Positions 1 to 64,000 of a stretch of 64,000 nt of DNA are shown here, in pieces. The notes beneath the pieces were generated by a model. It was not told where the DNA came from and made no database searches. It worked only from the letters and a program-made list of their open reading frames with translations. The position numbers and the translations under genes were made by a program. Positions within the stretch are counted from its first letter, which is position 1. Each line of letters opens with the position of its first letter. Origin of the DNA: a virus; IMG/VR virus record IMGVR_UViG_3300037010_003037, positions 83,698 to 147,697 of that record; one strand, given 5' to 3'.

Positions 1-1
1 T

Positions 2-148
2 AATAACGGTGATGTTGCGAATTATGAGCTAGTAAAAATACGCGCAATTGAAGAATTAGAAGCTTTTGATAATGAATACGTGTATGACGTAATCATGGCT
101 GATGATAGCACGCCATGGTTTTTTGCAAATGGCGTGCTCGTTCATAAT
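2..148 (+). other. Intein C-terminal segment (blocks F and G) in the DNA polymerase
   Basis: The residues VYDVIMADDSTPWFFANG followed by VLVHN match intein block F and block G, with the penultimate His and terminal Asn needed for C-terminal cleavage. The next residue, Ser (codon 149-151), is the +1 nucleophile. A Pro-Trp pair occupies the place where block F commonly has a His before the aromatic residues. Whether the intein carries a homing endonuclease lies outside the window. Confidence 0.85.
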
Positions 149-976
149 TCTTGTTATTACAAATGCATTGGGGCTACTGACAAAGCGTCAGCTATTGAAA
201 TTGCTGACTTAACAGCTGAAGGGGTGAACGATTCATTCCCCGCTTTCATGCGAGAAGCATTTAATTGTCAACCAGAATTTGACACACTTATTAAAGCAGG
301 TCGTGAAATTGTTGGATCACGAGGGTTATTTCAAGCTAAGAAAAAGTACATTATCAAGGTTATTGACGCTGAAGGTTTACCCGTTGACAAGCTAAAGTCG
401 ATGGGATCTGAAATAAAGAAGGCCGACACTCCTAAGATCATTCAGGATTTTCTGAAGACAACAGTTGACATGATCCTGGATGGTAAATCATATGATGAAC
501 TAGCAGAGTATGTGAATGGTCAGAGACGTGAAATTCTGAAAAAGAAGGTAAACGTATTTTCTTTGGGTGTTGCAAAGCAAGTAAATAATCTTGAAAAGTA
601 CATGGCTGAGTATCGCGCACCTGGTACTTTTAGATCAAAAAATGGTGGCAAGCTAACTATTCCAGGACATGCTCGTGCTGCTTGCAACTACAATGCTTTA
701 CTTGAAGAATTTGACAAAGGTGCAAAACCTATCAAAAGCGGTGACAAAGTTCTAGTTTATTACCTAAAAAAGAACGATAGAGATTTTAAGTCGATTGCTT
801 TTCCTGCAGAATTTACGCGCTTTCCAGATTGGTTTACCGAAAACTTTCAAGTTGACATTAAGAAAACCGAGGAACGCATGTTTGACAGCAAGCTTAGCGG
901 TATGTTTGCCGCAGCGTTTAATAAAGAAGTTCCAACACCACAATCTGTCTTAACTAATAGTTTGTTGGAATTTTAA
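2..976 (+). CDS. 43: Family-B DNA polymerase (gp43-like), C-terminal part, with end of an intein
   Basis: The frame is open from the left edge, so the gene starts outside the window. The first 49 codons are the C-terminal end of an intein closing with VHN, followed by Ser-Cys-Tyr-Tyr. That junction fits an insertion inside the catalytic DTDS motif of family-B polymerases (DTD|S), known as a polymerase intein site. The remaining 276 residues resemble the T4 gp43 palm and thumb, including the GSRGLFQAKKKYIIKV stretch (T4 has a GFWKAKKRYAL block). The protein ends in NSLLEF, where T4 gp43 carries its clamp-binding tail. The clamp gene follows about 300 bases downstream. The upstream catalytic aspartates cannot be seen here. 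Confidence 0.88.
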   Translation, partial: NNGDVANYELVKIRAIEELEAFDNEYVYDVIMADDSTPWFFANGVLVHNSCYYKCIGATDKASAIEIADLTAEGVNDSFPAFMREAFNCQPEFDTLIKAGREIVGSRGLFQAKKKYIIKVIDAEGLPVDKLKSMGSEIKKADTPKIIQDFLKTTVDMILDGKSYDELAEYVNGQRREILKKKVNVFSLGVAKQVNNLEKYMAEYRAPGTFRSKNGGKLTIPGHARAACNYNALLEEFDKGAKPIKSGDKVLVYYLKKNDRDFKSIAFPAEFTRFPDWFTENFQVDIKKTEERMFDSKLSGMFAAAFNKEVPTPQSVLTNSLLEF

Positions 977-1015
977 CAATTAAAACATAAAAATGTATAA
1001 AACTGTAATACTACA

Positions 1016-1030
1016 TAGTATAATATACTA
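1016..1030 (+). promoter_or_regulatory. Possible promoter: palindromic AT-rich -10 region
   Basis: Positions 1016-1030 form a perfect palindrome (TAGTATA, A, TATACTA) that contains TATAAT at 1019-1024. It lies just before the small ORFs and the clamp gene. No good -35 hexamer sits 17 bases upstream, so the call is tentative. Confidence 0.35.
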
Positions 1031-1050
1031 TTAGATGAAGGAAGATGAAA

Positions 1051-1152
1051 ATGATTCTACACGCTGAAGAACCAAATGATCCCGTGGTTGGGGATGCTTA
1101 CATTGGCAAAATGACCCGCACAGTAAATGTGTTTGATGGAAATGCATGGTAA
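1051..1152 (+). CDS. Small ORF (33 aa), first half of a possibly interrupted gene
   Basis: The ORF begins about 7 bases after the AAGGAAG ribosome-binding site at 1038-1044; an in-frame ATG at 1045 is too close to that site. The residues DPVVGDAYIGK followed by VNVFDGNAW resemble the short 'VGD...VFDG..W' element common in phage structural proteins. It ends in TAA at 1150, but the same frame stays open without another stop to 1287. It is either a 33-residue protein or the front of a 78-residue protein interrupted by a stop. No function is assigned. Confidence 0.45.
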   Translation: MILHAEEPNDPVVGDAYIGKMTRTVNVFDGNAW

Positions 1153-1179
1153 ACATTCAATGAATATGAGCTTTTAGAA

Positions 1180-1287
1180 ATGGAAATGATTCATCTACTT
1201 ATGACAACAGGTAGGACACGACAACAAGCTGAGCGTGCAATTCACATGCTACAACATGGGCACATTCACAATGGAGACAAAGAATGA
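1180..1287 (+). CDS. Small ORF (35 aa), in frame with the preceding ORF, overlapping the clamp start
   Basis: This is the in-frame continuation of the 1051-1152 frame after the TAA at 1150. It could start at ATG 1180, with a weak GAG about nine bases upstream, or at 1186. It includes LLMTTGRTRQQAERAIHML, a helical stretch, and its TGA overlaps the ATG of the clamp gene (ATGA), a typical coupled arrangement that argues it is translated. The 27 bases between the halves (1153-1179) are also open, which suggests one ancestral gene. Function unknown. Confidence 0.4.
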   Translation: MEMIHLLMTTGRTRQQAERAIHMLQHGHIHNGDKE

Positions 1288-2024
1288 AATTATCGACAGA
1301 GAATACTGCTAAACTTACGTCTCTGCTCAATACAGCAAGTATTTGCGGTATTGAGAGCATCATTATAATTGATGATAAGGCCCGTGGTATCAACCCAGCA
1401 AAAACATGTTTTTTAGTATCAAGTGATAATCTTCCAAAATTTCCTCAGAAGATCGGTCTTGGTCGCTTAAAGGATCTTCAATCACGCATCAATGTTTTTG
1501 CAGATAAATCTGATGTCGTTATTGATGCAAAAGAATCAGAGCGCGGCGAGATTACATCACTTGAAATTTCTTCTGGGCGTAATAAGGTTCAATATCGTTG
1601 TCAATCCACTATGATGCTGGCAGATAGCATTCCTAAGAATGTTCCTGACGCATTCAACCCTGCGTATAAGCTGTTCATCAATAAAGACGAGATGAAAATG
1701 ATTCTTGATGCAGTACGTGTTATGAACAGCAAGCGAATTACTGTTGCTATCAAAAATGATCGCACGGTAAGTTTTACAGTTAGTGATGCATCTAATGACA
1801 ATTTTACAGTAATTCTTTCTACCCCTGCAGAGCGAATTACTGAAGATGAAGATACCGTTGTAAATTACTATGTAACAGAGGTGTTCTCGCCAGTTGTTAA
1901 AGAGCTTATGTCTCTTGACACCGCGGTGGTTCATGTCGGTGAACGTGGAACTATGACGGCAAAGATCAATCAACATAATGTCGTGCTACTCCCGCAAGTG
2001 GGTGACGACGGAGAGGAAGAATAA
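1284..2024 (+). CDS. 45: Sliding clamp, DNA polymerase processivity factor (gp45-like)
   Basis: The 246-residue product begins MKLSTENTAKL, very like the MKLSKDTTALL start of T4 gp45 (228 aa). It has the alternating beta-strand pattern of a two-domain trimeric clamp and an acidic tail. Position directly after the polymerase gene supports the call. T4 gp45 tethers the polymerase and serves as a mobile activator of late transcription by binding gp55 and gp33. Here gp55 is also present and late promoters are abundant, so the same dual role is likely. The gene couples to the next ORF through a TAATG overlap. No clamp-loader genes (44/62) are in the window. Confidence 0.78.
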   Translation: MKLSTENTAKLTSLLNTASICGIESIIIIDDKARGINPAKTCFLVSSDNLPKFPQKIGLGRLKDLQSRINVFADKSDVVIDAKESERGEITSLEISSGRNKVQYRCQSTMMLADSIPKNVPDAFNPAYKLFINKDEMKMILDAVRVMNSKRITVAIKNDRTVSFTVSDASNDNFTVILSTPAERITEDEDTVVNYYVTEVFSPVVKELMSLDTAVVHVGERGTMTAKINQHNVVLLPQVGDDGEEE

Positions 2025-2383
2025 TGGCAGCAGAAAATATGACCATCACTGAAGCTCTAACAATGATTAAAGCACAAGGTGATAAGCTTAAAGAGTGTTA
2101 TGAGCAACTAGCAAAATGGAAATTGGAGTTTTCTTTTGAAACCGATCCAACAACGCTCGAGGTAAAAATTAAAGCACTTAAGCCATTTGGTGGGGGTGGT
2201 GTTATTCGCACTCTCACAAAAGAGGATATCCTCCATTACGCAAATGATATGGACACGCTCATTCGTGAAGTCGCGGAGCAGTTTTATGAGGTTCTCTTGA
2301 AAAAACAAATTTTTGAAGAACTCGCGCCAGGCGCTAGAAGGGTACTTGAGAACACGGCAAGCATTGCAAAAAGAACGGTATGA
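2024..2383 (+). CDS. Hypothetical protein in the clamp operon (119 aa)
   Basis: Translation starts within the clamp stop codon (TAATG) and its end overlaps the next start (ATGA), so it belongs to a coupled clamp operon. The product is mostly helical at both ends, with a central strand-rich part around KIKALKPFGGGGV. I do not recognise the family. Being coupled to the clamp, a role in replication or late transcription, where T4 uses the small coactivator gp33, is conceivable, but no gp33-like hydrophobic C-terminal tail is present. Confidence 0.7.
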   Translation: MAAENMTITEALTMIKAQGDKLKECYEQLAKWKLEFSFETDPTTLEVKIKALKPFGGGGVIRTLTKEDILHYANDMDTLIREVAEQFYEVLLKKQIFEELAPGARRVLENTASIAKRTV

Positions 2384-2682
2384 AAAAGAGCACTCTAATT
2401 AACATGAAGGAGCTGCTTGAAAGCCGCTCAAAAAAACCTTGGGCATGCTTTGAGACTGAAGGAATTACTGAAAATGGTCTTGGCGTAGCAATGCATTGGA
2501 ATGAAGCCTTCGTTAAACACCTTCACACACTAGGAATTCAAGGCGCTAATGATCATGAGACCCTTCAACTGTTTTTTATGTATATGTCTAGCCGAATCGC
2601 AGATGGTTTAATTGGTGAGGACACTATTAATCCTGAGGCAATGCCTAATCTAACTAGTGAAGCTAATAAGTTTGTTAGTTAA
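2380..2682 (+). CDS. Hypothetical protein (100 aa), end of the clamp operon
   Basis: The ATG overlaps the stop of the preceding gene (ATGA). The product has a basic N-terminus (MKKSTLINMKELLESRSKK) and a helical middle (HETLQLFFMYMSSRIADGLIG). No catalytic motif or membrane segment is visible and I do not recognise the family. It is the last gene of the run beginning at the clamp; a TATAAT sequence lies just downstream at 2707-2712 but has no convincing -35. Confidence 0.65.
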   Translation: MKKSTLINMKELLESRSKKPWACFETEGITENGLGVAMHWNEAFVKHLHTLGIQGANDHETLQLFFMYMSSRIADGLIGEDTINPEAMPNLTSEANKFVS

Positions 2683-2776
2683 GTTTATTAGTTGTTCATA
2701 ATAGGATATAATTTAAATTATATTGAAAATTCTTTTGATTCAGCAGTGTTTTTAAAGTATGGTGAGACTGACACGC

Positions 2777-2785
2777 TGATATAAA
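2777..2785 (+). promoter_or_regulatory. Possible extended -10 promoter upstream of RNase H
   Basis: TGATATAAA (TG at 2777-2778, TATAAA at 2780-2785) is an extended -10 arrangement 32 bases before the RNase H start. Nearly the same string occurs at 3839-3847 and at 54474-54482. No -35 element is clear. The similarity to phage middle promoters is inferred. Confidence 0.4.
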
Positions 2786-2816
2786 AGCTAAGTGATAACT
2801 TATAAGGAAAAACCTA

Positions 2817-3812
2817 ATGCGTCGAATGATCGTTGACACGGCTAACCTGCTATTTCGAGTGGCAGCTGCGCACGGAAAATACAATACATCTGGAACACCG
2901 GAAGAAAAAGCAGGGTTGGCCATGCACATGGCGCTTAATACTCTAAACAAGTACTATAAAAAATACCAGCCAGACCAGCTTGCTTTAACTTTTGAGGGTC
3001 GGAATAACTGGCGTAAAAAGTATACTCAATCACCCCAATGCTTGTCTGGTAAGGTATATAAGTCAAACCGCGTCAAAGACCCGTCTATGATTCCATTCTT
3101 TGAGCTGATTGCATCGTTCGAAGAGTTGGTACGTAAGCACACATCTATAGTATGCCTTTCACACCAAGAGTTGGAAGGTGATGACTTGTTTGCGGGATAT
3201 GTTCAGCGTTTTGATGCGGTAGGTGATGAAGTAATTGGTATTTCTGGCGATAAGGACTTTGTGCAACTCCTGCGTCATAAAAATTTCATCTTGATTGACC
3301 CTGACAAAGGTAAACCCCGAAAGGTTGAAGATGTTTGTGGCATTGATGATGCTGATTTTTTTATGTTTGAAAAAGCCTTTCGCGGTGATAAAGGTGATAA
3401 CGTTTTCCCAGCATACCCGCGTGTTCTGAAAAAGCGATTGTTGAAAGCATACACAGATGAGTACGAACGTGTGAAGATCATGAATGAAACGTGGCAGTTT
3501 AAAGATCCTGATACCGGTGAAGAAAAGACTTTTCGCGTTGGTGATTTGTTTGAAGAGAACATGTTGCTTATGAATCTTGAAGCGCAGCCTGATTATATCA
3601 AGGCTATCATTAACGAAACTTTAGATTATGAGCTTGAGCATCATGGTAAGTTCTCATTCTTTCATTTTCAACGATTCTGTGGTCAGTTTGGACTAAAGCA
3701 AATTTCAGAAAATTCAACTAATTTCGTGAATATGTTTAGCGTTACGGGACAACGGTCGCCGAATCGTGAAGGTGGACGTAAGAAAAATTCTGCTACATTG
3801 CTGGAGTACTAA
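2817..3812 (+). CDS. rnh: RNase H-type 5'-3' exonuclease / flap nuclease
   Basis: The 331-residue protein carries the metal-binding motifs of the FEN-1/T4 RNase H family: VDTANLLFR at the N-terminus, ELEGDDLFAGY, GISGDKDFVQLL and FRGDKGDN. T4 RNase H (305 aa) removes RNA primers and flaps during lagging-strand synthesis. The start is supported by a TAAGGAAAA ribosome-binding site just upstream. The C-terminus reads SATLLEY, matching the NSLLEF tail of the polymerase in this genome, which suggests a shared clamp-binding peptide. It lies between the clamp operon and the late ORF at 3974, with an extended -10 element upstream. Confidence 0.88.
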   Translation: MRRMIVDTANLLFRVAAAHGKYNTSGTPEEKAGLAMHMALNTLNKYYKKYQPDQLALTFEGRNNWRKKYTQSPQCLSGKVYKSNRVKDPSMIPFFELIASFEELVRKHTSIVCLSHQELEGDDLFAGYVQRFDAVGDEVIGISGDKDFVQLLRHKNFILIDPDKGKPRKVEDVCGIDDADFFMFEKAFRGDKGDNVFPAYPRVLKKRLLKAYTDEYERVKIMNETWQFKDPDTGEEKTFRVGDLFEENMLLMNLEAQPDYIKAIINETLDYELEHHGKFSFFHFQRFCGQFGLKQISENSTNFVNMFSVTGQRSPNREGGRKKNSATLLEY

Positions 3813-3877
3813 GTAGATTTTTGTGATTCCTTATGATGTGATATAAAACGTAATGTGATAGGTTTACTGCTATCTTC

Positions 3878-3885
3878 TATAAATA
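3878..3885 (+). promoter_or_regulatory. T4-type late promoter (TATAAATA)
   Basis: An exact TATAAATA -10 element, the T4 late consensus read by gp55-bound RNA polymerase, lies in the gap before the ORF at 3974. It follows the RNase H stop by 66 bases. Confidence 0.8.
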
Positions 3886-3906
3886 CTTAGCGTCATTTAG
3901 ACGTAA
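3886..3906 (+). promoter_or_regulatory. Leader hairpin just downstream of the late promoter
   Basis: CTTAGCGTC and GACGTAAG can pair around an ATTTA loop with one bulged G, placing a stem-loop near the 5' end of the late transcript. A second late leader (62510-62526) has a similar stem with the same ATTTA loop. Confidence 0.5.
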
Positions 3907-3973
3907 GTGTTTTATTTTCGGGGTTTTTAAAACGTAAGCACGTTATCCCTACAGATTAAAAAGGAGATCCACC

Positions 3974-4408
3974 ATGGCAGTAAAAGATACTATTGAACTA
4001 CAGCCTACCAGCCTTCCACATATTTTTCTTTGCGACGTTGATGATTCAGGTTTGCTTAAGGAAATTGCGCTTGTAAAGCGCTTTAGCGACGGTTCCATTT
4101 ACTATATTGAAATCGACTCACTTCATGCAATTGATAAGAGCCGTATTAAGAAAATTGTTACATCTCAACATGCGGATAAGTATGAGTTGTGGGAACTGAT
4201 GTCACAAAGTAAGCTATCTAATGGAATGAATGCCCTAGATTTTTTCCACAGCAACAATGTAAAAGTTAAGCGTCCAAAGGGAGCTCGTGCTTCTTCTGGT
4301 AGTCTAGAAACAGTACCTGCATATGGTACTGATAAGATGATTGGTTCTGATTTCGTAAACCCAGCTGAAGCAACCTTAGATCCCGCTACTAAGAATTTTA
4401 GTTCATAA
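3974..4408 (+). CDS. Late-expressed hypothetical protein (144 aa)
   Basis: The gene has its own late promoter at 3878, a strong AAGGAG ribosome-binding site and a near-perfect terminator after it, so it forms a single-gene late unit, probably highly expressed. The N-terminal half is a beta-rich domain with many aromatic and acidic residues (LCDVDDSGLL, YYIEIDSLHAID); the C-terminal third is Ser/Ala/Gly/Thr-rich and probably flexible. I do not recognise the family. A virion component or assembly factor is likely from its expression, not from a motif. Confidence 0.75.
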   Translation: MAVKDTIELQPTSLPHIFLCDVDDSGLLKEIALVKRFSDGSIYYIEIDSLHAIDKSRIKKIVTSQHADKYELWELMSQSKLSNGMNALDFFHSNNVKVKRPKGARASSGSLETVPAYGTDKMIGSDFVNPAEATLDPATKNFSS

Positions 4409-4423
4409 GCTGTTTTTCTTGTA

Positions 4424-4458
4424 GAAACTGGGACCTGTTCAGGTCCCAGTTTCTTTTT
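4424..4458 (+). terminator. Rho-independent terminator
   Basis: A perfect 13-bp stem (4424-4436 with 4441-4453) around a GTTC loop is followed by five T residues. It closes the single-gene late unit ending at 4408. Confidence 0.93.
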
Positions 4459-4480
4459 AGATATTCATAGTTTATAATAA

Positions 4481-4488
4481 CATAAATA
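4481..4488 (+). promoter_or_regulatory. T4-type late promoter variant (CATAAATA)
   Basis: CATAAATA lies between the terminator and the transglycosylase gene, 84 bases before its start. It differs from the consensus only in the first base, as do three minus-strand sites in this window. Confidence 0.65.
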
Positions 4489-4571
4489 CAGTTCATTCTG
4501 TTTTTATAAAAGCTCTGCTCTCTATTCAGAAAGTAGACCTACCAACCCTTAAACAAGGAAGGAGATCACTC

Positions 4572-5237
4572 ATGAAACTGAGCAACTATATGCTCTCTTT
4601 GGTCGCTGTCGTTGTAACTTCAGCAGCTGTATTTGCAACAACACATATTATTAGTACTAACCCGACAACAGTTATTAGCATACCCAAAGAAGAAAGAGAC
4701 GGAACTTTTGCAGGTGATAACATTACATTAAAACTTCCAGAAAATTTATCTGACCGGCAAGCAAAACTTCTTTCCATGGCATATCAAATAGCTAAGGAAG
4801 ATGGGCATCGATACCCGCAAATTTTGCAGGGAATTATTCTTCAAGAAACTCATGCTGGTGAACTTCGTCATTACAAGGTAGCTGGGCAAGAATTTGGCCT
4901 TAAAACCAATGAACGATACTATGGCGTTGGGCAAATTAAACTTTCAGTTGCAAAGGATGTTCTTAAGCGTTATCCGCAGCTGAAAGATAAATTTAATTTC
5001 AATACGGAGATGGATGAAGAAATTATCGCGAAGCTGATTGAAGATGATAGATTTAATCTTACAGTAGCGAGTAAGTATCTATTGATTTTGCGTGATCATG
5101 GATATGATACAATAAAACAATTAGCTCTGGCATATAATCAAGGACCTGCTGGTGCTAAACGATTTGATTCAGATACACATCACTATTCGAATGGGGTTAT
5201 GAAGTATATTCAAAAGCTTAATGTTGTCAGTAAGTGA
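4572..5237 (+). CDS. Membrane-anchored lytic transglycosylase (SLT fold), probable endolysin
   Basis: The 221-residue protein has one hydrophobic N-terminal segment (residues about 7-27, small-residue rich) and then a soluble-lytic-transglycosylase-like domain. The likely catalytic Glu is in IILQETHAG, followed by the supporting motifs YYGVGQIKLS and LALAYNQGPAG. Such enzymes cut the glycan strands of peptidoglycan. The N-terminal segment could be a cleaved signal peptide or a signal-anchor-release helix as in SAR endolysins; its many Ala, Thr and Val residues would suit the latter. The late promoter and GGAAGGAG ribosome-binding site point to late expression. It is likely the host-lysis enzyme working with the spanins at 17927-18762. 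Confidence 0.75.
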   Translation: MKLSNYMLSLVAVVVTSAAVFATTHIISTNPTTVISIPKEERDGTFAGDNITLKLPENLSDRQAKLLSMAYQIAKEDGHRYPQILQGIILQETHAGELRHYKVAGQEFGLKTNERYYGVGQIKLSVAKDVLKRYPQLKDKFNFNTEMDEEIIAKLIEDDRFNLTVASKYLLILRDHGYDTIKQLALAYNQGPAGAKRFDSDTHHYSNGVMKYIQKLNVVSK

Positions 5238-5279
5238 GTAAAGAATAGTTTATCATCTATCATCGTTAGAGCGTGTTTC

Positions 5280-6260
5280 ATGTTAAAGTCAGTAACACTT
5301 GAGAGTTTGATTAAGGAACGTCTACATCTTAGACGTTCCCGTACTGGTTGGGATGTTGGAAAGTGTCAGGTTTGCAATGATTATAAGGATCGTGCTGGCT
5401 TTAAATTTGAAAATAACTATGTTGTTTATAATTGTTGGAACTGTGGCACTACTTCTCGTTATGAGGAAGGTAGTGGGCATATTTCAAAGAACATGCGACG
5501 CATCCTAAATGCGTATGGATTTGACGATACTGAGATTAGTGATGTAGTTAACTCAACATTTTTCAAGCCAATACAAAAGGCAGAAGTTATTACTCTAAGC
5601 TCTATTTCAAAAATAAACACTAATACTCCTACTGTTAAACTTCCACCAAAATCTTATCGTATAGGGTCAGATGAATTTACTGATTATCAAGAAAAGTTAG
5701 TATCTTACTTAATCAATCGAAAAATTGATTTGATTAAATATCCATTTTATTTTTCAATGGAAACTCGATTTATTAATCGTGTTATAATTCCTTTCTATCG
5801 AAATGGGCATTTGATTTATTGGCAGGCACGCTCAATAGACGAGTCTGAAAAGAAACGGTATGATAATTCGCCAGTTTCTCGTAATGCTGTTATTTTCAAC
5901 TTTGATCAGCTTTACACATATTCTCCTGGACCATTATTTGTTACTGAAGGGGTATTTGATGCGATGATCGTAAATGGTGTCGCGATTCTTGGAAGTAAGC
6001 TAAATGATGCAAAAATTGAACTGTTTTCTAAGACTAATCGACGATTAGTTTTTGTGATAGATAAAGATAAGAATGGTAAGCAATTAGCTGAAGACGTTCT
6101 TTCAAGAGGATGGGAGATTGCATTTGCACCAGATGGTGCAAGTGACATCAACAATGCTGCTCAGCGCTTTGGAAAAATTTGGACAATTCAGCAGCTCTTT
6201 AAGAGCATTCCCAAAACAACAAGTGAAGCACAATTAGCAATCAACATAAACTGCAAATGA
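5280..6260 (+). CDS. 61: DNA primase (gp61-like)
   Basis: The N-terminus holds a zinc-binding site (CQVCNDYKD, then CWNCG about 20 residues later). The C-terminal half has a TOPRIM domain with the conserved Glu in LFVTEGVFDAM and the acidic pair in FVIDKDKNGK. Length (326 aa) is near T4 gp61 (342 aa). It makes RNA primers at the fork together with the helicase encoded two genes downstream. The stop overlaps the next start (ATGA), so translation is coupled. The ribosome-binding site before 5280 is weak. Confidence 0.87.
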   Translation: MLKSVTLESLIKERLHLRRSRTGWDVGKCQVCNDYKDRAGFKFENNYVVYNCWNCGTTSRYEEGSGHISKNMRRILNAYGFDDTEISDVVNSTFFKPIQKAEVITLSSISKINTNTPTVKLPPKSYRIGSDEFTDYQEKLVSYLINRKIDLIKYPFYFSMETRFINRVIIPFYRNGHLIYWQARSIDESEKKRYDNSPVSRNAVIFNFDQLYTYSPGPLFVTEGVFDAMIVNGVAILGSKLNDAKIELFSKTNRRLVFVIDKDKNGKQLAEDVLSRGWEIAFAPDGASDINNAAQRFGKIWTIQQLFKSIPKTTSEAQLAININCK

Positions 6261-6532
6261 ACAACAAATACGACTATACAAATCTTATTGAACTTTTATT
6301 GGTAGCACCTGAAGATCAACTTGATCCATCAGTACGTTCTTTGATTGAGAAGTGGAACCGACCAATGCCAAAGGCAGTACAAGTTCTTGAGGTGCTTTAC
6401 AAATGTGTTTTCTCTTCACGGTGCTCTGATTTTGTTGTTGGTACACTTGAAACAATCTATGAGCGGGCGCTTGAGAATGAAAATGTAACTCGCGCTGAAA
6501 TTGAAAAACTTGTTGCATGGTATGATCTATAA
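6257..6532 (+). CDS. Hypothetical protein between primase and helicase (91 aa)
   Basis: The ORF overlaps both neighbours (ATGA with the primase, TAATG with the helicase), so it is translated as part of the replication operon. It appears all-helical (TNLIELLLV, KAVQVLEVLYKCVF, RAEIEKLVAWYDL). I do not recognise the family. T4 loads its helicase with gp59 (217 aa); this ORF is much smaller and shows no resemblance I can see, but its position makes a helicase- or primase-associated role plausible. Confidence 0.7.
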   Translation: MNNKYDYTNLIELLLVAPEDQLDPSVRSLIEKWNRPMPKAVQVLEVLYKCVFSSRCSDFVVGTLETIYERALENENVTRAEIEKLVAWYDL

Positions 6533-7872
6533 TGGAACTTGAAAAACAAAAACTGCTAGTTAGCGCTCTCGCTAGTAATCGCGATCTTATGGCGCTGTGT
6601 TCTAGTATTATCAAACCATCATACTTTGATCCATCTCTCAAGAAGTCAGTTCGCTTCTTGAAAGAATACTTTGAGAAATATAAGGATGTACCTCGTGCTC
6701 AAGTAATACGAGCTGAAACAGGTATTATCCTGGATGATGTTGGAGAGATTAACAAAGCTGAAATGAAGTTCGTCTCTGAGGAGATTGAGACATTCTGCCG
6801 TAATAGGGCCATGACAGAAGCAATTCTTGCTGGTCCAGAACTTATTCAAAAAGGTGACTTTGGCAAAATCCTGAATGTTCTTAAAGATGCCATTTCAGTA
6901 GGGCTAGTTAAAGACCTAGGAATGGATTATTTCTCTAATCCAGAAGAGCGTTTAAAGAACACCCTTGTTACACAAGCTAGAATATCAACTGGTTGGGCTG
7001 AACTAGATGATCTTACAGGTGGGGGTCTTAGTAGACAGGAACTTATCATGTTTGCTGCTAACTCTGGTGGTGGTAAGTCAATGACAATGCTGAACTTAGG
7101 AAAAAACCTTCTTGCGCAGGGATTGAATGGTGTTTATATCTCTCTTGAAATGTCAGAGTCAGTAGTTTCTAAACGTCTTGACTCAATGATTTCAATGATT
7201 GGGCAGGATAATCTTCTCAAGGAAATGCAAAAGGTAGCTTCTATCATTGAGAAAGCTAGCGGTAAGATGGGTAAGTTCATCATCAAGCGGATGCCTGAAA
7301 ACAGAACTAATATCAATACGATTCGTTCGTACTTGCTTCAACTAGAACAAGCAACAGGGTTTCGCCCCGATTTCATCATTATTGATTACATTGACATCAT
7401 GGGAACTACCATGAGCATTTCAATGGATAACTTATTCATCAAGGACAAATACGTTACTGAAGAAGTTAGAAGCTTAGGATATGATTTTGATTGTATCATG
7501 ATAAGTGCTTCACAGCTTGGGCGTGGAGCAATTGATGCAGAAAAACTAAGTCAGGCACACATTCAAGGTGGAATTTCAAAGATAAATACATCTGATTATA
7601 CCATCGGTATTAAGCAAGATGATTTGATGAGAGCCTCTGGTGAAATCTACTTTGAAGGGTTAAAGACCCGAAATTCAGCTGGAACTGGGGTACGAAAACT
7701 TTTAGGATGGGATCCAATTTCCCTGAACATTATCTCTCTTCAGAAAAAAGAGAATCAATTACAACTTAACCGCAAATCAAAACCGGCAATTTTGAATTCT
7801 AGTAGTACACTTTTTGAACGAGAAGATGCTACAAAGAAAGATGAAGGCATTTTTAGTTTGATGAACACGTAA
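6532..7872 (+). CDS. 41: Replicative DnaB-family helicase (gp41-like)
   Basis: The 446-residue protein has a helical N-terminal domain and a RecA-like ATPase domain from about residue 145. The Walker A motif is AANSGGGKS within GGLSRQELIMFAANSGGGKS; VYISLEMSE and the acidic FIIIDYIDIMG (Walker B) follow, then ISASQLGRG. T4 gp41 (475 aa) is a hexameric 5'-3' helicase that moves with the primase on the lagging strand. It is in one operon with the primase through a small overlapping gene. Confidence 0.92.
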   Translation: MELEKQKLLVSALASNRDLMALCSSIIKPSYFDPSLKKSVRFLKEYFEKYKDVPRAQVIRAETGIILDDVGEINKAEMKFVSEEIETFCRNRAMTEAILAGPELIQKGDFGKILNVLKDAISVGLVKDLGMDYFSNPEERLKNTLVTQARISTGWAELDDLTGGGLSRQELIMFAANSGGGKSMTMLNLGKNLLAQGLNGVYISLEMSESVVSKRLDSMISMIGQDNLLKEMQKVASIIEKASGKMGKFIIKRMPENRTNINTIRSYLLQLEQATGFRPDFIIIDYIDIMGTTMSISMDNLFIKDKYVTEEVRSLGYDFDCIMISASQLGRGAIDAEKLSQAHIQGGISKINTSDYTIGIKQDDLMRASGEIYFEGLKTRNSAGTGVRKLLGWDPISLNIISLQKKENQLQLNRKSKPAILNSSSTLFEREDATKKDEGIFSLMNT

Positions 7873-7886
7873 CAAGGAGAAAACAT

Positions 7887-8135
7887 ATGAAAATTGAAAC
7901 ACCAACTAATCTAACAATTGATGGTAAAGACTACGCTGTCGCTGACTTTAGTGACAAGGTTAAAAATTTGGTTGCAATTCGCACTGAATGGCAGAATGAA
8001 GCACAAAAAGAGCGTTTAGCACTTACAAAAACTGAAGCCGCTATCAGAGCTCTTGATGCTGAACTTGCACAACTAGTTAGTGCTGAACTCTCAGAAAAGA
8101 ATGGTGCAGCAAATGATGCTGAAATAGCATCATAA
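7887..8135 (+). CDS. Small DUF6447-like protein (82 aa)
   Basis: A clear AAGGAG ribosome-binding site precedes the start. The product opens with a short beta unit (LTIDGKDYAVADFSD) followed by a single long helix with many Ala, Glu and Leu residues. This layout resembles small phage proteins annotated DUF6447, whose function is unknown. It is the last gene of the primase-helicase operon; a palindrome at 8158-8177 follows it. Confidence 0.7.
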   Translation: MKIETPTNLTIDGKDYAVADFSDKVKNLVAIRTEWQNEAQKERLALTKTEAAIRALDAELAQLVSAELSEKNGAANDAEIAS

Positions 8136-8157
8136 AAGCATAACTTTTTATTAAAAT

Positions 8158-8177
8158 CAGGGGCCTTAAGGCCCCTG
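8158..8177 (+). terminator. Strong palindromic hairpin, probable terminator
   Basis: A 20-base perfect palindrome (CAGGGGCCTT and its complement) can form a GC-rich stem. It falls between the replication operon and the late promoter at 8200. The downstream flank is not T-rich, so termination is less certain than at 4424. Confidence 0.55.
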
Positions 8178-8199
8178 TTGTGCATGAAAATACATTATC

Positions 8200-8207
8200 T
8201 ATAAATA
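8200..8207 (+). promoter_or_regulatory. T4-type late promoter (TATAAATA)
   Basis: An exact TATAAATA lies 42 bases before the ATG at 8249. It helps fix the start of that gene, because an earlier in-frame ATG at 8180 would lie upstream of the late transcript. Confidence 0.8.
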
Positions 8208-8248
8208 CATTGTTGACTCTTAACCTTCTACTATATCATTATTATTTC

Positions 8249-11200
8249 ATGGCACATCTTCTAAAAAATGTCGTCTTATTTGAAGGCATAACTCATCTTG
8301 AGGATTTACCACTCGATGAGTTTATTCGCACGGTTGAAACACTAAAAGATAAGATAATTACTGAAAAGTTAGATGGAGCAAACCTTTGGTTTGGTCTAGA
8401 TGAGAACGGGCTATTTACATCTAGAGAAGGTAAAACACCAAAGAATTCTCGATTCTATAGTGTTAGTGATTATGCCATGGTGGCGGCATATAATGGATTT
8501 AGAGCAGCCCATTTAGCCCTTGAGGCAGTCGAACCAATCATTCGAAAGTATTTTCAACAGGGTGATACTGCTGAAATTGAAGTTCTGTTTGGTCGTCAAC
8601 CAAACACAGTACCTTATGGAGTTAATGACAAGAATTTCATTGTTATTCTAAGGGCAGTTAATGACACACCAGATGAGCGGATTCAGAAACTTGCAAATGC
8701 TTTACAAAATAAGGTAGTTACTGTAAAATCAACAGTAATATCTTCACCAGATGGTGAACAACTTCAACAAGAAGATGTAAAAATGAAGTGGGAGTTCACT
8801 AAAACAACTCCTATCAATACCAAACAGGTTAATACTAAGGAAGCAATGAAGCTTCTTAGTGAACTTAAGATGTATCTAAAGCAGAAGAACAACGTTCTTC
8901 CAGAAATGACGAATGCGCAAGTTGCTGAGCTCAAATTATCATCAGTACCTAAAGATCAAAGAGAAGAAGCTAAAAAAGAACGTGAAAGAGTCAATGCCTA
9001 CATTATGACCAATTTCAAAGGTCCAATAAAAGAGCTATTGCTCAACAACCTTGTTCGTAAAATTAAACCATTCTTACAAGCAAAAGATCTTGACTCATCT
9101 GAGGAAATTGGTGTAGAAGGTGTTGTTGTTCGTGATCCTGTTTCTGGTTCACAGATAAAGATTGTTGATAAAGACGTGTTTACAGCCATCAACTCCTTCA
9201 ATAATGAAGTTCGCAATATTATTTCTGGTCTTGTAAGAACAACAGATCAAGATGCACCTATTGAAGCACGAGGCGGAGTGTTCGGACAAGCAAAAATTCG
9301 TATTGCTAATCTTCTAGGTGTTAAAGAGCTGGCAGCATCTTCGTCTGCTAAACGCTTTATCAGTAAATTTAAGCAGAATGATCCAATATCAACAGCTGAT
9401 GCTTTAGCTAAAAGTCTAAAGATTACAAATCTTTCATCAATTAAAACAAAGATATCAGCTATTCTCAAGAGCACACTTCAAGATATTGATGAAATATTGA
9501 ATGATTTCAAACAAGAAGCTGGAAAGCTTAAACTTAAACTAAAAACTGGAAAAGAAATCGGTATAAGTCCTGAAGTTATGAACCGCACGCTTACCGCATT
9601 TGCGGAAACTAAAGCTGATATCAATAGACTTAACAAATTAGTGCAAAAAAGTAGTACTCCAATAGAACTTATACTGGCTTTGTATGGTAGAACAATCGAA
9701 TCACTCTTTAATGGAGATAAAACCGAAGTGAAAGAATCATTCAACTTAATAAAATCTTTACAAGAAGAAGGTGATAGTGGTAGTGTAGATTCAGGAGCTG
9801 CAAACAATGGAACAGAAGCTCAACTTTCTAATCCTGCCGGGTATATATCATCTGTTCAAACAGGTGCTATTGCATCTGTGCCATTCAAGCTTCTTAAAGG
9901 CTCGAAGATTGTTCAACGCAGAAAGAGAAATTTCACTCGACCTAAAAAGTTCCCCACACCGCAATCACGTTCAGAGTTTAAGCCGACCAGTGAAGGTGGG
10001 GATTTTTCACTGATTAAGACTATCAGTGAAGACTGGTCACATGTAAAAGACATGAAATTTGCAACTGATGTTGATGATTCTGCATTAGCTAAATCTGATG
10101 TTGAATTTTCACGGTTAAGAAATAACCTTAATATAAGTGATAACGTTTCAGCGATGGACGTTGACCGTTATTTAGACAAAGCACATGAACTAAATAATGA
10201 AGTTGACAGTATAGTCTTTGGCATGGAAACAGATGATGGTAGTATTGTAAAGGTATGGGTAAATGCGCAAGAGGCAGATAACTTTGAAGCAGCTCTAGCT
10301 AAATTACTTGGTCAAGAAGATGATGTAGAAAAAGTCATTAATATGTTAGCTGATAAGTTTGATATCGTTGATGTTGAATGGCCAGAAAGCATGCAACATG
10401 GAACAGAAGACTCTACTGATAAATCTTTAGATAATTATTCACAGGATAATAGTGATATAAAAGATGATGATAATTTTGATTCAAATAAAGAATTGAGTCC
10501 TGAAGATAATACTGAAGACGCCTCTGAAAATGATGACATTTATCTTGGAACAGAATCTGATAAGGATGAAGAGAATGAAGATGAAGAGAATGAAGATGAA
10601 GATGAAGATGAAGAGAATGAAGATGAAGATGAAGATGAAGAGAATGAAGATGAAGAGAATGAAGATGAAGACGAAGAGAATGAAGATGAAGATGAAGATG
10701 AAGAGAATGAAGATGAAGAGAATGAAGATGAAGAGAATGAAGATGAAGAGAATGAAGATGAAGACGTTTTTCTTGGAACAAAATCTGATAAGGATGAAGA
10801 TGAGGAAGAAATTTCTTCTAAAAAGGAAACTAAGTCCAATATAATTGGTAAAGAAAAACCAAAAAGTAAAAAAGCAAAAGACATAAAAAAGGAGTCAGTT
10901 ATGTTAACATACGGTCAACGATTTAAGGAAAAAATTCTTTCTGAAGAAAATCAAAAGAAAGATAGAAACAAAAATTATAGGGAAAAGAATGATCTTGAAC
11001 AACAAGAAGACCCTATTGTTATTGCTTCTCGTGCAAAGAATAAGAAGCAAGTTGATGATCTTATAAAATCATTTCCAACGGCGAGCCAAAAAGCAATAAT
11101 CACTTTAATGCTTACACTCGGCGCACCAGCGAACGCGATGAAGATTCATAAAACTGATCTTCGCGAAAATATTGAACCTGTTGCAGAAAAGTATCGCAAG

Positions 11201-11815
11201 AACAGCGCATTTAGAACCTGGGTTCATAAGCTTATGTCTGCTATTTCGTCAAATTCATCTTCAATGAATGAAGAAGCTGTTCTTGAAGATAGTCATTTTG
11301 AAAGTATGCTTTCTAATAAGTATCAGCGCGTCATTTACTATATTCTTAAAGCGCTTGGTTTACCAGAATCAATTGAAATTACTGCAGCACGTGCCCTTAA
11401 AAAGGGTATTCGTTCAACAGCCGAACTGATTATGGACGATAGTCGTGCACGCTTGTATCTTATGTCTGTTGCTGAACAACTTGGGATAAATGATAAAGTT
11501 GAAAATGATTCTGAACCTTCGGAATACGTCAAAGAAGAAACTGTTTTAGAACATAACAATGTAGAAGAAGCGATTGCTGTGCTAACTGATCTACTTACCA
11601 CACTTGGTTTTGATACTACTCGTAATTCGTCAATAGCTATGCAGGCACAACGAGTTAACGCGCGTAAAGCCTTTTTTAAACTTGCAGCTAACCCAACATT
11701 ATTGAAGCGTTTGACTATGATCACTAACATGATTAAAAACAAAATCGCTGATCATACACAATCTCCATCTTCATTTTCATCTCCACAGACTATGAATGAT
11801 AATATTCAAAGATGA
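8249..11815 (+). CDS. Late protein: ligase-type nucleotidyltransferase domain fused to acidic-repeat region
   Basis: This 1188-residue product starts with the covalent nucleotidyltransferase fold of ATP-dependent DNA/RNA ligases. Motif I is TEKLDGANL (catalytic Lys40), followed by TSREG; motif III is AEIEVLFGR (about 109-116); motif IV is EGVVVRD (about 290); motif V is IKIVDKD (about 303). The remaining ~850 residues are unlike ligases: helical stretches, a Glu/Asp/Asn repeat (about 774-839), then a Lys-rich linker and small helical segments such as ALKKGIRSTAELIMDDSRA. I chose ATG 8249 because the late promoter at 8200 excludes the earlier ATG; no Shine-Dalgarno sequence is visible before it. 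It could be an RNA or DNA ligase, or a virion-carried enzyme with scaffold-like regions. Confidence 0.72.
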   Translation: MAHLLKNVVLFEGITHLEDLPLDEFIRTVETLKDKIITEKLDGANLWFGLDENGLFTSREGKTPKNSRFYSVSDYAMVAAYNGFRAAHLALEAVEPIIRKYFQQGDTAEIEVLFGRQPNTVPYGVNDKNFIVILRAVNDTPDERIQKLANALQNKVVTVKSTVISSPDGEQLQQEDVKMKWEFTKTTPINTKQVNTKEAMKLLSELKMYLKQKNNVLPEMTNAQVAELKLSSVPKDQREEAKKERERVNAYIMTNFKGPIKELLLNNLVRKIKPFLQAKDLDSSEEIGVEGVVVRDPVSGSQIKIVDKDVFTAINSFNNEVRNIISGLVRTTDQDAPIEARGGVFGQAKIRIANLLGVKELAASSSAKRFISKFKQNDPISTADALAKSLKITNLSSIKTKISAILKSTLQDIDEILNDFKQEAGKLKLKLKTGKEIGISPEVMNRTLTAFAETKADINRLNKLVQKSSTPIELILALYGRTIESLFNGDKTEVKESFNLIKSLQEEGDSGSVDSGAANNGTEAQLSNPAGYISSVQTGAIASVPFKLLKGSKIVQRRKRNFTRPKKFPTPQSRSEFKPTSEGGDFSLIKTISEDWSHVKDMKFATDVDDSALAKSDVEFSRLRNNLNISDNVSAMDVDRYLDKAHELNNEVDSIVFGMETDDGSIVKVWVNAQEADNFEAALAKLLGQEDDVEKVINMLADKFDIVDVEWPESMQHGTEDSTDKSLDNYSQDNSDIKDDDNFDSNKELSPEDNTEDASENDDIYLGTESDKDEENEDEENEDEDEDEENEDEDEDEENEDEENEDEDEENEDEDEDEENEDEENEDEENEDEENEDEDVFLGTKSDKDEDEEEISSKKETKSNIIGKEKPKSKKAKDIKKESVMLTYGQRFKEKILSEENQKKDRNKNYREKNDLEQQEDPIVIASRAKNKKQVDDLIKSFPTASQKAIITLMLTLGAPANAMKIHKTDLRENIEPVAEKYRKNSAFRTWVHKLMSAISSNSSSMNEEAVLEDSHFESMLSNKYQRVIYYILKALGLPESIEITAARALKKGIRSTAELIMDDSRARLYLMSVAEQLGINDKVENDSEPSEYVKEETVLEHNNVEEAIAVLTDLLTTLGFDTTRNSSIAMQAQRVNARKAFFKLAANPTLLKRLTMITNMIKNKIADHTQSPSSFSSPQTMNDNIQR
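10567..10764 (+). repeat. Degenerate GATGAAGAGAATGAA-type coding repeat
   Basis: About 200 bases consist of GATGAA, GAGAAT and GACGAA units in varying order, encoding only Asp, Glu and Asn. It forms a long negatively charged, presumably disordered linker. Open frames seen on both strands here are by-products of the repeat. Confidence 0.9.
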
Positions 11816-11961
11816 TACTATTTTGAAATATTTGTTAAGTGAAATGTAATACTTGCTTTAATAGCTTCAAATGATATTGCTATTATTGAACAAGAAATGT
11901 AAATTAAGCTTTAATGTTGAAGAAGCAAATAAATTGAGATTTGATCTTAGTGTAAAATAAA

Positions 11962-12624
11962 ATGAAATTTGCTTACCCAGATCTTCAGGCGACATCAGTT
12001 CAGGGTTTACGCCTTTACGAAACTCCTGAGGGAAACTTTTATCCTTCAATCACTACTATTTTAGGCAAGACTATGCCTAAGGAAAAGGCTGATGCATTGA
12101 AGAAATGGCAGCTTTCTCTGGGTCCTTTGGCTGATAAAAAATCTAAAGAGGCTACCGATAAGGGAACCGCAGTGCATTTACTTGCAGAGCGGTTCCTTAA
12201 AGGTGAAGAGCTTATTAAACCTGGAGAAAAATTTGATACTAATTCCATTAGCTCTTTTAATGGACTTAAATTGAAGCTAAAAAAGGTTGAAGAGGTATGG
12301 GGGCAAGAAGTTGCCCTTTATTCTGACATTATTCACGTTGCAGGTCGATGTGATTGTATTGCAGTATACAAAGGTAAACCATGTATTATCGACTTTAAAA
12401 CGTCTGGACGTATTAAGCGGGATGAAGATATTGAAGATTATCGTCTTCAGCTTACAGCATATGCCATAATGCACAATGAGATGTTCGGAACTGAAATTTA
12501 TGATGGTGTAATACTTATGTCATCTGATAATGGTTTTCCACAAGAGTTTAATGTAAATCTTTTAGAATACATTGAACCTCTTATTGAGAGAGTAAATGAA
12601 TTCTATGCTAATCTTCAACTATAA
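11962..12624 (+). CDS. PD-(D/E)XK exonuclease (RecB/Cas4-like)
   Basis: The 220-residue protein shows the RecB-type nuclease core: an early helix with GTAVHLLAERFL (conserved His), then GRCDCIAVYKGKPCIIDFKT, in which GRCD gives the first metal-binding Asp and IDFKT supplies the D-x-K catalytic pair, followed by EDYRLQLTAYA, matching the family's Q-x-x-x-Y motif. Related proteins in T4-like phages are annotated as exonucleases and are thought to act in recombination or in host DNA breakdown. The start has no strong ribosome-binding site; a 146-base AT-rich gap with no clear promoter precedes it. Confidence 0.82.
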   Translation: MKFAYPDLQATSVQGLRLYETPEGNFYPSITTILGKTMPKEKADALKKWQLSLGPLADKKSKEATDKGTAVHLLAERFLKGEELIKPGEKFDTNSISSFNGLKLKLKKVEEVWGQEVALYSDIIHVAGRCDCIAVYKGKPCIIDFKTSGRIKRDEDIEDYRLQLTAYAIMHNEMFGTEIYDGVILMSSDNGFPQEFNVNLLEYIEPLIERVNEFYANLQL

Positions 12625-12633
12625 AGGCTTCAT

Positions 12634-12885
12634 ATGAGTAGAACAAATAAACGTGTGTTTGCTGAAGAACTTCATGATTATATTTGGCAATTTGCTAAAG
12701 ATAAAACACCGAGTCCATCAGAGATAGAAAAGTTCATAAATGATTTTGAACAAAAAATTGGTTTTCCAATTTTTATTAAAGAAGAACAAATAGATAAAAA
12801 AACAGCCGTTCTTCTTAAACCATCAACAGAATCAAAACGCCTTCGTGAGCTTGCGGGTATACCACATAAAGGAAACTTCATATGA
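12634..12885 (+). CDS. Hypothetical protein with C-terminal RLRELAGI motif (83 aa)
   Basis: The ORF lies 9 bases after the exonuclease gene and overlaps the next by 4 bases. It is a small, charged, helical protein ending in SKRLRELAGIPHKGNFI. A nearly identical motif (LKRLAGIP) opens the protein at 63533, and similar LAGI peptides recur in small phage proteins. I do not recognise the family. Confidence 0.65.
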   Translation: MSRTNKRVFAEELHDYIWQFAKDKTPSPSEIEKFINDFEQKIGFPIFIKEEQIDKKTAVLLKPSTESKRLRELAGIPHKGNFI

Positions 12886-13574
12886 AAACATTCATAGTGC
12901 AATGTGATAATACAGAATTAGAAAACAAATTAGTTGATACTATTATCCAGTATCTGGCTAATAATAATTGTGAATCGCAAGTAGAATCAGTTGGTGATTT
13001 CACCGTGCATTTTATTAATGCTAAACAGCGTGATGCCTCAGAACAATCATTTGATGATAATGGACAAGATAATGTGACCACTGATGAACCATTACCAGAA
13101 CCTGTTATTGAACCGGCTGAAGTATCGCAAGATCTATCAGCTGAAATATCTTCAGAGACGGAACTTCAACCATCACCTACTTCATCAGTTGCACCATTTC
13201 AATCAATGTGCAAGCTATGGGATTTGTCTTCAAACACACAAGTTCCGTGTGTGCATGATCCACTTAGCAAAATAAGTTATCTTTGTGTTAAGCAGTGTGA
13301 AGTAGTTGGTGATTATGTTATGTTTACTTATGCTGGCATGATGCACAAGGTTCCTCGTGCAGTTTCAAGTGATCCGTGCTGTAATAAAGATGCAATTATT
13401 ACACCATCATCAGTATGTGTTTCGCTTTCTATCGCTGATGGAGCTATTTTTCGTTGTCTTTTAAGTGTGAAATGTGATGATGGGGAAGAACGCGTTGTAA
13501 TAGGAAATGATCTTGAACATGAGATACCATCAACAGATATAGAGGTGATAAATGGTTCTATATCAACCAAATAA
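12882..13574 (+). CDS. Hypothetical protein (230 aa), Ser/Glu/Pro-rich linker
   Basis: A good AAAGGAAA ribosome-binding site precedes the ATG, which overlaps the previous stop. The N-terminal ~55 residues form a compact alpha/beta unit; residues about 55-105 are a low-complexity acidic Pro/Ser/Thr linker; the C-terminal domain is beta-rich and contains several cysteines (among them DPCCNKD and LSVKCDD) that could bind metal or form disulphides. Its 3' end overlaps the next gene by 23 bases in another frame. No family recognised. Confidence 0.65.
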   Translation: MKTFIVQCDNTELENKLVDTIIQYLANNNCESQVESVGDFTVHFINAKQRDASEQSFDDNGQDNVTTDEPLPEPVIEPAEVSQDLSAEISSETELQPSPTSSVAPFQSMCKLWDLSSNTQVPCVHDPLSKISYLCVKQCEVVGDYVMFTYAGMMHKVPRAVSSDPCCNKDAIITPSSVCVSLSIADGAIFRCLLSVKCDDGEERVVIGNDLEHEIPSTDIEVINGSISTK

Positions 13575-14307
13575 TATCTTATTTAGAATAACATCAGCTG
13601 CAGCTATCAGTAAGTTCAAAAGTATTCAAGCTCATTCACTTGGCCAACTAAATCGAAAAGAACTTGACTTTGATACTAGTGCGCGAGAAGTCGTTCTAAT
13701 TACGTATGACAGATTTTCCCAATGGATTTATCGGGTAGAACGCATATGTTTGACTGCGACTTCAAACAAATATGATACACCTACACTTATACGAGCTCTT
13801 ATAGCATCATTTATTGATGAGCAGCGAATCACACAAACCGTAATTGAAAGTCATGGTGATATTTTTAAGAACGGTATTGATGCATACGTTAGAATTATTC
13901 ACAACTACACATCACGTATCATTAAACACTTCTTTGAATCATTATGTGACAAGAAAATTATAGAAATCTATGCTGAAATAGTTGACATAACAAGCATGTA
14001 TCTTCAGCACATTCTAGTTGCTATGCATGAGTTTAATAACAATTGTGTCACTAACAAGAAACAACCATTTGTATCAATAGCTGACTTTTGTTTAAATATT
14101 ACTAAACCAGAACTGAAGTTGATACCATGTTTTGAGAGAATTAAGTTTTTTGCTAAATGTTCAAAGCACACTGAATTTTTATTAAAGTTTTATGGATCAG
14201 ATGAGCACACGTTTGATGAGGCATTTGAAAAGCTACAAGAAATGTGTAAACAATTAAATATTACTCTTGTTAAAGAAGAACTTCTAATTGCGCATGAGGA
14301 AAAATGA
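13552..14307 (+). CDS. Hypothetical helical protein (251 aa)
   Basis: The start overlaps the preceding gene by 23 bases and has a GAGGTG ribosome-binding site inside it. The product is rich in helices with many Ile, Phe, His and Cys residues, without a membrane segment or recognisable catalytic motif. It overlaps the next gene by 4 bases (ATGA), so 12882, 13552 and 14304 form a coupled set. Function unknown. Confidence 0.65.
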   Translation: MVLYQPNNILFRITSAAAISKFKSIQAHSLGQLNRKELDFDTSAREVVLITYDRFSQWIYRVERICLTATSNKYDTPTLIRALIASFIDEQRITQTVIESHGDIFKNGIDAYVRIIHNYTSRIIKHFFESLCDKKIIEIYAEIVDITSMYLQHILVAMHEFNNNCVTNKKQPFVSIADFCLNITKPELKLIPCFERIKFFAKCSKHTEFLLKFYGSDEHTFDEAFEKLQEMCKQLNITLVKEELLIAHEEK

Positions 14308-14966
14308 CAGAATTTCTACTAGGACTCCTTAGACAACTTGCATCAACACTATCACCATTTGACTTTATAGTGGTGTTGTTCTTAATAGCAAGCGGAACAT
14401 TTTTTACCATGAAATTCATTTTTAAAAATACTAGGAGTTCTGGTGGGCTACTTGATCTTTTTGCTGGTACATTAAATGATGAACGAATAGAGCAATTAAC
14501 AAAAAAGCTGGATGAAACTGCATCAAAAAATGAGCTTATTGCAGTAGAAAAACGAATTATTAATGTTCTCGATGAAATGCGACGCGAAGCGCAAAACCAT
14601 AGCAGTGATTTAAGTGAGCACGTTAAAGCAATTTCAATCATAAAGGTTGAGCTTGAAAATTCATTTGATCAGATTAACAAACAGATAGATTCCATTCAGC
14701 AGCAAATAAAAATGCATGACATGCATGATGATGCACAATTTGCTGTTATTAAAGATAACATTACACGCAGCCAAGAGCTAATGAATAAAGTTTTATCACA
14801 AATAGAAAAAATAGATGAGTTCATAAGAACAACAGTTCCTGAATTCAGAAGTTATCATAAAGAACTAACTAAGGAAGTTAGTACTCTTAACAGAGATATT
14901 AATGTGATGGATCGTGTTCTACAGGCGCAAATAAATACAAATAAAGAAGGAATTACCCTTCGTTAA
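14304..14966 (+). CDS. Membrane-anchored coiled-coil protein (220 aa)
   Basis: A single hydrophobic segment at about residues 19-40 (FDFIVVLFLIASGTFF) is followed by roughly 160 residues of heptad-rich coiled coil. The shape, a short N-terminus, one helix across the membrane and a long extramembrane domain, is superficially that of T4 holin (218 aa, one N-terminal helix), but the coiled coil is unlike T4 holin and the genes next to it are not lysis genes. A membrane scaffold or superinfection-exclusion role is equally possible. Confidence 0.65.
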   Translation: MTEFLLGLLRQLASTLSPFDFIVVLFLIASGTFFTMKFIFKNTRSSGGLLDLFAGTLNDERIEQLTKKLDETASKNELIAVEKRIINVLDEMRREAQNHSSDLSEHVKAISIIKVELENSFDQINKQIDSIQQQIKMHDMHDDAQFAVIKDNITRSQELMNKVLSQIEKIDEFIRTTVPEFRSYHKELTKEVSTLNRDINVMDRVLQAQINTNKEGITLR

Positions 14967-14991
14967 CTTATATTATAAGATAAAAGATAAA

Positions 14992-15627
14992 ATGAGAAGC
15001 CCTTTTTTAATTGTACAAGATTTCCTCTCTCCCTTAACCTGTGAGAGAATAATTAATGAAAATACTGTTGCTACTCCTGATGTAGACGAGAATGGTGACC
15101 CGAAAAAGCTGGAGCACCATATTTCTAAATTTGATGCTGAAATAGCAGAACGATTTAGAAATCTTATCCCAACAATAGAAGAGCGATATGATTGTGTATA
15201 TCGTGGTTTAGAAAAACCACTTTTACAGTACTATCCAGAAAATTCAAAGGCACCGGCTGAACCACCTGGTTGTGAAAACTCTAAGTACATTCGAAAGAAA
15301 TGGGTGATGTATAAAGATGTCGACCTAGTTGGTTTTGTATGGTTAAAGGATTATAATGATAATGTTCCTCTTGATCCACGCCATGAAGTTTTTGGTGGCA
15401 AAATAGAATTCCCAGCATATAACTTTAGTTTAGTTCCTCAGCGGGGGACCCTTGTCCTATTCCCTGCTGGACCACATTTTATTACAGTGATTTCACCTAT
15501 TCTCCTTGGTGATTTATATCAAATCAAACTTAATGTGTGCATTAATTCAAAGAACGGTGGTCGTTGGTTTTATCAACCACAAAACTTCCCCGGTAAATGG
15601 AATGATTGGTTAGAAGAGTTCATGTGA
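14992..15627 (+). CDS. 2-oxoglutarate/Fe(II) oxygenase-like protein, metal site altered
   Basis: The 211-residue protein resembles the prolyl-4-hydroxylase-like oxygenases common in T4-like phages. The core is VGFVWLKDYNDN, then VFGGKIEFPAYNF, then PQRGTLVLFPAGPHF with the distal His. In the usual H-x-D...H iron site, the first His appears to be Tyr here (YKDVD before the VGFVWL strand), so activity is uncertain unless another residue replaces it. Related enzymes hydroxylate proteins or bases. It lies after the coiled-coil gene with a 25-base gap. Confidence 0.7.
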   Translation: MRSPFLIVQDFLSPLTCERIINENTVATPDVDENGDPKKLEHHISKFDAEIAERFRNLIPTIEERYDCVYRGLEKPLLQYYPENSKAPAEPPGCENSKYIRKKWVMYKDVDLVGFVWLKDYNDNVPLDPRHEVFGGKIEFPAYNFSLVPQRGTLVLFPAGPHFITVISPILLGDLYQIKLNVCINSKNGGRWFYQPQNFPGKWNDWLEEFM

Positions 15628-15663
15628 GCATAAATTATTCTTGAGCTTCAATCTATTTTCTAG

Positions 15664-15692
15664 TTTACTTAAAATTAATTATTGTATATAAT
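15664..15692 (+). promoter_or_regulatory. Sigma70-type promoter (TTTACT-N17-TATAAT)
   Basis: TTTACT at 15664-15669 and TATAAT at 15687-15692 are separated by 17 bases, about 50 bases before the next ORF. This suits early or middle expression by host-type RNA polymerase. Confidence 0.65.
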
Positions 15693-15740
15693 TTTTAATC
15701 ATAGATTGAAAGCGCAACGGTGTATTAGCAAAAACAACAG

Positions 15741-16292
15741 ATGAACATTTCATTCAAAAATCTTAAACCTGATGATCAAGCTGCTATCGCTGATCGACTT
15801 GAAGTACGCAAACAGCGGTACCTTGATCTTCTTAGTGAAAAAACAGTTATTACAGATTTTCTTCTAATTGGAGATAGACCAGGGCCGGCGGCACCAACAG
15901 ACCCCAACTATCATCACACCCCATTCTATTCTACGAAGCATTGTTCTGGGTGGTTGAATGCATATCTTCACGTTGAAGAAATCCCTGAGGAAAAATTACT
16001 TTGGATAAATGCGTATGATCGCTTAGGAAATCCAATGAGTGCAGACATATCAAAACACATAAAAGCAAAAACAGTAATTGCTCTTGGAAATCATGCTAGC
16101 AAATGGGCTAAAATGGTTGGTTTTTCTAAACATCCTCGCTTTATCCAGGTTCCTCATCCTCAATGGCACAAGCGTTTCATGCACAGTGAACCATATGATT
16201 TGATTGAAGTAATTAAATGCTGTTCGCTTAAATCTAGCGTTAATTTTAAAAAGTGTGTGTTTGAAGTGTGTCCATTGCACACTAGAATGTAA
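15741..16292 (+). CDS. Uracil-DNA-glycosylase-superfamily-like protein (183 aa)
   Basis: The pattern DFLLIGDRPGPAAP near residue 40, followed by a TPFYSTKHCSGWLNAYL segment, a VIALGNHASKWAK strand-helix and a late VPHPQWHKRF, parallels family-4/5-type uracil-DNA glycosylases (GE-x-PG, a Trp-Leu-Asn helix, a late HP motif). It is preceded by a sigma70-type promoter, unlike the late genes around it. A glycosylase or a related base-processing role is inferred from layout only; the usual catalytic residues are not all clear. Confidence 0.5.
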   Translation: MNISFKNLKPDDQAAIADRLEVRKQRYLDLLSEKTVITDFLLIGDRPGPAAPTDPNYHHTPFYSTKHCSGWLNAYLHVEEIPEEKLLWINAYDRLGNPMSADISKHIKAKTVIALGNHASKWAKMVGFSKHPRFIQVPHPQWHKRFMHSEPYDLIEVIKCCSLKSSVNFKKCVFEVCPLHTRM

Positions 16293-16318
16293 ATCTATTC
16301 AAAAGAGCATTTCTTCAT

Positions 16319-17923
16319 TTAACCAATTGCTCTTATACTTCTTCTATAATAGTCAACTCCCTGCATATCTCTACCTTGTATTGCATTTCCAACACCATCA
16401 TGATGAATTAAGCCATATGTAAACTCGCCTTGTGTTAAGTTTTGATATCGTGCAGCAACAGCAGGATCAAGTTGTTTGCCTGCTATTGTTCCACGCGTTC
16501 TAAACTCATCATAATAAGGTTTTTGTTCACTCTTGTAAAATTCTATCTGCGCCTTGGTTGCAAGATATGGGTCATTACGCTGTTCTTCTGTGGGGTTTGG
16601 ATAACCAATCTTAGCGTAGTAAGTGTTTGCAGTTTTATCAAGCATCTGATATACACCACGCGCTGATGAATAAGGATTCTTAGCGTCTGCTTTGTAATTA
16701 CTCTCGATACCGGCAACAAACATCAAATATTTTTTATCTTCAGGAGTAAGTGAAGGATCTTCATCTAATGCTCGTTGAATTTGTCTCTGCACTTCGGCTT
16801 TAGAGGCATTAGAACTCATTGGAATAGATCGTGGTTCAGTACTTGATTGATTAGATGCTTGCCCACCCAATCTTTTAGAGCTAGGTTCTGCATCCTCATT
16901 AATACGTGGTGCACCAAATTGACTTGGCAGCTCACCTCCGCATGGTCCCGTGTTTTGCTCACCAGCAACCATTACTGAATCTTTTACTACAATAGGATCT
17001 TCTCCTTCAATTTCATGAACGCCATTTATATATGGCAATGGATCAACCGGATTACCTAGCTTACCTTTATGTAGTTCAAAGTGAAGATGCGGACCAGTTC
17101 CAACCCCGACACTACCTTCTTTTGCTATCTTTTGACCAGATGAAACTGTTTGCCCAGCTGTAACATAAATTTCACTCATGTGGCCATAGACAGTTGTAGC
17201 AACAACATTACCATTTGCATCACGGTGTTCAATGAAAACCGCGTTACCATAACCGCTTGCTGGACCTGCGCGCAAAACTACTCCATCTGCAGCAGCTACA
17301 ATATCACCAAGGCTACCACCAGGAATAGCAATATCTACACCTTTATGAATGCTGCTGGCGCCAGGGGTCGGTGACTTTCGCGGTCCAAAACCTGAAGTTA
17401 CTACTCCCTTTGGTACTAAAGGCCATACAAATTGAATATCTTCACCCTTTGCTGGTAATTTAGGATACATGTTGTACTGTCGTGAATCAATCAAGTCACC
17501 ATTGCTATCAAAAGCCTTAACTTCAACTTTATAGTTTTTGTTTCTCGCTGACTCAGGTACCTGCCCGCTTAATTGCCCAGTAGTGGTATTAAAGTTTAGC
17601 CCTGTCGGTCCAGTTCCAGGTTGATCATCTGTCCAAATTCTCCAAGAAGCTACTACTTTATCAGAATTCGGCGTTAACTTAAACGTAGTGTCAACATTTC
17701 CATTTTTATCTACAACTATAGCTGTGTTTTCAATAAGGTTTGAAATTTTTTCTCGTGCATCATCTTTTCCATTTTCTGGTGCTCGTTTAGCAAAGCAGTC
17801 TATGTTTTCACCGGGTAAAGGATAATGTGACGGCTGTGCTCCATAAGCTGATGTGCTGACTCTAAATGGTGGAATAGGAGTCCACAATGGGGTACGCTGT
17901 GGTTTACGGCATCCACATGACAT
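16319..17923 (-). CDS. Bifunctional peptidoglycan hydrolase: M23 endopeptidase plus SLT-like domain
   Basis: The 534-residue protein has an N-terminal region with a cadherin-like beta segment (LNFNTTTGQLSGQVPE), then an M23 metallopeptidase domain with zinc ligands in IHKGVDIAIP and GPHLHFELHKG, and a C-terminal transglycosylase-like domain (FVAGIESNYKADAKN, SARGVYQMLDKT). The M23 part would cut peptide cross-links and the SLT part glycan strands. It starts MSCGCRKP, with no signal peptide. It is the last gene of the run that includes the spanins. Since the gp5-like protein here lacks a lysozyme domain, this may be the virion-borne lysin used at entry. Confidence 0.82.
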   Translation of the reverse strand: MSCGCRKPQRTPLWTPIPPFRVSTSAYGAQPSHYPLPGENIDCFAKRAPENGKDDAREKISNLIENTAIVVDKNGNVDTTFKLTPNSDKVVASWRIWTDDQPGTGPTGLNFNTTTGQLSGQVPESARNKNYKVEVKAFDSNGDLIDSRQYNMYPKLPAKGEDIQFVWPLVPKGVVTSGFGPRKSPTPGASSIHKGVDIAIPGGSLGDIVAAADGVVLRAGPASGYGNAVFIEHRDANGNVVATTVYGHMSEIYVTAGQTVSSGQKIAKEGSVGVGTGPHLHFELHKGKLGNPVDPLPYINGVHEIEGEDPIVVKDSVMVAGEQNTGPCGGELPSQFGAPRINEDAEPSSKRLGGQASNQSSTEPRSIPMSSNASKAEVQRQIQRALDEDPSLTPEDKKYLMFVAGIESNYKADAKNPYSSARGVYQMLDKTANTYYAKIGYPNPTEEQRNDPYLATKAQIEFYKSEQKPYYDEFRTRGTIAGKQLDPAVAARYQNLTQGEFTYGLIHHDGVGNAIQGRDMQGVDYYRRSIRAIG

Positions 17924-17926
17924 TTA

Positions 17927-18292
17927 TTATTCTGCCTTTGTAGGTTTTAATTCATTTAGAACGGTTTCTGCGTTTGAATTTTTTTCAGCTGCATCCTTAT
18001 CGAGCTTTATTTGTTCATCTCGTAGAAATCTTCCAATGAGAATTAATTGTTCACGTAGCTTTAACATATATCTTTCATTGTCGATTATCCATTGTGCAAC
18101 AGTAGCTTGAGTTGCATTTTCAACATCTATTTTAGGTGGCATCGGTGGAAGTTCAGTTAACTCTGCAGGAGGAACACGTACAACATATTCTATTTTTTCA
18201 ACAGTGTGTGTTTCAACCGATGGTAGTTTAGATGTTGTTCCGCATGCCGTTAAAGCAACAGCCACCAATGGTATTGTAAGTAGCTTTATCAT
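17927..18292 (-). CDS. Outer-membrane spanin lipoprotein (Rz1-like)
   Basis: The N-terminus ends in a lipobox (LTAC, cleavage before Cys17), followed by a Pro-rich stretch (RVPPAELTELPPMPPK) and a helical C-terminal half. Length and layout fit an o-spanin anchored in the outer membrane. Its start overlaps the end of the inner-membrane spanin by 4 bases. With that partner it would fuse the two membranes at the end of lysis. Confidence 0.8.
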   Translation of the reverse strand: MIKLLTIPLVAVALTACGTTSKLPSVETHTVEKIEYVVRVPPAELTELPPMPPKIDVENATQATVAQWIIDNERYMLKLREQLILIGRFLRDEQIKLDKDAAEKNSNAETVLNELKPTKAE

Positions 18293-18762
18293 AGCTTGTC
18301 CCTTTCTTTTTGAATTTCTCTTATGACTTCTCGCAGAACAGGTGCTACTGGCCCATCAGATTTTGGATCTTTTAATAATTCTTCTATTTTAGCGTTCAGA
18401 CGATCAAGAGTTTGCTTGTTATTTAAGTTGGTATTAGCGAGCGCTTTAACAGCATCAATCGCCTTTTGTCTTTCCTCATTAAGCTTACGAATAGTTGCTA
18501 CATTAGTAGAATTCGCTGTTTCTAGATCCTTGTTATTCTTTTGCAAAACAGCATTATTGCTCTCAAGAATTTTATTTGCTGCTACAAGAGAATTGTTAGT
18601 TTCAGTTAAGTCATGAATAGTAGATTTAAGCTCACGAACATAAAGCCAAAATCCAATAGCAGCTGTTATGATGATAGTACCAACAATAACAACACTAATA
18701 AACTTTATTTTGTTTTCAATAAAAGATGAAACGGCACTAGTGCCAAGTGAGAAAAAATTCAT
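18289..18762 (-). CDS. Inner-membrane spanin (Rz-like)
   Basis: One transmembrane helix (residues about 22-43, FISVVIVGTIIITAAIGFWL) is followed by a long coiled coil rich in Asn, Lys and Leu reaching the C-terminus. This is the i-spanin architecture, and the gene overlaps the Rz1-like lipoprotein gene by 4 bases. A GGAG ribosome-binding site precedes the ATG. Upstream (18763-18902) is an AT-rich gap without a clear late promoter. Confidence 0.8.
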   Translation of the reverse strand: MNFFSLGTSAVSSFIENKIKFISVVIVGTIIITAAIGFWLYVRELKSTIHDLTETNNSLVAANKILESNNAVLQKNNKDLETANSTNVATIRKLNEERQKAIDAVKALANTNLNNKQTLDRLNAKIEELLKDPKSDGPVAPVLREVIREIQKERDKL

Positions 18763-18902
18763 GTATGTCTCCTATTGTGTCAACTAATAGTTTTAAAATA
18801 TGTGTCAAATATTATCACATACCTTTTTAAATGCTAATTAATGATAGTAGCTTCAAAGATATTAATTGTATTAAGCAAGCATTCTTTCAAATGTAATTAA
18901 AA

Positions 18903-19154
18903 TTACAACATACTTGTTGCAAAACTAACAAGGCCAGCGCGTGGTGATGTCCAATTAATTTCAACATTGTTATCATCAATGTGTATCACAGACAATGGAA
19001 ATGCTTTTGTCAAAATACCATTATCATGCACAAAAATATCAATCAATGGTTTTTTGCCAAATGCATGATAAATTGACCACGTAGATGCCGGAGTATCCTG
19101 CTTATATTGCCAAAGCTTTATTCCACCGCCCTGTGATAGTGTTAGAAACGACAT
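18903..19154 (-). CDS. Small stand-alone fibre-module protein (83 aa)
   Basis: Almost the whole protein is one copy of the roughly 65-residue beta module that recurs in this locus: TPASTWSIYHAFGKKPLIDI, then VIHIDDNNVEINWTSP, then GLVSFA. The equivalent positions carry WxIxH, a P-x-x-x-V strand pair and an IxFxxPxxGxAxV end in the neighbours. It is probably an accessory fibre or decoration subunit. Confidence 0.65.
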   Translation of the reverse strand: MSFLTLSQGGGIKLWQYKQDTPASTWSIYHAFGKKPLIDIFVHDNGILTKAFPLSVIHIDDNNVEINWTSPRAGLVSFATSML

Positions 19155-19165
19155 ATTTAATCTCC

Positions 19166-19408
19166 CTAAACTATGATATGCGCAACACCAGTAAACGCGC
19201 CAACGTCAAATTCAATAACAACAGTGTTGTTATCTTGTATAAGAATTTTACTTGGCATAATCTTTGCAAGATTTCCATCTTTGTTTACAAAGACATCTAC
19301 AATAGGAACCCCCTGGCTCCCATTATTTCCTAAGTTATGAACAATCGTCCATACTGAAGATGGAGTGATCTGTTCATAACGAAAAGTAGAAGGTATAAAC
19401 AGTGACAT
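19166..19408 (-). CDS. Small stand-alone fibre-module protein (80 aa)
   Basis: This is a second single-module protein: TPSSVWTIVHNLGNNGSQG, then VPIVDVFVN, then ILIQDNNTVVIEFDVG. It lies 11 bases from the neighbouring single-module gene and is clearly related to it, which suggests tandem duplication. Presumed tail-fibre or adhesin accessory; no cysteine or membrane segment. Confidence 0.65.
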   Translation of the reverse strand: MSLFIPSTFRYEQITPSSVWTIVHNLGNNGSQGVPIVDVFVNKDGNLAKIMPSKILIQDNNTVVIEFDVGAFTGVAHIIV

Positions 19409-19418
19409 GTTATTTTCC

Positions 19419-20021
19419 TTATATCAGCTTAGCTTGACCAACTTGTGGAGATGTAAACGTGATAGTAACTTGATCAAGAGTATCAAATGTAATAGAAGCT
19501 GGTTGAACTTCTTGGTTACCAATAAACACACGAATTATTGGATAACGGCCTAAGGAATGAGAAATAACCCAGGTATCAGATGGTGTGGTCTGATAGTACT
19601 CATAAGCGTATGTAGGTTTAGTTTGCCCATCAAAGTGACCAGATAGCACTACCGCTTTACCCTGTGCTGGTGTTCCAAAATCAATAGTTATGGAGCTAGG
19701 ACCATTAACAGTAATTTCATTTGGTATAACAACCTGATTAGAAGTGTTATACACTGTAACGCTTACATGTGATGTATTCAAGGGATGGGTTATATTCCAT
19801 ACTGGAGCGGCTGTTCCTTGAACATGTGTGTAAGCTGTAATTTCATTTGTAAGTGGAACCCATACAGGAAGTCCTCCTGTAATTTCTACGCAAATGTAGA
19901 GAATACGATCCTTAAAGACTATCTGTCCAACTTTTGGTGATTGGGGGAAGGCTGTATCAAGAAGAATAACTGCATCTTTAATATAATTTTGTTGTAAGTG
20001 CGCTTCACCATAGAATTTCAT
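19419..20021 (-). CDS. Two-module fibre protein (200 aa)
   Basis: Residues 1-60 form a distinct N-terminal unit (FPQSPKVGQIVFKDRILYIC), a type seen near the start of fibre proteins. Two copies of the beta module follow, at about 64-126 (VWNITHPL, VVIPNEITV, GKAVVL) and 140-200 (DTWVISHSLG, EVQPASITFD, GQAKLI). A late promoter variant (CATAAATA) lies 53 bases upstream on this strand. It is probably a short fibre or fibre adaptor in the run 20021 to 18903. Confidence 0.68.
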   Translation of the reverse strand: MKFYGEAHLQQNYIKDAVILLDTAFPQSPKVGQIVFKDRILYICVEITGGLPVWVPLTNEITAYTHVQGTAAPVWNITHPLNTSHVSVTVYNTSNQVVIPNEITVNGPSSITIDFGTPAQGKAVVLSGHFDGQTKPTYAYEYYQTTPSDTWVISHSLGRYPIIRVFIGNQEVQPASITFDTLDQVTITFTSPQVGQAKLI

Positions 20022-20073
20022 TTGAAATTTCCTTTGTAAGATATACTAATAACACTATGCCAGTAATATTAGT

Positions 20074-20081
20074 TATTTATG
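20074..20081 (-). promoter_or_regulatory. T4-type late promoter variant (CATAAATA, minus strand)
   Basis: The plus strand reads TATTTATG, giving CATAAATA on the minus strand, upstream of the two-module fibre gene and just past the terminator of the large fibre gene. Confidence 0.65.
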
Positions 20082-20111
20082 TTGTCTATTGACATTTTTA
20101 AACTTCTGCAT

Positions 20112-20143
20112 ATAAAAATAGGCGACCAAATGGTCGCCTATTT
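20112..20143 (-). terminator. Rho-independent terminator, minus strand
   Basis: AAATAGGCGACCA and TGGTCGCCTATTT pair as a long stem with a short loop, and on the minus strand the stem ends in a T run. It closes the transcript of the large fibre gene. Confidence 0.8.
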
Positions 20144-20165
20144 AGTGAACATCAGACAACAGGTG

Positions 20166-22580
20166 TCATGATGGTTGTGAACTAATGTTCAATGGTGTTG
20201 CTGGATTAATGCTCATGCCCATGACAACAACCTTACATGACAATGGCGTTGTAAAGGTTACTGTTAATTGGTTAGCATTATCAAATGTAATTGATTGTGG
20301 AATAACCACTTCATTTGAAGCATCAACTACAGTAACGTTACAGAACTGTTGACCAAGGTTGTGATTAACAGCGTGCGAAGTAGCTGCAGAAGATGCAGTA
20401 TACAGATAGTACAACGGCTGTGGTAAAAATCCGCTAACTGCGCCTTGATATGTTAGAACTTGACCACTGTTACCACCTGGTCCAGCACTCAATGTTCCAA
20501 TTTGAACATCGCTAAGGTTGCTTAGGCCTGCAGCTAGAGCAATGTCAATGTTATTATTTGTTACAGCAACAGCAATACCATTAGAACCACCAATGGTGAT
20601 ATTTTCACCAAGGTTAACATTGTCAGTACCACTGTCACCAGTTAAACCGATGTAACTGTATTGTAATTTGCTGTTAGTTACGTTACCATCAGCGATCTTT
20701 GCAGTTGTTACCCCAGAATCGCGAATAGTTAAAACATTGCTTGTAACTTCGAGATGCACCGGGTCAACATTTAGTGCAAGCTTTGAACCAGAACCACCAG
20801 TAATACCAGCATTTGTTGCGATAGCAGAGCTGTTAATTTCAATTTCAGTAATACCACCAGCCGCAACTTTGAGACCATTACCTGATTGTGAAAGGGTATT
20901 ACCATCTAAGAACAGAGCTATCTTATCACCAGAAGCTGCACCACCTTCAGTTAATACACGACCATTAATTCCAGCATTGTAGAAACCGATGGCAGAACCG
21001 GTGTAATTGTGAATATCAATGCCAATTTCAGTTCCTGGCAGGAAGGTAAGACCTGCACCAGCCAAAACACTGAACACAGTACCATTTAAATCAAGACCTG
21101 CGCCGGCGCTATATGTACCTGCACCGGAGAACTGTGTGAATGTAATATCATCTGTTCCAACAGTAAATGAAGCTGGATTATTAACTAATGCTGCCCAACC
21201 AGTTGCCTTGTTTAAGGTACCATCTTGAACGAAAACGAACATTGAAGGAATTTCAGATGCTTCATCGCAATAAGCGCAGCGTGTAAGAATCCAATCTGTA
21301 CTGCCGTTACCAACTTGTGAAACATAGTAACGTCCATTTTCAAATTTGTTAGTTTGATCCTTAACAAGGACACCCTCATTCAGCGTAGTAATAGCAACTC
21401 CATCAATAACCAGCGAAGCAGATGGGCCAAGGTTTAAAGTTGCTCCAACACCAGAAGCTCCATTATTGTAAGTCGCAGTCAATGGAGCAGTAGTTGCTGC
21501 AATAACAGCTGGCTTGATGGAAAGACCTTGTGCAGTAGCATCAACATATGCCTTTGTAGCAGCATCAGCTGCATCCGTTGGCGTACCAAGAGCAGTGATC
21601 TTGTTTCCATTCATGTTCAAGGTACCAGTCATGGTATCACCAGAAACGTTTACATAAACGTTATCAACTAGACCCGTGATGTCTGCTTGGACGACGTTAT
21701 TTACACCGGTTACTCGACCATATGTATCATATGTGAATTTCAGGAAGTTACCAACGTTTGTTGGAATAGTTAGTGTTTGAAGGTCAAGCGTTGGATCACC
21801 GGCGACACCGTTACCATGATCAACAACGATAGTACCAGTAGTACCACCAGTAATTGAACGAACAGCCCATGTATCTGCTGCAGTACGAGCTGCTAAACCA
21901 GTTCCTGTTAAGCCTTCAACTGCTGCAAGGTCATTTGCAAGAGATATAACTGAATTACCACCACCAGAAGTGTTGGTCATTGTAATACCTTCTGAAGGCA
22001 TTTGGAAAGAGCTAGCAACAAATGTATTTCCATCTGCACTTACAGAAACATAACCTGGACCAGTAATATTAGCCAGGTTAGCAAGACCAACATCATATGG
22101 TTGAACACCAGTTGATTTTCCTGGTGAAGCATTTACCCAATTTGTTCCATTATAGTATAAAATCTGACCAGCAGTTGCTGCATTAATTGAAACATCACCA
22201 AGTTCTGCAAGAGTATCAGTACCTTGTGCTTTTCGAGCCAAAGCATTAATTATATCTGTCCAGTTCGTTGGAGTTGAACCAACGATAGCTGTAACATCTG
22301 AACTAAATGTTCCTATCGTGCCATTGCCCTGAATACCAGCACCAAGTGTAGCTTCAATATTATCAACTTCTGCTTGAATAGCTGAAGCATTACCACCTGT
22401 AGCAAATGGAACCCATGAAGTTCCGTCATTGAAGTAATAAAGCGCGTTAGTTGTATTGTAGTAAATGCGTCCAGCTTCTGCACTGTTGAAAACTGGTGCA
22501 GTTGCTAGGCGCTCGATGTACGCGTTCTGGATTTCACCAGTTGCGTCTGAATTAAATACTAAATTACCGTTAATTTTCAT
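20166..22580 (-). CDS. Long tail fibre protein (804 aa)
   Basis: The 804-residue protein has typical fibre features: an N-terminal attachment-like unit (AEAGRIYYNTTNALYYFNDG), the widespread GDTMTGTLNMNGNKI and DAATKAYVDA motifs near the middle, long Gly/Ser/Thr/Asn-rich beta repeats, and the shared beta module near the C-terminus (residues about 724-787, HAVNHNLGQQF). A segment around VKDQTNKFENGRYYV resembles two segments in the 2933-residue baseplate protein. It presumably recognises the host surface. Confidence 0.8.
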   Translation of the reverse strand: MKINGNLVFNSDATGEIQNAYIERLATAPVFNSAEAGRIYYNTTNALYYFNDGTSWVPFATGGNASAIQAEVDNIEATLGAGIQGNGTIGTFSSDVTAIVGSTPTNWTDIINALARKAQGTDTLAELGDVSINAATAGQILYYNGTNWVNASPGKSTGVQPYDVGLANLANITGPGYVSVSADGNTFVASSFQMPSEGITMTNTSGGGNSVISLANDLAAVEGLTGTGLAARTAADTWAVRSITGGTTGTIVVDHGNGVAGDPTLDLQTLTIPTNVGNFLKFTYDTYGRVTGVNNVVQADITGLVDNVYVNVSGDTMTGTLNMNGNKITALGTPTDAADAATKAYVDATAQGLSIKPAVIAATTAPLTATYNNGASGVGATLNLGPSASLVIDGVAITTLNEGVLVKDQTNKFENGRYYVSQVGNGSTDWILTRCAYCDEASEIPSMFVFVQDGTLNKATGWAALVNNPASFTVGTDDITFTQFSGAGTYSAGAGLDLNGTVFSVLAGAGLTFLPGTEIGIDIHNYTGSAIGFYNAGINGRVLTEGGAASGDKIALFLDGNTLSQSGNGLKVAAGGITEIEINSSAIATNAGITGGSGSKLALNVDPVHLEVTSNVLTIRDSGVTTAKIADGNVTNSKLQYSYIGLTGDSGTDNVNLGENITIGGSNGIAVAVTNNNIDIALAAGLSNLSDVQIGTLSAGPGGNSGQVLTYQGAVSGFLPQPLYYLYTASSAATSHAVNHNLGQQFCNVTVVDASNEVVIPQSITFDNANQLTVTFTTPLSCKVVVMGMSINPATPLNISSQPS

Positions 22581-22635
22581 AAAAATCTCCTTGCAAGTTT
22601 GATTTCAATCATCCTGTTAAGTCATTTTATCATCT

Positions 22636-22866
22636 TTACATTGTTCTGCGGCTAGCAGTAGTTAGTGCCTTTATAGCAGAATTAAAAGCTACAGGTTCTA
22701 CTCTAATATTTCCTAGATCATAATCATTGATAACATCATCATCAACATTTGAAAAGAAAAATATTCCTTTGTTGCCAACTTTTTCGATGGTTTCAAGACG
22801 ATAACCTAAAACTTTCAAAGCTGCAGCAAGCACGATGTCTTGCGTTTCTATTGTCCGTTTTGCCAT
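22636..22866 (-). CDS. Small DUF5659-like protein (76 aa)
   Basis: The sequence TQDIVLAAALKVLGYRLETI, then KGIFFFSNVDDD, and the ending AIKALTTASRRT follow the DUF5659 pattern of small phage proteins of unknown function. It has its own late promoter variant 45 bases upstream. It sits between two fibre genes, so a fibre-assembly role is possible but not shown. Confidence 0.7.
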   Translation of the reverse strand: MAKRTIETQDIVLAAALKVLGYRLETIEKVGNKGIFFFSNVDDDVINDYDLGNIRVEPVAFNSAIKALTTASRRTM

Positions 22867-22910
22867 GTTGTTTCTATCCTCTTATTAAAAATACGGGTTG
22901 AGATCGAAAC

Positions 22911-22918
22911 TATTTATG
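22911..22918 (-). promoter_or_regulatory. T4-type late promoter variant (CATAAATA, minus strand)
   Basis: The plus strand reads TATTTATG, 45 bases upstream of the DUF5659-like start and just inside the gap after the 22931-23893 gene. Confidence 0.65.
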
Positions 22919-22930
22919 ATAAAACAAACT

Positions 22931-23893
22931 TTAAAACGCTAAAATCATTGCTCTTCCTACTGTTGCTGCTACAAATGTTATAAGTATAGTTGATGAATCT
23001 ATGATTTTAACGCTTTCTGGGATTATCTGCTCCCATGATGCATCATACACCGTGACTTGTGCTCGTGTAGATGATAGCGGGTGATTAATCATCCACGACA
23101 TTTGTGGAGTAAGTTGAACATGTTCATAACCTTTAGCTAAACCAGATGATTCTGCATCAACTTTAGTATTTAGCGCTTCCAGCGCTTCTTGAACATTGGA
23201 AGCACCTGGAAGTGAAGTTATTGAAAGAATATCTATATCAGTAGCTTTGTGCCGAAGTGGTGCTGATCCTGCGATATGAGCATCAAAATCATTTTTAAGT
23301 GCAGCAACATCTACACCATTTAGCAATCCACCAAGTGTAAAGTTTTGTGTGGCAATTAAATTGCCATTTTTATCGACACGAAAAACTGGAGTAGTACCAA
23401 ATGTTCTTCTGACTGTAATTAAATCAACTATAGGAGTGACGCCTAAATCTGGCTCTATCTTCAATGCTGTTTGTGCACCATTTTTAGGGGAGATAACCCA
23501 GTGATCACTGTCTTGAACAACTGACTCAATAATTGTTGAACTTCCAAGAACCTCTAGATCACCAGTAATTGTAACCTTACCTGTCTCAGCATCTACCTTA
23601 AAGAATAGATTATCATCAGTATCATCCTTTAGAACAAAATCTTTACCAAGAGTCAACTTAATGACGGCTTCACCGTTGACAGCATTAGTTAAGTCATAAA
23701 TTCTTTGTAGTGATAGCCTACTGCTACCACTTGGTGCTGTTGATGCACCATCATCAAATAATAGCCCACGACCATTTACTGTCCATGTATCATGAGAAGT
23801 ACCGCCAGCATTAATAATGGACCCATCTAACATGTGCCCAAATATACCATCATTTTCTAAAATAATTAGTTTAACGGGCTGAATTGTCATCAT
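22931..23893 (-). CDS. Tail fibre-like protein with C-terminal beta module (320 aa)
   Basis: The protein is beta-rich with fibre-type segments (DNLFFKVDAETGKVTITGDL, KIEPDLGVTPI, VFRVDKNGNLIATQNF), a helix typical of fibre shafts (ASNVQEALEALNTKV), and a C-terminal copy of the shared module (residues about 256-320: SWMINHPL, IIPESVKIID, RAMILAF). It is likely part of the fibre network with the 20166 and 19419 products. Confidence 0.72.
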   Translation of the reverse strand: MMTIQPVKLIILENDGIFGHMLDGSIINAGGTSHDTWTVNGRGLLFDDGASTAPSGSSRLSLQRIYDLTNAVNGEAVIKLTLGKDFVLKDDTDDNLFFKVDAETGKVTITGDLEVLGSSTIIESVVQDSDHWVISPKNGAQTALKIEPDLGVTPIVDLITVRRTFGTTPVFRVDKNGNLIATQNFTLGGLLNGVDVAALKNDFDAHIAGSAPLRHKATDIDILSITSLPGASNVQEALEALNTKVDAESSGLAKGYEHVQLTPQMSWMINHPLSSTRAQVTVYDASWEQIIPESVKIIDSSTILITFVAATVGRAMILAF

Positions 23894-23913
23894 AATCGTA
23901 AGAAAAAATTATT

Positions 23914-24978
23914 TTAAGAATGAAGTCTGACAGGCGGAAAAAGATGCATGTAAATGGACTGACGATCGTATACGAATCCTATTTGCTGAGATACCCCTGT
24001 AATTGGTGGGTTAAGCGTTACTTCTCCAGATGGCCCACAGAAAAGTGGTTTGTTAATTTGCGAATCATCCCAGTTCCATTGTTCATTTCGAACTACACCG
24101 CTTGTAATTACGTGTCCAACATCATCAGCATAGAGATTATCAACAACAATACCACTTACAAAATTAAACTCATTGTTACACGATGCGAGTACAATCTTTC
24201 TGTTACCAGTCATTGAGACTAAGTAAAATGCTGGAATAGATTCTTCAGCCTGTGCTATAGAGATCGCCGAGTCAAATTTTACGTTTAACCCAGAATAGTT
24301 AGATACAACCAGAACAGTTTCAGTCGTTACGAATTTAGAATTTCTTCCTTGCCGTAGCGGTTGACCATTTGCCGCCGAGAACATAATTGGCCCTGAGACG
24401 CAATCATCAATTGTTAGGCCAGGATATGTGCCAACATCTAATCCTACTTGAGAGCCATTAACCCACTTAGAATTGCTATAAACATTTAGTGGGTATGGGG
24501 GATAGAAATTACCACCCTCATATTTTGCAGCAAACACCCGAATTACATCGCGCCAATGTGGGACTGGAGATGTTGCATCATAAACCTTCATAGTTTTGAC
24601 ACTCATATCGAACCAGTGCGCACCATTAGTGATAGATCCAGTAGGAGCGTCTCCTATGATTGGAGAAATATTTGTCCAACCAAATGTTCTAGCTCCTGTA
24701 TTTAGGTTAATGTCCCAGTACAACCACTTTGCTTCAGTAGTCGTCATTAGAGGACCATTATTTGGCCCACCACCACCCCAAGCAGAAACAACTGTTGTGT
24801 TTTCTTCAAAAAGATAATTTGCATCATAATGCGCAAATGTAACTTTCACAGGGCGGGTAAACGAGTTACTTATGACAAGATCAACAGTATCTCCTGCTGA
24901 TGTAGTTTTCTGCAGGAACGGAGGCCCTGCTAAAAATGTAGGAGCTAAAATACCCTGTCGAAAGCTAATGTTCTTCAT
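23914..24978 (-). CDS. Probable virion structural protein (354 aa)
   Basis: The product is beta-rich with many aromatic and Gly/Pro/Asn residues (VVSAWGGGGPNNGPLM, HWRDVIRVFAAKYEGG). It has the character of a tail or fibre-associated protein and lies in the fibre cluster between two structural genes, 8 bases from the neighbouring gene. I do not recognise a named family. Confidence 0.6.
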   Translation of the reverse strand: MKNISFRQGILAPTFLAGPPFLQKTTSAGDTVDLVISNSFTRPVKVTFAHYDANYLFEENTTVVSAWGGGGPNNGPLMTTTEAKWLYWDINLNTGARTFGWTNISPIIGDAPTGSITNGAHWFDMSVKTMKVYDATSPVPHWRDVIRVFAAKYEGGNFYPPYPLNVYSNSKWVNGSQVGLDVGTYPGLTIDDCVSGPIMFSAANGQPLRQGRNSKFVTTETVLVVSNYSGLNVKFDSAISIAQAEESIPAFYLVSMTGNRKIVLASCNNEFNFVSGIVVDNLYADDVGHVITSGVVRNEQWNWDDSQINKPLFCGPSGEVTLNPPITGVSQQIGFVYDRQSIYMHLFPPVRLHS

Positions 24979-24986
24979 ACTTTACA

Positions 24987-25586
24987 TTATGATACTGAAA
25001 TTGTTAGTGTGTAAGTAATAACTAACTCGCGGTTTGCTGTCTTTAAGATCGGTGAAAAGATAATATGTGTCAACAACAAATTATCAAACGTGAAAAGCCC
25101 AAGTTCATCAAATGCATATTGAGCATTTGGATCAGGGTCACCAGGAGAGTCAGTGAGGTCTTGACCTGATGGTTCGCCAGCAGCAATAGTTGCAGTAACA
25201 ATTACTACTGTTGTTTCACTTGGTGCTGGACTTTCTTGATATGTGACCGAGTTCTCGCTTGGTGTTGATGCAATTGATTCATCAACCTGCTCTTCATATG
25301 TTGGAGACCAAAGATCAGCTGTAGCTCCAGTTACGTTAGGTGCAAGATAAGTAATCTCATTTGATGAGTTAATAGTTGAACCACCATTACCAAGCTTAAT
25401 CTTAAAAATCTGATGTTTTCCAATGTTATATGTAGTATCTGGTGGCTCATTAGAAAGCCCACGGGCAATTGCAATTGCCATGTTTTTATTATGGACAGCA
25501 TTGTTCTTATCTAACAACACCTCACCAGTGTGCTTGTCAACAATACGAACGTGACCTTTTACTTTGATAGCTGCTTCAGTAGTCAT
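24987..25586 (-). CDS. Probable structural protein (199 aa)
   Basis: The protein is beta-rich at both ends (VKGHVRIVDKHTGEVLLDK; LTHIIFSPILKTANRELVI) with a Ser/Thr/Pro/Glu-rich middle. It is preceded by a late promoter 41 bases upstream and a GGAGA ribosome-binding site. Its place between the big baseplate genes and the fibre genes suggests a tail or fibre-adaptor role. Family not recognised. Confidence 0.6.
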   Translation of the reverse strand: MTTEAAIKVKGHVRIVDKHTGEVLLDKNNAVHNKNMAIAIARGLSNEPPDTTYNIGKHQIFKIKLGNGGSTINSSNEITYLAPNVTGATADLWSPTYEEQVDESIASTPSENSVTYQESPAPSETTVVIVTATIAAGEPSGQDLTDSPGDPDPNAQYAFDELGLFTFDNLLLTHIIFSPILKTANRELVITYTLTISVS

Positions 25587-25626
25587 TGGATCTCCAATTT
25601 TTAGCTCATTGCACTTAATTGTTAGG

Positions 25627-25634
25627 TATTTATT
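25627..25634 (-). promoter_or_regulatory. T4-type late promoter variant (AATAAATA, minus strand)
   Basis: The plus strand reads TATTTATT, giving AATAAATA on the minus strand, 41 bases upstream of the structural gene at 25586. Confidence 0.55.
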
Positions 25635-25637
25635 ATA

Positions 25638-28600
25638 TCAAGTAATTCTAAGCCTAAAAGGCGCGGTGAATCCTGATGGAAGTGTAAATGAAAATGATTG
25701 TAAGCTTATAGCAGATGGAAACTGTTGAAATGGCATCATGTTTGGAATAGGTGAAGCATAAACACCTGGGTTATTAACTGACTCAACAATCAGAGTAGGT
25801 GTTACAGGTGGGCCATTATGAGTGATAAGATATTCATCAGCATTCTGTGTAATCAATAAGCCTTCCAAAGGAACTTTTGTAAAATCATACATCTTACTAA
25901 CACGATTAACTTGATTTTCTGTGACAGTAATTGTTCCTGTAAGGCTTGAAAATGGTGTAATAAGAACATGATTTGGATCCAAGTAGTTGACTGTATATGC
26001 ACTTGGGTTAACTATGTTGTTAGTTCCGTCTCTAACAGTAACAGAGACATTCAAGGTATTTAGATTGTGCGTTACTAAAATAGGGTTATCACCTGGAACC
26101 CATGAAAATGTGAACACCGGTGCAGCTAGCTTTTCTACAAGTGTAAAATCTTCTAAAAATTGCGTACCTGTTGTTTCAGTAGATTCTTCAGAAACAAATG
26201 TTCCTAATGATCCATTAATTGGGTGTGGCAGGATTATTTGCGCATTTTCATCATACTCGTATACCCCAGGCGCTATTTCGATGGCATGCTGAATGATTGC
26301 TGAATATCGTTGATCGTAATCGAATATATCATATGGCATTTCATCATAGCCAAAAACGATAGGAAGCGCGCCACCTTCGATTAGTGTGATATTCAACGTG
26401 TCATCAAGAGCAAGATTACCAACAACATTAATTCCTGAGATATTCTCAAATGAGAACAACACAGGTATGTTGTCAAATAAATTCAACCGTACGCGAGCGT
26501 ATGCGCGCAGATTCTCTGTTACCTTTACTCTAATATTTTGCCCATAAGAAGCATCAGGTTGAAATCTGAACGCAAATTTAGTATTAAACGGAACGTAGTT
26601 CTTAAAAAAGTTTTTATCAAATATAATGGTTGCAGAACCATTCCTGTTAGTGCACTGATATCGAGGTTGCTCGATTGTAAATACCTTGACTGTTGGATCA
26701 GAACAAAGATATGCTTCAATTTGAGTAGTAAGGTCAGGAAAATGAGCAGTCTTCCCATCATATAGAGATGCTGGGGAAGTTGGCCTATCGAAATAACGAA
26801 ACTCAAGTGGAATCCAGTCATTTACTGAAGCAAGTTCTGGGTAAATCTTACCAGCATCATTAATTCTAAAGCGCATCACATCTAACAACGCTTTGTCAAT
26901 TATGATGCGATCTCCATCATTTACACCATTTTTAAAAATGACAGAACCATAGCTGTGATACAGTGGGAAATATTCCTCATTGTACAACCACGGAACAGTA
27001 ATGTCTTCTATACCAGTATCATATCGAGGAATTTCATAGTTAAGCTCATCATACCATCCTTCGGCAGCATAGGTATACTCTGGTGCAAGATATACTCTAA
27101 TTGTGTCACCAGCTTGATACTCGAACTCTCCAGGAATATAGTCAATTTTGAATGAACAGAACTCATCTTCCCATACTTCATTCAATGTTAGAACTTTTCT
27201 ATATCCATAAATGTTGTTTACAACTGTTGCATACTTAACAACAGTATTTGGTTTAACTGGAGGTTGGAACGTAATCGTATACACTGATGGTTCAGCAATA
27301 GAATGTACATCTTTTATCTTTGTGAACAACAATGATGTTGTTTCAGAACCACCAACAGCTACAAATAAACCATTTCCATACGCGATAGAGTTATATGAAT
27401 TCCCTTTATAACGCGTCCAGGAAATGCCACCATCTTCTGATGAAGCAATAAAACCATCTGGTCCAACGGCAACGAATTTTCCATTACCATATGAAACTGA
27501 AGTCAAAATTCCAGTATCTCGCTCAACTGGATTATCCCAAGTATTAGCTACACGTGTCCATGTTAATCCACCATCGGTTGAGCGAATAATAACTCCATTG
27601 CTGCCAACTATAATAAAGGTGTTAAGATCTTTGACATAAATGATGTCATTAAAATCTACGCTTTGTTGCTGGAGTGTTCCTAGCACAGATAAACCAAATG
27701 AAACCGGTGTCCAATTAATTCTATCATTAGAACGAAGAATCGTACCTTTATTACCAACAGCAATTATCGCATCATTAGACCATGCAATACCATTTAAGCT
27801 ATCATGTGTACCACTTAATCTCTTTACCCACCCAAACCCAGTTGTAGATGTAAGGATTGTTCCATCATCTCCAACAGCTATAATACAGTTTTTTAAACTT
27901 AAACTATATGACACTATTACAGTCTCACCAACAGTAAATGGAATAGTAGCTGTTGGCGGAAAATTTGGGTCATAGAGATAAATTACATCAGTGTTGGTAT
28001 CATACCAGAAAGGAACAGTTTCTTCCTGTGGAACTCCACCAACAACTTTCCAGATTGATATACCTGACGGGTCTAGTTCATTACCACTGTTCAACACAAT
28101 AGAAGCATTATCAAGTTTGTCATTCGCTGTTTGCGTAATAACAATTGGTCCGCTGTTAGTTTTTGACACTAGAAAATTAGGAATAACTGTAGACGCGTGC
28201 AGAGTAGAATTAACCCCAGTTGCTTGACGAACCCAGTGTTCACCGTCGGATGATGTAGCAATTAGCCCATTTTCGCCAACGATAACAATTAGTTCACCTG
28301 GAGGTGGTGGAACAACTTCTTGATACCACGTGTTCCCATCAGGTGATGAACCAACTATAGAATCTTTACCAGCTACGTAAAATGCACCATTAAATGAAAT
28401 AGATGTTAAGATTTGCGCGTTAGAAACTACTTGGCGCCATGTCCTATCATTTCCATCTGGTGACACCGAAACAGTAGCACGATAGATGCTCGCGAAGTAT
28501 TTCAGTTTGGGGATCTTAAAACCAATCTTTCCGTTCCAATACCATTCCCCAATCTTTGCATTAGGTTGCCAGCCTGAAACGCTTCCATATACTAGAAAGT

Positions 28601-29822
28601 TTTCTACACGATCTCCAACAGTGAAGTTAAATGTGTCACCTTGGAAAAATCCTTCAATTGTAGGAATAATAGTGAAGTGAATATCATCGTTCTTGAATGA
28701 GCAACCATCCTTAAGATCAATATTTTCAATAGTATAAGGATTAACGCTGTCTATCTTAGAAAGATTGTATGTTCCATCTCCATTAAACGTAATGGACCAT
28801 GATGATGGAATACTTACCCTATCAAGAGAACGGGTGTGAATTTCTAATGCAGGTTGATACAGCCGTGATGGTGAACCTGCTCCAGGCATAAATGATGGTT
28901 TAGACTGTACAACGATAGGGTTTGTTTTAATAATCGACCAAACTTCTTGTGGTGCGTCTTCGGCAACTGTGATCTTATGATATGGCGTTAAAACAAACGT
29001 GTCACCAATAATAAGTAGATGATCAGTTTGACCTGGTGCTGGTTCAAAGTCGAATTTTAACAGTGGGTGATTAAATGTAGTTCTAAATTGTGATGTTCCA
29101 ATTAAGCCATTATATTTGCCTCTAACCTCGACAATACCATTAACATCATCTATGCACGTGAGAGTCCATTCATCATAAGCACCACGCTCTATGTTACGAA
29201 TGCATGCGGCAGCTTTAATTACGTCTTGATATAATAAAATGCCGGTACTTTCAGCAAAAGCTGGTATACTGGAAACGTTTTGTTCAATCCAACGCTGATT
29301 GGGACGTGTTTCAAACGTGTAAACACCATGACTTAGGAAATAGTCAAATGATTCTTGTTGGTGTTCACCATTCTTACGAACATTTGTTACGCTTGGACCA
29401 TCCCATCTTCGTGGGTTAAATGCTCTACCGCCATGATTTTCAATTCCAGGAATCTGTAAATCATCATTTTCACCAGCAATGAATGTTTCTTGACTAACAT
29501 GGCTTAAAAACTTATGTACAGATGTAAATGGTACTTGCCATTGTGTTCTATTACCATCAGATATCAGTTCTTTCCACCAGGAATTTGAACGACGTGTTCT
29601 TACTCCTGGATATGGTGATGATGATTCAAGAAGATCAGCTCCTAGAAATGCTAAAAGTTGATGATTTTCTGTAATTTTTACGTTTACATCATCATTGATT
29701 TCATATCGTTCTTCAATTTCTGAAAGCTTAGTGTGGTATGGTTTTACGTCTAAAACGTAATTATTCAGAGCATCAGTATGCCCATTTGCTACGACAAGAT
29801 AATGGCTTTTAGTAGAGTTCAT
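25638..29822 (-). CDS. Giant tail/baseplate protein with BNR-like beta-propeller repeats (1394 aa)
   Basis: I start the gene at ATG 29822 (MNSTKSHYL), which has a GGAG site 8-10 bases upstream; the longer open frame needs a TTG start at 29852. A central region (roughly 27330-28480) holds repeats such as IVGSNGVIIRSTDGGLTW and FVAVGPDGFIASSEDGGISW, typical BNR/Ycf48-like propeller blades. A copy of the shared fibre module lies at 25923-26114. It overlaps the end of the 2933-residue gene by 14 bases. Position after the gp7-type gene suggests a baseplate periphery or fibre-connector role. Confidence 0.72.
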   Translation of the reverse strand: MNSTKSHYLVVANGHTDALNNYVLDVKPYHTKLSEIEERYEINDDVNVKITENHQLLAFLGADLLESSSPYPGVRTRRSNSWWKELISDGNRTQWQVPFTSVHKFLSHVSQETFIAGENDDLQIPGIENHGGRAFNPRRWDGPSVTNVRKNGEHQQESFDYFLSHGVYTFETRPNQRWIEQNVSSIPAFAESTGILLYQDVIKAAACIRNIERGAYDEWTLTCIDDVNGIVEVRGKYNGLIGTSQFRTTFNHPLLKFDFEPAPGQTDHLLIIGDTFVLTPYHKITVAEDAPQEVWSIIKTNPIVVQSKPSFMPGAGSPSRLYQPALEIHTRSLDRVSIPSSWSITFNGDGTYNLSKIDSVNPYTIENIDLKDGCSFKNDDIHFTIIPTIEGFFQGDTFNFTVGDRVENFLVYGSVSGWQPNAKIGEWYWNGKIGFKIPKLKYFASIYRATVSVSPDGNDRTWRQVVSNAQILTSISFNGAFYVAGKDSIVGSSPDGNTWYQEVVPPPPGELIVIVGENGLIATSSDGEHWVRQATGVNSTLHASTVIPNFLVSKTNSGPIVITQTANDKLDNASIVLNSGNELDPSGISIWKVVGGVPQEETVPFWYDTNTDVIYLYDPNFPPTATIPFTVGETVIVSYSLSLKNCIIAVGDDGTILTSTTGFGWVKRLSGTHDSLNGIAWSNDAIIAVGNKGTILRSNDRINWTPVSFGLSVLGTLQQQSVDFNDIIYVKDLNTFIIVGSNGVIIRSTDGGLTWTRVANTWDNPVERDTGILTSVSYGNGKFVAVGPDGFIASSEDGGISWTRYKGNSYNSIAYGNGLFVAVGGSETTSLLFTKIKDVHSIAEPSVYTITFQPPVKPNTVVKYATVVNNIYGYRKVLTLNEVWEDEFCSFKIDYIPGEFEYQAGDTIRVYLAPEYTYAAEGWYDELNYEIPRYDTGIEDITVPWLYNEEYFPLYHSYGSVIFKNGVNDGDRIIIDKALLDVMRFRINDAGKIYPELASVNDWIPLEFRYFDRPTSPASLYDGKTAHFPDLTTQIEAYLCSDPTVKVFTIEQPRYQCTNRNGSATIIFDKNFFKNYVPFNTKFAFRFQPDASYGQNIRVKVTENLRAYARVRLNLFDNIPVLFSFENISGINVVGNLALDDTLNITLIEGGALPIVFGYDEMPYDIFDYDQRYSAIIQHAIEIAPGVYEYDENAQIILPHPINGSLGTFVSEESTETTGTQFLEDFTLVEKLAAPVFTFSWVPGDNPILVTHNLNTLNVSVTVRDGTNNIVNPSAYTVNYLDPNHVLITPFSSLTGTITVTENQVNRVSKMYDFTKVPLEGLLITQNADEYLITHNGPPVTPTLIVESVNNPGVYASPIPNMMPFQQFPSAISLQSFSFTLPSGFTAPFRLRIT

Positions 29823-32800
29823 CTTGTTGCTCCACTTGTGTTGCTTGGACAATTGTTGTAGATGAACTTACAGTAATATATGATGTCTTGAAAATGTCGC
29901 TAAACTCAAAATTGTTAGCAAGCGCATCATCTAGAACTGCAAAGAAGATTTCATTAACTTGACTTGCTCTAGCAGTTTTGTAAATTATGCTCATTGTTTC
30001 ACGTGCTTTTTCAGGTGTTGCAAACCATTCACTAGACTTAGAGAAGTCCAGTGCAGTTATATAGTCAGTAATAACTTTATTTCCAACACGCAATGTACAT
30101 TGTGTATTCAAGATAGTATTAATAATAGATTTCTTTACTAGCTCCGTATCAGCAAAAATTTGACCTTTACCAAAACCAAACCGAGTACGTGTACCATTTC
30201 GATTATCATAGTCAATTCGTGCTTGAGATGGAACTGGATTTCCACCTGCATCAATTCCAGAAACAGCAGCAGTAATTAACTCCCATAATTGAGCTGGAAT
30301 TTTATTTCGTTGGCTCTTTCTGATAAGTTTCCACTCACTGTGCGTGTTCTTTAAATTAATTTCTTCTGGGTCATCCCTTAATGTAAAGTCTCTTACAAAG
30401 CGCAGTTTGAACGCAGAGTCCTTAGTAACAAACGCGCTCAATCCAGCAATAGCACAGGAATCAAACTTAGCAGGATATTTTTTATCGTTAGAAGGCAAAG
30501 CGCGTACAAAGATAGTATACGTGCTTGGACCAACTGTTAGAATATCTTGTGCTTGAGCTAGCGACATTGTCTTGTTTACTTGAGGAATTGTCTTATCTTG
30601 TACCCAGAAATAATACTTAGCCGCTGTAATATTACCATCAGCATCACGCTGTTGAATTACTGTGTACTGGTAATCCAACTTGTACTGTGTTTGAATGGTA
30701 TAGTCTTCAGCTACATCAGGATCAAATTCTAGTTCTTTACTTGATGGAACATAAGCTCGGTATAGAACTAAAACGCTTGAACCTTCCTGTGGAGTATTTA
30801 CAATCTGAAGTAGATATCCCGAAATGACATATCCGCTTGGATTAACCTGAATTCCATTTACGTAGACAGATACACGGTTATTGTCAATTTCTTCTGGAAG
30901 AACAAACAAGATAGGATCTACACCATTAGATATTTTATTAAGACGCAGATCATTAAGTAACTTCCACTCTGTCCAACTTACAGTATAACGAGCTATACTT
31001 TCGCCAGTTCTTAAAACTAGTGTATTAATGGGGTTGTACATTTCACTAATTATTGAAGAAGTGGCAGAAACTATTTGCTCGTCACCAACATAAGGCTTCC
31101 ACATGTTAAACGGAGGCACTAAATCAGAATCCAGTTCTTTCTGAGTTGGAGTTTCCCAGGTTTTCCACTCATATTCAGATTCTGAATAATCAATATCATT
31201 TTTATCATTTATGAAAATATCATCTGGTAGAGGAATTATCTCTTCAAATGAAATACCTTCACGAATATAAATGTCCTGCTCACCATTAACTATTGAATCA
31301 ATAATTTCCTCACTAGTCAGTGGGGTGTTGCCGAATATCGCTCTTTTGATTCTAACTGATAATCCAAAAGTTTCAAATTTCACGATAAGCAAGTTATCAT
31401 TTACAGCATCAGTAGAAACCCAATCATTAACTTGTGTATCTTCATAATTTCCTAGAGCATCAGACATTCTTAGCGCAAATACTCCAGCAGAAATAGTTTT
31501 CTTAGAAAGCTTAATCGCTCCAATTTTTGAACCAAATGCTGGGATTTTAAGTGGCTCTAGTTCAATTGACGCAAGTTTAGTTCCACTTGGAACAATCATA
31601 GGTTGATCAAGAAGAACACTTGAGCCAATAACATATTGTATATTATCAACAATTTTGACCTCACCTACTGGCTTATTATTTTTCCAACCTCCAAAATGAC
31701 GGTCAGCTACTAGTGTTTGATCTTTACAACGACCTTTATCAGCAACTAACAGATTACCAGAAACAAATACTTTTATTAATGTAGACCCAAATGATGGGTG
31801 CGCATTAGAATTTCCAACACCAGCTTTTGACCACGCAATAGGCTTTCTTTTGATAATGCGATCACGTTTATAGTATTTTTTCAGAGCGGCACGCCCTGAT
31901 GCCTTTAATCTTGGGTCAATTTCAGCACTACCTTCTTGTTTAGCAGCAAGATCATCATATTTAGCTGGGTGAACAGGACTTTCAACCCATTCATATAGAT
32001 CAATAGAAGCCCAATCAGCTAGCAGACCCCAGCGCTGTAATCGTGCATCTCTGTTTGGGAAAATTTTTGCATCATAGTACGGGATATAGCCAAGATTTGC
32101 AGTATTCCACCAAACTCGTCCAACCTCGCGTTGAGCCCATGGTTTTAAAGTATGATAATTTTCATTGTTAGTTGTTTGCATTGAGTAGTTATATCTAGCA
32201 GGGTCAGCATGTGAAATAATATCAACTACTTCCAGCGGTGCTTGTGCGTGTATACCGATAGCTGGATGCCATAATGAAATATCATCAATTAGAATTGAGT
32301 CTTTATAGTTAATTAGCTTTATTGGTGAAAGCTTAGTAGGATTAATCCACGTAAAGCCTGTTACTTTGTATGTTCCTGGACCATCAACTTTAATAAGGCT
32401 AGCGTTTATAACTTTACAGTTAAACGGACCAGTGACAGAAGGCTCAACACCATCACCATTGTGATAAATGTTGGATAAGCGAATATAAGCTGGAAATGTG
32501 TTTGACGCATCTACAACAACAGTCTCAGAAATTCGTTCTGCTTCAAAATACAAGCCTTTGCCCAAGTCATTAATGCTAAACCAGCGCGTATCATCACCAC
32601 TTTCTATGTGGGTAAACAGTGGCATTAAGTCAACACCATCACCATTTGTATAGAACTGAAGTCTAAGATACTTCTGAGTTGTATCTGTTGGTTCAATCTT
32701 AAGCTCAGGAGATGACTTTTCTCGAGCATCTCCATACTCAGCTATCTTATATGCCCAGTACTCATCCACCGAGGCATCATTAAACTTCTTGTAATTGACG

Positions 32801-35800
32801 AATGCATCAATCGTCATGTTAGTTCCTTTGGCTTGGATTAGGCCACGCCAAAAATTAAACTGTGTAGAATTGTTAACATCGATTTTGTCAAAATAGGACT
32901 TCTTACTATAGCCAAGAAGCGCAAGCGCGTGTTCTGCAGTTGTAGGTTCATAGAAAGTTTTGGCTGCATCATAATAAGATGCAGAAGCATCAACAGATGA
33001 CATTAGGTTTCTACGAACATTATTACCACTTAAGAAAAAGCCTTCAAATGTCGGTTTGCCATTTGGCTCTTCTTGTCGAATATAGTTTAAGTACGCAGTT
33101 TTAATTCGCGCGCTGGTAAATGGATCAAACAGCGTAGCTGCCCCATTCTCATCACTGAACTTCTTATTGAATAGAATAGCGTGCTCATATTCATCAATAA
33201 ACACGTGTGCAGAAAAGATCGGCGTGTTAGTGTAAGTTACTGCATACTCATCTGTTCTGATTACGTGTAGTTTATCAACTGGAATTAGCGCACCAGTCAC
33301 ATCATAAGCGCCTTGTGCTGAGTATGCATCAATGAATACTCTGTCACTGTAACGCGCCATTAAACCATATGGTGTGATTAGAGTCAAATTTTCCATGAAT
33401 GGGTTAAGAATATGGGCATCCCCAGCATTCATGCCCTTGTATACACGGTCAATAAATTTCTCAATTTCAAGCTGCCAATCCAGATTGCGTCCTGTTTCTT
33501 CATCAGTAACTGGCATCCCCTCTGAATAAATTCTCCATCCAAGATCATGCAATCTATCAACATAACCAAAGATGAAATTAATAACGTTTTGCAGCCCAGT
33601 AATGATCTGTGGAGTTGTTACTGTTTCAATTGACAACTTTTCGGTATAGCGTTTCCATTCAAGGGGTGTTGTTATCTTACTTAGTGCGTTAAATGTTAAG
33701 TATTCACCGCTTGTGTTTAACACGTATTTTTCAATAGTCGGGTTTTGATTGCTATAACTTTCAATTCTAAATACCCAATCACTTGCATCAGTTTTTGGTG
33801 CTTGATACCCATATTGATTTATAACTCGTGAGCCCATGGATACTAACTGCACACGAAGGCCAGTAATCCATAGACTGTCATTATTAGAGTTCTTTTTCAA
33901 TAGAAGATTATACGATGTTGTTGGTAGTAATCCAAGAGTTGTATTAATGCTTAAAGTATCTTGACGTATTAGAGCACCAATGCGATGCGCAAGCTTAAGC
34001 TGCCAATTTCTGTATGCTTGTGTGGCAGAAGAGAATTCTGTGTCAATAAAGCTAAAGCGCAGCAGGTTTGTGAACCACTGACCAAGTCCTTTGAACTTTT
34101 TAACAGTAGCTGCAACATGTGTAAATTTAGTTGGAACAGGTTTCATCGGTTGTGTAGGATGAACAACAGCTGCACCATCTGCAACGCATCCTTCACAAAA
34201 ATCATTAATGATTAGACTTGGGTCAACATAATTTGGGCTATCTACATCGACCACGTCGTCATAGAGATTGATAATAAGTTTTTCACCAAGTTCAAAAGGA
34301 ATTCCCAGATCATCAATGGTTACATTGTTAAAACTAACACCATCAGTTACAATGCTAAATGGTAAACCCTCTTCAACATACGCTTTTAGTTGTCCATTTA
34401 TAAACAAGCTAAAAATAGTTAAATTATCTTCAACATGGCTAACTTCAAAAATTATCTCACGTGTTTTATCATTAGGGTTAACAGCATTAATGGTTCCTTT
34501 AATTCTTTGTTGAACTTCATCAGAGGTGTAAGTGTTGATAATGTTTAATCGTTCACCATGCATTAAGAATGAAGTGTGTGGCTGAAGAGCAGATAGGTTT
34601 CTTTCGAGCCGCGCGCCACCAGGATATGCTGTAACGAATGTATCTCCCCATGACTTACTTAAAAACTCAAGTGGTTGGAGTCTAAACGCAGTGCGGGCGA
34701 GACCGTATAGGTATTCTAAAGATTTCTTCCATACTATTTCAACAGGTCCATTATCACCAAACCTATATACATCAGAAATTCCTGATGGTATATAAGTTAA
34801 AAGAGCTTCTGAAGAAGCACTTTCCAGTGGTGAAACATATGGTGGAAGAACTGCATCATTGTAAATGTTAACGCATAGCTTGAGAGATGGATTAGCAGCC
34901 TTGATATCTGCCCACATCTGTTGTTTCCACATGCGCACCTGTTCAATTGTTACAGGTGTAACGTTAGGAATAATAGTGCCTGATGTGGTAATTACCCACA
35001 CTGTATTTGCCCTAGTGTCACCTTCAAGGCAACCAACTGTTAAACCTTCAGCTAAAATGTCAGATGAACGTGTCCAGCTACTTGCAGCAGCTATGTAAAT
35101 TCCATTCATTTCAGGTAGTGTCTGTGCTATCAGTAGAATACGATCACCGTTAGCAACTTGTATTCCATCAATAACTGGAAAACCTGCCAATGTAGGCACA
35201 TTTTGCCATGCAACAACACGAACAGGAGTTGCAATATTATTTGTTCCACTTACTGTGCTTGCATAAAGAGCATCCCATGTGGGTGGTTTAATAGCAAAGT
35301 TTAGTAGCTTCCATGGCTCAAGGTTAGGACGACATGTAGAAACGGTTTGTCCAGGTCTGTTAAAATGCTGCTTGTAAATATCATACCATCTTGCAGGCAC
35401 TGTTGTGAAGCCAGGAATAATTGCGTGGGAATAATTCCATGTAAAGGCATCGTTCTGCTTAAAATCGGGAGCGTATGTATCATAACCATACTTAAGAGCG
35501 AACCGCGCTAGTTCTATTTCTGAGTAACGCGAAACATTTGCATTGCTCAGATATGAGCTTACACTTTGTGATGGGTGAACACTCTCAAATAGTTTTTGCT
35601 CTACCGCAATAACAAGACTATTACGAATAGTTTCAATGCTGAATGGCAACCATCTATTAGCAACCGTGACAGAACTTACAATCCACGTGTTACTAACATT
35701 ATCCCATTCATGCATCTGGCGTGTTGAACGGTTAAACCAGAACTGTCCAGTTGATCCGTTTGGTGGTGTTGTAGGCGTGTCATAGTTTACAGAGAAAACT

Positions 35801-38610
35801 CTTAACTCCATTGTAGATGGCTTTAGCCACAGTTGCCCCGCATATGGGGTGCTTGGCATAGCCTCTACAAAATAGCCACCAGAAGTAGTTCCATCTGAAC
35901 GTAAAACCTGTGTTTTTACAAGCTCACGATCAACATCAAAACTGCGTTGAATAATTGGAGAAATATGACCATCATGGTGAACAATGATGCTTATGCCAAG
36001 CTCTGGATCAAATGAAACATTCGGATGAACAGCTGGAATTAAACCGAACATTGGAAGCGTAGCTGGCCAATTAGGTATTTTTGCTGTTGTGTCACCAAAA
36101 ACATCACGGAGGTTTTGGTTATTTTCTCGTGATTTACAATATTCATCGAGTAATGATTGAATTTCGACAGAAAATGGATCAATATGAGAAATTGTAAGCG
36201 TGTTACCACGCGTAATATAAGATGGTATATTTTCTGAAACAAATTGATCAATACTTGCAAGAGCAACGTTGTATTGTTGTTCAGCAAAGTCAATGAGCGT
36301 GATAGGACTCATGTCTTGCTGAATAAGCATGCTTGCTAGCAATGGAAAGTTTAGGTTAAAATCTCTTATGGTGCCACCATAAGCTGGATTAAACTCTAGC
36401 AAGCGAACGTTATTGTTTCCAAGAGACCCTCCTTTGAAACCATCCTGGTTACGTACTATGCTTCTAGCATGTTCAACTATATCACCATAAAATAATTCAT
36501 CACGTGTTTCACGTTCCATGTTTTGGAACATTCGAAGTGGTGTCATCCAAACACCATCAATATGATTATCAAGAGCATCAGCGCTAACACCACCAGGATA
36601 GTTAATGATTTGATCATTAATTTTCTTAATGTAACGCGGAGACAGCTTATTCATCACATTGAATGAAATAACATCACCATCTGAATATGCAGCTGGAGTT
36701 ATTGTGATAATAAAATCATCGCATTCAAACGCTGTTCCAGGCAGAGCATTACCAACATTTCCAGAACGTTCACCAACAACTGTAAATTTTCCACCTGTAT
36801 ATGTAAGTGTCCATGTCTGAACATCAGCTGTCTGTTTAAGCATATCAAATGTTATGTTAGCACCAGCTACGTTAGGAAGTGTTACTGATTTTGCAACAGC
36901 ACCAGTTACACCAGGCACCCATATTGTTTCAAGCTTAGCATTTGCAGCATCACCATCTGGCACCTTCTTGTAAAATAACAGACGACCTTGCTCGTCCTTC
37001 AATCCATGGCCAAAAACAAAGTCATAGTCAGATGTTGTTTTAAGGCGTCTTTGAATAATCGGGTCAACATCAGAGCTCGCATCTTCAGCATAGAAGAAAA
37101 TAGATGAGGTTTTACCAGCATGAGTGCCATCATATCTAAAAAGATCAAATTGTGGTAGCTGGTTTTTAGAAGAAATATGCTGCGTTATTTTAATGGGACC
37201 ATCTTGAGTTGGTTCACCATCTAAAGTAATAGAAGAGTTAAGCTGAAGATCCTCATCATATTCTATAATTGGTCTTTTTGCCTGTTCAGCCTGATCAATT
37301 GAAAAACCATATGATCCAAAAAGTGCATCAAAATCATCTTTGTGGTACCATCTATTTCTAATTTGCCAATCATTTACGTTGATAGGTGGATTAGTAGGAT
37401 CAAGCGTAAATGTGATAGCTGAGGAAATTGGGGTATCATCATCTAATAGTGGGGTTTTTGCTGTTACTTCAAAAGTTTGCCCTGTAAAAGAGACATATAC
37501 ACGTGAGCCTATTTTTAAATGACTTTCTAGTGTAGCATTTGAGGCACGTTTCCATTTAACATTATCAATAATATAGATTCCGTTTTCATGTGGATCTGGT
37601 TGGTTTATTACAAGTACACCACGTCCGCGAATAACTTGATTTCCATTAAGATACATTAACGGAAGAGTTGATTTTACACCAAGCAATGCACCCTTACCAG
37701 AAGGAGAAATAGAATTAAAAGAAACAAAAATATTGCTTGTGCGATGAGAAACGCTAATAATAAATTCATCGTTGGCAGAGAATGGAATGGCTCCATTTTG
37801 AATTGTCAATTCTAGAACTTGATCATTTGGTTCAGGGAAATTAGTATCATATGGTTTACCAATTCCATAGCCAACAATGCTCTTACCACGCACGAAAAGC
37901 TTAACATGTGTCTTAGCACCAGAAGTAATAGATGATAAAGTACCTGTAGTAAGGCCACTTGGATCAGTGCTGTTAACAATGATCTTGCCACTATCTACTG
38001 GATTTGACGATGTCACAACAAAGTCAGCACTTGATGTAAATTTAACAGTTATAACTTCATCTTCACGATCAGTACCTGTTAACTTAACTGGGGTTGTAGC
38101 AAGGTATGAAACAGGAAACTTAATCTTAGACTTTGGGTTTGGTCTAGCAATAGTGTAGTAATCTGGATCATTATGCGGATTACCGGGGAAAGTATTTGGT
38201 GCGACTAGTATCTTACCTGCCCAATAATAGTTCCCATAGTTAATGAATTTGTCATAGTTAATAGGAACGTGAAAGTTGAAGTACTGCTCACTCATCCATG
38301 AGCGCATGTTCTCAATGTCAGCGTTCAGAACTTTTAATCGATTAACAAAATCATTAAATGTGTAAGCAGACTCTTCTGTTCCTGTCTTTACATAAAGAGC
38401 TGGAACAAGTGCGTTTACTTCTCGCTCTAAGTTTGAAGCAAAAATTTGCGGTTCACCATCAATTTGCTGTCCAATTCGTCCATCAATAAGCACGCTTCTT
38501 TCTTCTGCTACAAATCGATTGAACAGGTTTGAAACGAGACTTGTTAATGTCTCATTTTTAAGAGTTAAAGGAAGAAGTCTATTGAAATCTAAGTATTGTT
38601 TCTTTGCCAT
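29809..38610 (-). CDS. Giant baseplate wedge protein (gp7-like position, 2933 aa)
   Basis: At 2933 residues this is nearly three times T4 gp7 (1032 aa). Position directly after gp25- and gp6-type genes is that of the wedge protein gp7. The N-terminus (LDFNRLLPLTLKNETLTSL and later NYGNYYWAG) reads as a conserved assembly region. Internally at least two segments resemble a fibre-type unit (HENGIYIIDNVKWKRAS; LPEMNGIYIAAASSWTRS), and a VYVNGIQVNPSGYVI unit lies near the C-terminus. The late promoter lies 40 bases upstream. Identity with gp7 is inferred mostly from synteny. Confidence 0.68.
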   Translation of the reverse strand: MAKKQYLDFNRLLPLTLKNETLTSLVSNLFNRFVAEERSVLIDGRIGQQIDGEPQIFASNLEREVNALVPALYVKTGTEESAYTFNDFVNRLKVLNADIENMRSWMSEQYFNFHVPINYDKFINYGNYYWAGKILVAPNTFPGNPHNDPDYYTIARPNPKSKIKFPVSYLATTPVKLTGTDREDEVITVKFTSSADFVVTSSNPVDSGKIIVNSTDPSGLTTGTLSSITSGAKTHVKLFVRGKSIVGYGIGKPYDTNFPEPNDQVLELTIQNGAIPFSANDEFIISVSHRTSNIFVSFNSISPSGKGALLGVKSTLPLMYLNGNQVIRGRGVLVINQPDPHENGIYIIDNVKWKRASNATLESHLKIGSRVYVSFTGQTFEVTAKTPLLDDDTPISSAITFTLDPTNPPINVNDWQIRNRWYHKDDFDALFGSYGFSIDQAEQAKRPIIEYDEDLQLNSSITLDGEPTQDGPIKITQHISSKNQLPQFDLFRYDGTHAGKTSSIFFYAEDASSDVDPIIQRRLKTTSDYDFVFGHGLKDEQGRLLFYKKVPDGDAANAKLETIWVPGVTGAVAKSVTLPNVAGANITFDMLKQTADVQTWTLTYTGGKFTVVGERSGNVGNALPGTAFECDDFIITITPAAYSDGDVISFNVMNKLSPRYIKKINDQIINYPGGVSADALDNHIDGVWMTPLRMFQNMERETRDELFYGDIVEHARSIVRNQDGFKGGSLGNNNVRLLEFNPAYGGTIRDFNLNFPLLASMLIQQDMSPITLIDFAEQQYNVALASIDQFVSENIPSYITRGNTLTISHIDPFSVEIQSLLDEYCKSRENNQNLRDVFGDTTAKIPNWPATLPMFGLIPAVHPNVSFDPELGISIIVHHDGHISPIIQRSFDVDRELVKTQVLRSDGTTSGGYFVEAMPSTPYAGQLWLKPSTMELRVFSVNYDTPTTPPNGSTGQFWFNRSTRQMHEWDNVSNTWIVSSVTVANRWLPFSIETIRNSLVIAVEQKLFESVHPSQSVSSYLSNANVSRYSEIELARFALKYGYDTYAPDFKQNDAFTWNYSHAIIPGFTTVPARWYDIYKQHFNRPGQTVSTCRPNLEPWKLLNFAIKPPTWDALYASTVSGTNNIATPVRVVAWQNVPTLAGFPVIDGIQVANGDRILLIAQTLPEMNGIYIAAASSWTRSSDILAEGLTVGCLEGDTRANTVWVITTSGTIIPNVTPVTIEQVRMWKQQMWADIKAANPSLKLCVNIYNDAVLPPYVSPLESASSEALLTYIPSGISDVYRFGDNGPVEIVWKKSLEYLYGLARTAFRLQPLEFLSKSWGDTFVTAYPGGARLERNLSALQPHTSFLMHGERLNIINTYTSDEVQQRIKGTINAVNPNDKTREIIFEVSHVEDNLTIFSLFINGQLKAYVEEGLPFSIVTDGVSFNNVTIDDLGIPFELGEKLIINLYDDVVDVDSPNYVDPSLIINDFCEGCVADGAAVVHPTQPMKPVPTKFTHVAATVKKFKGLGQWFTNLLRFSFIDTEFSSATQAYRNWQLKLAHRIGALIRQDTLSINTTLGLLPTTSYNLLLKKNSNNDSLWITGLRVQLVSMGSRVINQYGYQAPKTDASDWVFRIESYSNQNPTIEKYVLNTSGEYLTFNALSKITTPLEWKRYTEKLSIETVTTPQIITGLQNVINFIFGYVDRLHDLGWRIYSEGMPVTDEETGRNLDWQLEIEKFIDRVYKGMNAGDAHILNPFMENLTLITPYGLMARYSDRVFIDAYSAQGAYDVTGALIPVDKLHVIRTDEYAVTYTNTPIFSAHVFIDEYEHAILFNKKFSDENGAATLFDPFTSARIKTAYLNYIRQEEPNGKPTFEGFFLSGNNVRRNLMSSVDASASYYDAAKTFYEPTTAEHALALLGYSKKSYFDKIDVNNSTQFNFWRGLIQAKGTNMTIDAFVNYKKFNDASVDEYWAYKIAEYGDAREKSSPELKIEPTDTTQKYLRLQFYTNGDGVDLMPLFTHIESGDDTRWFSINDLGKGLYFEAERISETVVVDASNTFPAYIRLSNIYHNGDGVEPSVTGPFNCKVINASLIKVDGPGTYKVTGFTWINPTKLSPIKLINYKDSILIDDISLWHPAIGIHAQAPLEVVDIISHADPARYNYSMQTTNNENYHTLKPWAQREVGRVWWNTANLGYIPYYDAKIFPNRDARLQRWGLLADWASIDLYEWVESPVHPAKYDDLAAKQEGSAEIDPRLKASGRAALKKYYKRDRIIKRKPIAWSKAGVGNSNAHPSFGSTLIKVFVSGNLLVADKGRCKDQTLVADRHFGGWKNNKPVGEVKIVDNIQYVIGSSVLLDQPMIVPSGTKLASIELEPLKIPAFGSKIGAIKLSKKTISAGVFALRMSDALGNYEDTQVNDWVSTDAVNDNLLIVKFETFGLSVRIKRAIFGNTPLTSEEIIDSIVNGEQDIYIREGISFEEIIPLPDDIFINDKNDIDYSESEYEWKTWETPTQKELDSDLVPPFNMWKPYVGDEQIVSATSSIISEMYNPINTLVLRTGESIARYTVSWTEWKLLNDLRLNKISNGVDPILFVLPEEIDNNRVSVYVNGIQVNPSGYVISGYLLQIVNTPQEGSSVLVLYRAYVPSSKELEFDPDVAEDYTIQTQYKLDYQYTVIQQRDADGNITAAKYYFWVQDKTIPQVNKTMSLAQAQDILTVGPSTYTIFVRALPSNDKKYPAKFDSCAIAGLSAFVTKDSAFKLRFVRDFTLRDDPEEINLKNTHSEWKLIRKSQRNKIPAQLWELITAAVSGIDAGGNPVPSQARIDYDNRNGTRTRFGFGKGQIFADTELVKKSIINTILNTQCTLRVGNKVITDYITALDFSKSSEWFATPEKARETMSIIYKTARASQVNEIFFAVLDDALANNFEFSDIFKTSYITVSSSTTIVQATQVEQQDELY

Positions 38611-38649
38611 GAGCTGATTGCTGGATAAATCATGAATAATATAATATCT

Positions 38650-38657
38650 TATTTATC
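38650..38657 (-). promoter_or_regulatory. T4-type late promoter variant (GATAAATA, minus strand)
   Basis: The plus strand reads TATTTATC, 40 bases upstream of the giant wedge gene, in the 76-base gap after the gp6-like gene. Confidence 0.6.
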
Positions 38658-38686
38658 CAGCAATCAAAATGCTTAGAAAGTCATTT

Positions 38687-41600
38687 TTACTTGATTTGTC
38701 TTAGAACGGATGGAGTAAGTGCATCAACTATTTCGATGTCATTAATAGTTGCTGCTGATTGAAGAATTTCATCAAATCCTGACTCGATCGTAAACAATGA
38801 ACCAAATGAGTTCACTGAATACATTGGAACTAGAACAACAGAGGAAATTTGAGAGGTTAAGCGCTGGTGAATTAAAGAGATTAGTTCAGTAGCGTAGAAT
38901 GTATCTCCAAAATCCCATCCTTGAATGTCAAAGAACTTATCTATAACAGCTATGATCTCTTGTTTGATGCGCTCATCAGAGAACGTAGCTGTTGGTGACT
39001 TAACAACCCTAAACTTAGCGCGGAACCTCTGATCTGCTTTTTCACCAAACAATAACTTTATTTTCCCAGGATGCAAAACAACAGTGTCAGACAACATCTT
39101 GTTCTTCAACAAATAACCATATGCTGTTCTTAGTTCTAGAGGTGTTGGAGGTATAGGCTCAATAGAGCTAAACCCCTTTATGTAATCCCTCATGCTTATA
39201 TAGTACCCACGAGTTAACAAAAATGCATCATGTATATTAGTAACTGATGGGTCAATAAGGTTAGTGACAGGAGAGAAGTGCTGCCACATAAAATCAAGAC
39301 CTTTAATCAAGTTGCATCCATCTATTCCATTATCTCCTGTTGGAGATACTGGTGCTGGTACCATTCTTCTTCTAACAATAGTTACATTTACGGCTGATGG
39401 AGAGATAAGTTTACCAACGTAGTTTCCATATTCAAATGCGTAAAAAACTCCACTACCAGCAGGGAACTCGATTCCCATTCTGTCATACACTGTTGTGTCA
39501 TAATCAGGGATATCATATCCATCTATCAGCGTATATCTATAATTTGGATCTTGTTCATCACATGCCAGCCAACGAATTGTGGTACCATCTGCAGAAACAA
39601 TTCCGTATTGATAAGAATCTTTTGAGAACGCTTCAAATTGTAAAATATTATCTGGAGTAGCATCTCCAGAACGAATGAAGTTTATTGTATCTGTTGGTGC
39701 AACTTCTAATTGATTGAAATTTATAACTCCATCTGAGTTATATACAAAACCTAGTGCATCATAAATGTGCGCGCTTACAAGTGGTTTACCAAATTCATCT
39801 AAATTTGAACGTAGAATTCTGATTTTGTCAACAACTGGTTTTTTAGTTTCAGAATCCAAAATCTGATCATTTTGATTGTACCAGAACTTTGTTGTGTTGC
39901 TTTGAACTATAGTCTTAGTATTTCTGTTAAAAATCTTCCATGATGTTGTTGTCCCACCATTATCTTCACGAACAATCATGAAGATCCATGATTGGGCTTT
40001 TATCGCTTGGTTAAAAGTCATCTGTTGTGCAAGATCTGGGCCATTCTCATCAAGTCCTGCCCCTCCAATGTATGGTTTAAGGTTAATCATCTCAGCATCC
40101 GCAGGAACTGATGGATTAGCTCTCATAACTGCATCAGGAATTATTTCCCACCAACCTGTAAAGTTTACTTTATATTTGAGACCATGAATTTTTCGAACAG
40201 TTGCTGTGAAATCACCACTCGAAGGATAAGACTGTTTTTGAATATCAATAACAAAGCCATCTCCCGTTTGGAATGGAGAATTTACATCATTAGTAATAGA
40301 GAAATCTACTGGAAGATTATGACCATGTTGATCAGACCACCGAGCTCCATTTCCAATAACATAATTAGGTAATCTTCCACGTAGATTTGAAATAACGGTA
40401 AAGGTGACACCATCAGAAGTCATCTCGATGGTTATTACTTCTTTCTTATGCGCGAACTGGTCAAGCCCGTTCGCCTTTGGAGCACCTGCACTACCGTCAC
40501 CATATCCCCATATGCTTTGTGAAGGATCAGTTGGTGGCAGATTGTTGTCAAAGCTGTGGAGTCTAATATCACCACCACCAAAACAGCGAATAAATGGGTT
40601 AAAGCGCAAGCCAAAGATCTTTTGTGGTGGAACTTGCTGAAGACCAGAACCCACATCGCCAGGAGGATAGGTGTTTACACCATCAATAGTTCTTGGTAGA
40701 TCTGGCTGGTAAATTTTTCCATCATCTTCAGGATAAAGTATTGGATCCTTAATGATACCATGGCGAACGCCATTAATTATAGCGTACTGCTGAACATCAC
40801 CATACCAGTGCTGGTCAAGTGCTCCTTGAATAGCTGTTTTCTCGTTTAAAGAACCATCACCACCGTTTATTAATGTAGATTGAACCCACGCATCATAAAG
40901 CTCACCATATGGTGCGACAACAGTATCATCAAGACGATAGTATCTTGTCTGGTTATCTTCTACAAAAACTCTGCGTGGGTATGAAATAATGCCATCGGCA
41001 TCTGGTGATGTTGCAATAGCGTGTACAATGCTATTAAACACACCAGGACTTTGAAGCAAAGGCTCAATGAAAGAGTCTATTATGGTTCTGGCTGATAAGC
41101 GCGTTTCAACCATATCAACTGATATATCAGAAAACATTATAAGATCATCACCAAATAACTTAACGTTCTCATAATGACGTGATGCGTCATTCCATTCAAT
41201 ATATTTTGGTTGACCAGCAAATGTTCTGTTGATCGTTTTAAGACGTAAGATTGTTGGGTCCTTCAACATGAAGGTGTTATAATCTTGGCCATTTACCATT
41301 CTGTTCTGCGCGTAGTACGTAGAAGGTGCGGCCTGTCTTATTTGCTCAGTAGTTTCAGATTGTGAGTTGTTTTGAATTGCTGCAGTTAGAGAGAACGTAA
41401 TGTTACACGTGTGCGTATTGTTTTGCTGGTTAGTGTAGACAAAGCTCATTGGCTGACCAGCGATTCTATTCTTTGGAATAAAGATGTTTTGGTTAGTGGA
41501 CACTCTAGTCCAGATTTGGAATTTTCCGACTGGAGCATCGCTAAAGTTTCCATCACCAAATAACAACGCGATTCGATCGTTTTCTAACGTTTCAACCTCA

Positions 41601-42568
41601 AATTTTTTACGGCCACTTTGATCATTGAACTGAAGGTTTTGTTCACTTAGTGTCTCAACTTCATGCCACACTTCAGTAATGACATCATCATCATTTACTC
41701 TGTAAACCCATACGTCAGTGTTGTTTATATTGATAGCTTCAAGCTCAAGACGCCGGTTTGCTGTTGGTTCAAGAATAGTGTAATCTGTTCTTATAAGAGT
41801 ACCTTGCTTCACAAACATCATGAAGCCAGTAAAGTCGGATCCATCACCCTTTCCATCATTAGCATAAACTATGTTGAACTGTGCGTTCAAATCTGGGGAA
41901 CGTTCAAATGGACCATTTTCGTCTATGTCAATAGGTACAGCTTCCATTTGAAACTGTTCATTGGCACCTGATGCAATAAATGAGTAGACGCCGTTTCTAA
42001 ACGAGTTAGTATGATTATTAAATGTGTAGAGCTGCATCGACACATCACCAATTTGTACAGCCTTAATTGGCTGCCCAAAGTGTGTGGTTAAAACCTTGTT
42101 AATTACTAAAAAGAACTGTTCTTTCCAATTAGTATTGTTTGGATCATTCCACGTGATAGTAACATTTGAAAGGTTGTTGCCTAGAGAGTCAAATACCGTT
42201 TCAGATGTACTGATAGAGTTAATTTTTACTAACCCGCGAGCAGGAATATTTCTAGAAGCTTTATATGAAATCAACCGGGCTAGACGAAGAATTGATTGCT
42301 TGCGCTGAGCAGTTGTGATAAAGTTTTCATGCGCCATCGTGTCAACACGGTACGCAAGCTGTTCAGCTACGTATGCAAAAAGTTCAAGGATAGCAATAAG
42401 CTCTGATGACTCAATAAAGTCATTAAAGTGTTCAGCATGATAGATTTTAAGATACTGTATTAGGGATTCTTTAACAGTATCATAATCGTATGCCGTGAAG
42501 TTTATTTGTTGAAAGGCGTTATAAACCTTGTCCCAAGCTTCAGCTGCGTATGTTGTTCGAAAGGTCAT
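38687..42568 (-). CDS. 6: Baseplate wedge protein (gp6-like, 1293 aa)
   Basis: The N-terminal part (IYHAEHFNDFIESSELIAIL, ELFAYVAEQLAYRVDTMAHE, RLARLISYKA) follows the conserved opening of T4 gp6/baseplate-J proteins. The product is about twice as long as T4 gp6 (660 aa), the extra length being beta-rich. gp6 dimers link wedges into the baseplate ring. The gene is 5 bases downstream of gp25, the usual gp25-gp6 neighbour order. Confidence 0.85.
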   Translation of the reverse strand: MTFRTTYAAEAWDKVYNAFQQINFTAYDYDTVKESLIQYLKIYHAEHFNDFIESSELIAILELFAYVAEQLAYRVDTMAHENFITTAQRKQSILRLARLISYKASRNIPARGLVKINSISTSETVFDSLGNNLSNVTITWNDPNNTNWKEQFFLVINKVLTTHFGQPIKAVQIGDVSMQLYTFNNHTNSFRNGVYSFIASGANEQFQMEAVPIDIDENGPFERSPDLNAQFNIVYANDGKGDGSDFTGFMMFVKQGTLIRTDYTILEPTANRRLELEAININNTDVWVYRVNDDDVITEVWHEVETLSEQNLQFNDQSGRKKFEVETLENDRIALLFGDGNFSDAPVGKFQIWTRVSTNQNIFIPKNRIAGQPMSFVYTNQQNNTHTCNITFSLTAAIQNNSQSETTEQIRQAAPSTYYAQNRMVNGQDYNTFMLKDPTILRLKTINRTFAGQPKYIEWNDASRHYENVKLFGDDLIMFSDISVDMVETRLSARTIIDSFIEPLLQSPGVFNSIVHAIATSPDADGIISYPRRVFVEDNQTRYYRLDDTVVAPYGELYDAWVQSTLINGGDGSLNEKTAIQGALDQHWYGDVQQYAIINGVRHGIIKDPILYPEDDGKIYQPDLPRTIDGVNTYPPGDVGSGLQQVPPQKIFGLRFNPFIRCFGGGDIRLHSFDNNLPPTDPSQSIWGYGDGSAGAPKANGLDQFAHKKEVITIEMTSDGVTFTVISNLRGRLPNYVIGNGARWSDQHGHNLPVDFSITNDVNSPFQTGDGFVIDIQKQSYPSSGDFTATVRKIHGLKYKVNFTGWWEIIPDAVMRANPSVPADAEMINLKPYIGGAGLDENGPDLAQQMTFNQAIKAQSWIFMIVREDNGGTTTSWKIFNRNTKTIVQSNTTKFWYNQNDQILDSETKKPVVDKIRILRSNLDEFGKPLVSAHIYDALGFVYNSDGVINFNQLEVAPTDTINFIRSGDATPDNILQFEAFSKDSYQYGIVSADGTTIRWLACDEQDPNYRYTLIDGYDIPDYDTTVYDRMGIEFPAGSGVFYAFEYGNYVGKLISPSAVNVTIVRRRMVPAPVSPTGDNGIDGCNLIKGLDFMWQHFSPVTNLIDPSVTNIHDAFLLTRGYYISMRDYIKGFSSIEPIPPTPLELRTAYGYLLKNKMLSDTVVLHPGKIKLLFGEKADQRFRAKFRVVKSPTATFSDERIKQEIIAVIDKFFDIQGWDFGDTFYATELISLIHQRLTSQISSVVLVPMYSVNSFGSLFTIESGFDEILQSAATINDIEIVDALTPSVLRQIK

Positions 42569-42573
42569 GATGT

Positions 42574-42945
42574 TTACTGTGTTGGTACTTCAATTCTAAG
42601 AACGTCTCTTACATTGAATTCAATGTAAAGCAAATCTGCAAGAGCAATAATAGCATTGTTATCAGGCAAGGATGCAACACTTAGTTTTATGAGATTTACT
42701 CTAGGATCATAGTTAAAGACTTCTGTTAAGTCATCTTCAACTATTTTTCTGCTACGCTCATCATTTGGTTCAAAAACAAGTGTTGGAATACGTGTACCAA
42801 AGCCTGGCATCATCACGCGCTCACCTTTTTCAGTAAAAATGTGATTTAAAAGGTCACGTTTTACGAGCTCAATGTTCTTAAGCCCAAACGTTCGTCTATT
42901 TTTCCAATCTGCTGTTGAAAAACCTTTGTAAATTGCGCGTGACAT
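42574..42945 (-). CDS. 25: Baseplate wedge subunit gp25
   Basis: The 123-residue protein matches gp25 in size and sequence pattern: an N-terminal IYKGFSTAD segment, LVKRDLLNHIFTEKGERVM, the PGFGTRIP loop and a FEPNDERSRKIVEDDL helix. gp25 nucleates sheath assembly at the baseplate. It sits directly upstream of the gp6-like gene, as in other myoviruses. A late promoter variant lies 25 bases upstream. Confidence 0.88.
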   Translation of the reverse strand: MSRAIYKGFSTADWKNRRTFGLKNIELVKRDLLNHIFTEKGERVMMPGFGTRIPTLVFEPNDERSRKIVEDDLTEVFNYDPRVNLIKLSVASLPDNNAIIALADLLYIEFNVRDVLRIEVPTQ

Positions 42946-42969
42946 GTGCTTACCTCTTGTTTATCAAAG

Positions 42970-42977
42970 TATTTATT
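42970..42977 (-). promoter_or_regulatory. T4-type late promoter variant (AATAAATA, minus strand)
   Basis: The plus strand reads TATTTATT, in the gap between the gp5-like and gp25 genes. It is close to the gp25 start (25 bases). Confidence 0.5.
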
Positions 42978-42999
42978 TGCACAACAGATAGTTCAAAAA

Positions 43000-44250
43000 T
43001 TACGGTTTCCAGTTTGGTCCCCTTGGATTTGGTGATGGTGGTCTGTCCCATGGTTCATGACCTGGTACAATCGACGGTGAGTCTGCTATTAACGCGCAAA
43101 CTTGATTATCATTAATCGATGATCCACCGCCAGTGCCCGAACCACCATTTAAGTAAATTACCTCAGCTGACTCGGTGATATGAGATCCACCAATTAGATC
43201 CATTCCTGTATTTGCTTTGATATTAACACTAAGCTCACTAGACATAAAAATATCTTGACAAGCTGATAGAATGAACTTTTCTTTAGTATTCACGTACATT
43301 GACTTACCGGTGCTCATTTTAATGTTGTCTTCATTCGCCTTTACATTAAATGCTTTATCAGCTTCAATGTTGATGTTTCTGTCAGCATAAAAATTAATGT
43401 CCTCTCCAGCACGAAAGCTTATGGACAGAGCTGAGAACACGTGAATATGTCCATCTAAATCCATTTCAATCCAAGATTTTCCTTTTGCGGTGCTTATATA
43501 AATTCGCTCGTTCGCATCATCAAAAATCATCTGATGACCTTCTGCGGTTTTAACACGCAGCCGGGCAAATTTTGGATGATCTTGCATAATGATTGCATGC
43601 CGACCAGGAGTTACCCAGCAATAAGTTTGTGGATCAAGATATCTAGGATTTTTAGCTCCTGCTGGATACCCTTCTGCACCATCTTTATCTGTCTTAGCTT
43701 GCGCTACTTGCCGTTCATAAGCTCCACGAGTAATTGCCTGAGAAGCATTAAGCTTATCCTGGAACTGTTGTCGTAAATTATCAAATGCTGGCTGAATTGG
43801 TTCGAGCTTACCAGTTCCATCACCTGCATCACCCCATGGCCCAGGCATTCCATCTTTATCAAAGTTTCTTCCTGCAGGTAACGATCTATTTCTGTGAAGT
43901 CGAAGAGATGATGCGAAGTAACATCTTTGATTAGGGTTAGCATTCAAAAAGAACACATATACAGTCGCACCAATCTTTGGAATCGCCCAAAAACCATATG
44001 CCGCATGGGATGTATTTTCAACTGGTATACCACCTGCTGGGTATTCAACAGTAAAACCAAAGAATGGTGATGCGTACTCTGCCCATGGAATTGCATCTAT
44101 GTCAATGTTTTCGCCATCAAGTGCTGGAATCCAAACCTTCACGCGACCCATCTGATCTGGATCTTCAGTGAAGATTACTTGTCCTTCCATGATGAACGGA
44201 ATTCCATCATGAAAAAATTCTGAAGATTGCTGAAATTGTTTATAAATCAT
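43000..44250 (-). CDS. 5: Baseplate central spike (gp5-like) without lysozyme domain
   Basis: The N-terminal OB-fold region reads EGQVIFTEDPDQMGRVKVWI and IPWAEYASPF, followed by the VYVFFLNANPNQRCYF segment. The C-terminal half has repeats typical of the spike beta-helix (GEDINFYADRNINIEADKAF). T4 gp5 (575 aa) carries a lysozyme domain between these parts; here there is no such domain, so muralytic activity must be elsewhere, for example the protein at 16319. It ends Pro/Gly/Asn-rich. Confidence 0.85.
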   Translation of the reverse strand: MIYKQFQQSSEFFHDGIPFIMEGQVIFTEDPDQMGRVKVWIPALDGENIDIDAIPWAEYASPFFGFTVEYPAGGIPVENTSHAAYGFWAIPKIGATVYVFFLNANPNQRCYFASSLRLHRNRSLPAGRNFDKDGMPGPWGDAGDGTGKLEPIQPAFDNLRQQFQDKLNASQAITRGAYERQVAQAKTDKDGAEGYPAGAKNPRYLDPQTYCWVTPGRHAIIMQDHPKFARLRVKTAEGHQMIFDDANERIYISTAKGKSWIEMDLDGHIHVFSALSISFRAGEDINFYADRNINIEADKAFNVKANEDNIKMSTGKSMYVNTKEKFILSACQDIFMSSELSVNIKANTGMDLIGGSHITESAEVIYLNGGSGTGGGSSINDNQVCALIADSPSIVPGHEPWDRPPSPNPRGPNWKP

Positions 44251-44256
44251 GTTCTT

Positions 44257-46428
44257 TTACACTGTCCGACGTAGTTGACTATTGTCATTATCTCTTGATT
44301 CAGAGAATGATCCGGTAACATCAAACGGTATCAAGTTAAGTGATTGGTAAAATTCACCCTCAGCAAAATGATGTTTGATAAAAATTATCATGTATAATCC
44401 TTTGAAGAAGAATTCATCGGTGAACATTAATTCACCTTTTTTGTACTGACCAGTAAAATCTACGTTTGGCGCCAAAATGTTTATCTTAATAAAAATCGGA
44501 GATGTTGCAACATCAGCACCATTCAATAGCGTGTCATCTTGTGGATTTGATGGAGCTATTAGTTTTTGAAGACGCGGACCATAATATTCAGAATAATATT
44601 GCGCTTTAGCTGATGATAGTCTACCTGCTATGTAATTCAAATAGTTGCTTTCAGCCTCTGTTTGAGTCTGCCTATAGAATTTTTCAAGCGTTGGGGTGTC
44701 AATGATTTCTCCATGTGGTGCAATACCACCACGCTCTTCCCTGCCAGCGTATTTTTCCAAAATATTTGGATTACCACGAATAATCATATCTAGGTTTAAA
44801 GAGCTAATGAAGTGCATGTACGCGAGAGTGCGTGTATATTCCTGCTTAGCTTTAAACACAGCAACTGCATCTTCACGCTTTATATCTTCTGTACTTTGTG
44901 AATTGTTGTTTTGAATTTGATCTTTTGTTTGAATAGGTGGAAAAATTGGATCATTAGGGCGAAGAATAGGGGCAAAGTCTTTAGATGTCGGTCTACCTTT
45001 AGCTACTTTCTTTACGTCATCTACTGTATTGCCTTGAGAAGCATTAGTAGCAAATCTGTTGCCACCAATATCAACTTCAGTATCTAGCGCTATTGCGCTT
45101 TCTGGCAAATATTGAATCCTCAAGTCTTTAATATGGCTGTTAAATCCAGTAAAAATGTAATCATATGTAATGACGTTTTTAACACCATGAAGGTTTCTTA
45201 AGGCAGATGGATTTTTATTTGTAGATGTTTGATCTTTTGAAATAGGCTTAGGAATTTTAACGGGATAGATATCAATGTGAATAAGGTATGTATTGTGATT
45301 AGTAGTAATATTAGTTACTGTTTTAAACGTATAACCATTTCCAGATTTGATTGCTTCTTGACTTGCAAGTTTTAAGAATTGAGGAGAGCTTTCAAGAATT
45401 TTCTTGATAGCATCTGTGATCGTAGTCGTGTTAGAAAATGATAGTTCATAGTAGCGGTCTGACTTTTGCTGCTTTTCTTCTTCAGAATAAGGGTTTTTTG
45501 TTTTTTCTTGCTCGACCTGTGCATTTGCTTTAGCGATAAACATCTGCTCTTCTCGTTTAGATGGAAGAGCTGTTGTTACTTTAAAATCATTTGCCCAGTT
45601 GAATGGGTGTTTGTCTGGTAAAGTAATCATGTATTGGACCAGCTTACCAAACTTTACATCATTAGTGTTTGTATTTCCATCAGTACTGCTTGCATTAAAT
45701 GCATCATTAGTGTATTTTTGAAAATATTGAAGTGACTGAATGTTAAGTCTTTTCTCTAAATTCAAAATCATTTGACCAACAGTTGGCGGTCCACCCTGAG
45801 TCGTAACAGAATTCACATTGTAAAGGCTGTTTATGTGTTCAAGTGCTTGTCCCAGTTGAGGAGCACCTTCTGATTCCATAAATTCAATATCATAGACAGA
45901 CCCACTGCTGGTAAATTCAAAAGCCATCAACAAAAGAATCAACGGAATATTTGTAATTGCGACAGTTTCAGTAGTACCATCGTCCTTATGACCAATGAAA
46001 ATAATAGACAGTAAAAAGAATGCTGATGCACGAGTTGTTTTTAGCTTATTACGAAGAGTGTCAGCAAGAAAATTAAAGAACGTTAAACCTGTTGTGTCTA
46101 TTAGCTTTACGCGCGTAGATGTTGCCGGAACGGAAGGATTTACACGATTTCCAGTACCATAGATGTGTTCCATTTCCAGCTCGATGATCGAATACTGGGA
46201 AAATCGACGAGTATCAAGCAAAAGATAAGCAGATTCACCGTCAATATCAATTTTATCACCAAGTGATGCGCTCTCAACAGCAGAAAGAACACGTGCCTTT
46301 CCATTAACCGGCTGAATCATTTTTCTAAAGGCTTCAGTCGTGTTAGCTACTGTCATTATGTAATGATATGAGTATGTTCTAAAATTATCCAGCGGGTTTG
46401 GATAATTACTTCCAAGTGGTCCTGACAT
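44257..46428 (-). CDS. Putative baseplate hub protein (gp27-position, 723 aa)
   Basis: This gene lies between the gp53-like and gp5-like genes, where related myoviruses encode a hub protein holding the spike. The N-terminus has a beta-rich region (SAYLLLDTRRFSQYSIIELE) and the rest is mixed with long charged helices (EQEKTKNPYSEEEKQQKSD). I see no clear gp27 signature, so the call rests on position and size. Confidence 0.55.
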   Translation of the reverse strand: MSGPLGSNYPNPLDNFRTYSYHYIMTVANTTEAFRKMIQPVNGKARVLSAVESASLGDKIDIDGESAYLLLDTRRFSQYSIIELEMEHIYGTGNRVNPSVPATSTRVKLIDTTGLTFFNFLADTLRNKLKTTRASAFFLLSIIFIGHKDDGTTETVAITNIPLILLLMAFEFTSSGSVYDIEFMESEGAPQLGQALEHINSLYNVNSVTTQGGPPTVGQMILNLEKRLNIQSLQYFQKYTNDAFNASSTDGNTNTNDVKFGKLVQYMITLPDKHPFNWANDFKVTTALPSKREEQMFIAKANAQVEQEKTKNPYSEEEKQQKSDRYYELSFSNTTTITDAIKKILESSPQFLKLASQEAIKSGNGYTFKTVTNITTNHNTYLIHIDIYPVKIPKPISKDQTSTNKNPSALRNLHGVKNVITYDYIFTGFNSHIKDLRIQYLPESAIALDTEVDIGGNRFATNASQGNTVDDVKKVAKGRPTSKDFAPILRPNDPIFPPIQTKDQIQNNNSQSTEDIKREDAVAVFKAKQEYTRTLAYMHFISSLNLDMIIRGNPNILEKYAGREERGGIAPHGEIIDTPTLEKFYRQTQTEAESNYLNYIAGRLSSAKAQYYSEYYGPRLQKLIAPSNPQDDTLLNGADVATSPIFIKINILAPNVDFTGQYKKGELMFTDEFFFKGLYMIIFIKHHFAEGEFYQSLNLIPFDVTGSFSESRDNDNSQLRRTV

Positions 46429-46438
46429 ATGCGTTTAC

Positions 46439-46816
46439 TTAAATTATGATTGGAGAAATTGTATTTACCGGTTGCTTCTTGCTTGGAATTCCACCCTTAC
46501 GATTATTAAGCATTAATGGTAACCTGGATTTAGATGGTATTAGAAGAATTCTTCCTGCAACTACTTCTGAAAAAGGATTTAGAATGTTGTTGTACTGAGC
46601 CAATACCCACCACCATCTTGGTTCATTGTAGAAAACTGAAGAAATCAGATCAAGTCTTCCTTCATAGAAGTTTTCTACAGTGTAAACGATGTCAGATGGA
46701 TCTTGCTCAAATAACGAGCGTTCCCACCACTCAATAAAGCCATTTGCAGTTTCAGTTTCGCCACCGCCAACGTATCGTGAATACTTATTAAAAAGGGAAT
46801 TAGAATTGTTCGACAT
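46439..46816 (-). CDS. 53: Baseplate wedge protein (gp53/LysM-like type)
   Basis: The pattern EGRLDLISSVFYNEPRWWWV, then AQYNNILNPFSEVVAGR, then ILLIPS is that of gp53-type baseplate proteins with a LysM-like core: a Trp-rich strand followed by 'N.I..P...... G..L.IP'. It is shorter (125 aa) than T4 gp53 (196 aa). It lies between the gp48-like gene and the hub gene. Confidence 0.65.
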   Translation of the reverse strand: MSNNSNSLFNKYSRYVGGGETETANGFIEWWERSLFEQDPSDIVYTVENFYEGRLDLISSVFYNEPRWWWVLAQYNNILNPFSEVVAGRILLIPSKSRLPLMLNNRKGGIPSKKQPVNTISPIII

Positions 46817-46849
46817 TTTTTCTTTTAAATATTAGTTAAGTTTAACTAA

Positions 46850-47947
46850 TTAAAACGTAGAAGGTGCTTCAGGATTAAAGCTTTCAGATGGAATGTTAAT
46901 ATCATTATTTTCTTCTACATTAATATTTGCTGGTTGTGAAGTATCTAGAGAACTTGGATTTGTTTCTGACATAACTGAAGTCTGCGGTTTTTTATCTTGT
47001 CCAGTACGATTTATCGCGCTAAATGCTAATGGCATATTTCCAAACTGATAATCACGAATGCTAAAGCCACTATATTCGGCTGGCGACCATGCTTCTTTTA
47101 AGTTAACTGTAACATTAAGAACTACTGGAAATGGTCTATTTTCACCAGTATCAGCATCAGTTGCTGGAAGATAATCTACATCATTTGGCCATGAAATACT
47201 ATAACTTTCAAGCACGCACTTCACTGGGCCTATCATGTTCTTTCCATACGCTGTAAGCGTAAGAATTGGTGGTGGTGCGCCAAGAAGATATGGGTCAGTT
47301 CTTTTTGTCCCCTCACCATAATATGGCATTACCCACGTTCTGATAGTATTTACCATCATAAGGTTTTTTGTTGCTTCTTCTACATTACGAGAAATCAGCC
47401 TGCCATTAACAGTCCATGATCTTGAAGACGTTGACTTGTACTTTAGAATTTCACCAGGATGATGAAGAGGTGAAAATGGGTCATATTGAGCTGAACGGCC
47501 TTCATCAATCGTTGGCATTACGTCAAACACCACATCCATGAAGCCAAAAGGTTCCTGGGTGATGGTAACCTTCATTTCGCTCATTGGTGGTGTTTTTTTA
47601 CTATTAAGGAAATTTGCTGGTGGATGAGGAGGGTCTTTTTGACCAACTTTTCCAAGCAACCTGTTTGTAGAAGCCTCTTTAATCGCTATCTGATTATTTT
47701 CATAAACCATTTTCACTTGTTGAGTAATACTATTGAAATTTTTAGCATTACCCTGGTTTACTACTTTATCAATAGCTTCCCCAGCTTTTTGTGCTGAAGA
47801 CGGAATTCCATAATTTGAAGTTATTAGTGATGGAGCACTTTCGGTTTGAGAAATAACCTCACCTACAGTTTGCGAAGCATCATTTATTCCTTGTTGAACT
47901 GGAACATTTAATGCTTGTTTTATGGTATCAGCAATATTGAATGGCAT
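46850..47947 (-). CDS. 48: Baseplate tail-tube junction protein (gp48-like)
   Basis: The 365-residue protein is the same length as T4 gp48 (364 aa). After a helical, Gln/Asn-rich N-terminus, the main domain contains PFGFMDVVFDVMPTIDEGRS, SSRSWTVNGRLISRN and SYSISWPNDVDYLP, features of the tube-initiator proteins gp48/gp54. These form the first rings on which the tail tube grows. Its position at the upstream end of the baseplate run, next to the gp53-like gene, supports this. A gp54 counterpart was not found in the window. Confidence 0.7.
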   Translation of the reverse strand: MPFNIADTIKQALNVPVQQGINDASQTVGEVISQTESAPSLITSNYGIPSSAQKAGEAIDKVVNQGNAKNFNSITQQVKMVYENNQIAIKEASTNRLLGKVGQKDPPHPPANFLNSKKTPPMSEMKVTITQEPFGFMDVVFDVMPTIDEGRSAQYDPFSPLHHPGEILKYKSTSSRSWTVNGRLISRNVEEATKNLMMVNTIRTWVMPYYGEGTKRTDPYLLGAPPPILTLTAYGKNMIGPVKCVLESYSISWPNDVDYLPATDADTGENRPFPVVLNVTVNLKEAWSPAEYSGFSIRDYQFGNMPLAFSAINRTGQDKKPQTSVMSETNPSSLDTSQPANINVEENNDINIPSESFNPEAPSTF

Positions 47948-47949
47948 GA

Positions 47950-48651
47950 TTATTCACTTAATGATATTTTAATCTTTTCAAACATTCTTTTAGCCAGGGT
48001 CGGGTTATGCTCTAAACCAACAATTTTAGCAAATTCTTCTTCAAATCCAAGCTCAACAGCCCGTCTAGCAAGAGAACCAGATACAAGATCTGTGTCAATA
48101 TCACCATTGCTTTTTAATGCGTTTAGCGCTTTATCCATAGCTGATTGTTTAACATCTTTAGCTGTTTCAATTGCTTTAGCATCTCTGTCAAGAAGAATCT
48201 TGTAATGATGAATTGGTTTACCGTCAGGATAAGTAAAATGCTTGTCTAAGATCCGCGCATAGTCATCAATTCTATCTGTTCCAGCAGCAATTGCAATTGG
48301 TTCCATTCCTTTGTCTCTTAGCATTGCTAGCGCGTTAAACGCGTTAGTAGCTGTCATAAAATTTACCCCATTTGCGTGACCAGAAGATTTCATAAATAGT
48401 ATACGATCTTCTACTGATAATGGGTTTCTTTTTTTATCAGAATCAGATTTACTTCCACCAATTACAACCACAACAGGATTTGCATCAAGGCCTAGTTTTT
48501 TATGGGTTCTGATAAATTTCTTTACCTTATCAATAACTGCATAATGACCTCGGGTTGGTGGGTTGAATCGTCCTATGATGACAGCAACCTTTTTTGAACC
48601 CATAGGTGGCAAATTTTCAAAAAGTTGTGTAAGTTGCAATTGTTCGTCCAT
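47950..48651 (-). CDS. HIGH-superfamily nucleotidyltransferase (NMN/cytidylyltransferase-like)
   Basis: The N-terminal VAVIIGRFNPPTRGHYAVID contains the G-R-F-x-P-x-x-x-G-H nucleotide-binding motif, and VSGSLARRA near the C-terminus matches the second substrate motif (ISSTxxR type). These enzymes transfer a nucleotide to NMN, pantetheine phosphate or similar small molecules; sequence alone does not tell which. The gene has its own late promoter and heads the baseplate run. It may act in NAD metabolism or be carried in the virion. Only 2 bases separate it from the gp48-like gene. Confidence 0.72.
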   Translation of the reverse strand: MDEQLQLTQLFENLPPMGSKKVAVIIGRFNPPTRGHYAVIDKVKKFIRTHKKLGLDANPVVVVIGGSKSDSDKKRNPLSVEDRILFMKSSGHANGVNFMTATNAFNALAMLRDKGMEPIAIAAGTDRIDDYARILDKHFTYPDGKPIHHYKILLDRDAKAIETAKDVKQSAMDKALNALKSNGDIDTDLVSGSLARRAVELGFEEEFAKIVGLEHNPTLAKRMFEKIKISLSE

Positions 48652-48680
48652 GTCTTTATCCTAAAACAGATTGACATAAG

Positions 48681-48688
48681 TATTTATG
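48681..48688 (-). promoter_or_regulatory. T4-type late promoter variant (CATAAATA, minus strand)
   Basis: The plus strand reads TATTTATG, 30 bases upstream of the nucleotidyltransferase gene. It could drive the minus-strand baseplate cluster. Confidence 0.65.
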
Positions 48689-48717
48689 GTCTAAACAAAT
48701 CATTCAAAAACATGAAG

Positions 48718-48746
48718 TTTACATAAAGGGAATAACATGGTATAAT
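48718..48746 (+). promoter_or_regulatory. Sigma70-type promoter upstream of the late sigma gene
   Basis: TTTACA (48718-48723) and TATAAT (48741-48746) are 17 bases apart, with TGG before TATAAT giving an extended -10. It precedes gp55, so the late sigma factor itself is likely transcribed by the host polymerase before late genes. Confidence 0.75.
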
Positions 48747-48787
48747 GAAATTATTCTCCTTGTGTAACACTATAGGAGAACTTTACT

Positions 48788-49639
48788 TTGATTTCACGTT
48801 CCAAAACTAAAACTAAAACTAAAACTAAAACTAAAACAAAAAGAGAAAAGTCAACGACAACCATAGGTCACTATGTACGTAATGCAGATTTACTGCCAGC
48901 TGTCATAGAAGCAAAAGAACTTGGGGTGGTTACTGATAAGCTAATCAAGATGATCTGGCTTATCGCTGAACGATACTCTAGGAAAGCAAATTTCGTAGGA
49001 TACTCTTTCAGAGAGGATATGGTCTCAGCTGCAGTTGAGAACCTATGTAAAAACGCCCTTAAGTTTGATCATGAAAAGTATTCTAATCCTTTCTCTTTCT
49101 ATACTACAGCGATTCATAATTCTTTTCTGCAATTTATGGCAGAAGAGAAAAAACATCGCACGCTTCGTGATACCCTTTTAATTGATGCAGGAGCAAATCC
49201 AAGCTTCAACTTCATGGAAGATGAACTTGATGAGACACAGTTAGAAATTAAAGAATCAGATGAATATTACGTGGCCAAGAAAAAATCTATCAGTGAAGAA
49301 GATGATAATATTGAGATGTTAGATGAACGGGTACCACGCGTTCCATATGAAGAAAAGATTCGTTATCGGGATCGTATTCCAAGTGAGGTTAAAATATATG
49401 GACCAGATGATGTTGAGATTGATCCTGTAACTGGTGATATCATCATCAAGTCTAAGGAACAGGTTAATGGAATTCCAGCGTATGAAAGGAGCGTGAGTAA
49501 GCCAGAACAGGTTGAAGAAGTCAAGACAAAGCGTAAGCCACAAACGGTAAAGACTGATGCTGAAAAGAAACCTACGGTTAAAAAGACCGTGAAAGGTGAT
49601 GTTGCTGAGAAAAAGACAAAAACTACTAAGGTGAAGTAA
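48788..49639 (+). CDS. 55: Late-transcription sigma factor (gp55-like)
   Basis: The core region (residues about 55-125) resembles T4 gp55: IAERYSRKANFVGYSFREDM, then KFDHEKYSNPFSFYTTAIHN, then FLQFMAEEKKHR. gp55 redirects host RNA polymerase to TATAAATA promoters, abundant here. The product is much longer (283 aa) than T4 gp55 (185 aa), with a Thr-Lys repeat at the N-terminus and a Lys-rich tail. T4 gp55 ends in a clamp-binding SLDFLYE peptide; no such tail is seen at this C-terminus, though SFNFMED (139-145) is a possible internal equivalent. Confidence 0.8.
   Translation: MISRSKTKTKTKTKTKTKREKSTTTIGHYVRNADLLPAVIEAKELGVVTDKLIKMIWLIAERYSRKANFVGYSFREDMVSAAVENLCKNALKFDHEKYSNPFSFYTTAIHNSFLQFMAEEKKHRTLRDTLLIDAGANPSFNFMEDELDETQLEIKESDEYYVAKKKSISEEDDNIEMLDERVPRVPYEEKIRYRDRIPSEVKIYGPDDVEIDPVTGDIIIKSKEQVNGIPAYERSVSKPEQVEEVKTKRKPQTVKTDAEKKPTVKKTVKGDVAEKKTKTTKVK
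48806..48840 (+). repeat. Tandem ACTAAA repeat in gp55 N-terminus
   Basis: ACTAAA repeats five times, then ACAAAA, encoding alternating Thr and Lys. The short units are prone to slippage and leave the frame intact when gained or lost. Confidence 0.9.
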
Positions 49640-49641
49640 CC

Positions 49642-50697
49642 ATGCAAGTACGCAATAAAGGTTCTTCACTGAAGAAGGTTGCGATGTTCACTGATATTCA
49701 TTTTGGTAAGAAGAATAATTCTATTCAGCACAATCAAGACTGTTTAGATTTTGTTACATGGTTTTGTTCAAAGGTTAAAGAAGAGCGTGATGTAAGTCAT
49801 GTTGTGTTCTTAGGTGACTGGTTTGAAAACAGAAATTCAGTGAACGTCATGACTATGAATTTTGCCTATGAAGCGCTGAAGCTTCTGAATGGTTTAAATG
49901 TTCCAATTTACATTATTATCGGCAACCATGATCTTTATCATCGCGAAAACAGAAAAGTCTTCTCAACAAAGGTCTTTGAACAGTTTGAGAATGTTACACT
50001 TGTAAATGAACCGACTGTAATTGATAACACTGTTCTAGTGTGTCCGTTTTTGTTCAAAAATGAATATTCAGAACTGGCCAAGTATTCCAAGCTCCCATAT
50101 TGGATGGGTCACTTTGAATTTCGTAACTTTGTTGTGACTGGATCTGATAGACGCATGGAACATGGCCCAGATCACAAACAGTTCAGTGAGCCTACATACA
50201 TTTTCTCTGGACATTTTCACAAACGTCAAGCAATTGACAATGTCGTTTATATTGGTAATGTTTTTCCCATGGACTATGGTGATGCTTGGGATGATGCACG
50301 TGGTATGTGCATTCTTAACACAGAAGATGATGATGTTACGTTTATTGATTGGGAAGACTGCCCAAAATATCGTAAAGTAAAATTGTCAGATGTAATTAGT
50401 GATAACGCTCCAATTTTTCCGTCAAAATGTAGAGTACGTTGTTTAATTGATATTGATATTGGATATTCTGATGCTCAAATCTTAAAAGAAGAAATGGTGA
50501 AACAGCTTGAATTAAGAGAATTTTCTCTTGAAGAAAACTTAAATGAGCGCAAGGATGCTATTGCTGGTGAAGATGTTCTGGAGAACTTTGATCTAAGCTC
50601 ACTTAATGATGCTGTGATCAAAATGCTTCAAACTGGCATATCAGGTACAGCCACAATTGATCCAGAACGTTTAGTAGACATTTACCAGCAATTATAA
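49642..50697 (+). CDS. 47: Recombination nuclease subunit gp47 (Mre11-like)
   Basis: The calcineurin-type phosphoesterase motifs are present in order: FTDIHFGKKNN, VVFLGDWFENR, IIIGNHDLYHR and FSGHFHKRQ. Length (351 aa) is near T4 gp47 (339 aa). With gp46 it forms the SbcCD/Mre11-Rad50-type complex that resects ends for recombination-dependent replication. A ribosome-binding AAGGTG precedes the start and only 2 bases separate it from gp55. Confidence 0.92.
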   Translation: MQVRNKGSSLKKVAMFTDIHFGKKNNSIQHNQDCLDFVTWFCSKVKEERDVSHVVFLGDWFENRNSVNVMTMNFAYEALKLLNGLNVPIYIIIGNHDLYHRENRKVFSTKVFEQFENVTLVNEPTVIDNTVLVCPFLFKNEYSELAKYSKLPYWMGHFEFRNFVVTGSDRRMEHGPDHKQFSEPTYIFSGHFHKRQAIDNVVYIGNVFPMDYGDAWDDARGMCILNTEDDDVTFIDWEDCPKYRKVKLSDVISDNAPIFPSKCRVRCLIDIDIGYSDAQILKEEMVKQLELREFSLEENLNERKDAIAGEDVLENFDLSSLNDAVIKMLQTGISGTATIDPERLVDIYQQL

Positions 50698-50774
50698 TGA
50701 TGAATAATAGTGTGTTGAATCTCGTACAAAACTGTGTGTAAATGATTAACAATATCAAATTAGCTTAACACAAT

Positions 50775-51038
50775 ATGAGTAAACCAGTTAATTTTAAACA
50801 ATTACAGATTCGAAATTTTTTGTCTTTCGGAAACAATCTTACATCAATTGACCTCACGCATTGTGGCTCAACACTAGTTATGGGAGAGAATGTAGACGCT
50901 AACAGTAACAACGGTGCTGGAAAATGTGTACAAGGTAAAACTCTTATAAAAATTCGAAATAAACGAACAGGAGAAATCCAGACCGTTTCAATTGGAGATT
51001 TTTTTGAGAGCTTACAAAAGCCTAAAGAAAAAAGTTGA
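50775..51038 (+). CDS. 46: gp46 (Rad50-like) N-terminal fragment fused to an intein N-segment
   Basis: Residues 1-50 are the start of a Rad50/SbcC ATPase (LQIRNFLSFGNNLTSIDL, ending SNNGAGK, the Walker A loop). Residues 51-87 switch to an intein N-segment: Cys51 begins CVQGKTLIKIRNK, matching intein block A. The ORF then stops at TGA 51036. In an uninterrupted protein the Walker A sequence would continue as GAGK-TT, and exactly TTIINALCYAL is found after the C-terminal intein part. So this ORF is the first half of gp46, joined only if the two intein pieces splice in trans or the stops are bypassed. Confidence 0.85.
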   Translation: MSKPVNFKQLQIRNFLSFGNNLTSIDLTHCGSTLVMGENVDANSNNGAGKCVQGKTLIKIRNKRTGEIQTVSIGDFFESLQKPKEKS

Positions 51039-51437
51039 TATATCTAAAACATTCATCTCAATAATAAAATGCACCAGCTTTCAGATATTGTAAATCGTAA
51101 GTTCACTGACATCATTGACATAGATGATTATGAGATTGAGACGGACACAGGGTGGGTACCAGTTACACATCTTTGCAAAACAATCCCATATGATGTTTGG
51201 CAAATTGAGACAATAAATGGGTCAAAATTAGAATGTGCTGATGATCATATTTTGTTCACAGCAGATCTAAAGCAAGTTTTTGCTAAAGATCTACATGTAG
51301 GCGATTTGGTTTATACTAGAAATGGACCTCTTCCCATCAGCAAGATTCAAAAAACTGAACGTGTTGAGCAAATGTTTGACGTGCAAGTTGATCACCATAA
51401 TCATAGATTCTGGTCAGGTGATTATCTTTCGCATAAT
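50925..51437 (+). other. Interrupted mini-intein in the Walker A motif of gp46
   Basis: The inserted segment runs from Cys (50925) to Asn (51437) and is 513 bases, a multiple of three. It has block A (CVQGKTLIKI), block B-like (GSKLECADDHILFT), and blocks F/G (MFDVQVDHHNHRF, ending LSHN) with Thr at +1. No endonuclease domain is present. Two in-frame stops, TGA 51036 and TAA 51045, break it between block A and block B. Confidence 0.82.
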
Positions 51438-53045
51438 ACTACGATCATTAACGCGCTGTGTTACGCTCTATACAACAAACCTTTTGACAATATTTCACTT
51501 CAACGACTGATTAACTCTACCAACAACACTAAGAATACCTTGATGGAAGTTAGATTAGTGTTTAGCAAAGGTGATGATGAGTTTGAGGTATATCGTTGTC
51601 GTGGTGAAACATTCAATATTCAAGTCTATATGAATGGAGAGGACATCACCCTTGACAGTGTTGCTGAAAATGACAAGCTTGTAGAAGAGCTAATTGGTAT
51701 AAGCTATGAGCTCTTTACGAAGATTATTATCTTTTCCGGAAATTCCATTCCGTTTCTGATGATGCCAGTTTCACAGCAACGTCAGCAGATTGAAGAATTG
51801 TTCAACATTACTCTTCTCACAGAGAAGGCTGTTAAGCTTAAAGAAATCATAAAGGCAACTGAGAACAGTATTTCAATTCAAGAAGCTGTTATTCGTGAAC
51901 AAGAAGCTGCGGTGAATCTGTATAATAAACAACTAAAGGACGCAGAAAACCGAGTTGCTAAATGGGAGTCTGATAGAAACGCACAAGTCATAAGTCTTCG
52001 TGAACAACTTCAACTCATGCAAACGGTTGACATTGAAGTTGAGAAAGAGCTTCATGTTTTAACTGCCGCGCTAAAGGAAGAAGAAAACACCTTGCAACAC
52101 AAGCTAAGTAGTGCTAAGAAGGATAAAGTGACAATTTCTGCAGAGATTAAGAAGTTATCAGACGAACTTGTACACTTATTAGAAGATAAATGCCCTTACT
52201 GCTTACAACAATATGCTGGCGCGGCTGAGAAGTTAATTGAAAAACAAGATCTTCTCGAGCAAAAAAAGACTAAACTTGTAAGTCTTGAGGAAATCATCAC
52301 GACTACATCAGCTGAAGTTGCAGAACTAGTTGATCAGCGCCTGCGAGCTGCCAAGCTTATGAAGTTTTCAAGCCTTGCTGATGCTGTACGAGCAGAATCT
52401 TCTGCACAAACAGCTCAACAACGAATTGATGAATTATTGAACACTGTTAACCCGCACAGTGAAGCGCTTCAAGCTTTGCGTGAGAGCGCTGTTAAAGAAG
52501 TTGACTACGCTCAGTTAGATTTACTTAAGAAGGATTTGGATCATCAGCAGTTTCTGTTGAAATTGCTTACAGATAAAAACTCATTCATCCGGCGTCGAAT
52601 TATCCAAAAAACAATTCCATTTCTAAACAATCGTCTAATCCATTATACTAAAGAGCTTGGACTTCCACATGTTGTCATGTTTGATGATGATATGAGCTGT
52701 ACCGTATCTGAGTATGGTCGAGAACTTGATTTTGGTAACTTGTCTAGTGGTGAAAAGAAACGAGTAAATCTTTCATTATCACTTGCTTTTAGAGATGTTC
52801 TTCATCATCTGCACTCAAAGGTAAATTGTTTGTTTATTGACGAGATAGATGCATCACTCGATAGTTCTGGAGTTGAAAATGTCTTTAGATTATTAAAAAA
52901 TAAATCTCGTGATGAAGGGCTTGGACTCTGGATAATCTCACATAGACCAGAAGCTATTGGTCGATTCGACCGTTCAGTAATTGTTCGCAAAGAGAATGGG
53001 TTTAGTCGTATCGTATCTGAAGATGGAGATGAGTTTGAAGAATAA
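51069..53045 (+). CDS. 46: gp46 (Rad50-like) C-terminal fragment preceded by an intein C-segment
   Basis: Residues 1-123 are the rest of the intein, ending SHN. From Thr124 the frame is the remaining Rad50-like protein: TTIINALCYALYNK after the Walker A lysine, a coiled coil with the CPYC zinc hook (about 52191), the ABC signature LSSGEKKRVNLSLS, Walker B LFIDEIDASLD and the SHRPEA switch. It starts at ATG 51069, in the same frame as the upstream ORF but beyond two stops; no Shine-Dalgarno is visible, so re-initiation may be used. Gene 46 is important for T4 recombination, so some route to full protein is expected. Confidence 0.85.
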   Translation: MHQLSDIVNRKFTDIIDIDDYEIETDTGWVPVTHLCKTIPYDVWQIETINGSKLECADDHILFTADLKQVFAKDLHVGDLVYTRNGPLPISKIQKTERVEQMFDVQVDHHNHRFWSGDYLSHNTTIINALCYALYNKPFDNISLQRLINSTNNTKNTLMEVRLVFSKGDDEFEVYRCRGETFNIQVYMNGEDITLDSVAENDKLVEELIGISYELFTKIIIFSGNSIPFLMMPVSQQRQQIEELFNITLLTEKAVKLKEIIKATENSISIQEAVIREQEAAVNLYNKQLKDAENRVAKWESDRNAQVISLREQLQLMQTVDIEVEKELHVLTAALKEEENTLQHKLSSAKKDKVTISAEIKKLSDELVHLLEDKCPYCLQQYAGAAEKLIEKQDLLEQKKTKLVSLEEIITTTSAEVAELVDQRLRAAKLMKFSSLADAVRAESSAQTAQQRIDELLNTVNPHSEALQALRESAVKEVDYAQLDLLKKDLDHQQFLLKLLTDKNSFIRRRIIQKTIPFLNNRLIHYTKELGLPHVVMFDDDMSCTVSEYGRELDFGNLSSGEKKRVNLSLSLAFRDVLHHLHSKVNCLFIDEIDASLDSSGVENVFRLLKNKSRDEGLGLWIISHRPEAIGRFDRSVIVRKENGFSRIVSEDGDEFEE

Positions 53046-53118
53046 ACAAGTGTAGTTTCAAACTATTTTGTTCAAATTACATAAGTTGAATGTATTTGTA
53101 TTTTCACGATTGGGAAAA

Positions 53119-53126
53119 GATAAATA
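53119..53126 (+). promoter_or_regulatory. T4-type late promoter variant (GATAAATA)
   Basis: GATAAATA lies in the 132-base gap after gp46, 52 bases upstream of the nuclease gene. Confidence 0.55.
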
Positions 53127-53177
53127 GAGAGTGAACGTCTTCAGGTTCAATCTCTATCAACTTACAATTCGTGAATT

Positions 53178-53762
53178 ATGAAAAAATCACAACAAAAAGG
53201 TGGTGATGAAAATTTATCTGTCACTAAAAGAAAACGTCGTCCTGGTATGGGCAAAGCAAAGGGAAATAGCTTTGAAAATATAGTTGCTAAAAAACTTACC
53301 GCAGCTTTAACACCACTCAAATTCATCAGAACACAAGGTTCAGGTGCTAGAGTTGGTGGAAAGAATTTTGAAACTATTGGTCAAATGTTTGGCGAGGATG
53401 CACTTAAGCTCTTCGTCGGCGACGTAGTTCCTGTAAATGAAAAAGATTCAGGAGTGGTGTTTAACTTCTCAATAGAGTGCAAATCATACGCAAAATCTGA
53501 TAGTTTTGAAACGATGGTCGCTGGTAATGCGAACATTTTCAAGTGGATTCATGAAGCTATTGACGACGCAGCGAAGGTTAATAAAGTTCCTTTACTTATT
53601 TTCAAGTGGAACCGCTCTCCTATCTATGTCGCCATGTTACATGGTGATAATATTATGCATCAACCACGCATTAGTTTATCTCAAAATGGGTGTATAATTG
53701 ATATCTTTTACTTGGATGATTTACTTCCATCACAAAATTTTTGGATTACTAATAAAGAATAA
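53178..53762 (+). CDS. PD-(D/E)XK nuclease, Holliday-junction-resolvase-like (194 aa)
   Basis: The basic N-terminus is followed by GNSFENIVAKKL (catalytic Glu), RTQGSGARVGG, then FVGDVVPV (Asp) and FSIECKSYA (E-x-K). This order is that of archaeal Hjc/phage resolvase-like PD-(D/E)XK enzymes. The late promoter in front is consistent with a packaging-stage resolvase, the job done in T4 by the unrelated endonuclease VII (gp49), which I do not see in the window. That functional replacement is an inference. Confidence 0.7.
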   Translation: MKKSQQKGGDENLSVTKRKRRPGMGKAKGNSFENIVAKKLTAALTPLKFIRTQGSGARVGGKNFETIGQMFGEDALKLFVGDVVPVNEKDSGVVFNFSIECKSYAKSDSFETMVAGNANIFKWIHEAIDDAAKVNKVPLLIFKWNRSPIYVAMLHGDNIMHQPRISLSQNGCIIDIFYLDDLLPSQNFWITNKE

Positions 53763-53768
53763 AGTATT

Positions 53769-54413
53769 ATGGCACACGGCGATTTTTTACCACGTTGGTT
53801 GGCGCGTGTAAATGTTTACAGACCAACAACTGATTTTTCAGATCTACTTAGAATAGTAGCAAGCTACTATGATATGTATGCTAAAGCGTACACTTATATG
53901 GGACCATGGATAGCAAAGCAGAACGCCATGAATTTCTCAGTTCCAGATAAAGATGAAATTATGGCTGGTATTGGTAAACCAAGATCAACAATAAGCTATA
54001 CAACCTACTCAAAGTTCATTGATGCATTATTTGATTTTGCTATTATGTCTAAGGGTAGAAAGGCTCTTATTAATCCTAACCCATCAACTCATCATTCGGC
54101 TCAGTTTTCACAAAGCACATTTAACATTACTCCTGTTACTGATAATGTTGTTTTACGAGATGAACGAGCTGTTAGAAAACCAGCCAAGACGCTGCATAAG
54201 ATTGAATTTTTTGGAGCAGATCTTCCAGTATACATAGAAAATTTAACCATTAATCCAGATCAAATCAAGTTTATTATTTTACGTCCCAAGCTTGGTAAGC
54301 TTGGGTGTCCTAGCACTAATAAGTGGGAAGTCCTGTTGTACAGACAACCTTATACATATCTTATTGACCATATTGATTCAAATCTAAACCCTCGTTGGAG
54401 CGGAATTATGTGA
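53769..54413 (+). CDS. Late hypothetical protein (214 aa)
   Basis: The gene starts 6 bases after the nuclease gene and shares its late promoter. The product has aromatic-rich helices near the N-terminus (IVASYYDMYAKAYTYMGPW), a low-complexity Ser/Thr/His middle and a beta-rich C-terminus (HKIEFFGADLPVYI, then FIILRPKLGK). No family is recognised. Co-expression with a resolvase suggests head completion or packaging, but nothing in the sequence proves it. Confidence 0.6.
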   Translation: MAHGDFLPRWLARVNVYRPTTDFSDLLRIVASYYDMYAKAYTYMGPWIAKQNAMNFSVPDKDEIMAGIGKPRSTISYTTYSKFIDALFDFAIMSKGRKALINPNPSTHHSAQFSQSTFNITPVTDNVVLRDERAVRKPAKTLHKIEFFGADLPVYIENLTINPDQIKFIILRPKLGKLGCPSTNKWEVLLYRQPYTYLIDHIDSNLNPRWSGIM

Positions 54414-54473
54414 GTTTGTTTAATGAGCACTTCGTTTTCAAAATCTGGACATGATTATCAGTATGTTTCAGCG

Positions 54474-54482
54474 TGATATAAT
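54474..54482 (+). promoter_or_regulatory. Extended -10 promoter (TGATATAAT)
   Basis: TG at 54474-54475 and TATAAT at 54477-54482 form an extended -10, 57 bases before the next ORF. It matches the elements at 2777 and 3839. No clear -35. Confidence 0.5.
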
Positions 54483-54539
54483 TGTTTAGTACATCCCATC
54501 ACTTTAAATTATTTCATATATACTATAAGGAAATGAAAA

Positions 54540-54725
54540 ATGAATTCTAAGCGAGCAAAGAAGTTACGTGCTCTTGTTAAACATTTGCAAGCAAAAGGTG
54601 CAATTAATGAAAATTGGGTTGTCACCGGGAGTGATAAGCAGACTGGTTCACGATTAAATGATCCAGCATGTGGGCGTTCAATCTATCAAGCAATGAAAAA
54701 GCGTGATCTTCTAAACTCTAAATGA
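54540..54725 (+). CDS. Small basic conserved-type phage protein (61 aa)
   Basis: The product is basic and helical at the N-terminus (NSKRAKKLRALVKHL), followed by VTGSDKQTGSRLNDPACGRS, a conserved-looking stretch that I associate with short T4-like ORFs. An AAGGAAA ribosome-binding site precedes the start. The stop overlaps the next gene's ATG, so the two are coupled. Function unknown. Confidence 0.65.
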   Translation: MNSKRAKKLRALVKHLQAKGAINENWVVTGSDKQTGSRLNDPACGRSIYQAMKKRDLLNSK

Positions 54726-56062
54726 TTTATTTTCATCCGGTTCTTACTACAGTTGAAATAGACCATAAACATCCGCTTCATGTGAGTAAGTTCTTTGACT
54801 TAACACGCATGTGGTGGAGCAAACGAAAGGAGCGCCAAGCGATGGTGCTTTCTATCGCTGTTGCATGGTACAACACAACACAACGGTATAGGAAAGCTCC
54901 AGGCTTTATTGAGGAAGAGGTGCTTCTAACGTCTCTTACCAGCAAGGTAAAGGATGCTAAACACATATTAACTAAGTTCTTTATTATCAAGAGAACCGGA
55001 TATAACTTCAATGATGGGAACAAAAGCCCAACGATTGTAAGTCCAAGAAAACTGCCTCAAAAGATGGTTGATGCCATTGAAGGTATCATTAAAGATGTTT
55101 GCTTTTATCCCGGTATAGAACCATTATCTACTAAGCTCACAAAATCAAAGGTGAAAGTGCGTAAGCACCGCTGGTACTATATTCATGAAAGACTGATTAG
55201 TGAATCACGTGAAGATTTAATGCCAGCAGTAAAGTGGCTTTGTGAACAGAATGATCCAATTTATTTCTACTTCCAGCCATCAGGTAAGCTTCAAGCACGT
55301 GACACTTCTGTGTGGCCTATCAAAAGCATTGAAACATGGCCAGGGTGGTTAAGACGAGAGCTATTTGGGAGCGTTGTAGATATTGAAAATGCCTACTGTC
55401 AGTTTCTTGTAAATCACTTGTACAAAAAGTACACTGATAATGAAAATCGTTTAAAGCTCAAGTATCCAGACATTCTAAGAGCAGATCAAGATAAGCAAAA
55501 TTTTCGTGAAGAACTATGTCGGGATGTATTGCGCCTTCCGGTAACAGTTGAAAACATATCTATCGTAAAACGCTTAATTATGGCGCTCGCGAACGGTTCA
55601 AATGCAACTCCGGCTCTTATGGTAAATGGATCAGGGCGATCTGAAGCTGTTAGAATTGTTCTTCAAGCAAATCCTAACTTGAAACCATCAGATCTACTAG
55701 AGATTGGAAAGCGGTTGTCATTTATCGCGAAGCAGTTTAGGGCTGCTAAGAAGGACATTTGCATGTTTGTTCTTGGTTTAAAACCAACCGCGCGAAACTT
55801 AAAGAAAGTGTTTGAGCTTTACTTTGAATGGGAACGTGATGCCCGTTATAAGATGTGGGAAATGACTGGTTTTACAGGCTTAGCACTTCATGATGGGTTA
55901 GATGGAATTCTTATTGATGATTCTGAAGCATTTGTTCGAGAAGTACTAGTGAAGCATGGGCTAAAAGTGCATGTAGAAAATTGCGAAAATGATCCAACTC
56001 TATTAATCAGCACGAATCACAGCCATGATAAAGTAGAAACACTAGAACTAGTGACAGTTTAA
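54722..56062 (+). CDS. Putative family-A-polymerase/single-subunit-RNAP-like protein (446 aa)
   Basis: In order the protein shows PSGKLQARDTSVWPIK (187-201), resembling the TGRL...NIPIR block before motif A in PolA; SVVDIENAYCQFL (Asp220, Gln227), like motif A; IVKRLIMALANGS (Lys283), like T7 RNA polymerase motif B VTKRSVMTLAYGS but with Asn at the Tyr639 position; and LALHDGLDG (His390-Asp391), like motif C HDE/HDS. Spacing A-B is 63 and B-C 107 residues, in the range of these enzymes. The remaining N-terminal ~185 residues are basic and helical. The whole is half the size of T7 RNA polymerase. No exonuclease motif is seen. A replication initiator or primase-polymerase is an alternative. Confidence 0.55.
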   Translation: MIYFHPVLTTVEIDHKHPLHVSKFFDLTRMWWSKRKERQAMVLSIAVAWYNTTQRYRKAPGFIEEEVLLTSLTSKVKDAKHILTKFFIIKRTGYNFNDGNKSPTIVSPRKLPQKMVDAIEGIIKDVCFYPGIEPLSTKLTKSKVKVRKHRWYYIHERLISESREDLMPAVKWLCEQNDPIYFYFQPSGKLQARDTSVWPIKSIETWPGWLRRELFGSVVDIENAYCQFLVNHLYKKYTDNENRLKLKYPDILRADQDKQNFREELCRDVLRLPVTVENISIVKRLIMALANGSNATPALMVNGSGRSEAVRIVLQANPNLKPSDLLEIGKRLSFIAKQFRAAKKDICMFVLGLKPTARNLKKVFELYFEWERDARYKMWEMTGFTGLALHDGLDGILIDDSEAFVREVLVKHGLKVHVENCENDPTLLISTNHSHDKVETLELVTV

Positions 56063-56100
56063 GTTATCTGTGATATTATCCTTATTTGTTTCAGGATTTT

Positions 56101-56130
56101 TAAGCATTAACAAGTAAACGTTAATGCTTA
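56101..56130 (+). other. AT-rich hairpin, 10-bp stem
   Basis: TAAGCATTAA and TTAATGCTTA pair around a ten-base loop, just before the GC-containing terminator. It may reinforce termination or be a processing site. Confidence 0.5.
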
Positions 56131-56136
56131 AAAATA

Positions 56137-56168
56137 AAAAATGGGAGATCTAAAGATCTCCCATTTTT
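56137..56168. terminator. Bidirectional terminator between convergent genes
   Basis: A 15-bp stem (AAAAATGGGAGATCT and its complement) around AA ends in T runs in both directions. It separates the plus-strand 446-residue gene from the minus-strand hub genes. Confidence 0.85.
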
Positions 56169-56200
56169 ACCACCTAAAAGTGTATGAACTCGGTGGCTGA

Positions 56201-56425
56201 TTAGTACACTGGGAACATTGACTTTGATGCCACCTTTAACCGATCATTGATGAAATCAACAGCAATTTCTCTTTCAGCTTGAGACATCATCAATACCTGT
56301 TGATAGCTCCACGCACCTCGAGAATAGTAAGAGATTTCAATTGCTGATCGCACAAGCTGTTTGATTTCTGCTCCAAGGCGTGCAATATACTTTTGCACAG
56401 CTATCATATCTCCAGCTCTAATCAT
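56201..56425 (-). CDS. Small baseplate-hub assembly protein (gp51-like type)
   Basis: The 74-residue helical protein contains SYYSRGAWSYQQVLMMSQAE followed by REIAVDF, the pattern of small hub or tail assembly chaperones encoded right after gp26 in T4-like phages. Its start overlaps the gp26-like stop by 4 bases (ATGA), so translation is coupled. It would act in assembly rather than stay in the particle. Confidence 0.62.
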   Translation of the reverse strand: MIRAGDMIAVQKYIARLGAEIKQLVRSAIEISYYSRGAWSYQQVLMMSQAEREIAVDFINDRLKVASKSMFPVY

Positions 56426-57216
56426 TCTGTGAAAAAAGACACTGGATTAATTGGAATTTCAACATCAAAGTCCTCACCACAATCACGGCAATTACACGTC
56501 CATTTTAGATCTGGCCCCCAATCATTAATGCTCTCTGATTTTTGCGCTATACGGTTGATAAATGTCGTTGGTACTTTTCTCAACCATTCCTCAATAAGCT
56601 TAGGATCAGTTACATCATCAACTTGGTTTACCACTGCCAAAAGCATCATGATAAGGTTGTTCTGCTGGTCTTCAACAGTAATTTCAGTCTTTGTCTGATT
56701 TGTTCGAATCAAGTCCAGAATCTGAGAATATCTGTTAGGGTTCATTTTAACTATCTGCCCATTTGGCATAACAACAGTGTAAAGCTTGTCAACCTGGGTA
56801 GGATCAAGCATCTTCATCCTGCTTATCATCTGATCTATATCAGCAATATAGCTATGTTCTTTTGCACCTTCACATGTGTGCTTTGCAGTAAATTCATAAT
56901 TCGGACCGTATGTAACAGTTCGAAGAAACATCATTATAGCGTCAACATCTTTTGAAAGTAGTTCAGAAGGTTTGTTGATTCCGCTGACGCACGTTTTAAA
57001 GACAGTATTAATAGCTGCTCCTGAAAACAGCTGATCTGGGTTCTTCAAAACGATTTCATCTAGTGCTGACATTGGCTGAACGTGAATTTCACCATCTTTG
57101 ACTGATGGATCAAGTTCGCCGTCCTTATAGAAAATTCCTCGTGATGGAAGTTGAAAAATTCTTCCAGGTAATTTAAGCTGTGCTAACAGCGGATTAGAGC
57201 CATTTTCTGACATCAT
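56422..57216 (-). CDS. 26: Baseplate hub assembly protein (gp26-like)
   Basis: The 264-residue protein opens with LPGRIFQLPSRGIFYKDGE, then GEIHVQPMSALDEIVLKNPD and AINTVFKTCVSGINKP, the conserved N-terminal region of T4 gp26-type proteins. The C-terminus has a CNCRDCGEDF cluster that could bind zinc, with CEG earlier as a possible partner. It is longer than T4 gp26 (208 aa). In this family the protein helps build the hub around the tape measure, whose gene is divergently transcribed next door. Confidence 0.78.
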   Translation of the reverse strand: MMSENGSNPLLAQLKLPGRIFQLPSRGIFYKDGELDPSVKDGEIHVQPMSALDEIVLKNPDQLFSGAAINTVFKTCVSGINKPSELLSKDVDAIMMFLRTVTYGPNYEFTAKHTCEGAKEHSYIADIDQMISRMKMLDPTQVDKLYTVVMPNGQIVKMNPNRYSQILDLIRTNQTKTEITVEDQQNNLIMMLLAVVNQVDDVTDPKLIEEWLRKVPTTFINRIAQKSESINDWGPDLKWTCNCRDCGEDFDVEIPINPVSFFTE

Positions 57217-57299
57217 GATCTCCTATATTTTTGAAATATCTTATATTGATGAATTAATCCACGATTAAAGATCGTGTATTTTTCTCACATGACTATGAT

Positions 57300-57307
57300 T
57301 ATAAATA
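57300..57307 (+). promoter_or_regulatory. T4-type late promoter (TATAAATA), plus strand
   Basis: An exact TATAAATA lies 45 bases before the tape measure gene. It is only 8 bases from an oppositely oriented late element at 57316. Confidence 0.8.
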
Positions 57308-57315
57308 TGCAAATG

Positions 57316-57323
57316 TATTTATT
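57316..57323 (-). promoter_or_regulatory. T4-type late promoter variant (AATAAATA), minus strand
   Basis: The plus strand reads TATTTATT. It is 93 bases upstream of the gp26-like start on the minus strand and would fire toward it. Confidence 0.5.
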
Positions 57324-57351
57324 TGCTTTCCAATATCACTAGAATCACACA

Positions 57352-60300
57352 ATGGATCAAAACCAAAGACAGTTACTTGATATTTTAAATGATCTACGAA
57401 AGAACATTGTTTTGATGACACATCACGGAACAATGTCTGGAAATTCATCATCTGCAAAATCAGCCAACAAACATTTTGGCTCAAATGCTATTGATGAAGC
57501 GGTTATCGATGAATATGAACGCGAGATTCGTTTGGGTTCGAAGACTATTGGTTTTCAAAATAAAGCAATTAAAAATGTTATTCAGGCTACTCGCAAGCTT
57601 ACTGAAGCGTATGCAAATACTGCGCTTTCAGAAAAAGATAAACAAGACAGAATTGCTGAAGCATCTAAAGTTCTTTCTGAATCCTTAATCAGATCATCAA
57701 AAATTCAACAACGACTTGCTGTTGAGTACAATAAATTAGCAAATCTTTCAGTTCCTGAGCAATTACTTGCTTTTAAGAATCTAGTAAAAGGTTCTGATTC
57801 TCTTTCTAATGAGCTAAGCAAATATGCTCGAAATTCATCTCTTCTTAGTGCTGCTCTTATAAAGCGCGCCAATGAAATTGATCATGACACAGAGTCGCTT
57901 GATTATAGTCGTTACATAAGTGATCTTGCAAAGGCAGCAGCTGTTTTACCAAAGAGCTTGCTTAAAGGAGCTGGTGTCATAGATGAATACACAGATGCGT
58001 TTGGAGAATACGTCGCGGAGTTTAAAGATAATCTACATGCTGAAGACTTTGCTGCTCTTCGAGCTAAAATTGGACAAGCAGAAGTTATTTTATCAGAGGC
58101 ATTTGATGGTATCGAGTCTCTTGGATTCGGTAACATTCAAGATATCTTGAAAAAAGGTCTAGCAAATGTCCATGCAGAAGCACAAAGTCCTGAGAATGCA
58201 GGTAATGGTGGGTCAAAACCGATTGAAGATGCCTTGTTGGCAACTGCTGTCGGTCTAAGAAATATTGGTATTAAATTACCAGAAGAAATTTCAAATGCTA
58301 TTGATAATATTTTATCTGGTAAGTCTAATGAGACCTACGCCAATGATATTGCAGCAATTGCAAAAGAACTTCAATCTTTTTATAATGCGACAGATGTTGG
58401 TAAAAAAGGTTTGGATGAGCTTGCAAAGTCAGTTAATTCTTTTAATGGAGCTATTACGAGAAATTACCTTACACTTGAAGGCATTTCAAATAATTTAGCC
58501 AAGAAGTTAGGCGATTTAGTGACATTTTCTGGAACTGTAGCTGCACTTAAAAAGGTTTGGGATAGTCTTGCTGAGGTTTACAAGGAAATAAGTTCATTTA
58601 ATATAGCGCAACTTCCTGAGACATTCTTACAAGTCCAAGGTCAGGCCATTGATATGGGCATGAGCTTTGAAGACACAGTGAAGTTTATGCAGGAAAATAA
58701 GCGCGTTATGGGCTTATATGGTAAGCAAAATTTTGATTTATTAAGAAAAGGTCTAGACAACACATTTAACCAATTTGGTTACACATTTAAACAAGCTTCT
58801 GAGATGTTTGGCCCTGCAATAGAAGCTGCTATTGATTCATCTGTTAACATTAAGGATGGTAACGCGCTCAATGATTACATAAAAGATACTATGGAATCAT
58901 TCCAGAAAATTGCTGGATTGCTTAATGTTAGTGCTGTTGAGTACCAAAAATTAAATTTAGAGCTTTATAACACCCCAGAAATTTTGGGTCAAATGCTTGG
59001 GATGACAACACAGCAAACTCGAGTATATGAAAAGAGTTTACGTCAACAGCGTGATCAAATAGCTCTTAACGGCGTAAGTCTTCAACAAGCCAATGAAATC
59101 ATTAAAGCCCAAGAAGCCCAAAAAAGAGCTAAGATTACTGATCGCTTTAGAGCGGCCGCTATGCAACAGCTGATAGGAAATATGATCGGCATGGATCCAT
59201 CTGAAGTTAGTGAGTTATCTGATCTCTCAAGACGAACAGGCAAAACTGATGAAGAACAGCAAAGATATCAAGAACTTTCGAAGAAATTTGCTGCTGGTTT
59301 TTCACAGTATGAGCAAGATGTCTATAGTACAGACAATTATGGTGGTCAAGCATTTGTTGAAAAAATGAAAGAGTCGCTTCCTCCTTTTCTTCAGCAGATT
59401 TTACAGTCTGAAATACCTGCTGTCAAAGCTGATAAAGCAAACGCTGGCGCAACTCCTGAAGAAGCCAAGCGTGCTGAAGAAGCAGCTAAAGGAAGTAAAA
59501 TGGTGGCGATTTTTGGTGATGCACTTAACACCGTTTCATCATTCATTAATAATTCTTTAGTATCTACTGTTAGTTCGGCATCTATAGCATTGTTTGCATT
59601 GTCAGGTTCAGCCACAAAAGCAGCATTAGCGTTAAATGCTATAGGTAAAGGTGGTGGACTTGGTAATATTTTTGATGATTTAGGTAAACCCGGTGGACCA
59701 GGTGGACCAGGTAAACCTACTGAACCAGGTAAACCTACTGAACCAGGTAAACCTACTGAACCAGGTAAACCTACTGAACCAGGTAAACCAGGTGGATCAG
59801 GTAAACCAGGTGGATCAGGTAAACTTGGTGGCTCGATACTTGAGGCAGGTAAAGATTTGTTTGTGAGAAATAAATTTGGCTTAGCTAGTATGGGTGTTGG
59901 ATTAGCAACAGATATTGGTAGTTACGCGCTCAATAAGACAGGACATGAAAAAGCAGCCGCAGCAACTGATTTGCTTGGTAGTACAGCATCATGGGCATTA
60001 GCTGGAGCGCAGCTCGGGTCAATTATTCCTGGAATAGGAACTGCTGGAGGTGCCGTGGCTGGTGGGATTCTTGGCGCAATCAAAAGCATTGCGTTAGATG
60101 GTACGCTCGGTACAATTTTCGGATCTTCAGATACTGCTGGTAATACTGATCAACAACCTGCTACACCTCAACAATCTATACCTCAACAATCTATACCTCA
60201 ACAATCTATACCTCAACAATCTATACCTCAACAATCTATACCTCAACAATCTATACCTCAACAATCTACACCATATGTTTTTTCTGATAAAATTCAAAAA

Positions 60301-60741
60301 GATATCAGAAATAAGTTTTTATCATTACAAAACAGCACCGATACTAATCAACAATTTACACCACTACAATCTGATACACCATATGTTTTTTCTGATAAAA
60401 TTCAAAAAGATATCAGAAATAAGTTTTTATCATCGTCTATTACTGGAATGCCAATATCGTCAGCACCGATTGCTCCATTATCTGATCAATCAGCATCAAA
60501 CGAACCTGTAAATAATAATCAAGGAATACAATCACTTAATGGTGTATTAAACGTTAATGATGCAGCTACACATGAACAATTAGCATTAATTGCACAGCAA
60601 TTAATGGAAGCTGTGAAAATTTTATCTGAAATTTCAACAGCTAATGAAGAAGCACCACAATTACCGCGCTCTCCGCTTGGAGCTAATCTAAAACCAGCAA
60701 TTCCAACATCAATATCCTACATCAGTGGTAGGGCAATGTAA
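57352..60741 (+). CDS. Probable tail tape measure protein (1129 aa)
   Basis: The protein is mostly long helices ([20 protein letters not shown] and similar), has a hydrophobic Gly/Ala-rich region near the C-terminus ([30 protein letters not shown]), and carries Pro-rich spacers, all common in tape measures. It sits beside the hub assembly genes gp26/gp51. At about 0.15 nm per residue it would specify a tail near 170 nm, but it is nearly twice T4 gp29 (590 aa). Two tandem repeats and one 58-base duplication lie in the last quarter. Confidence 0.75.
59707..59778 (+). repeat. 18-base tandem repeat encoding PGKPTE
   Basis: CCAGGTAAACCTACTGAA repeats four times in a row, then continues as diverged PGKPGGSGK units. 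It forms a flexible Pro/Gly linker in the tape measure protein. Confidence 0.95.
60166..60270 (+). repeat. 15-base tandem repeat encoding PQQSI (seven copies)
   Basis: CCTCAACAATCTATA repeats seven times with a single base change in the last copy. The near identity indicates recent expansion. Confidence 0.95.
60268..60433 (+). repeat. 58-base direct repeat within the tape measure gene
   Basis: Positions 60268-60325 recur exactly at 60376-60433, encoding the duplicated peptide [19 protein letters not shown]. The copies are 108 bases apart and in frame. Confidence 0.95.
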
Positions 60742-60750
60742 AAATACATT

Positions 60751-62448
60751 ATGGCACAATGGACTAATTATTTTCGAATCATAACACCAGCTTCTAGAAA
60801 AGCATCATATACCAGCCCGCCTAATTCAGTATTAGATGATGGGGTGGACGTTAATACAGCTGGATATGCAGCCTTTTCTACTGTTTCATGGTTTTCAAAC
60901 CTAATGAAAGGCGCTGCTTCAAGATTGCAACGTTATAAGCAGTATGATTCTATGGACACGGGTGATGTTACCCGTGCTCTAGACATTATAGCTGAAGAAA
61001 TTAGTAACCCAGATAAGCGCACCGGTTTACCGTTCATCATTCAATATCAGACTGAAGAAAATAAAAATGTTGCTGACACCACTGCAACAACGATTCGGGC
61101 AGCCCTTCGACATTGGGCAAAATTTCACGCTCTTAATAAGAAAGTATTCAACGTTGCCCGTTGTATGGTGAAGTATGGTGACTGCTTTTTTAGAAAAGTT
61201 TCTGACACTGAGAAGTGGGAGTACATTCACCCGACCCGTGTTATTGGTATTGAAATTAATCGTAAGGGTGAGAAGGTTGCATATCACATTCGTCCATCTA
61301 GCTATGGGCAGGCAACCAGTGCCTACGGTTCTCAACAAACTGAATCTGTTGAAATTACACCAGCTGAAGCAATGATTCATTTCACTTTATCTGATGAGAT
61401 GGGTGATTCTGCACCATTTGGTCTTTCTGTTCTTCAATCCGCTTATAAGGATTGGCAGAAATTAATTATGTTGGAAGATGCTTCCATAATCTATAGAATA
61501 GTAAGAGCACCAGAACGTCGTGTGTTTTATATCGATGTAGGTAATATACCACCACAACGGGTAAAGCAGTATTTGGATCAAATTAAAAATGACATTCGTC
61601 AGAAGAGAATGCCAAACACTAACAACGCAAACCAAACTGATTCTAAATACAATCCAGAATCTATTCAAGAAGATTATTTCTTTCCAGTCACCGCAGCAGG
61701 CCGTGGATCACGTGTTGAAACTATGCCTGGTGGTGCCACATGGGAAATCCCAGAACTTGATTATTTTCTTAATAAGGTCTTTCGTGCCCTTCGTGTTCCC
61801 ACATCGTATATGCGTGGTCCTGATGCGCAAGGCGCTCAATACTCTGATGGTAAGGTAGGTATTGCTTATATTGAAGAACTTCGCTTTGCCAACTATATCA
61901 TTCGTCTTCAGGCAGCTCTTGAAGAAGTCTTTGATGCACAATTCAAAATTTATTTGCAAGTAACAGGAATTAATATTGATCCTGAACTTTTTACGCTTAA
62001 GTTACCCGAGCCTCAGAACTTCGCATTATATCGTCAGGCAGCACTTGACGCAGATCTTATTAACTCCTTCAATTCTATTGAAGGCGTCAAGTATCTATCA
62101 AAGCGCTTTATACTGAAGCGCTATCTAGGTTTAACTGAAGATGATATCCAAATGAATGAAGCAATGCTTAAACAAGAACGTAGCATTGAAGATCAAGCAG
62201 CTGTTAGCGAGCTACAGCAGATATATGACCCGGCCGTTTATGAAAATCGTGATGAGGTTAAGGTAGAAGAACCTGAGTCAGAACCTGAGTCAGAACCTGA
62301 GTCAGAACCTGAGTCAGAACCTGAGTCAGAACCTGAGTCAGAACCTGAGTCAGAAGCAACACCCCAAGAAAAAAATCAGTCTGAAAAAAATGATGAAGAT
62401 ATAGATTTAAGTACTTCAAGTGATAAAAATGAAGAAACACCACAATAA
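60751..62448 (+). CDS. 20: Portal protein (gp20-like)
   Basis: The 565-residue protein resembles T4 gp20 (524 aa): the N-terminal VTRALDIIAEEISNPDK, WEYIHPTRVIGIEI, SVLQSAYKDWQKLIMLEDAS, VRAPERRVFYIDVGNIPP and RVPTSYMRGPDAQGAQYSDG are portal features. It ends in an EPES repeat followed by a charged tail. The portal is the DNA entry ring at one head vertex. It lies 9 bases after the tape measure gene and before the prohead protease, the T4 gene order gp20-gp21. Confidence 0.92.
   Translation: MAQWTNYFRIITPASRKASYTSPPNSVLDDGVDVNTAGYAAFSTVSWFSNLMKGAASRLQRYKQYDSMDTGDVTRALDIIAEEISNPDKRTGLPFIIQYQTEENKNVADTTATTIRAALRHWAKFHALNKKVFNVARCMVKYGDCFFRKVSDTEKWEYIHPTRVIGIEINRKGEKVAYHIRPSSYGQATSAYGSQQTESVEITPAEAMIHFTLSDEMGDSAPFGLSVLQSAYKDWQKLIMLEDASIIYRIVRAPERRVFYIDVGNIPPQRVKQYLDQIKNDIRQKRMPNTNNANQTDSKYNPESIQEDYFFPVTAAGRGSRVETMPGGATWEIPELDYFLNKVFRALRVPTSYMRGPDAQGAQYSDGKVGIAYIEELRFANYIIRLQAALEEVFDAQFKIYLQVTGINIDPELFTLKLPEPQNFALYRQAALDADLINSFNSIEGVKYLSKRFILKRYLGLTEDDIQMNEAMLKQERSIEDQAAVSELQQIYDPAVYENRDEVKVEEPESEPESEPESEPESEPESEPESEPESEATPQEKNQSEKNDEDIDLSTSSDKNEETPQ
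62269..62352 (+). repeat. 12-base tandem repeat encoding EPES (seven copies)
   Basis: GAACCTGAGTCA repeats seven times without change in the portal C-terminus, giving an acidic disordered tail. Perfect identity suggests recent slippage. Confidence 0.96.
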
Positions 62449-62480
62449 TATTTCTTTTTAACGTATTATCTGTGTTAATC

Positions 62481-62488
62481 TATAAATA
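62481..62488 (+). promoter_or_regulatory. T4-type late promoter (TATAAATA)
   Basis: An exact TATAAATA lies 54 bases before the prohead protease start, giving this gene its own promoter inside the head cluster. Confidence 0.8.
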
Positions 62489-62509
62489 ATCAGACTAACT
62501 TCAGGTTGA

Positions 62510-62526
62510 GACGCGATTTACGCGTC
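62510..62526 (+). promoter_or_regulatory. Leader hairpin before the prohead protease
   Basis: GACGCG and CGCGTC pair around an ATTTA loop between the late promoter and the AAAGGAG ribosome-binding site. The loop is the same as in the leader at 3886-3906. Confidence 0.6.
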
Positions 62527-62542
62527 ATGTAAAGGAGACCCA

Positions 62543-63163
62543 ATGAAACAACAAATTCTCATTGAGCGCTTTAGTCCATCACAAGCGCAGCTCATCGAGT
62601 CACGCGACGTGGATAAAAATCTCTACCTTGCAGGTCGTATGATGGCCGCGGAGCAGAAGAATTTAAATCAGCGTGTTTATCCACGCAAAGAAATTGAGCG
62701 GGCAGTTAATTACATTAATGAAAAAATAAAAGAAGGTGCGTACATCATGGGTGAGCTTAATCACCCTGATAATCTTTCTATTGACCTTAAGAACGTGTCA
62801 CACATCATTACTGAAGCATGGATGGATGGCAACAATGCTGTAGGTAAGTGTAAAGTTCTTAATACCCCGTCCGGTCAAATCGTTAAAAACCTTATCGAAG
62901 GTGGTGTTAAGCTTGGCGTATCAAGCCGTGGAACTGGTAACGTTACAAATGAAGGTATTGTTGAAGATTTTTCTTTCGTAACTCTAGATATTGTAGCTCA
63001 ACCATCTGGCCCTGGTTGCTATCCAGATGTTATTCGTGAGTCTGTTGAGAACCCAAAAATTATGACACTTGCTGAAGCAGTGGTTCACGATGAGAAAGCT
63101 CAGAAATACCTAAAGACTGAAATTCAGAAATTTCTTGAATCCTTATTAAAAGGGAGTAAATAA
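62543..63163 (+). CDS. 21: Prohead core protease (gp21-like)
   Basis: The 206-residue protein matches T4 gp21 (212 aa). Catalytic His is in IMGELNHPDN and Ser in LGVSSRGTG, the usual His-Ser pair of the phage prohead protease fold. It cleaves scaffold and capsid proteins during maturation. A strong AAAGGAG ribosome-binding site and a late promoter precede it. Confidence 0.92.
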   Translation: MKQQILIERFSPSQAQLIESRDVDKNLYLAGRMMAAEQKNLNQRVYPRKEIERAVNYINEKIKEGAYIMGELNHPDNLSIDLKNVSHIITEAWMDGNNAVGKCKVLNTPSGQIVKNLIEGGVKLGVSSRGTGNVTNEGIVEDFSFVTLDIVAQPSGPGCYPDVIRESVENPKIMTLAEAVVHDEKAQKYLKTEIQKFLESLLKGSK

Positions 63164-63166
63164 ACC

Positions 63167-63451
63167 ATGCTAATTAAACAACTTCTTTCAATTCAACCGG
63201 CTCAAAAAAATGTAAGAGAGCAATATGAAGACAGTGCTGATTTCGATGCTGATATGAGTAAGATAATTAAGAATCTTGAAGAAGCACTTAAAATCGCGAA
63301 TTCTTCAAACTTCAAGAAACATATGCATGATACAGATACAAACTTTCTTACTGATGCAAATTCTTTAGCTAAAGAAATGACAGATGATATTTCTGCAGCT
63401 TTAAAGTCAGCTAAACATTTGTATGATCACATTATAGACGTGGCAAAGTAA
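63167..63451 (+). CDS. Small helical protein after the prohead protease (94 aa)
   Basis: The gene starts 3 bases after the protease stop, with GGGAG overlapping the protease end as ribosome-binding site. The product is helical and charged (SKIIKNLEEALKIAN; ISAALKSAKHLYDH). Its place between gp21 and the expected scaffold and capsid genes suggests a head-core or internal protein, but no family is recognised. Confidence 0.65.
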   Translation: MLIKQLLSIQPAQKNVREQYEDSADFDADMSKIIKNLEEALKIANSSNFKKHMHDTDTNFLTDANSLAKEMTDDISAALKSAKHLYDHIIDVAK

Positions 63452-63532
63452 GCGGCATATTTAGCTTTTAACCATACTGTAATAAAAATTACAGATAATG
63501 TCTTTAAGACGTATTTCTCAAAAGAGGGGCAA

Positions 63533-64000
63533 ATGGATAAGAATCAACTCAAACGCTTAGCTGGTATTCCTGTGATAACTGAAAATAAATGGTCTGGTAA
63601 GGTTGAAACAAAGAAGACACCACCAGATGGTTTGTTTGCCGAAGGTACTAAGGCTGAAATTTGTGAATGGTTAAAAGCTAATCATAAAGATTATGCAAGT
63701 GCTATGGCTTCATTAAATTTTTACATCAATCGAGCTGGTAGAAATCTAGATGCACAACGTCGTGCTACTTTAGAATCATGTAAAAATGAATTGCGAAAAG
63801 CATATGGTGTCAAGGAAGCTCTTGAGCCATTTGACATAGAATACGTTCGAAAAATTGCTGGATTAGTTTCAACATTATCTGAAGAATCTACTGAAAAGTC
63901 GATGATTGTTAAGATCAATGGTGATACTAAGAAAGCACTTCATGATATTAGTACATACAGAACAATAAAAGTTATACCAAAAAGAGGTGGTACTGTTGCT
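63533..64000 (+). CDS. DUF3175-like protein, C-terminally cut by window end
   Basis: A GAGGGG ribosome-binding site precedes ATG 63533. The product opens with LKRLAGIPVITEN and then carries ASAMASLNFYINRAGRNLDA and LESCKNELRKAYG, which match the DUF3175 pattern (SAM..L.FYINRAGknL, LE.aK..LR). The function of DUF3175 is unknown. A second LAGI-like motif (VRKIAGL) follows. At least 156 residues are encoded; the stop is outside the window. It may be a head-internal protein from its place. Confidence 0.65.
   Translation, partial: MDKNQLKRLAGIPVITENKWSGKVETKKTPPDGLFAEGTKAEICEWLKANHKDYASAMASLNFYINRAGRNLDAQRRATLESCKNELRKAYGVKEALEPFDIEYVRKIAGLVSTLSEESTEKSMIVKINGDTKKALHDISTYRTIKVIPKRGGTVA

What the first reader, a model, noticed from the sequence alone, without database searches (positions are those of the whole stretch)
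50925..51437. Candidate naturally split intein in the Walker A loop of gp46, broken before block B
Seen: gp46 is in two ORFs in the same frame (50775-51038, 51069-53045). The first ends with a 37-residue intein N-segment starting at Cys; the second begins with a 123-residue segment ending HN, then Thr. Exteins join as GAGK-TT, a normal Walker A. TGA 51036 and TAA 51045 stand between. Known: most natural split inteins break where the endonuclease would sit (between blocks B and F); a few phage-derived ones (AceL-TerL type) have short N-fragments. Inference: this is an atypically split intein with a 37-residue N-piece in a recombination gene, or a cis mini-intein recently broken by stops. Intact blocks and exteins favour function.
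Basis: partly seen in the sequence, partly recalled or inferred. Interest (0 to 1): 0.88.

Follow-up and report, generated by a model that had tools for sequence, protein, structure and literature searches.

The report
Split intein in phage gp46 gene
A large phage makes its DNA-recombination ATPase gp46 in two halves, each carrying part of a self-splicing protein (a split intein) that is predicted to join them; the split is old and shared by many environmental phages, so it is not a recent mutation, but it is one more example of a known class of unusually split inteins.

Summary
gp46 is two same-frame ORFs (50775-51038, 51069-53045). The first ends in a 37-aa intein N-piece (Cys1, 50925); the second begins with a 123-aa C-piece ending LSHN, then Thr. 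The insertion lies exactly between Lys and Thr of Walker A; 34 of 37 related gp46 loci covering the site are uninterrupted there. The same stops occur in two other assemblies. A divergent gp46 (L031) has the same split with a homing endonuclease gene (HEG) between the halves. IMG/VR holds at least 463 relatives; of 81 distinct N/C pairs read, all end LSHN, 79 read GK^C as called, and 77 are split, usually at the same position. Both pieces are under purifying selection in split relatives. AlphaFold (pLDDT 91.5) gives an intein fold with the break in a loop after helix 1; best PDB match VidaL. Best explanation: a naturally, atypically (S2) split class 1 intein that trans-splices gp46, its HEG probably lost. 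'Recently broken' is rejected. Splicing itself is untested. It is a new member of a known kind (AceL/GOS-TerL, Cat, VidaL). The family is the more interesting part: only at Walker A K^T/S, in five ATPase families, with the HEG in the split gap and visible HEG deletion scars.

The parts
49642..50697 (+). gp47 (SbcD-like partner of gp46), context
   Evidence: PHROG 100 SbcD-like E=9.1e-64; Metallophos
50775..51038 (+). gp46 N-ORF: N-extein plus intein N-piece, 87 aa, stop TGA
50775..50924 (+). gp46 N-extein (50 aa), ends NNGAGK (Walker A up to Lys)
   Evidence: PHROG 77 positions 293-333
50925..51035 (+). Intein N-piece (37 aa, Cys1, block A, helix 1)
   Evidence: aligned with N-pieces of the family; AlphaFold pLDDT 97-98 over residues 1-30
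51036..51038 (+). TGA stop of the N-ORF
   Evidence: identical in L002 and L003
51039..51068 (+). 30-nt gap; no endonuclease gene and no detectable endonuclease scar
   Evidence: sister L031 has a gap of about 1.06 kb with an endonuclease frame; scar test inconclusive
51045..51047 (+). Second in-frame stop TAA, inside the gap
51069..53045 (+). gp46 C-ORF: intein C-piece plus C-extein, 658 aa
51069..51437 (+). Intein C-piece (123 aa; blocks B, F and G, ends LSHN)
   Evidence: 74 related loci; alignment A2; fold matches VidaL E=2.8e-10
51438..53042 (+). gp46 C-extein (535 aa; Thr+1, CPYC hook, signature, Walker B)
   Evidence: PHROG 77 positions 334-955, E=1e-80

Best explanation
A naturally split class 1 intein with an atypical (S2) break interrupts phage gp46 between Lys and Thr of the Walker A loop. 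gp46 is translated as two proteins. The 37-aa N-piece docks onto the 123-aa C-piece to complete the intein fold. Cys1 takes over the N-extein as a thioester, it is passed to Thr+1, the terminal Asn cyclises, and the two gp46 parts are joined as NNGAGK-TTIINAL, restoring a working Walker A. Neither half alone should form the ATP site, so gp46 function depends on splicing. The element descends from split inteins with a free-standing homing endonuclease gene in the gap; here that gene is absent and was probably deleted. Shown: sequence, position, conservation, family, selection in relatives, predicted fold. Inferred: the splicing chemistry, that both halves are made, and the loss of the endonuclease gene in this lineage.
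For: Exact Walker A insertion with 34 empty-site homologues. Same split in a divergent gp46, L031, with homologous start Met and an endonuclease frame between. 81 distinct N/C pairs: all LSHN with +1 T/S, 79 with GK^C as called, 77 split. The window pairs with L031 (as L061) at 99/91 support. dN/dS about 0.1-0.26 for both pieces in split pairs with enough changes. AlphaFold pLDDT 91.5, low confidence mainly in the loop of the split, best PDB match VidaL; profile hits gp41-1, VidaL, CatC. Identical in further assemblies. One gp46 copy. Joined exteins keep the gp46 motifs.
Against: No splicing experiment. The C-ORF has no Shine-Dalgarno-like motif, so its translation is assumed. The window and L031 intein pieces are divergent (C-piece 47% identical). 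Selection was measured in relatives, not in the window's own lineage, whose copies are identical.
Confidence: 0.9

Rival explanations
1. A contiguous (cis) mini-intein recently broken by two stop codons; gp46 is now a pseudogene or crippled.
For: The gap is short and in frame, and contiguous relatives exist (L107, L123, L125, L192; Ackermannviridae TerL).
Against: The nearest relative L031 is split at the same place and the window pairs with it at 99/91. The C-ORF begins with a Met shared by split relatives. All splicing and gp46 motifs are intact. The same state is seen in several assemblies.
Confidence: 0.04
2. Translational readthrough of TGA and TAA makes a contiguous precursor that splices in cis.
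For: Same frame; the read-through linker would be about as long as in contiguous relatives.
Against: Two stops within 12 nt; both codons are ordinary stops in this phage; other split relatives have gaps of about 1 kb with another gene, so readthrough cannot serve the family.
Confidence: 0.03
3. The two halves work together without ligation (gene in pieces), the intein being a passenger.
For: Gene-in-pieces proteins that work unligated are known in phages (a ribonucleotide reductase gene split by an endonuclease, cited in PMC10448857).
Against: The break is inside the P-loop between Lys and Thr, which must be continuous to bind ATP. Residues needed only for ligation (Cys1, HN end, +1 T/S) are nearly invariant over 81 pairs.
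Confidence: 0.03

Closest known systems
AceL-TerL, GOS-TerL and the consensus Cat intein (atypically, S2-split inteins)
   Same: Break after helix 1 and before block B; short N-piece (25, 37 and 30 aa, against 37 here); Cys1 in AceL and Cat; phage-type extein (PMC13014065, PMC11766414). Profile matches CatC at E=6.9e-6.
   Different: Extein is gp46, not TerL; +1 is Thr rather than Cys; C-piece 123 aa against 104-115; sequences only remotely alike.
VidaL (atypically split, PDB 6vgv)
   Same: Best fold match (E=2.8e-10, TM 0.83 by target length) and close profile match (4.1e-10); short N-piece.
   Different: VidaL is split earlier (S1, 16 aa) and only about 20% identical.
gp41-1 (phage split intein)
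   Same: Best profile match among solved structures (1.1e-11).
   Different: A canonical split intein; here the break lies near the N-terminus.
Fractured genes (Dassa et al. 2009: split intein with a free-standing endonuclease between the halves)
   Same: Most relatives, including sister L031, have this arrangement.
   Different: The window itself has no endonuclease gene in its 30-nt gap. The 2009 paper could not be read here.
Contiguous TerL Walker A inteins of Ackermannviridae (Kuja, VP-1; CBA120 more distant)
   Same: Homologous intein at the same K^T site.
   Different: Contiguous, with a short linker in place of the gap; extein is TerL.

Membership tests
Class 1 intein | Cys/Ser at residue 1, block B and F His, C-terminal His-Asn, Cys/Ser/Thr at +1 | tested here: met
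   Cys1, ADDH, HNHRF, LSHN, Thr+1; conserved in the family
Class 1 intein | HINT fold | tested here: met
   AlphaFold pLDDT 91.5; the listed best PDB matches are inteins or intein-like domains
Class 1 intein | Precise insertion, with uninterrupted homologues | tested here: met
   34 empty sites
Naturally split intein | Two ORFs, each extein plus intein piece, kept by selection | tested here: met
   ORFs; 77 split pairs; purifying selection in split relatives
Naturally split intein | Protein trans-splicing | not testable with these tools
   Needs expression of both halves
Atypically (S2) split intein | Short N-piece, break after helix 1 and before block B | tested here: met
   37 aa; helix 23-30 then the low-confidence loop holding the split; definition from PMC13014065
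Atypically (S2) split intein | Homology to AceL/GOS-TerL/Cat | tested here: inconclusive
Fractured gene with endonuclease | Free-standing endonuclease gene between the halves | tested here: not met
   30-nt gap; met in sister L031. A search of the own record with the L031 endonuclease found nothing, without a positive control

The most novel reading that the evidence does not exclude
The window is an endonuclease-less end state of a lineage found only in P-loops, which has moved among the Walker A K^T/S sites of at least five ATPase families (gp46, TerL, DnaB/gp41-type helicase, ClpX-like and Clp protease-type ATPases). In it the atypical S2 split is the niche of a free-standing homing endonuclease gene, and repeated deletion of that gene gives either a minimal split intein or a re-fused contiguous intein. 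That would give a simple origin for atypically split inteins and show that the split state is reversible.
Probability: 0.55. Interest if true: 0.65.

Novelty: new member of a known kind. Interest (0 to 1): 0.5.

Why it matters
gp46 was not found as a split-intein host in the papers held, so this adds a recombination ATPase to the list (absence from those papers is weak evidence). More useful is the family behind it: 77 distinct natural split pairs read here, with N-pieces of about 32-57 aa and near-invariant splicing residues. It is a source of split inteins with short N-pieces for protein ligation, and a set in which endonuclease loss, maintenance of the split and re-fusion can be compared. 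Because splicing restores the P-loop, the intein could in principle gate recombination during infection; that is speculation.

Tried and rejected
Stop-codon recoding: rejected, TGA and TAA are ordinary stops. Second intact gp46: none in the record. Assembly error: unlikely. Endonuclease scar in the window gap: not detectable. A PSSM of endonuclease C-termini gave p=0.20 ungapped and 0.005 with a free one-codon gap, but phmmer gave E=0.33 while the reversed control gave 0.055, so it is not claimed. Alignments A4-A6 misplaced the C-pieces and were not used. The GOS-TerL paper and Dassa 2009 are not held. Literature searches for a gp46 split intein found none.

Full report
1. OBSERVATION. The sequence is as described. 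gp46 is read from two ORFs in one frame: 50775-51038 (87 aa, ends TGA) and 51069-53045 (658 aa). A TAA stands in frame at 51045-51047. The first ORF ends with CVQGKTLIKIRNKRTGEIQTVSIGDFFESLQKPKEKS (37 aa, 50925-51035). The second starts with 123 aa ending LSHN (51069-51437). Joining the flanks gives NNGAGK|TTIINALCYAL. In a scan of IMG/VR with the joined gp46, 34 of 37 loci that cover this place are uninterrupted exactly there. The other three are two assemblies with the window's own gp46 (L002, L003) and one divergent relative, L031.

2. NOT AN ARTEFACT. L003 is identical to the window over 10,268 nt. L002 is 99.84% identical over about 7.5 kb, differs elsewhere, and has the identical gp46. 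TGA and TAA end 11 and 32 of the 43 chosen ORFs of at least 100 aa in the window, at 95% coding density. The record (147,697 nt; the window is its last 64 kb) has only one gp46. The exteins are whole: PHROG 77 (SbcC-like) matches both sides, the N-part up to profile position 333 and the C-part from 334. The CPYC hook, LSSGEKKR, LFIDEID and SHR motifs are present. gp47 lies just upstream.

3. THE SPLIT IS OLD. L031 (IMGVR_3300045911_000368) carries the same insert at GSGK|C...LSHN|TT in a gp46 about 54% identical to the query. Its N-ORF stops at 1066 and its C-ORF starts at ATG 2126 with MQELSELIRRKFSDI (window MHQLSDIVNRKFTDI). Between them is an open frame for an endonuclease-like protein of about 380 aa. 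I read 81 distinct N/C pairs. All end LSHN and have T (57) or S (24) at +1. In 79 the automatic call gives GK directly before Cys1; L197 is called one residue off and L072 has a truncated N fragment. 77 are split and 4 contiguous. In 61 of the 77 split loci the nearest ATG lies at the same place. In a tree of 53 C-pieces the window and L031 (as L061) pair with support 99/91. The contiguous TerL inteins of isolated Ackermannviridae fall near the midpoint root, on long branches, and one contiguous form (L107) is nested among split ones.

4. BOTH PIECES ARE UNDER SELECTION IN RELATIVES. For close pairs that are both split, dN/dS is about 0.1-0.2 in the C-piece and about 0.13-0.26 in the N-piece (e.g. 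L047/L054, L057/L058, L048/L049, L052/L089). A few very close pairs have too few changes to tell, and the N-piece of L051/L055 has dN about equal to dS. In some pairs the intein is much closer than the extein (L051/L055: C-piece dS 0.12, extein 1.60; L048/L059: 0.07 against 0.77), as expected if the element moves by homing or recombination.

5. FOLD. AlphaFold2 on the read-through 171-mer (stops written as W and Q only to make one chain) with 70 aligned rows gives pLDDT 91.5 and pTM 0.84. The N-piece forms two strands and helix 23-30. Confidence drops in the loop around the split, and at the very C-terminal end. The best PDB match is VidaL (E=2.8e-10), followed by other inteins. By sequence profile the nearest solved structures are gp41-1, VidaL and CatC. 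The break is therefore of the S2 type of AceL-TerL and GOS-TerL, whose N-pieces are 25 and 37 aa (PMC13014065, PMC11766414).

6. HOW IT LIKELY WORKS. By known class 1 chemistry the N-piece docks, Cys1 forms the thioester, the N-extein is transferred to Thr+1, Asn cyclises, and the two gp46 halves are joined across the P-loop. This is inference from conservation. With the Walker A loop interrupted, the unligated halves should be inactive. The least certain step is translation of the C-ORF. No Shine-Dalgarno-like motif precedes it, whereas 26 of 44 C-ORFs in the family set have one, often within endonuclease codons. The leader is A-rich and weakly structured, and re-initiation after the TGA 30 nt upstream is plausible. 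SD-like motifs precede only 17 of 38 long ORFs in the window (chance 15%).

7. THE ENDONUCLEASE GAP. In most relatives the gap holds a frame of about 350 aa. 46 of the 47 longest gap frames link into one cluster; the exception (L105) is a short-gap locus whose longest frame is part of the C-ORF. Their C-terminal parts resemble either a Vsr-like nuclease (MTES_1575) or GIY-YIG (T5orf172), both below Pfam's cut-offs. The endonuclease C-terminus overlaps the start of the C-ORF in another frame (read). Several loci show deletion scars. L129 (split, short gap) joins endonuclease residues 1-28 to 353-372 (E=4.6e-14). L125 (contiguous) joins 61-93 to 323-335 (4.4e-8). L192 (contiguous) shows the same weakly (0.003). 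So endonuclease loss recurs and can end in a minimal split intein or in a contiguous one. The window is of the first kind, but its gap shows no detectable scar, so loss there is inferred from its sister only.

8. SITE. Every family member read sits at Walker A K^T/S. Pfam and PHROGs name five extein families: gp46/SbcC, TerL, DnaB-like helicase, a ClpX-like AAA protein and a Clp-type ATP-dependent protease. K^T is a known 'classic' P-loop intein site, and about 70% of inteins lie in ATP-binding proteins (PMC5050341), so the site alone is not new. One mostly split lineage spread over five families at that one site was not found in the papers held; this was not searched exhaustively.

9. VERDICT. 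Real, and a new member of a known kind. Interest is moderate for this locus and higher for the family.

Noticed in passing
G000:C1:83378-83845, upstream of and into window 1-148 (+): A second intein in the same genome: a contiguous mini-intein in DNA polymerase B at the YGDTD^S site.
   Followed up: partly
L094, L096 (IMG/VR TerL contigs): TerL genes that appear to carry three inteins each: the split one at Walker A, one at Walker B (CAFLYLDE) and one further on (CQFIGSSGTLISG).
   Followed up: no
Gap frames of L045, L046, L047, L053, L075, L084 and others: The gap endonucleases share a middle region but end in different nuclease domains (Vsr-like or GIY-YIG), as if the catalytic part had been swapped.
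   Followed up: partly
L125, L129, L192: Deletion scars of the endonuclease gene: fused N- and C-terminal endonuclease remnants in another frame, in one split and two contiguous inteins.
   Followed up: yes
L051 against L055; L048 against L059: Intein C-piece far more similar than the adjoining gp46 extein at synonymous sites, pointing to recent homing or recombination.
   Followed up: partly
L053 3873-4979: The TerL C-ORF of this contig runs into a SegE/GIY-YIG homing endonuclease-like region after the Walker A intein.
   Followed up: no
L115 (Kuja), L116 (CBA120), L117 (VP-1): TerL genes of isolated Ackermannviridae hold a contiguous intein at Walker A, annotated simply as terminase.
   Followed up: partly
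window 53178-53762: Phage PDDEXK endonuclease (PF24608, E=4.8e-25) directly downstream of gp46.
   Followed up: no
L203-L214: Relatives of this intein also occur in contigs binned to bacterial MAGs (Clostridia, Bacteroidales, Erysipelotrichales and others), probably phage sequence; L203 is a split helicase form.
   Followed up: partly
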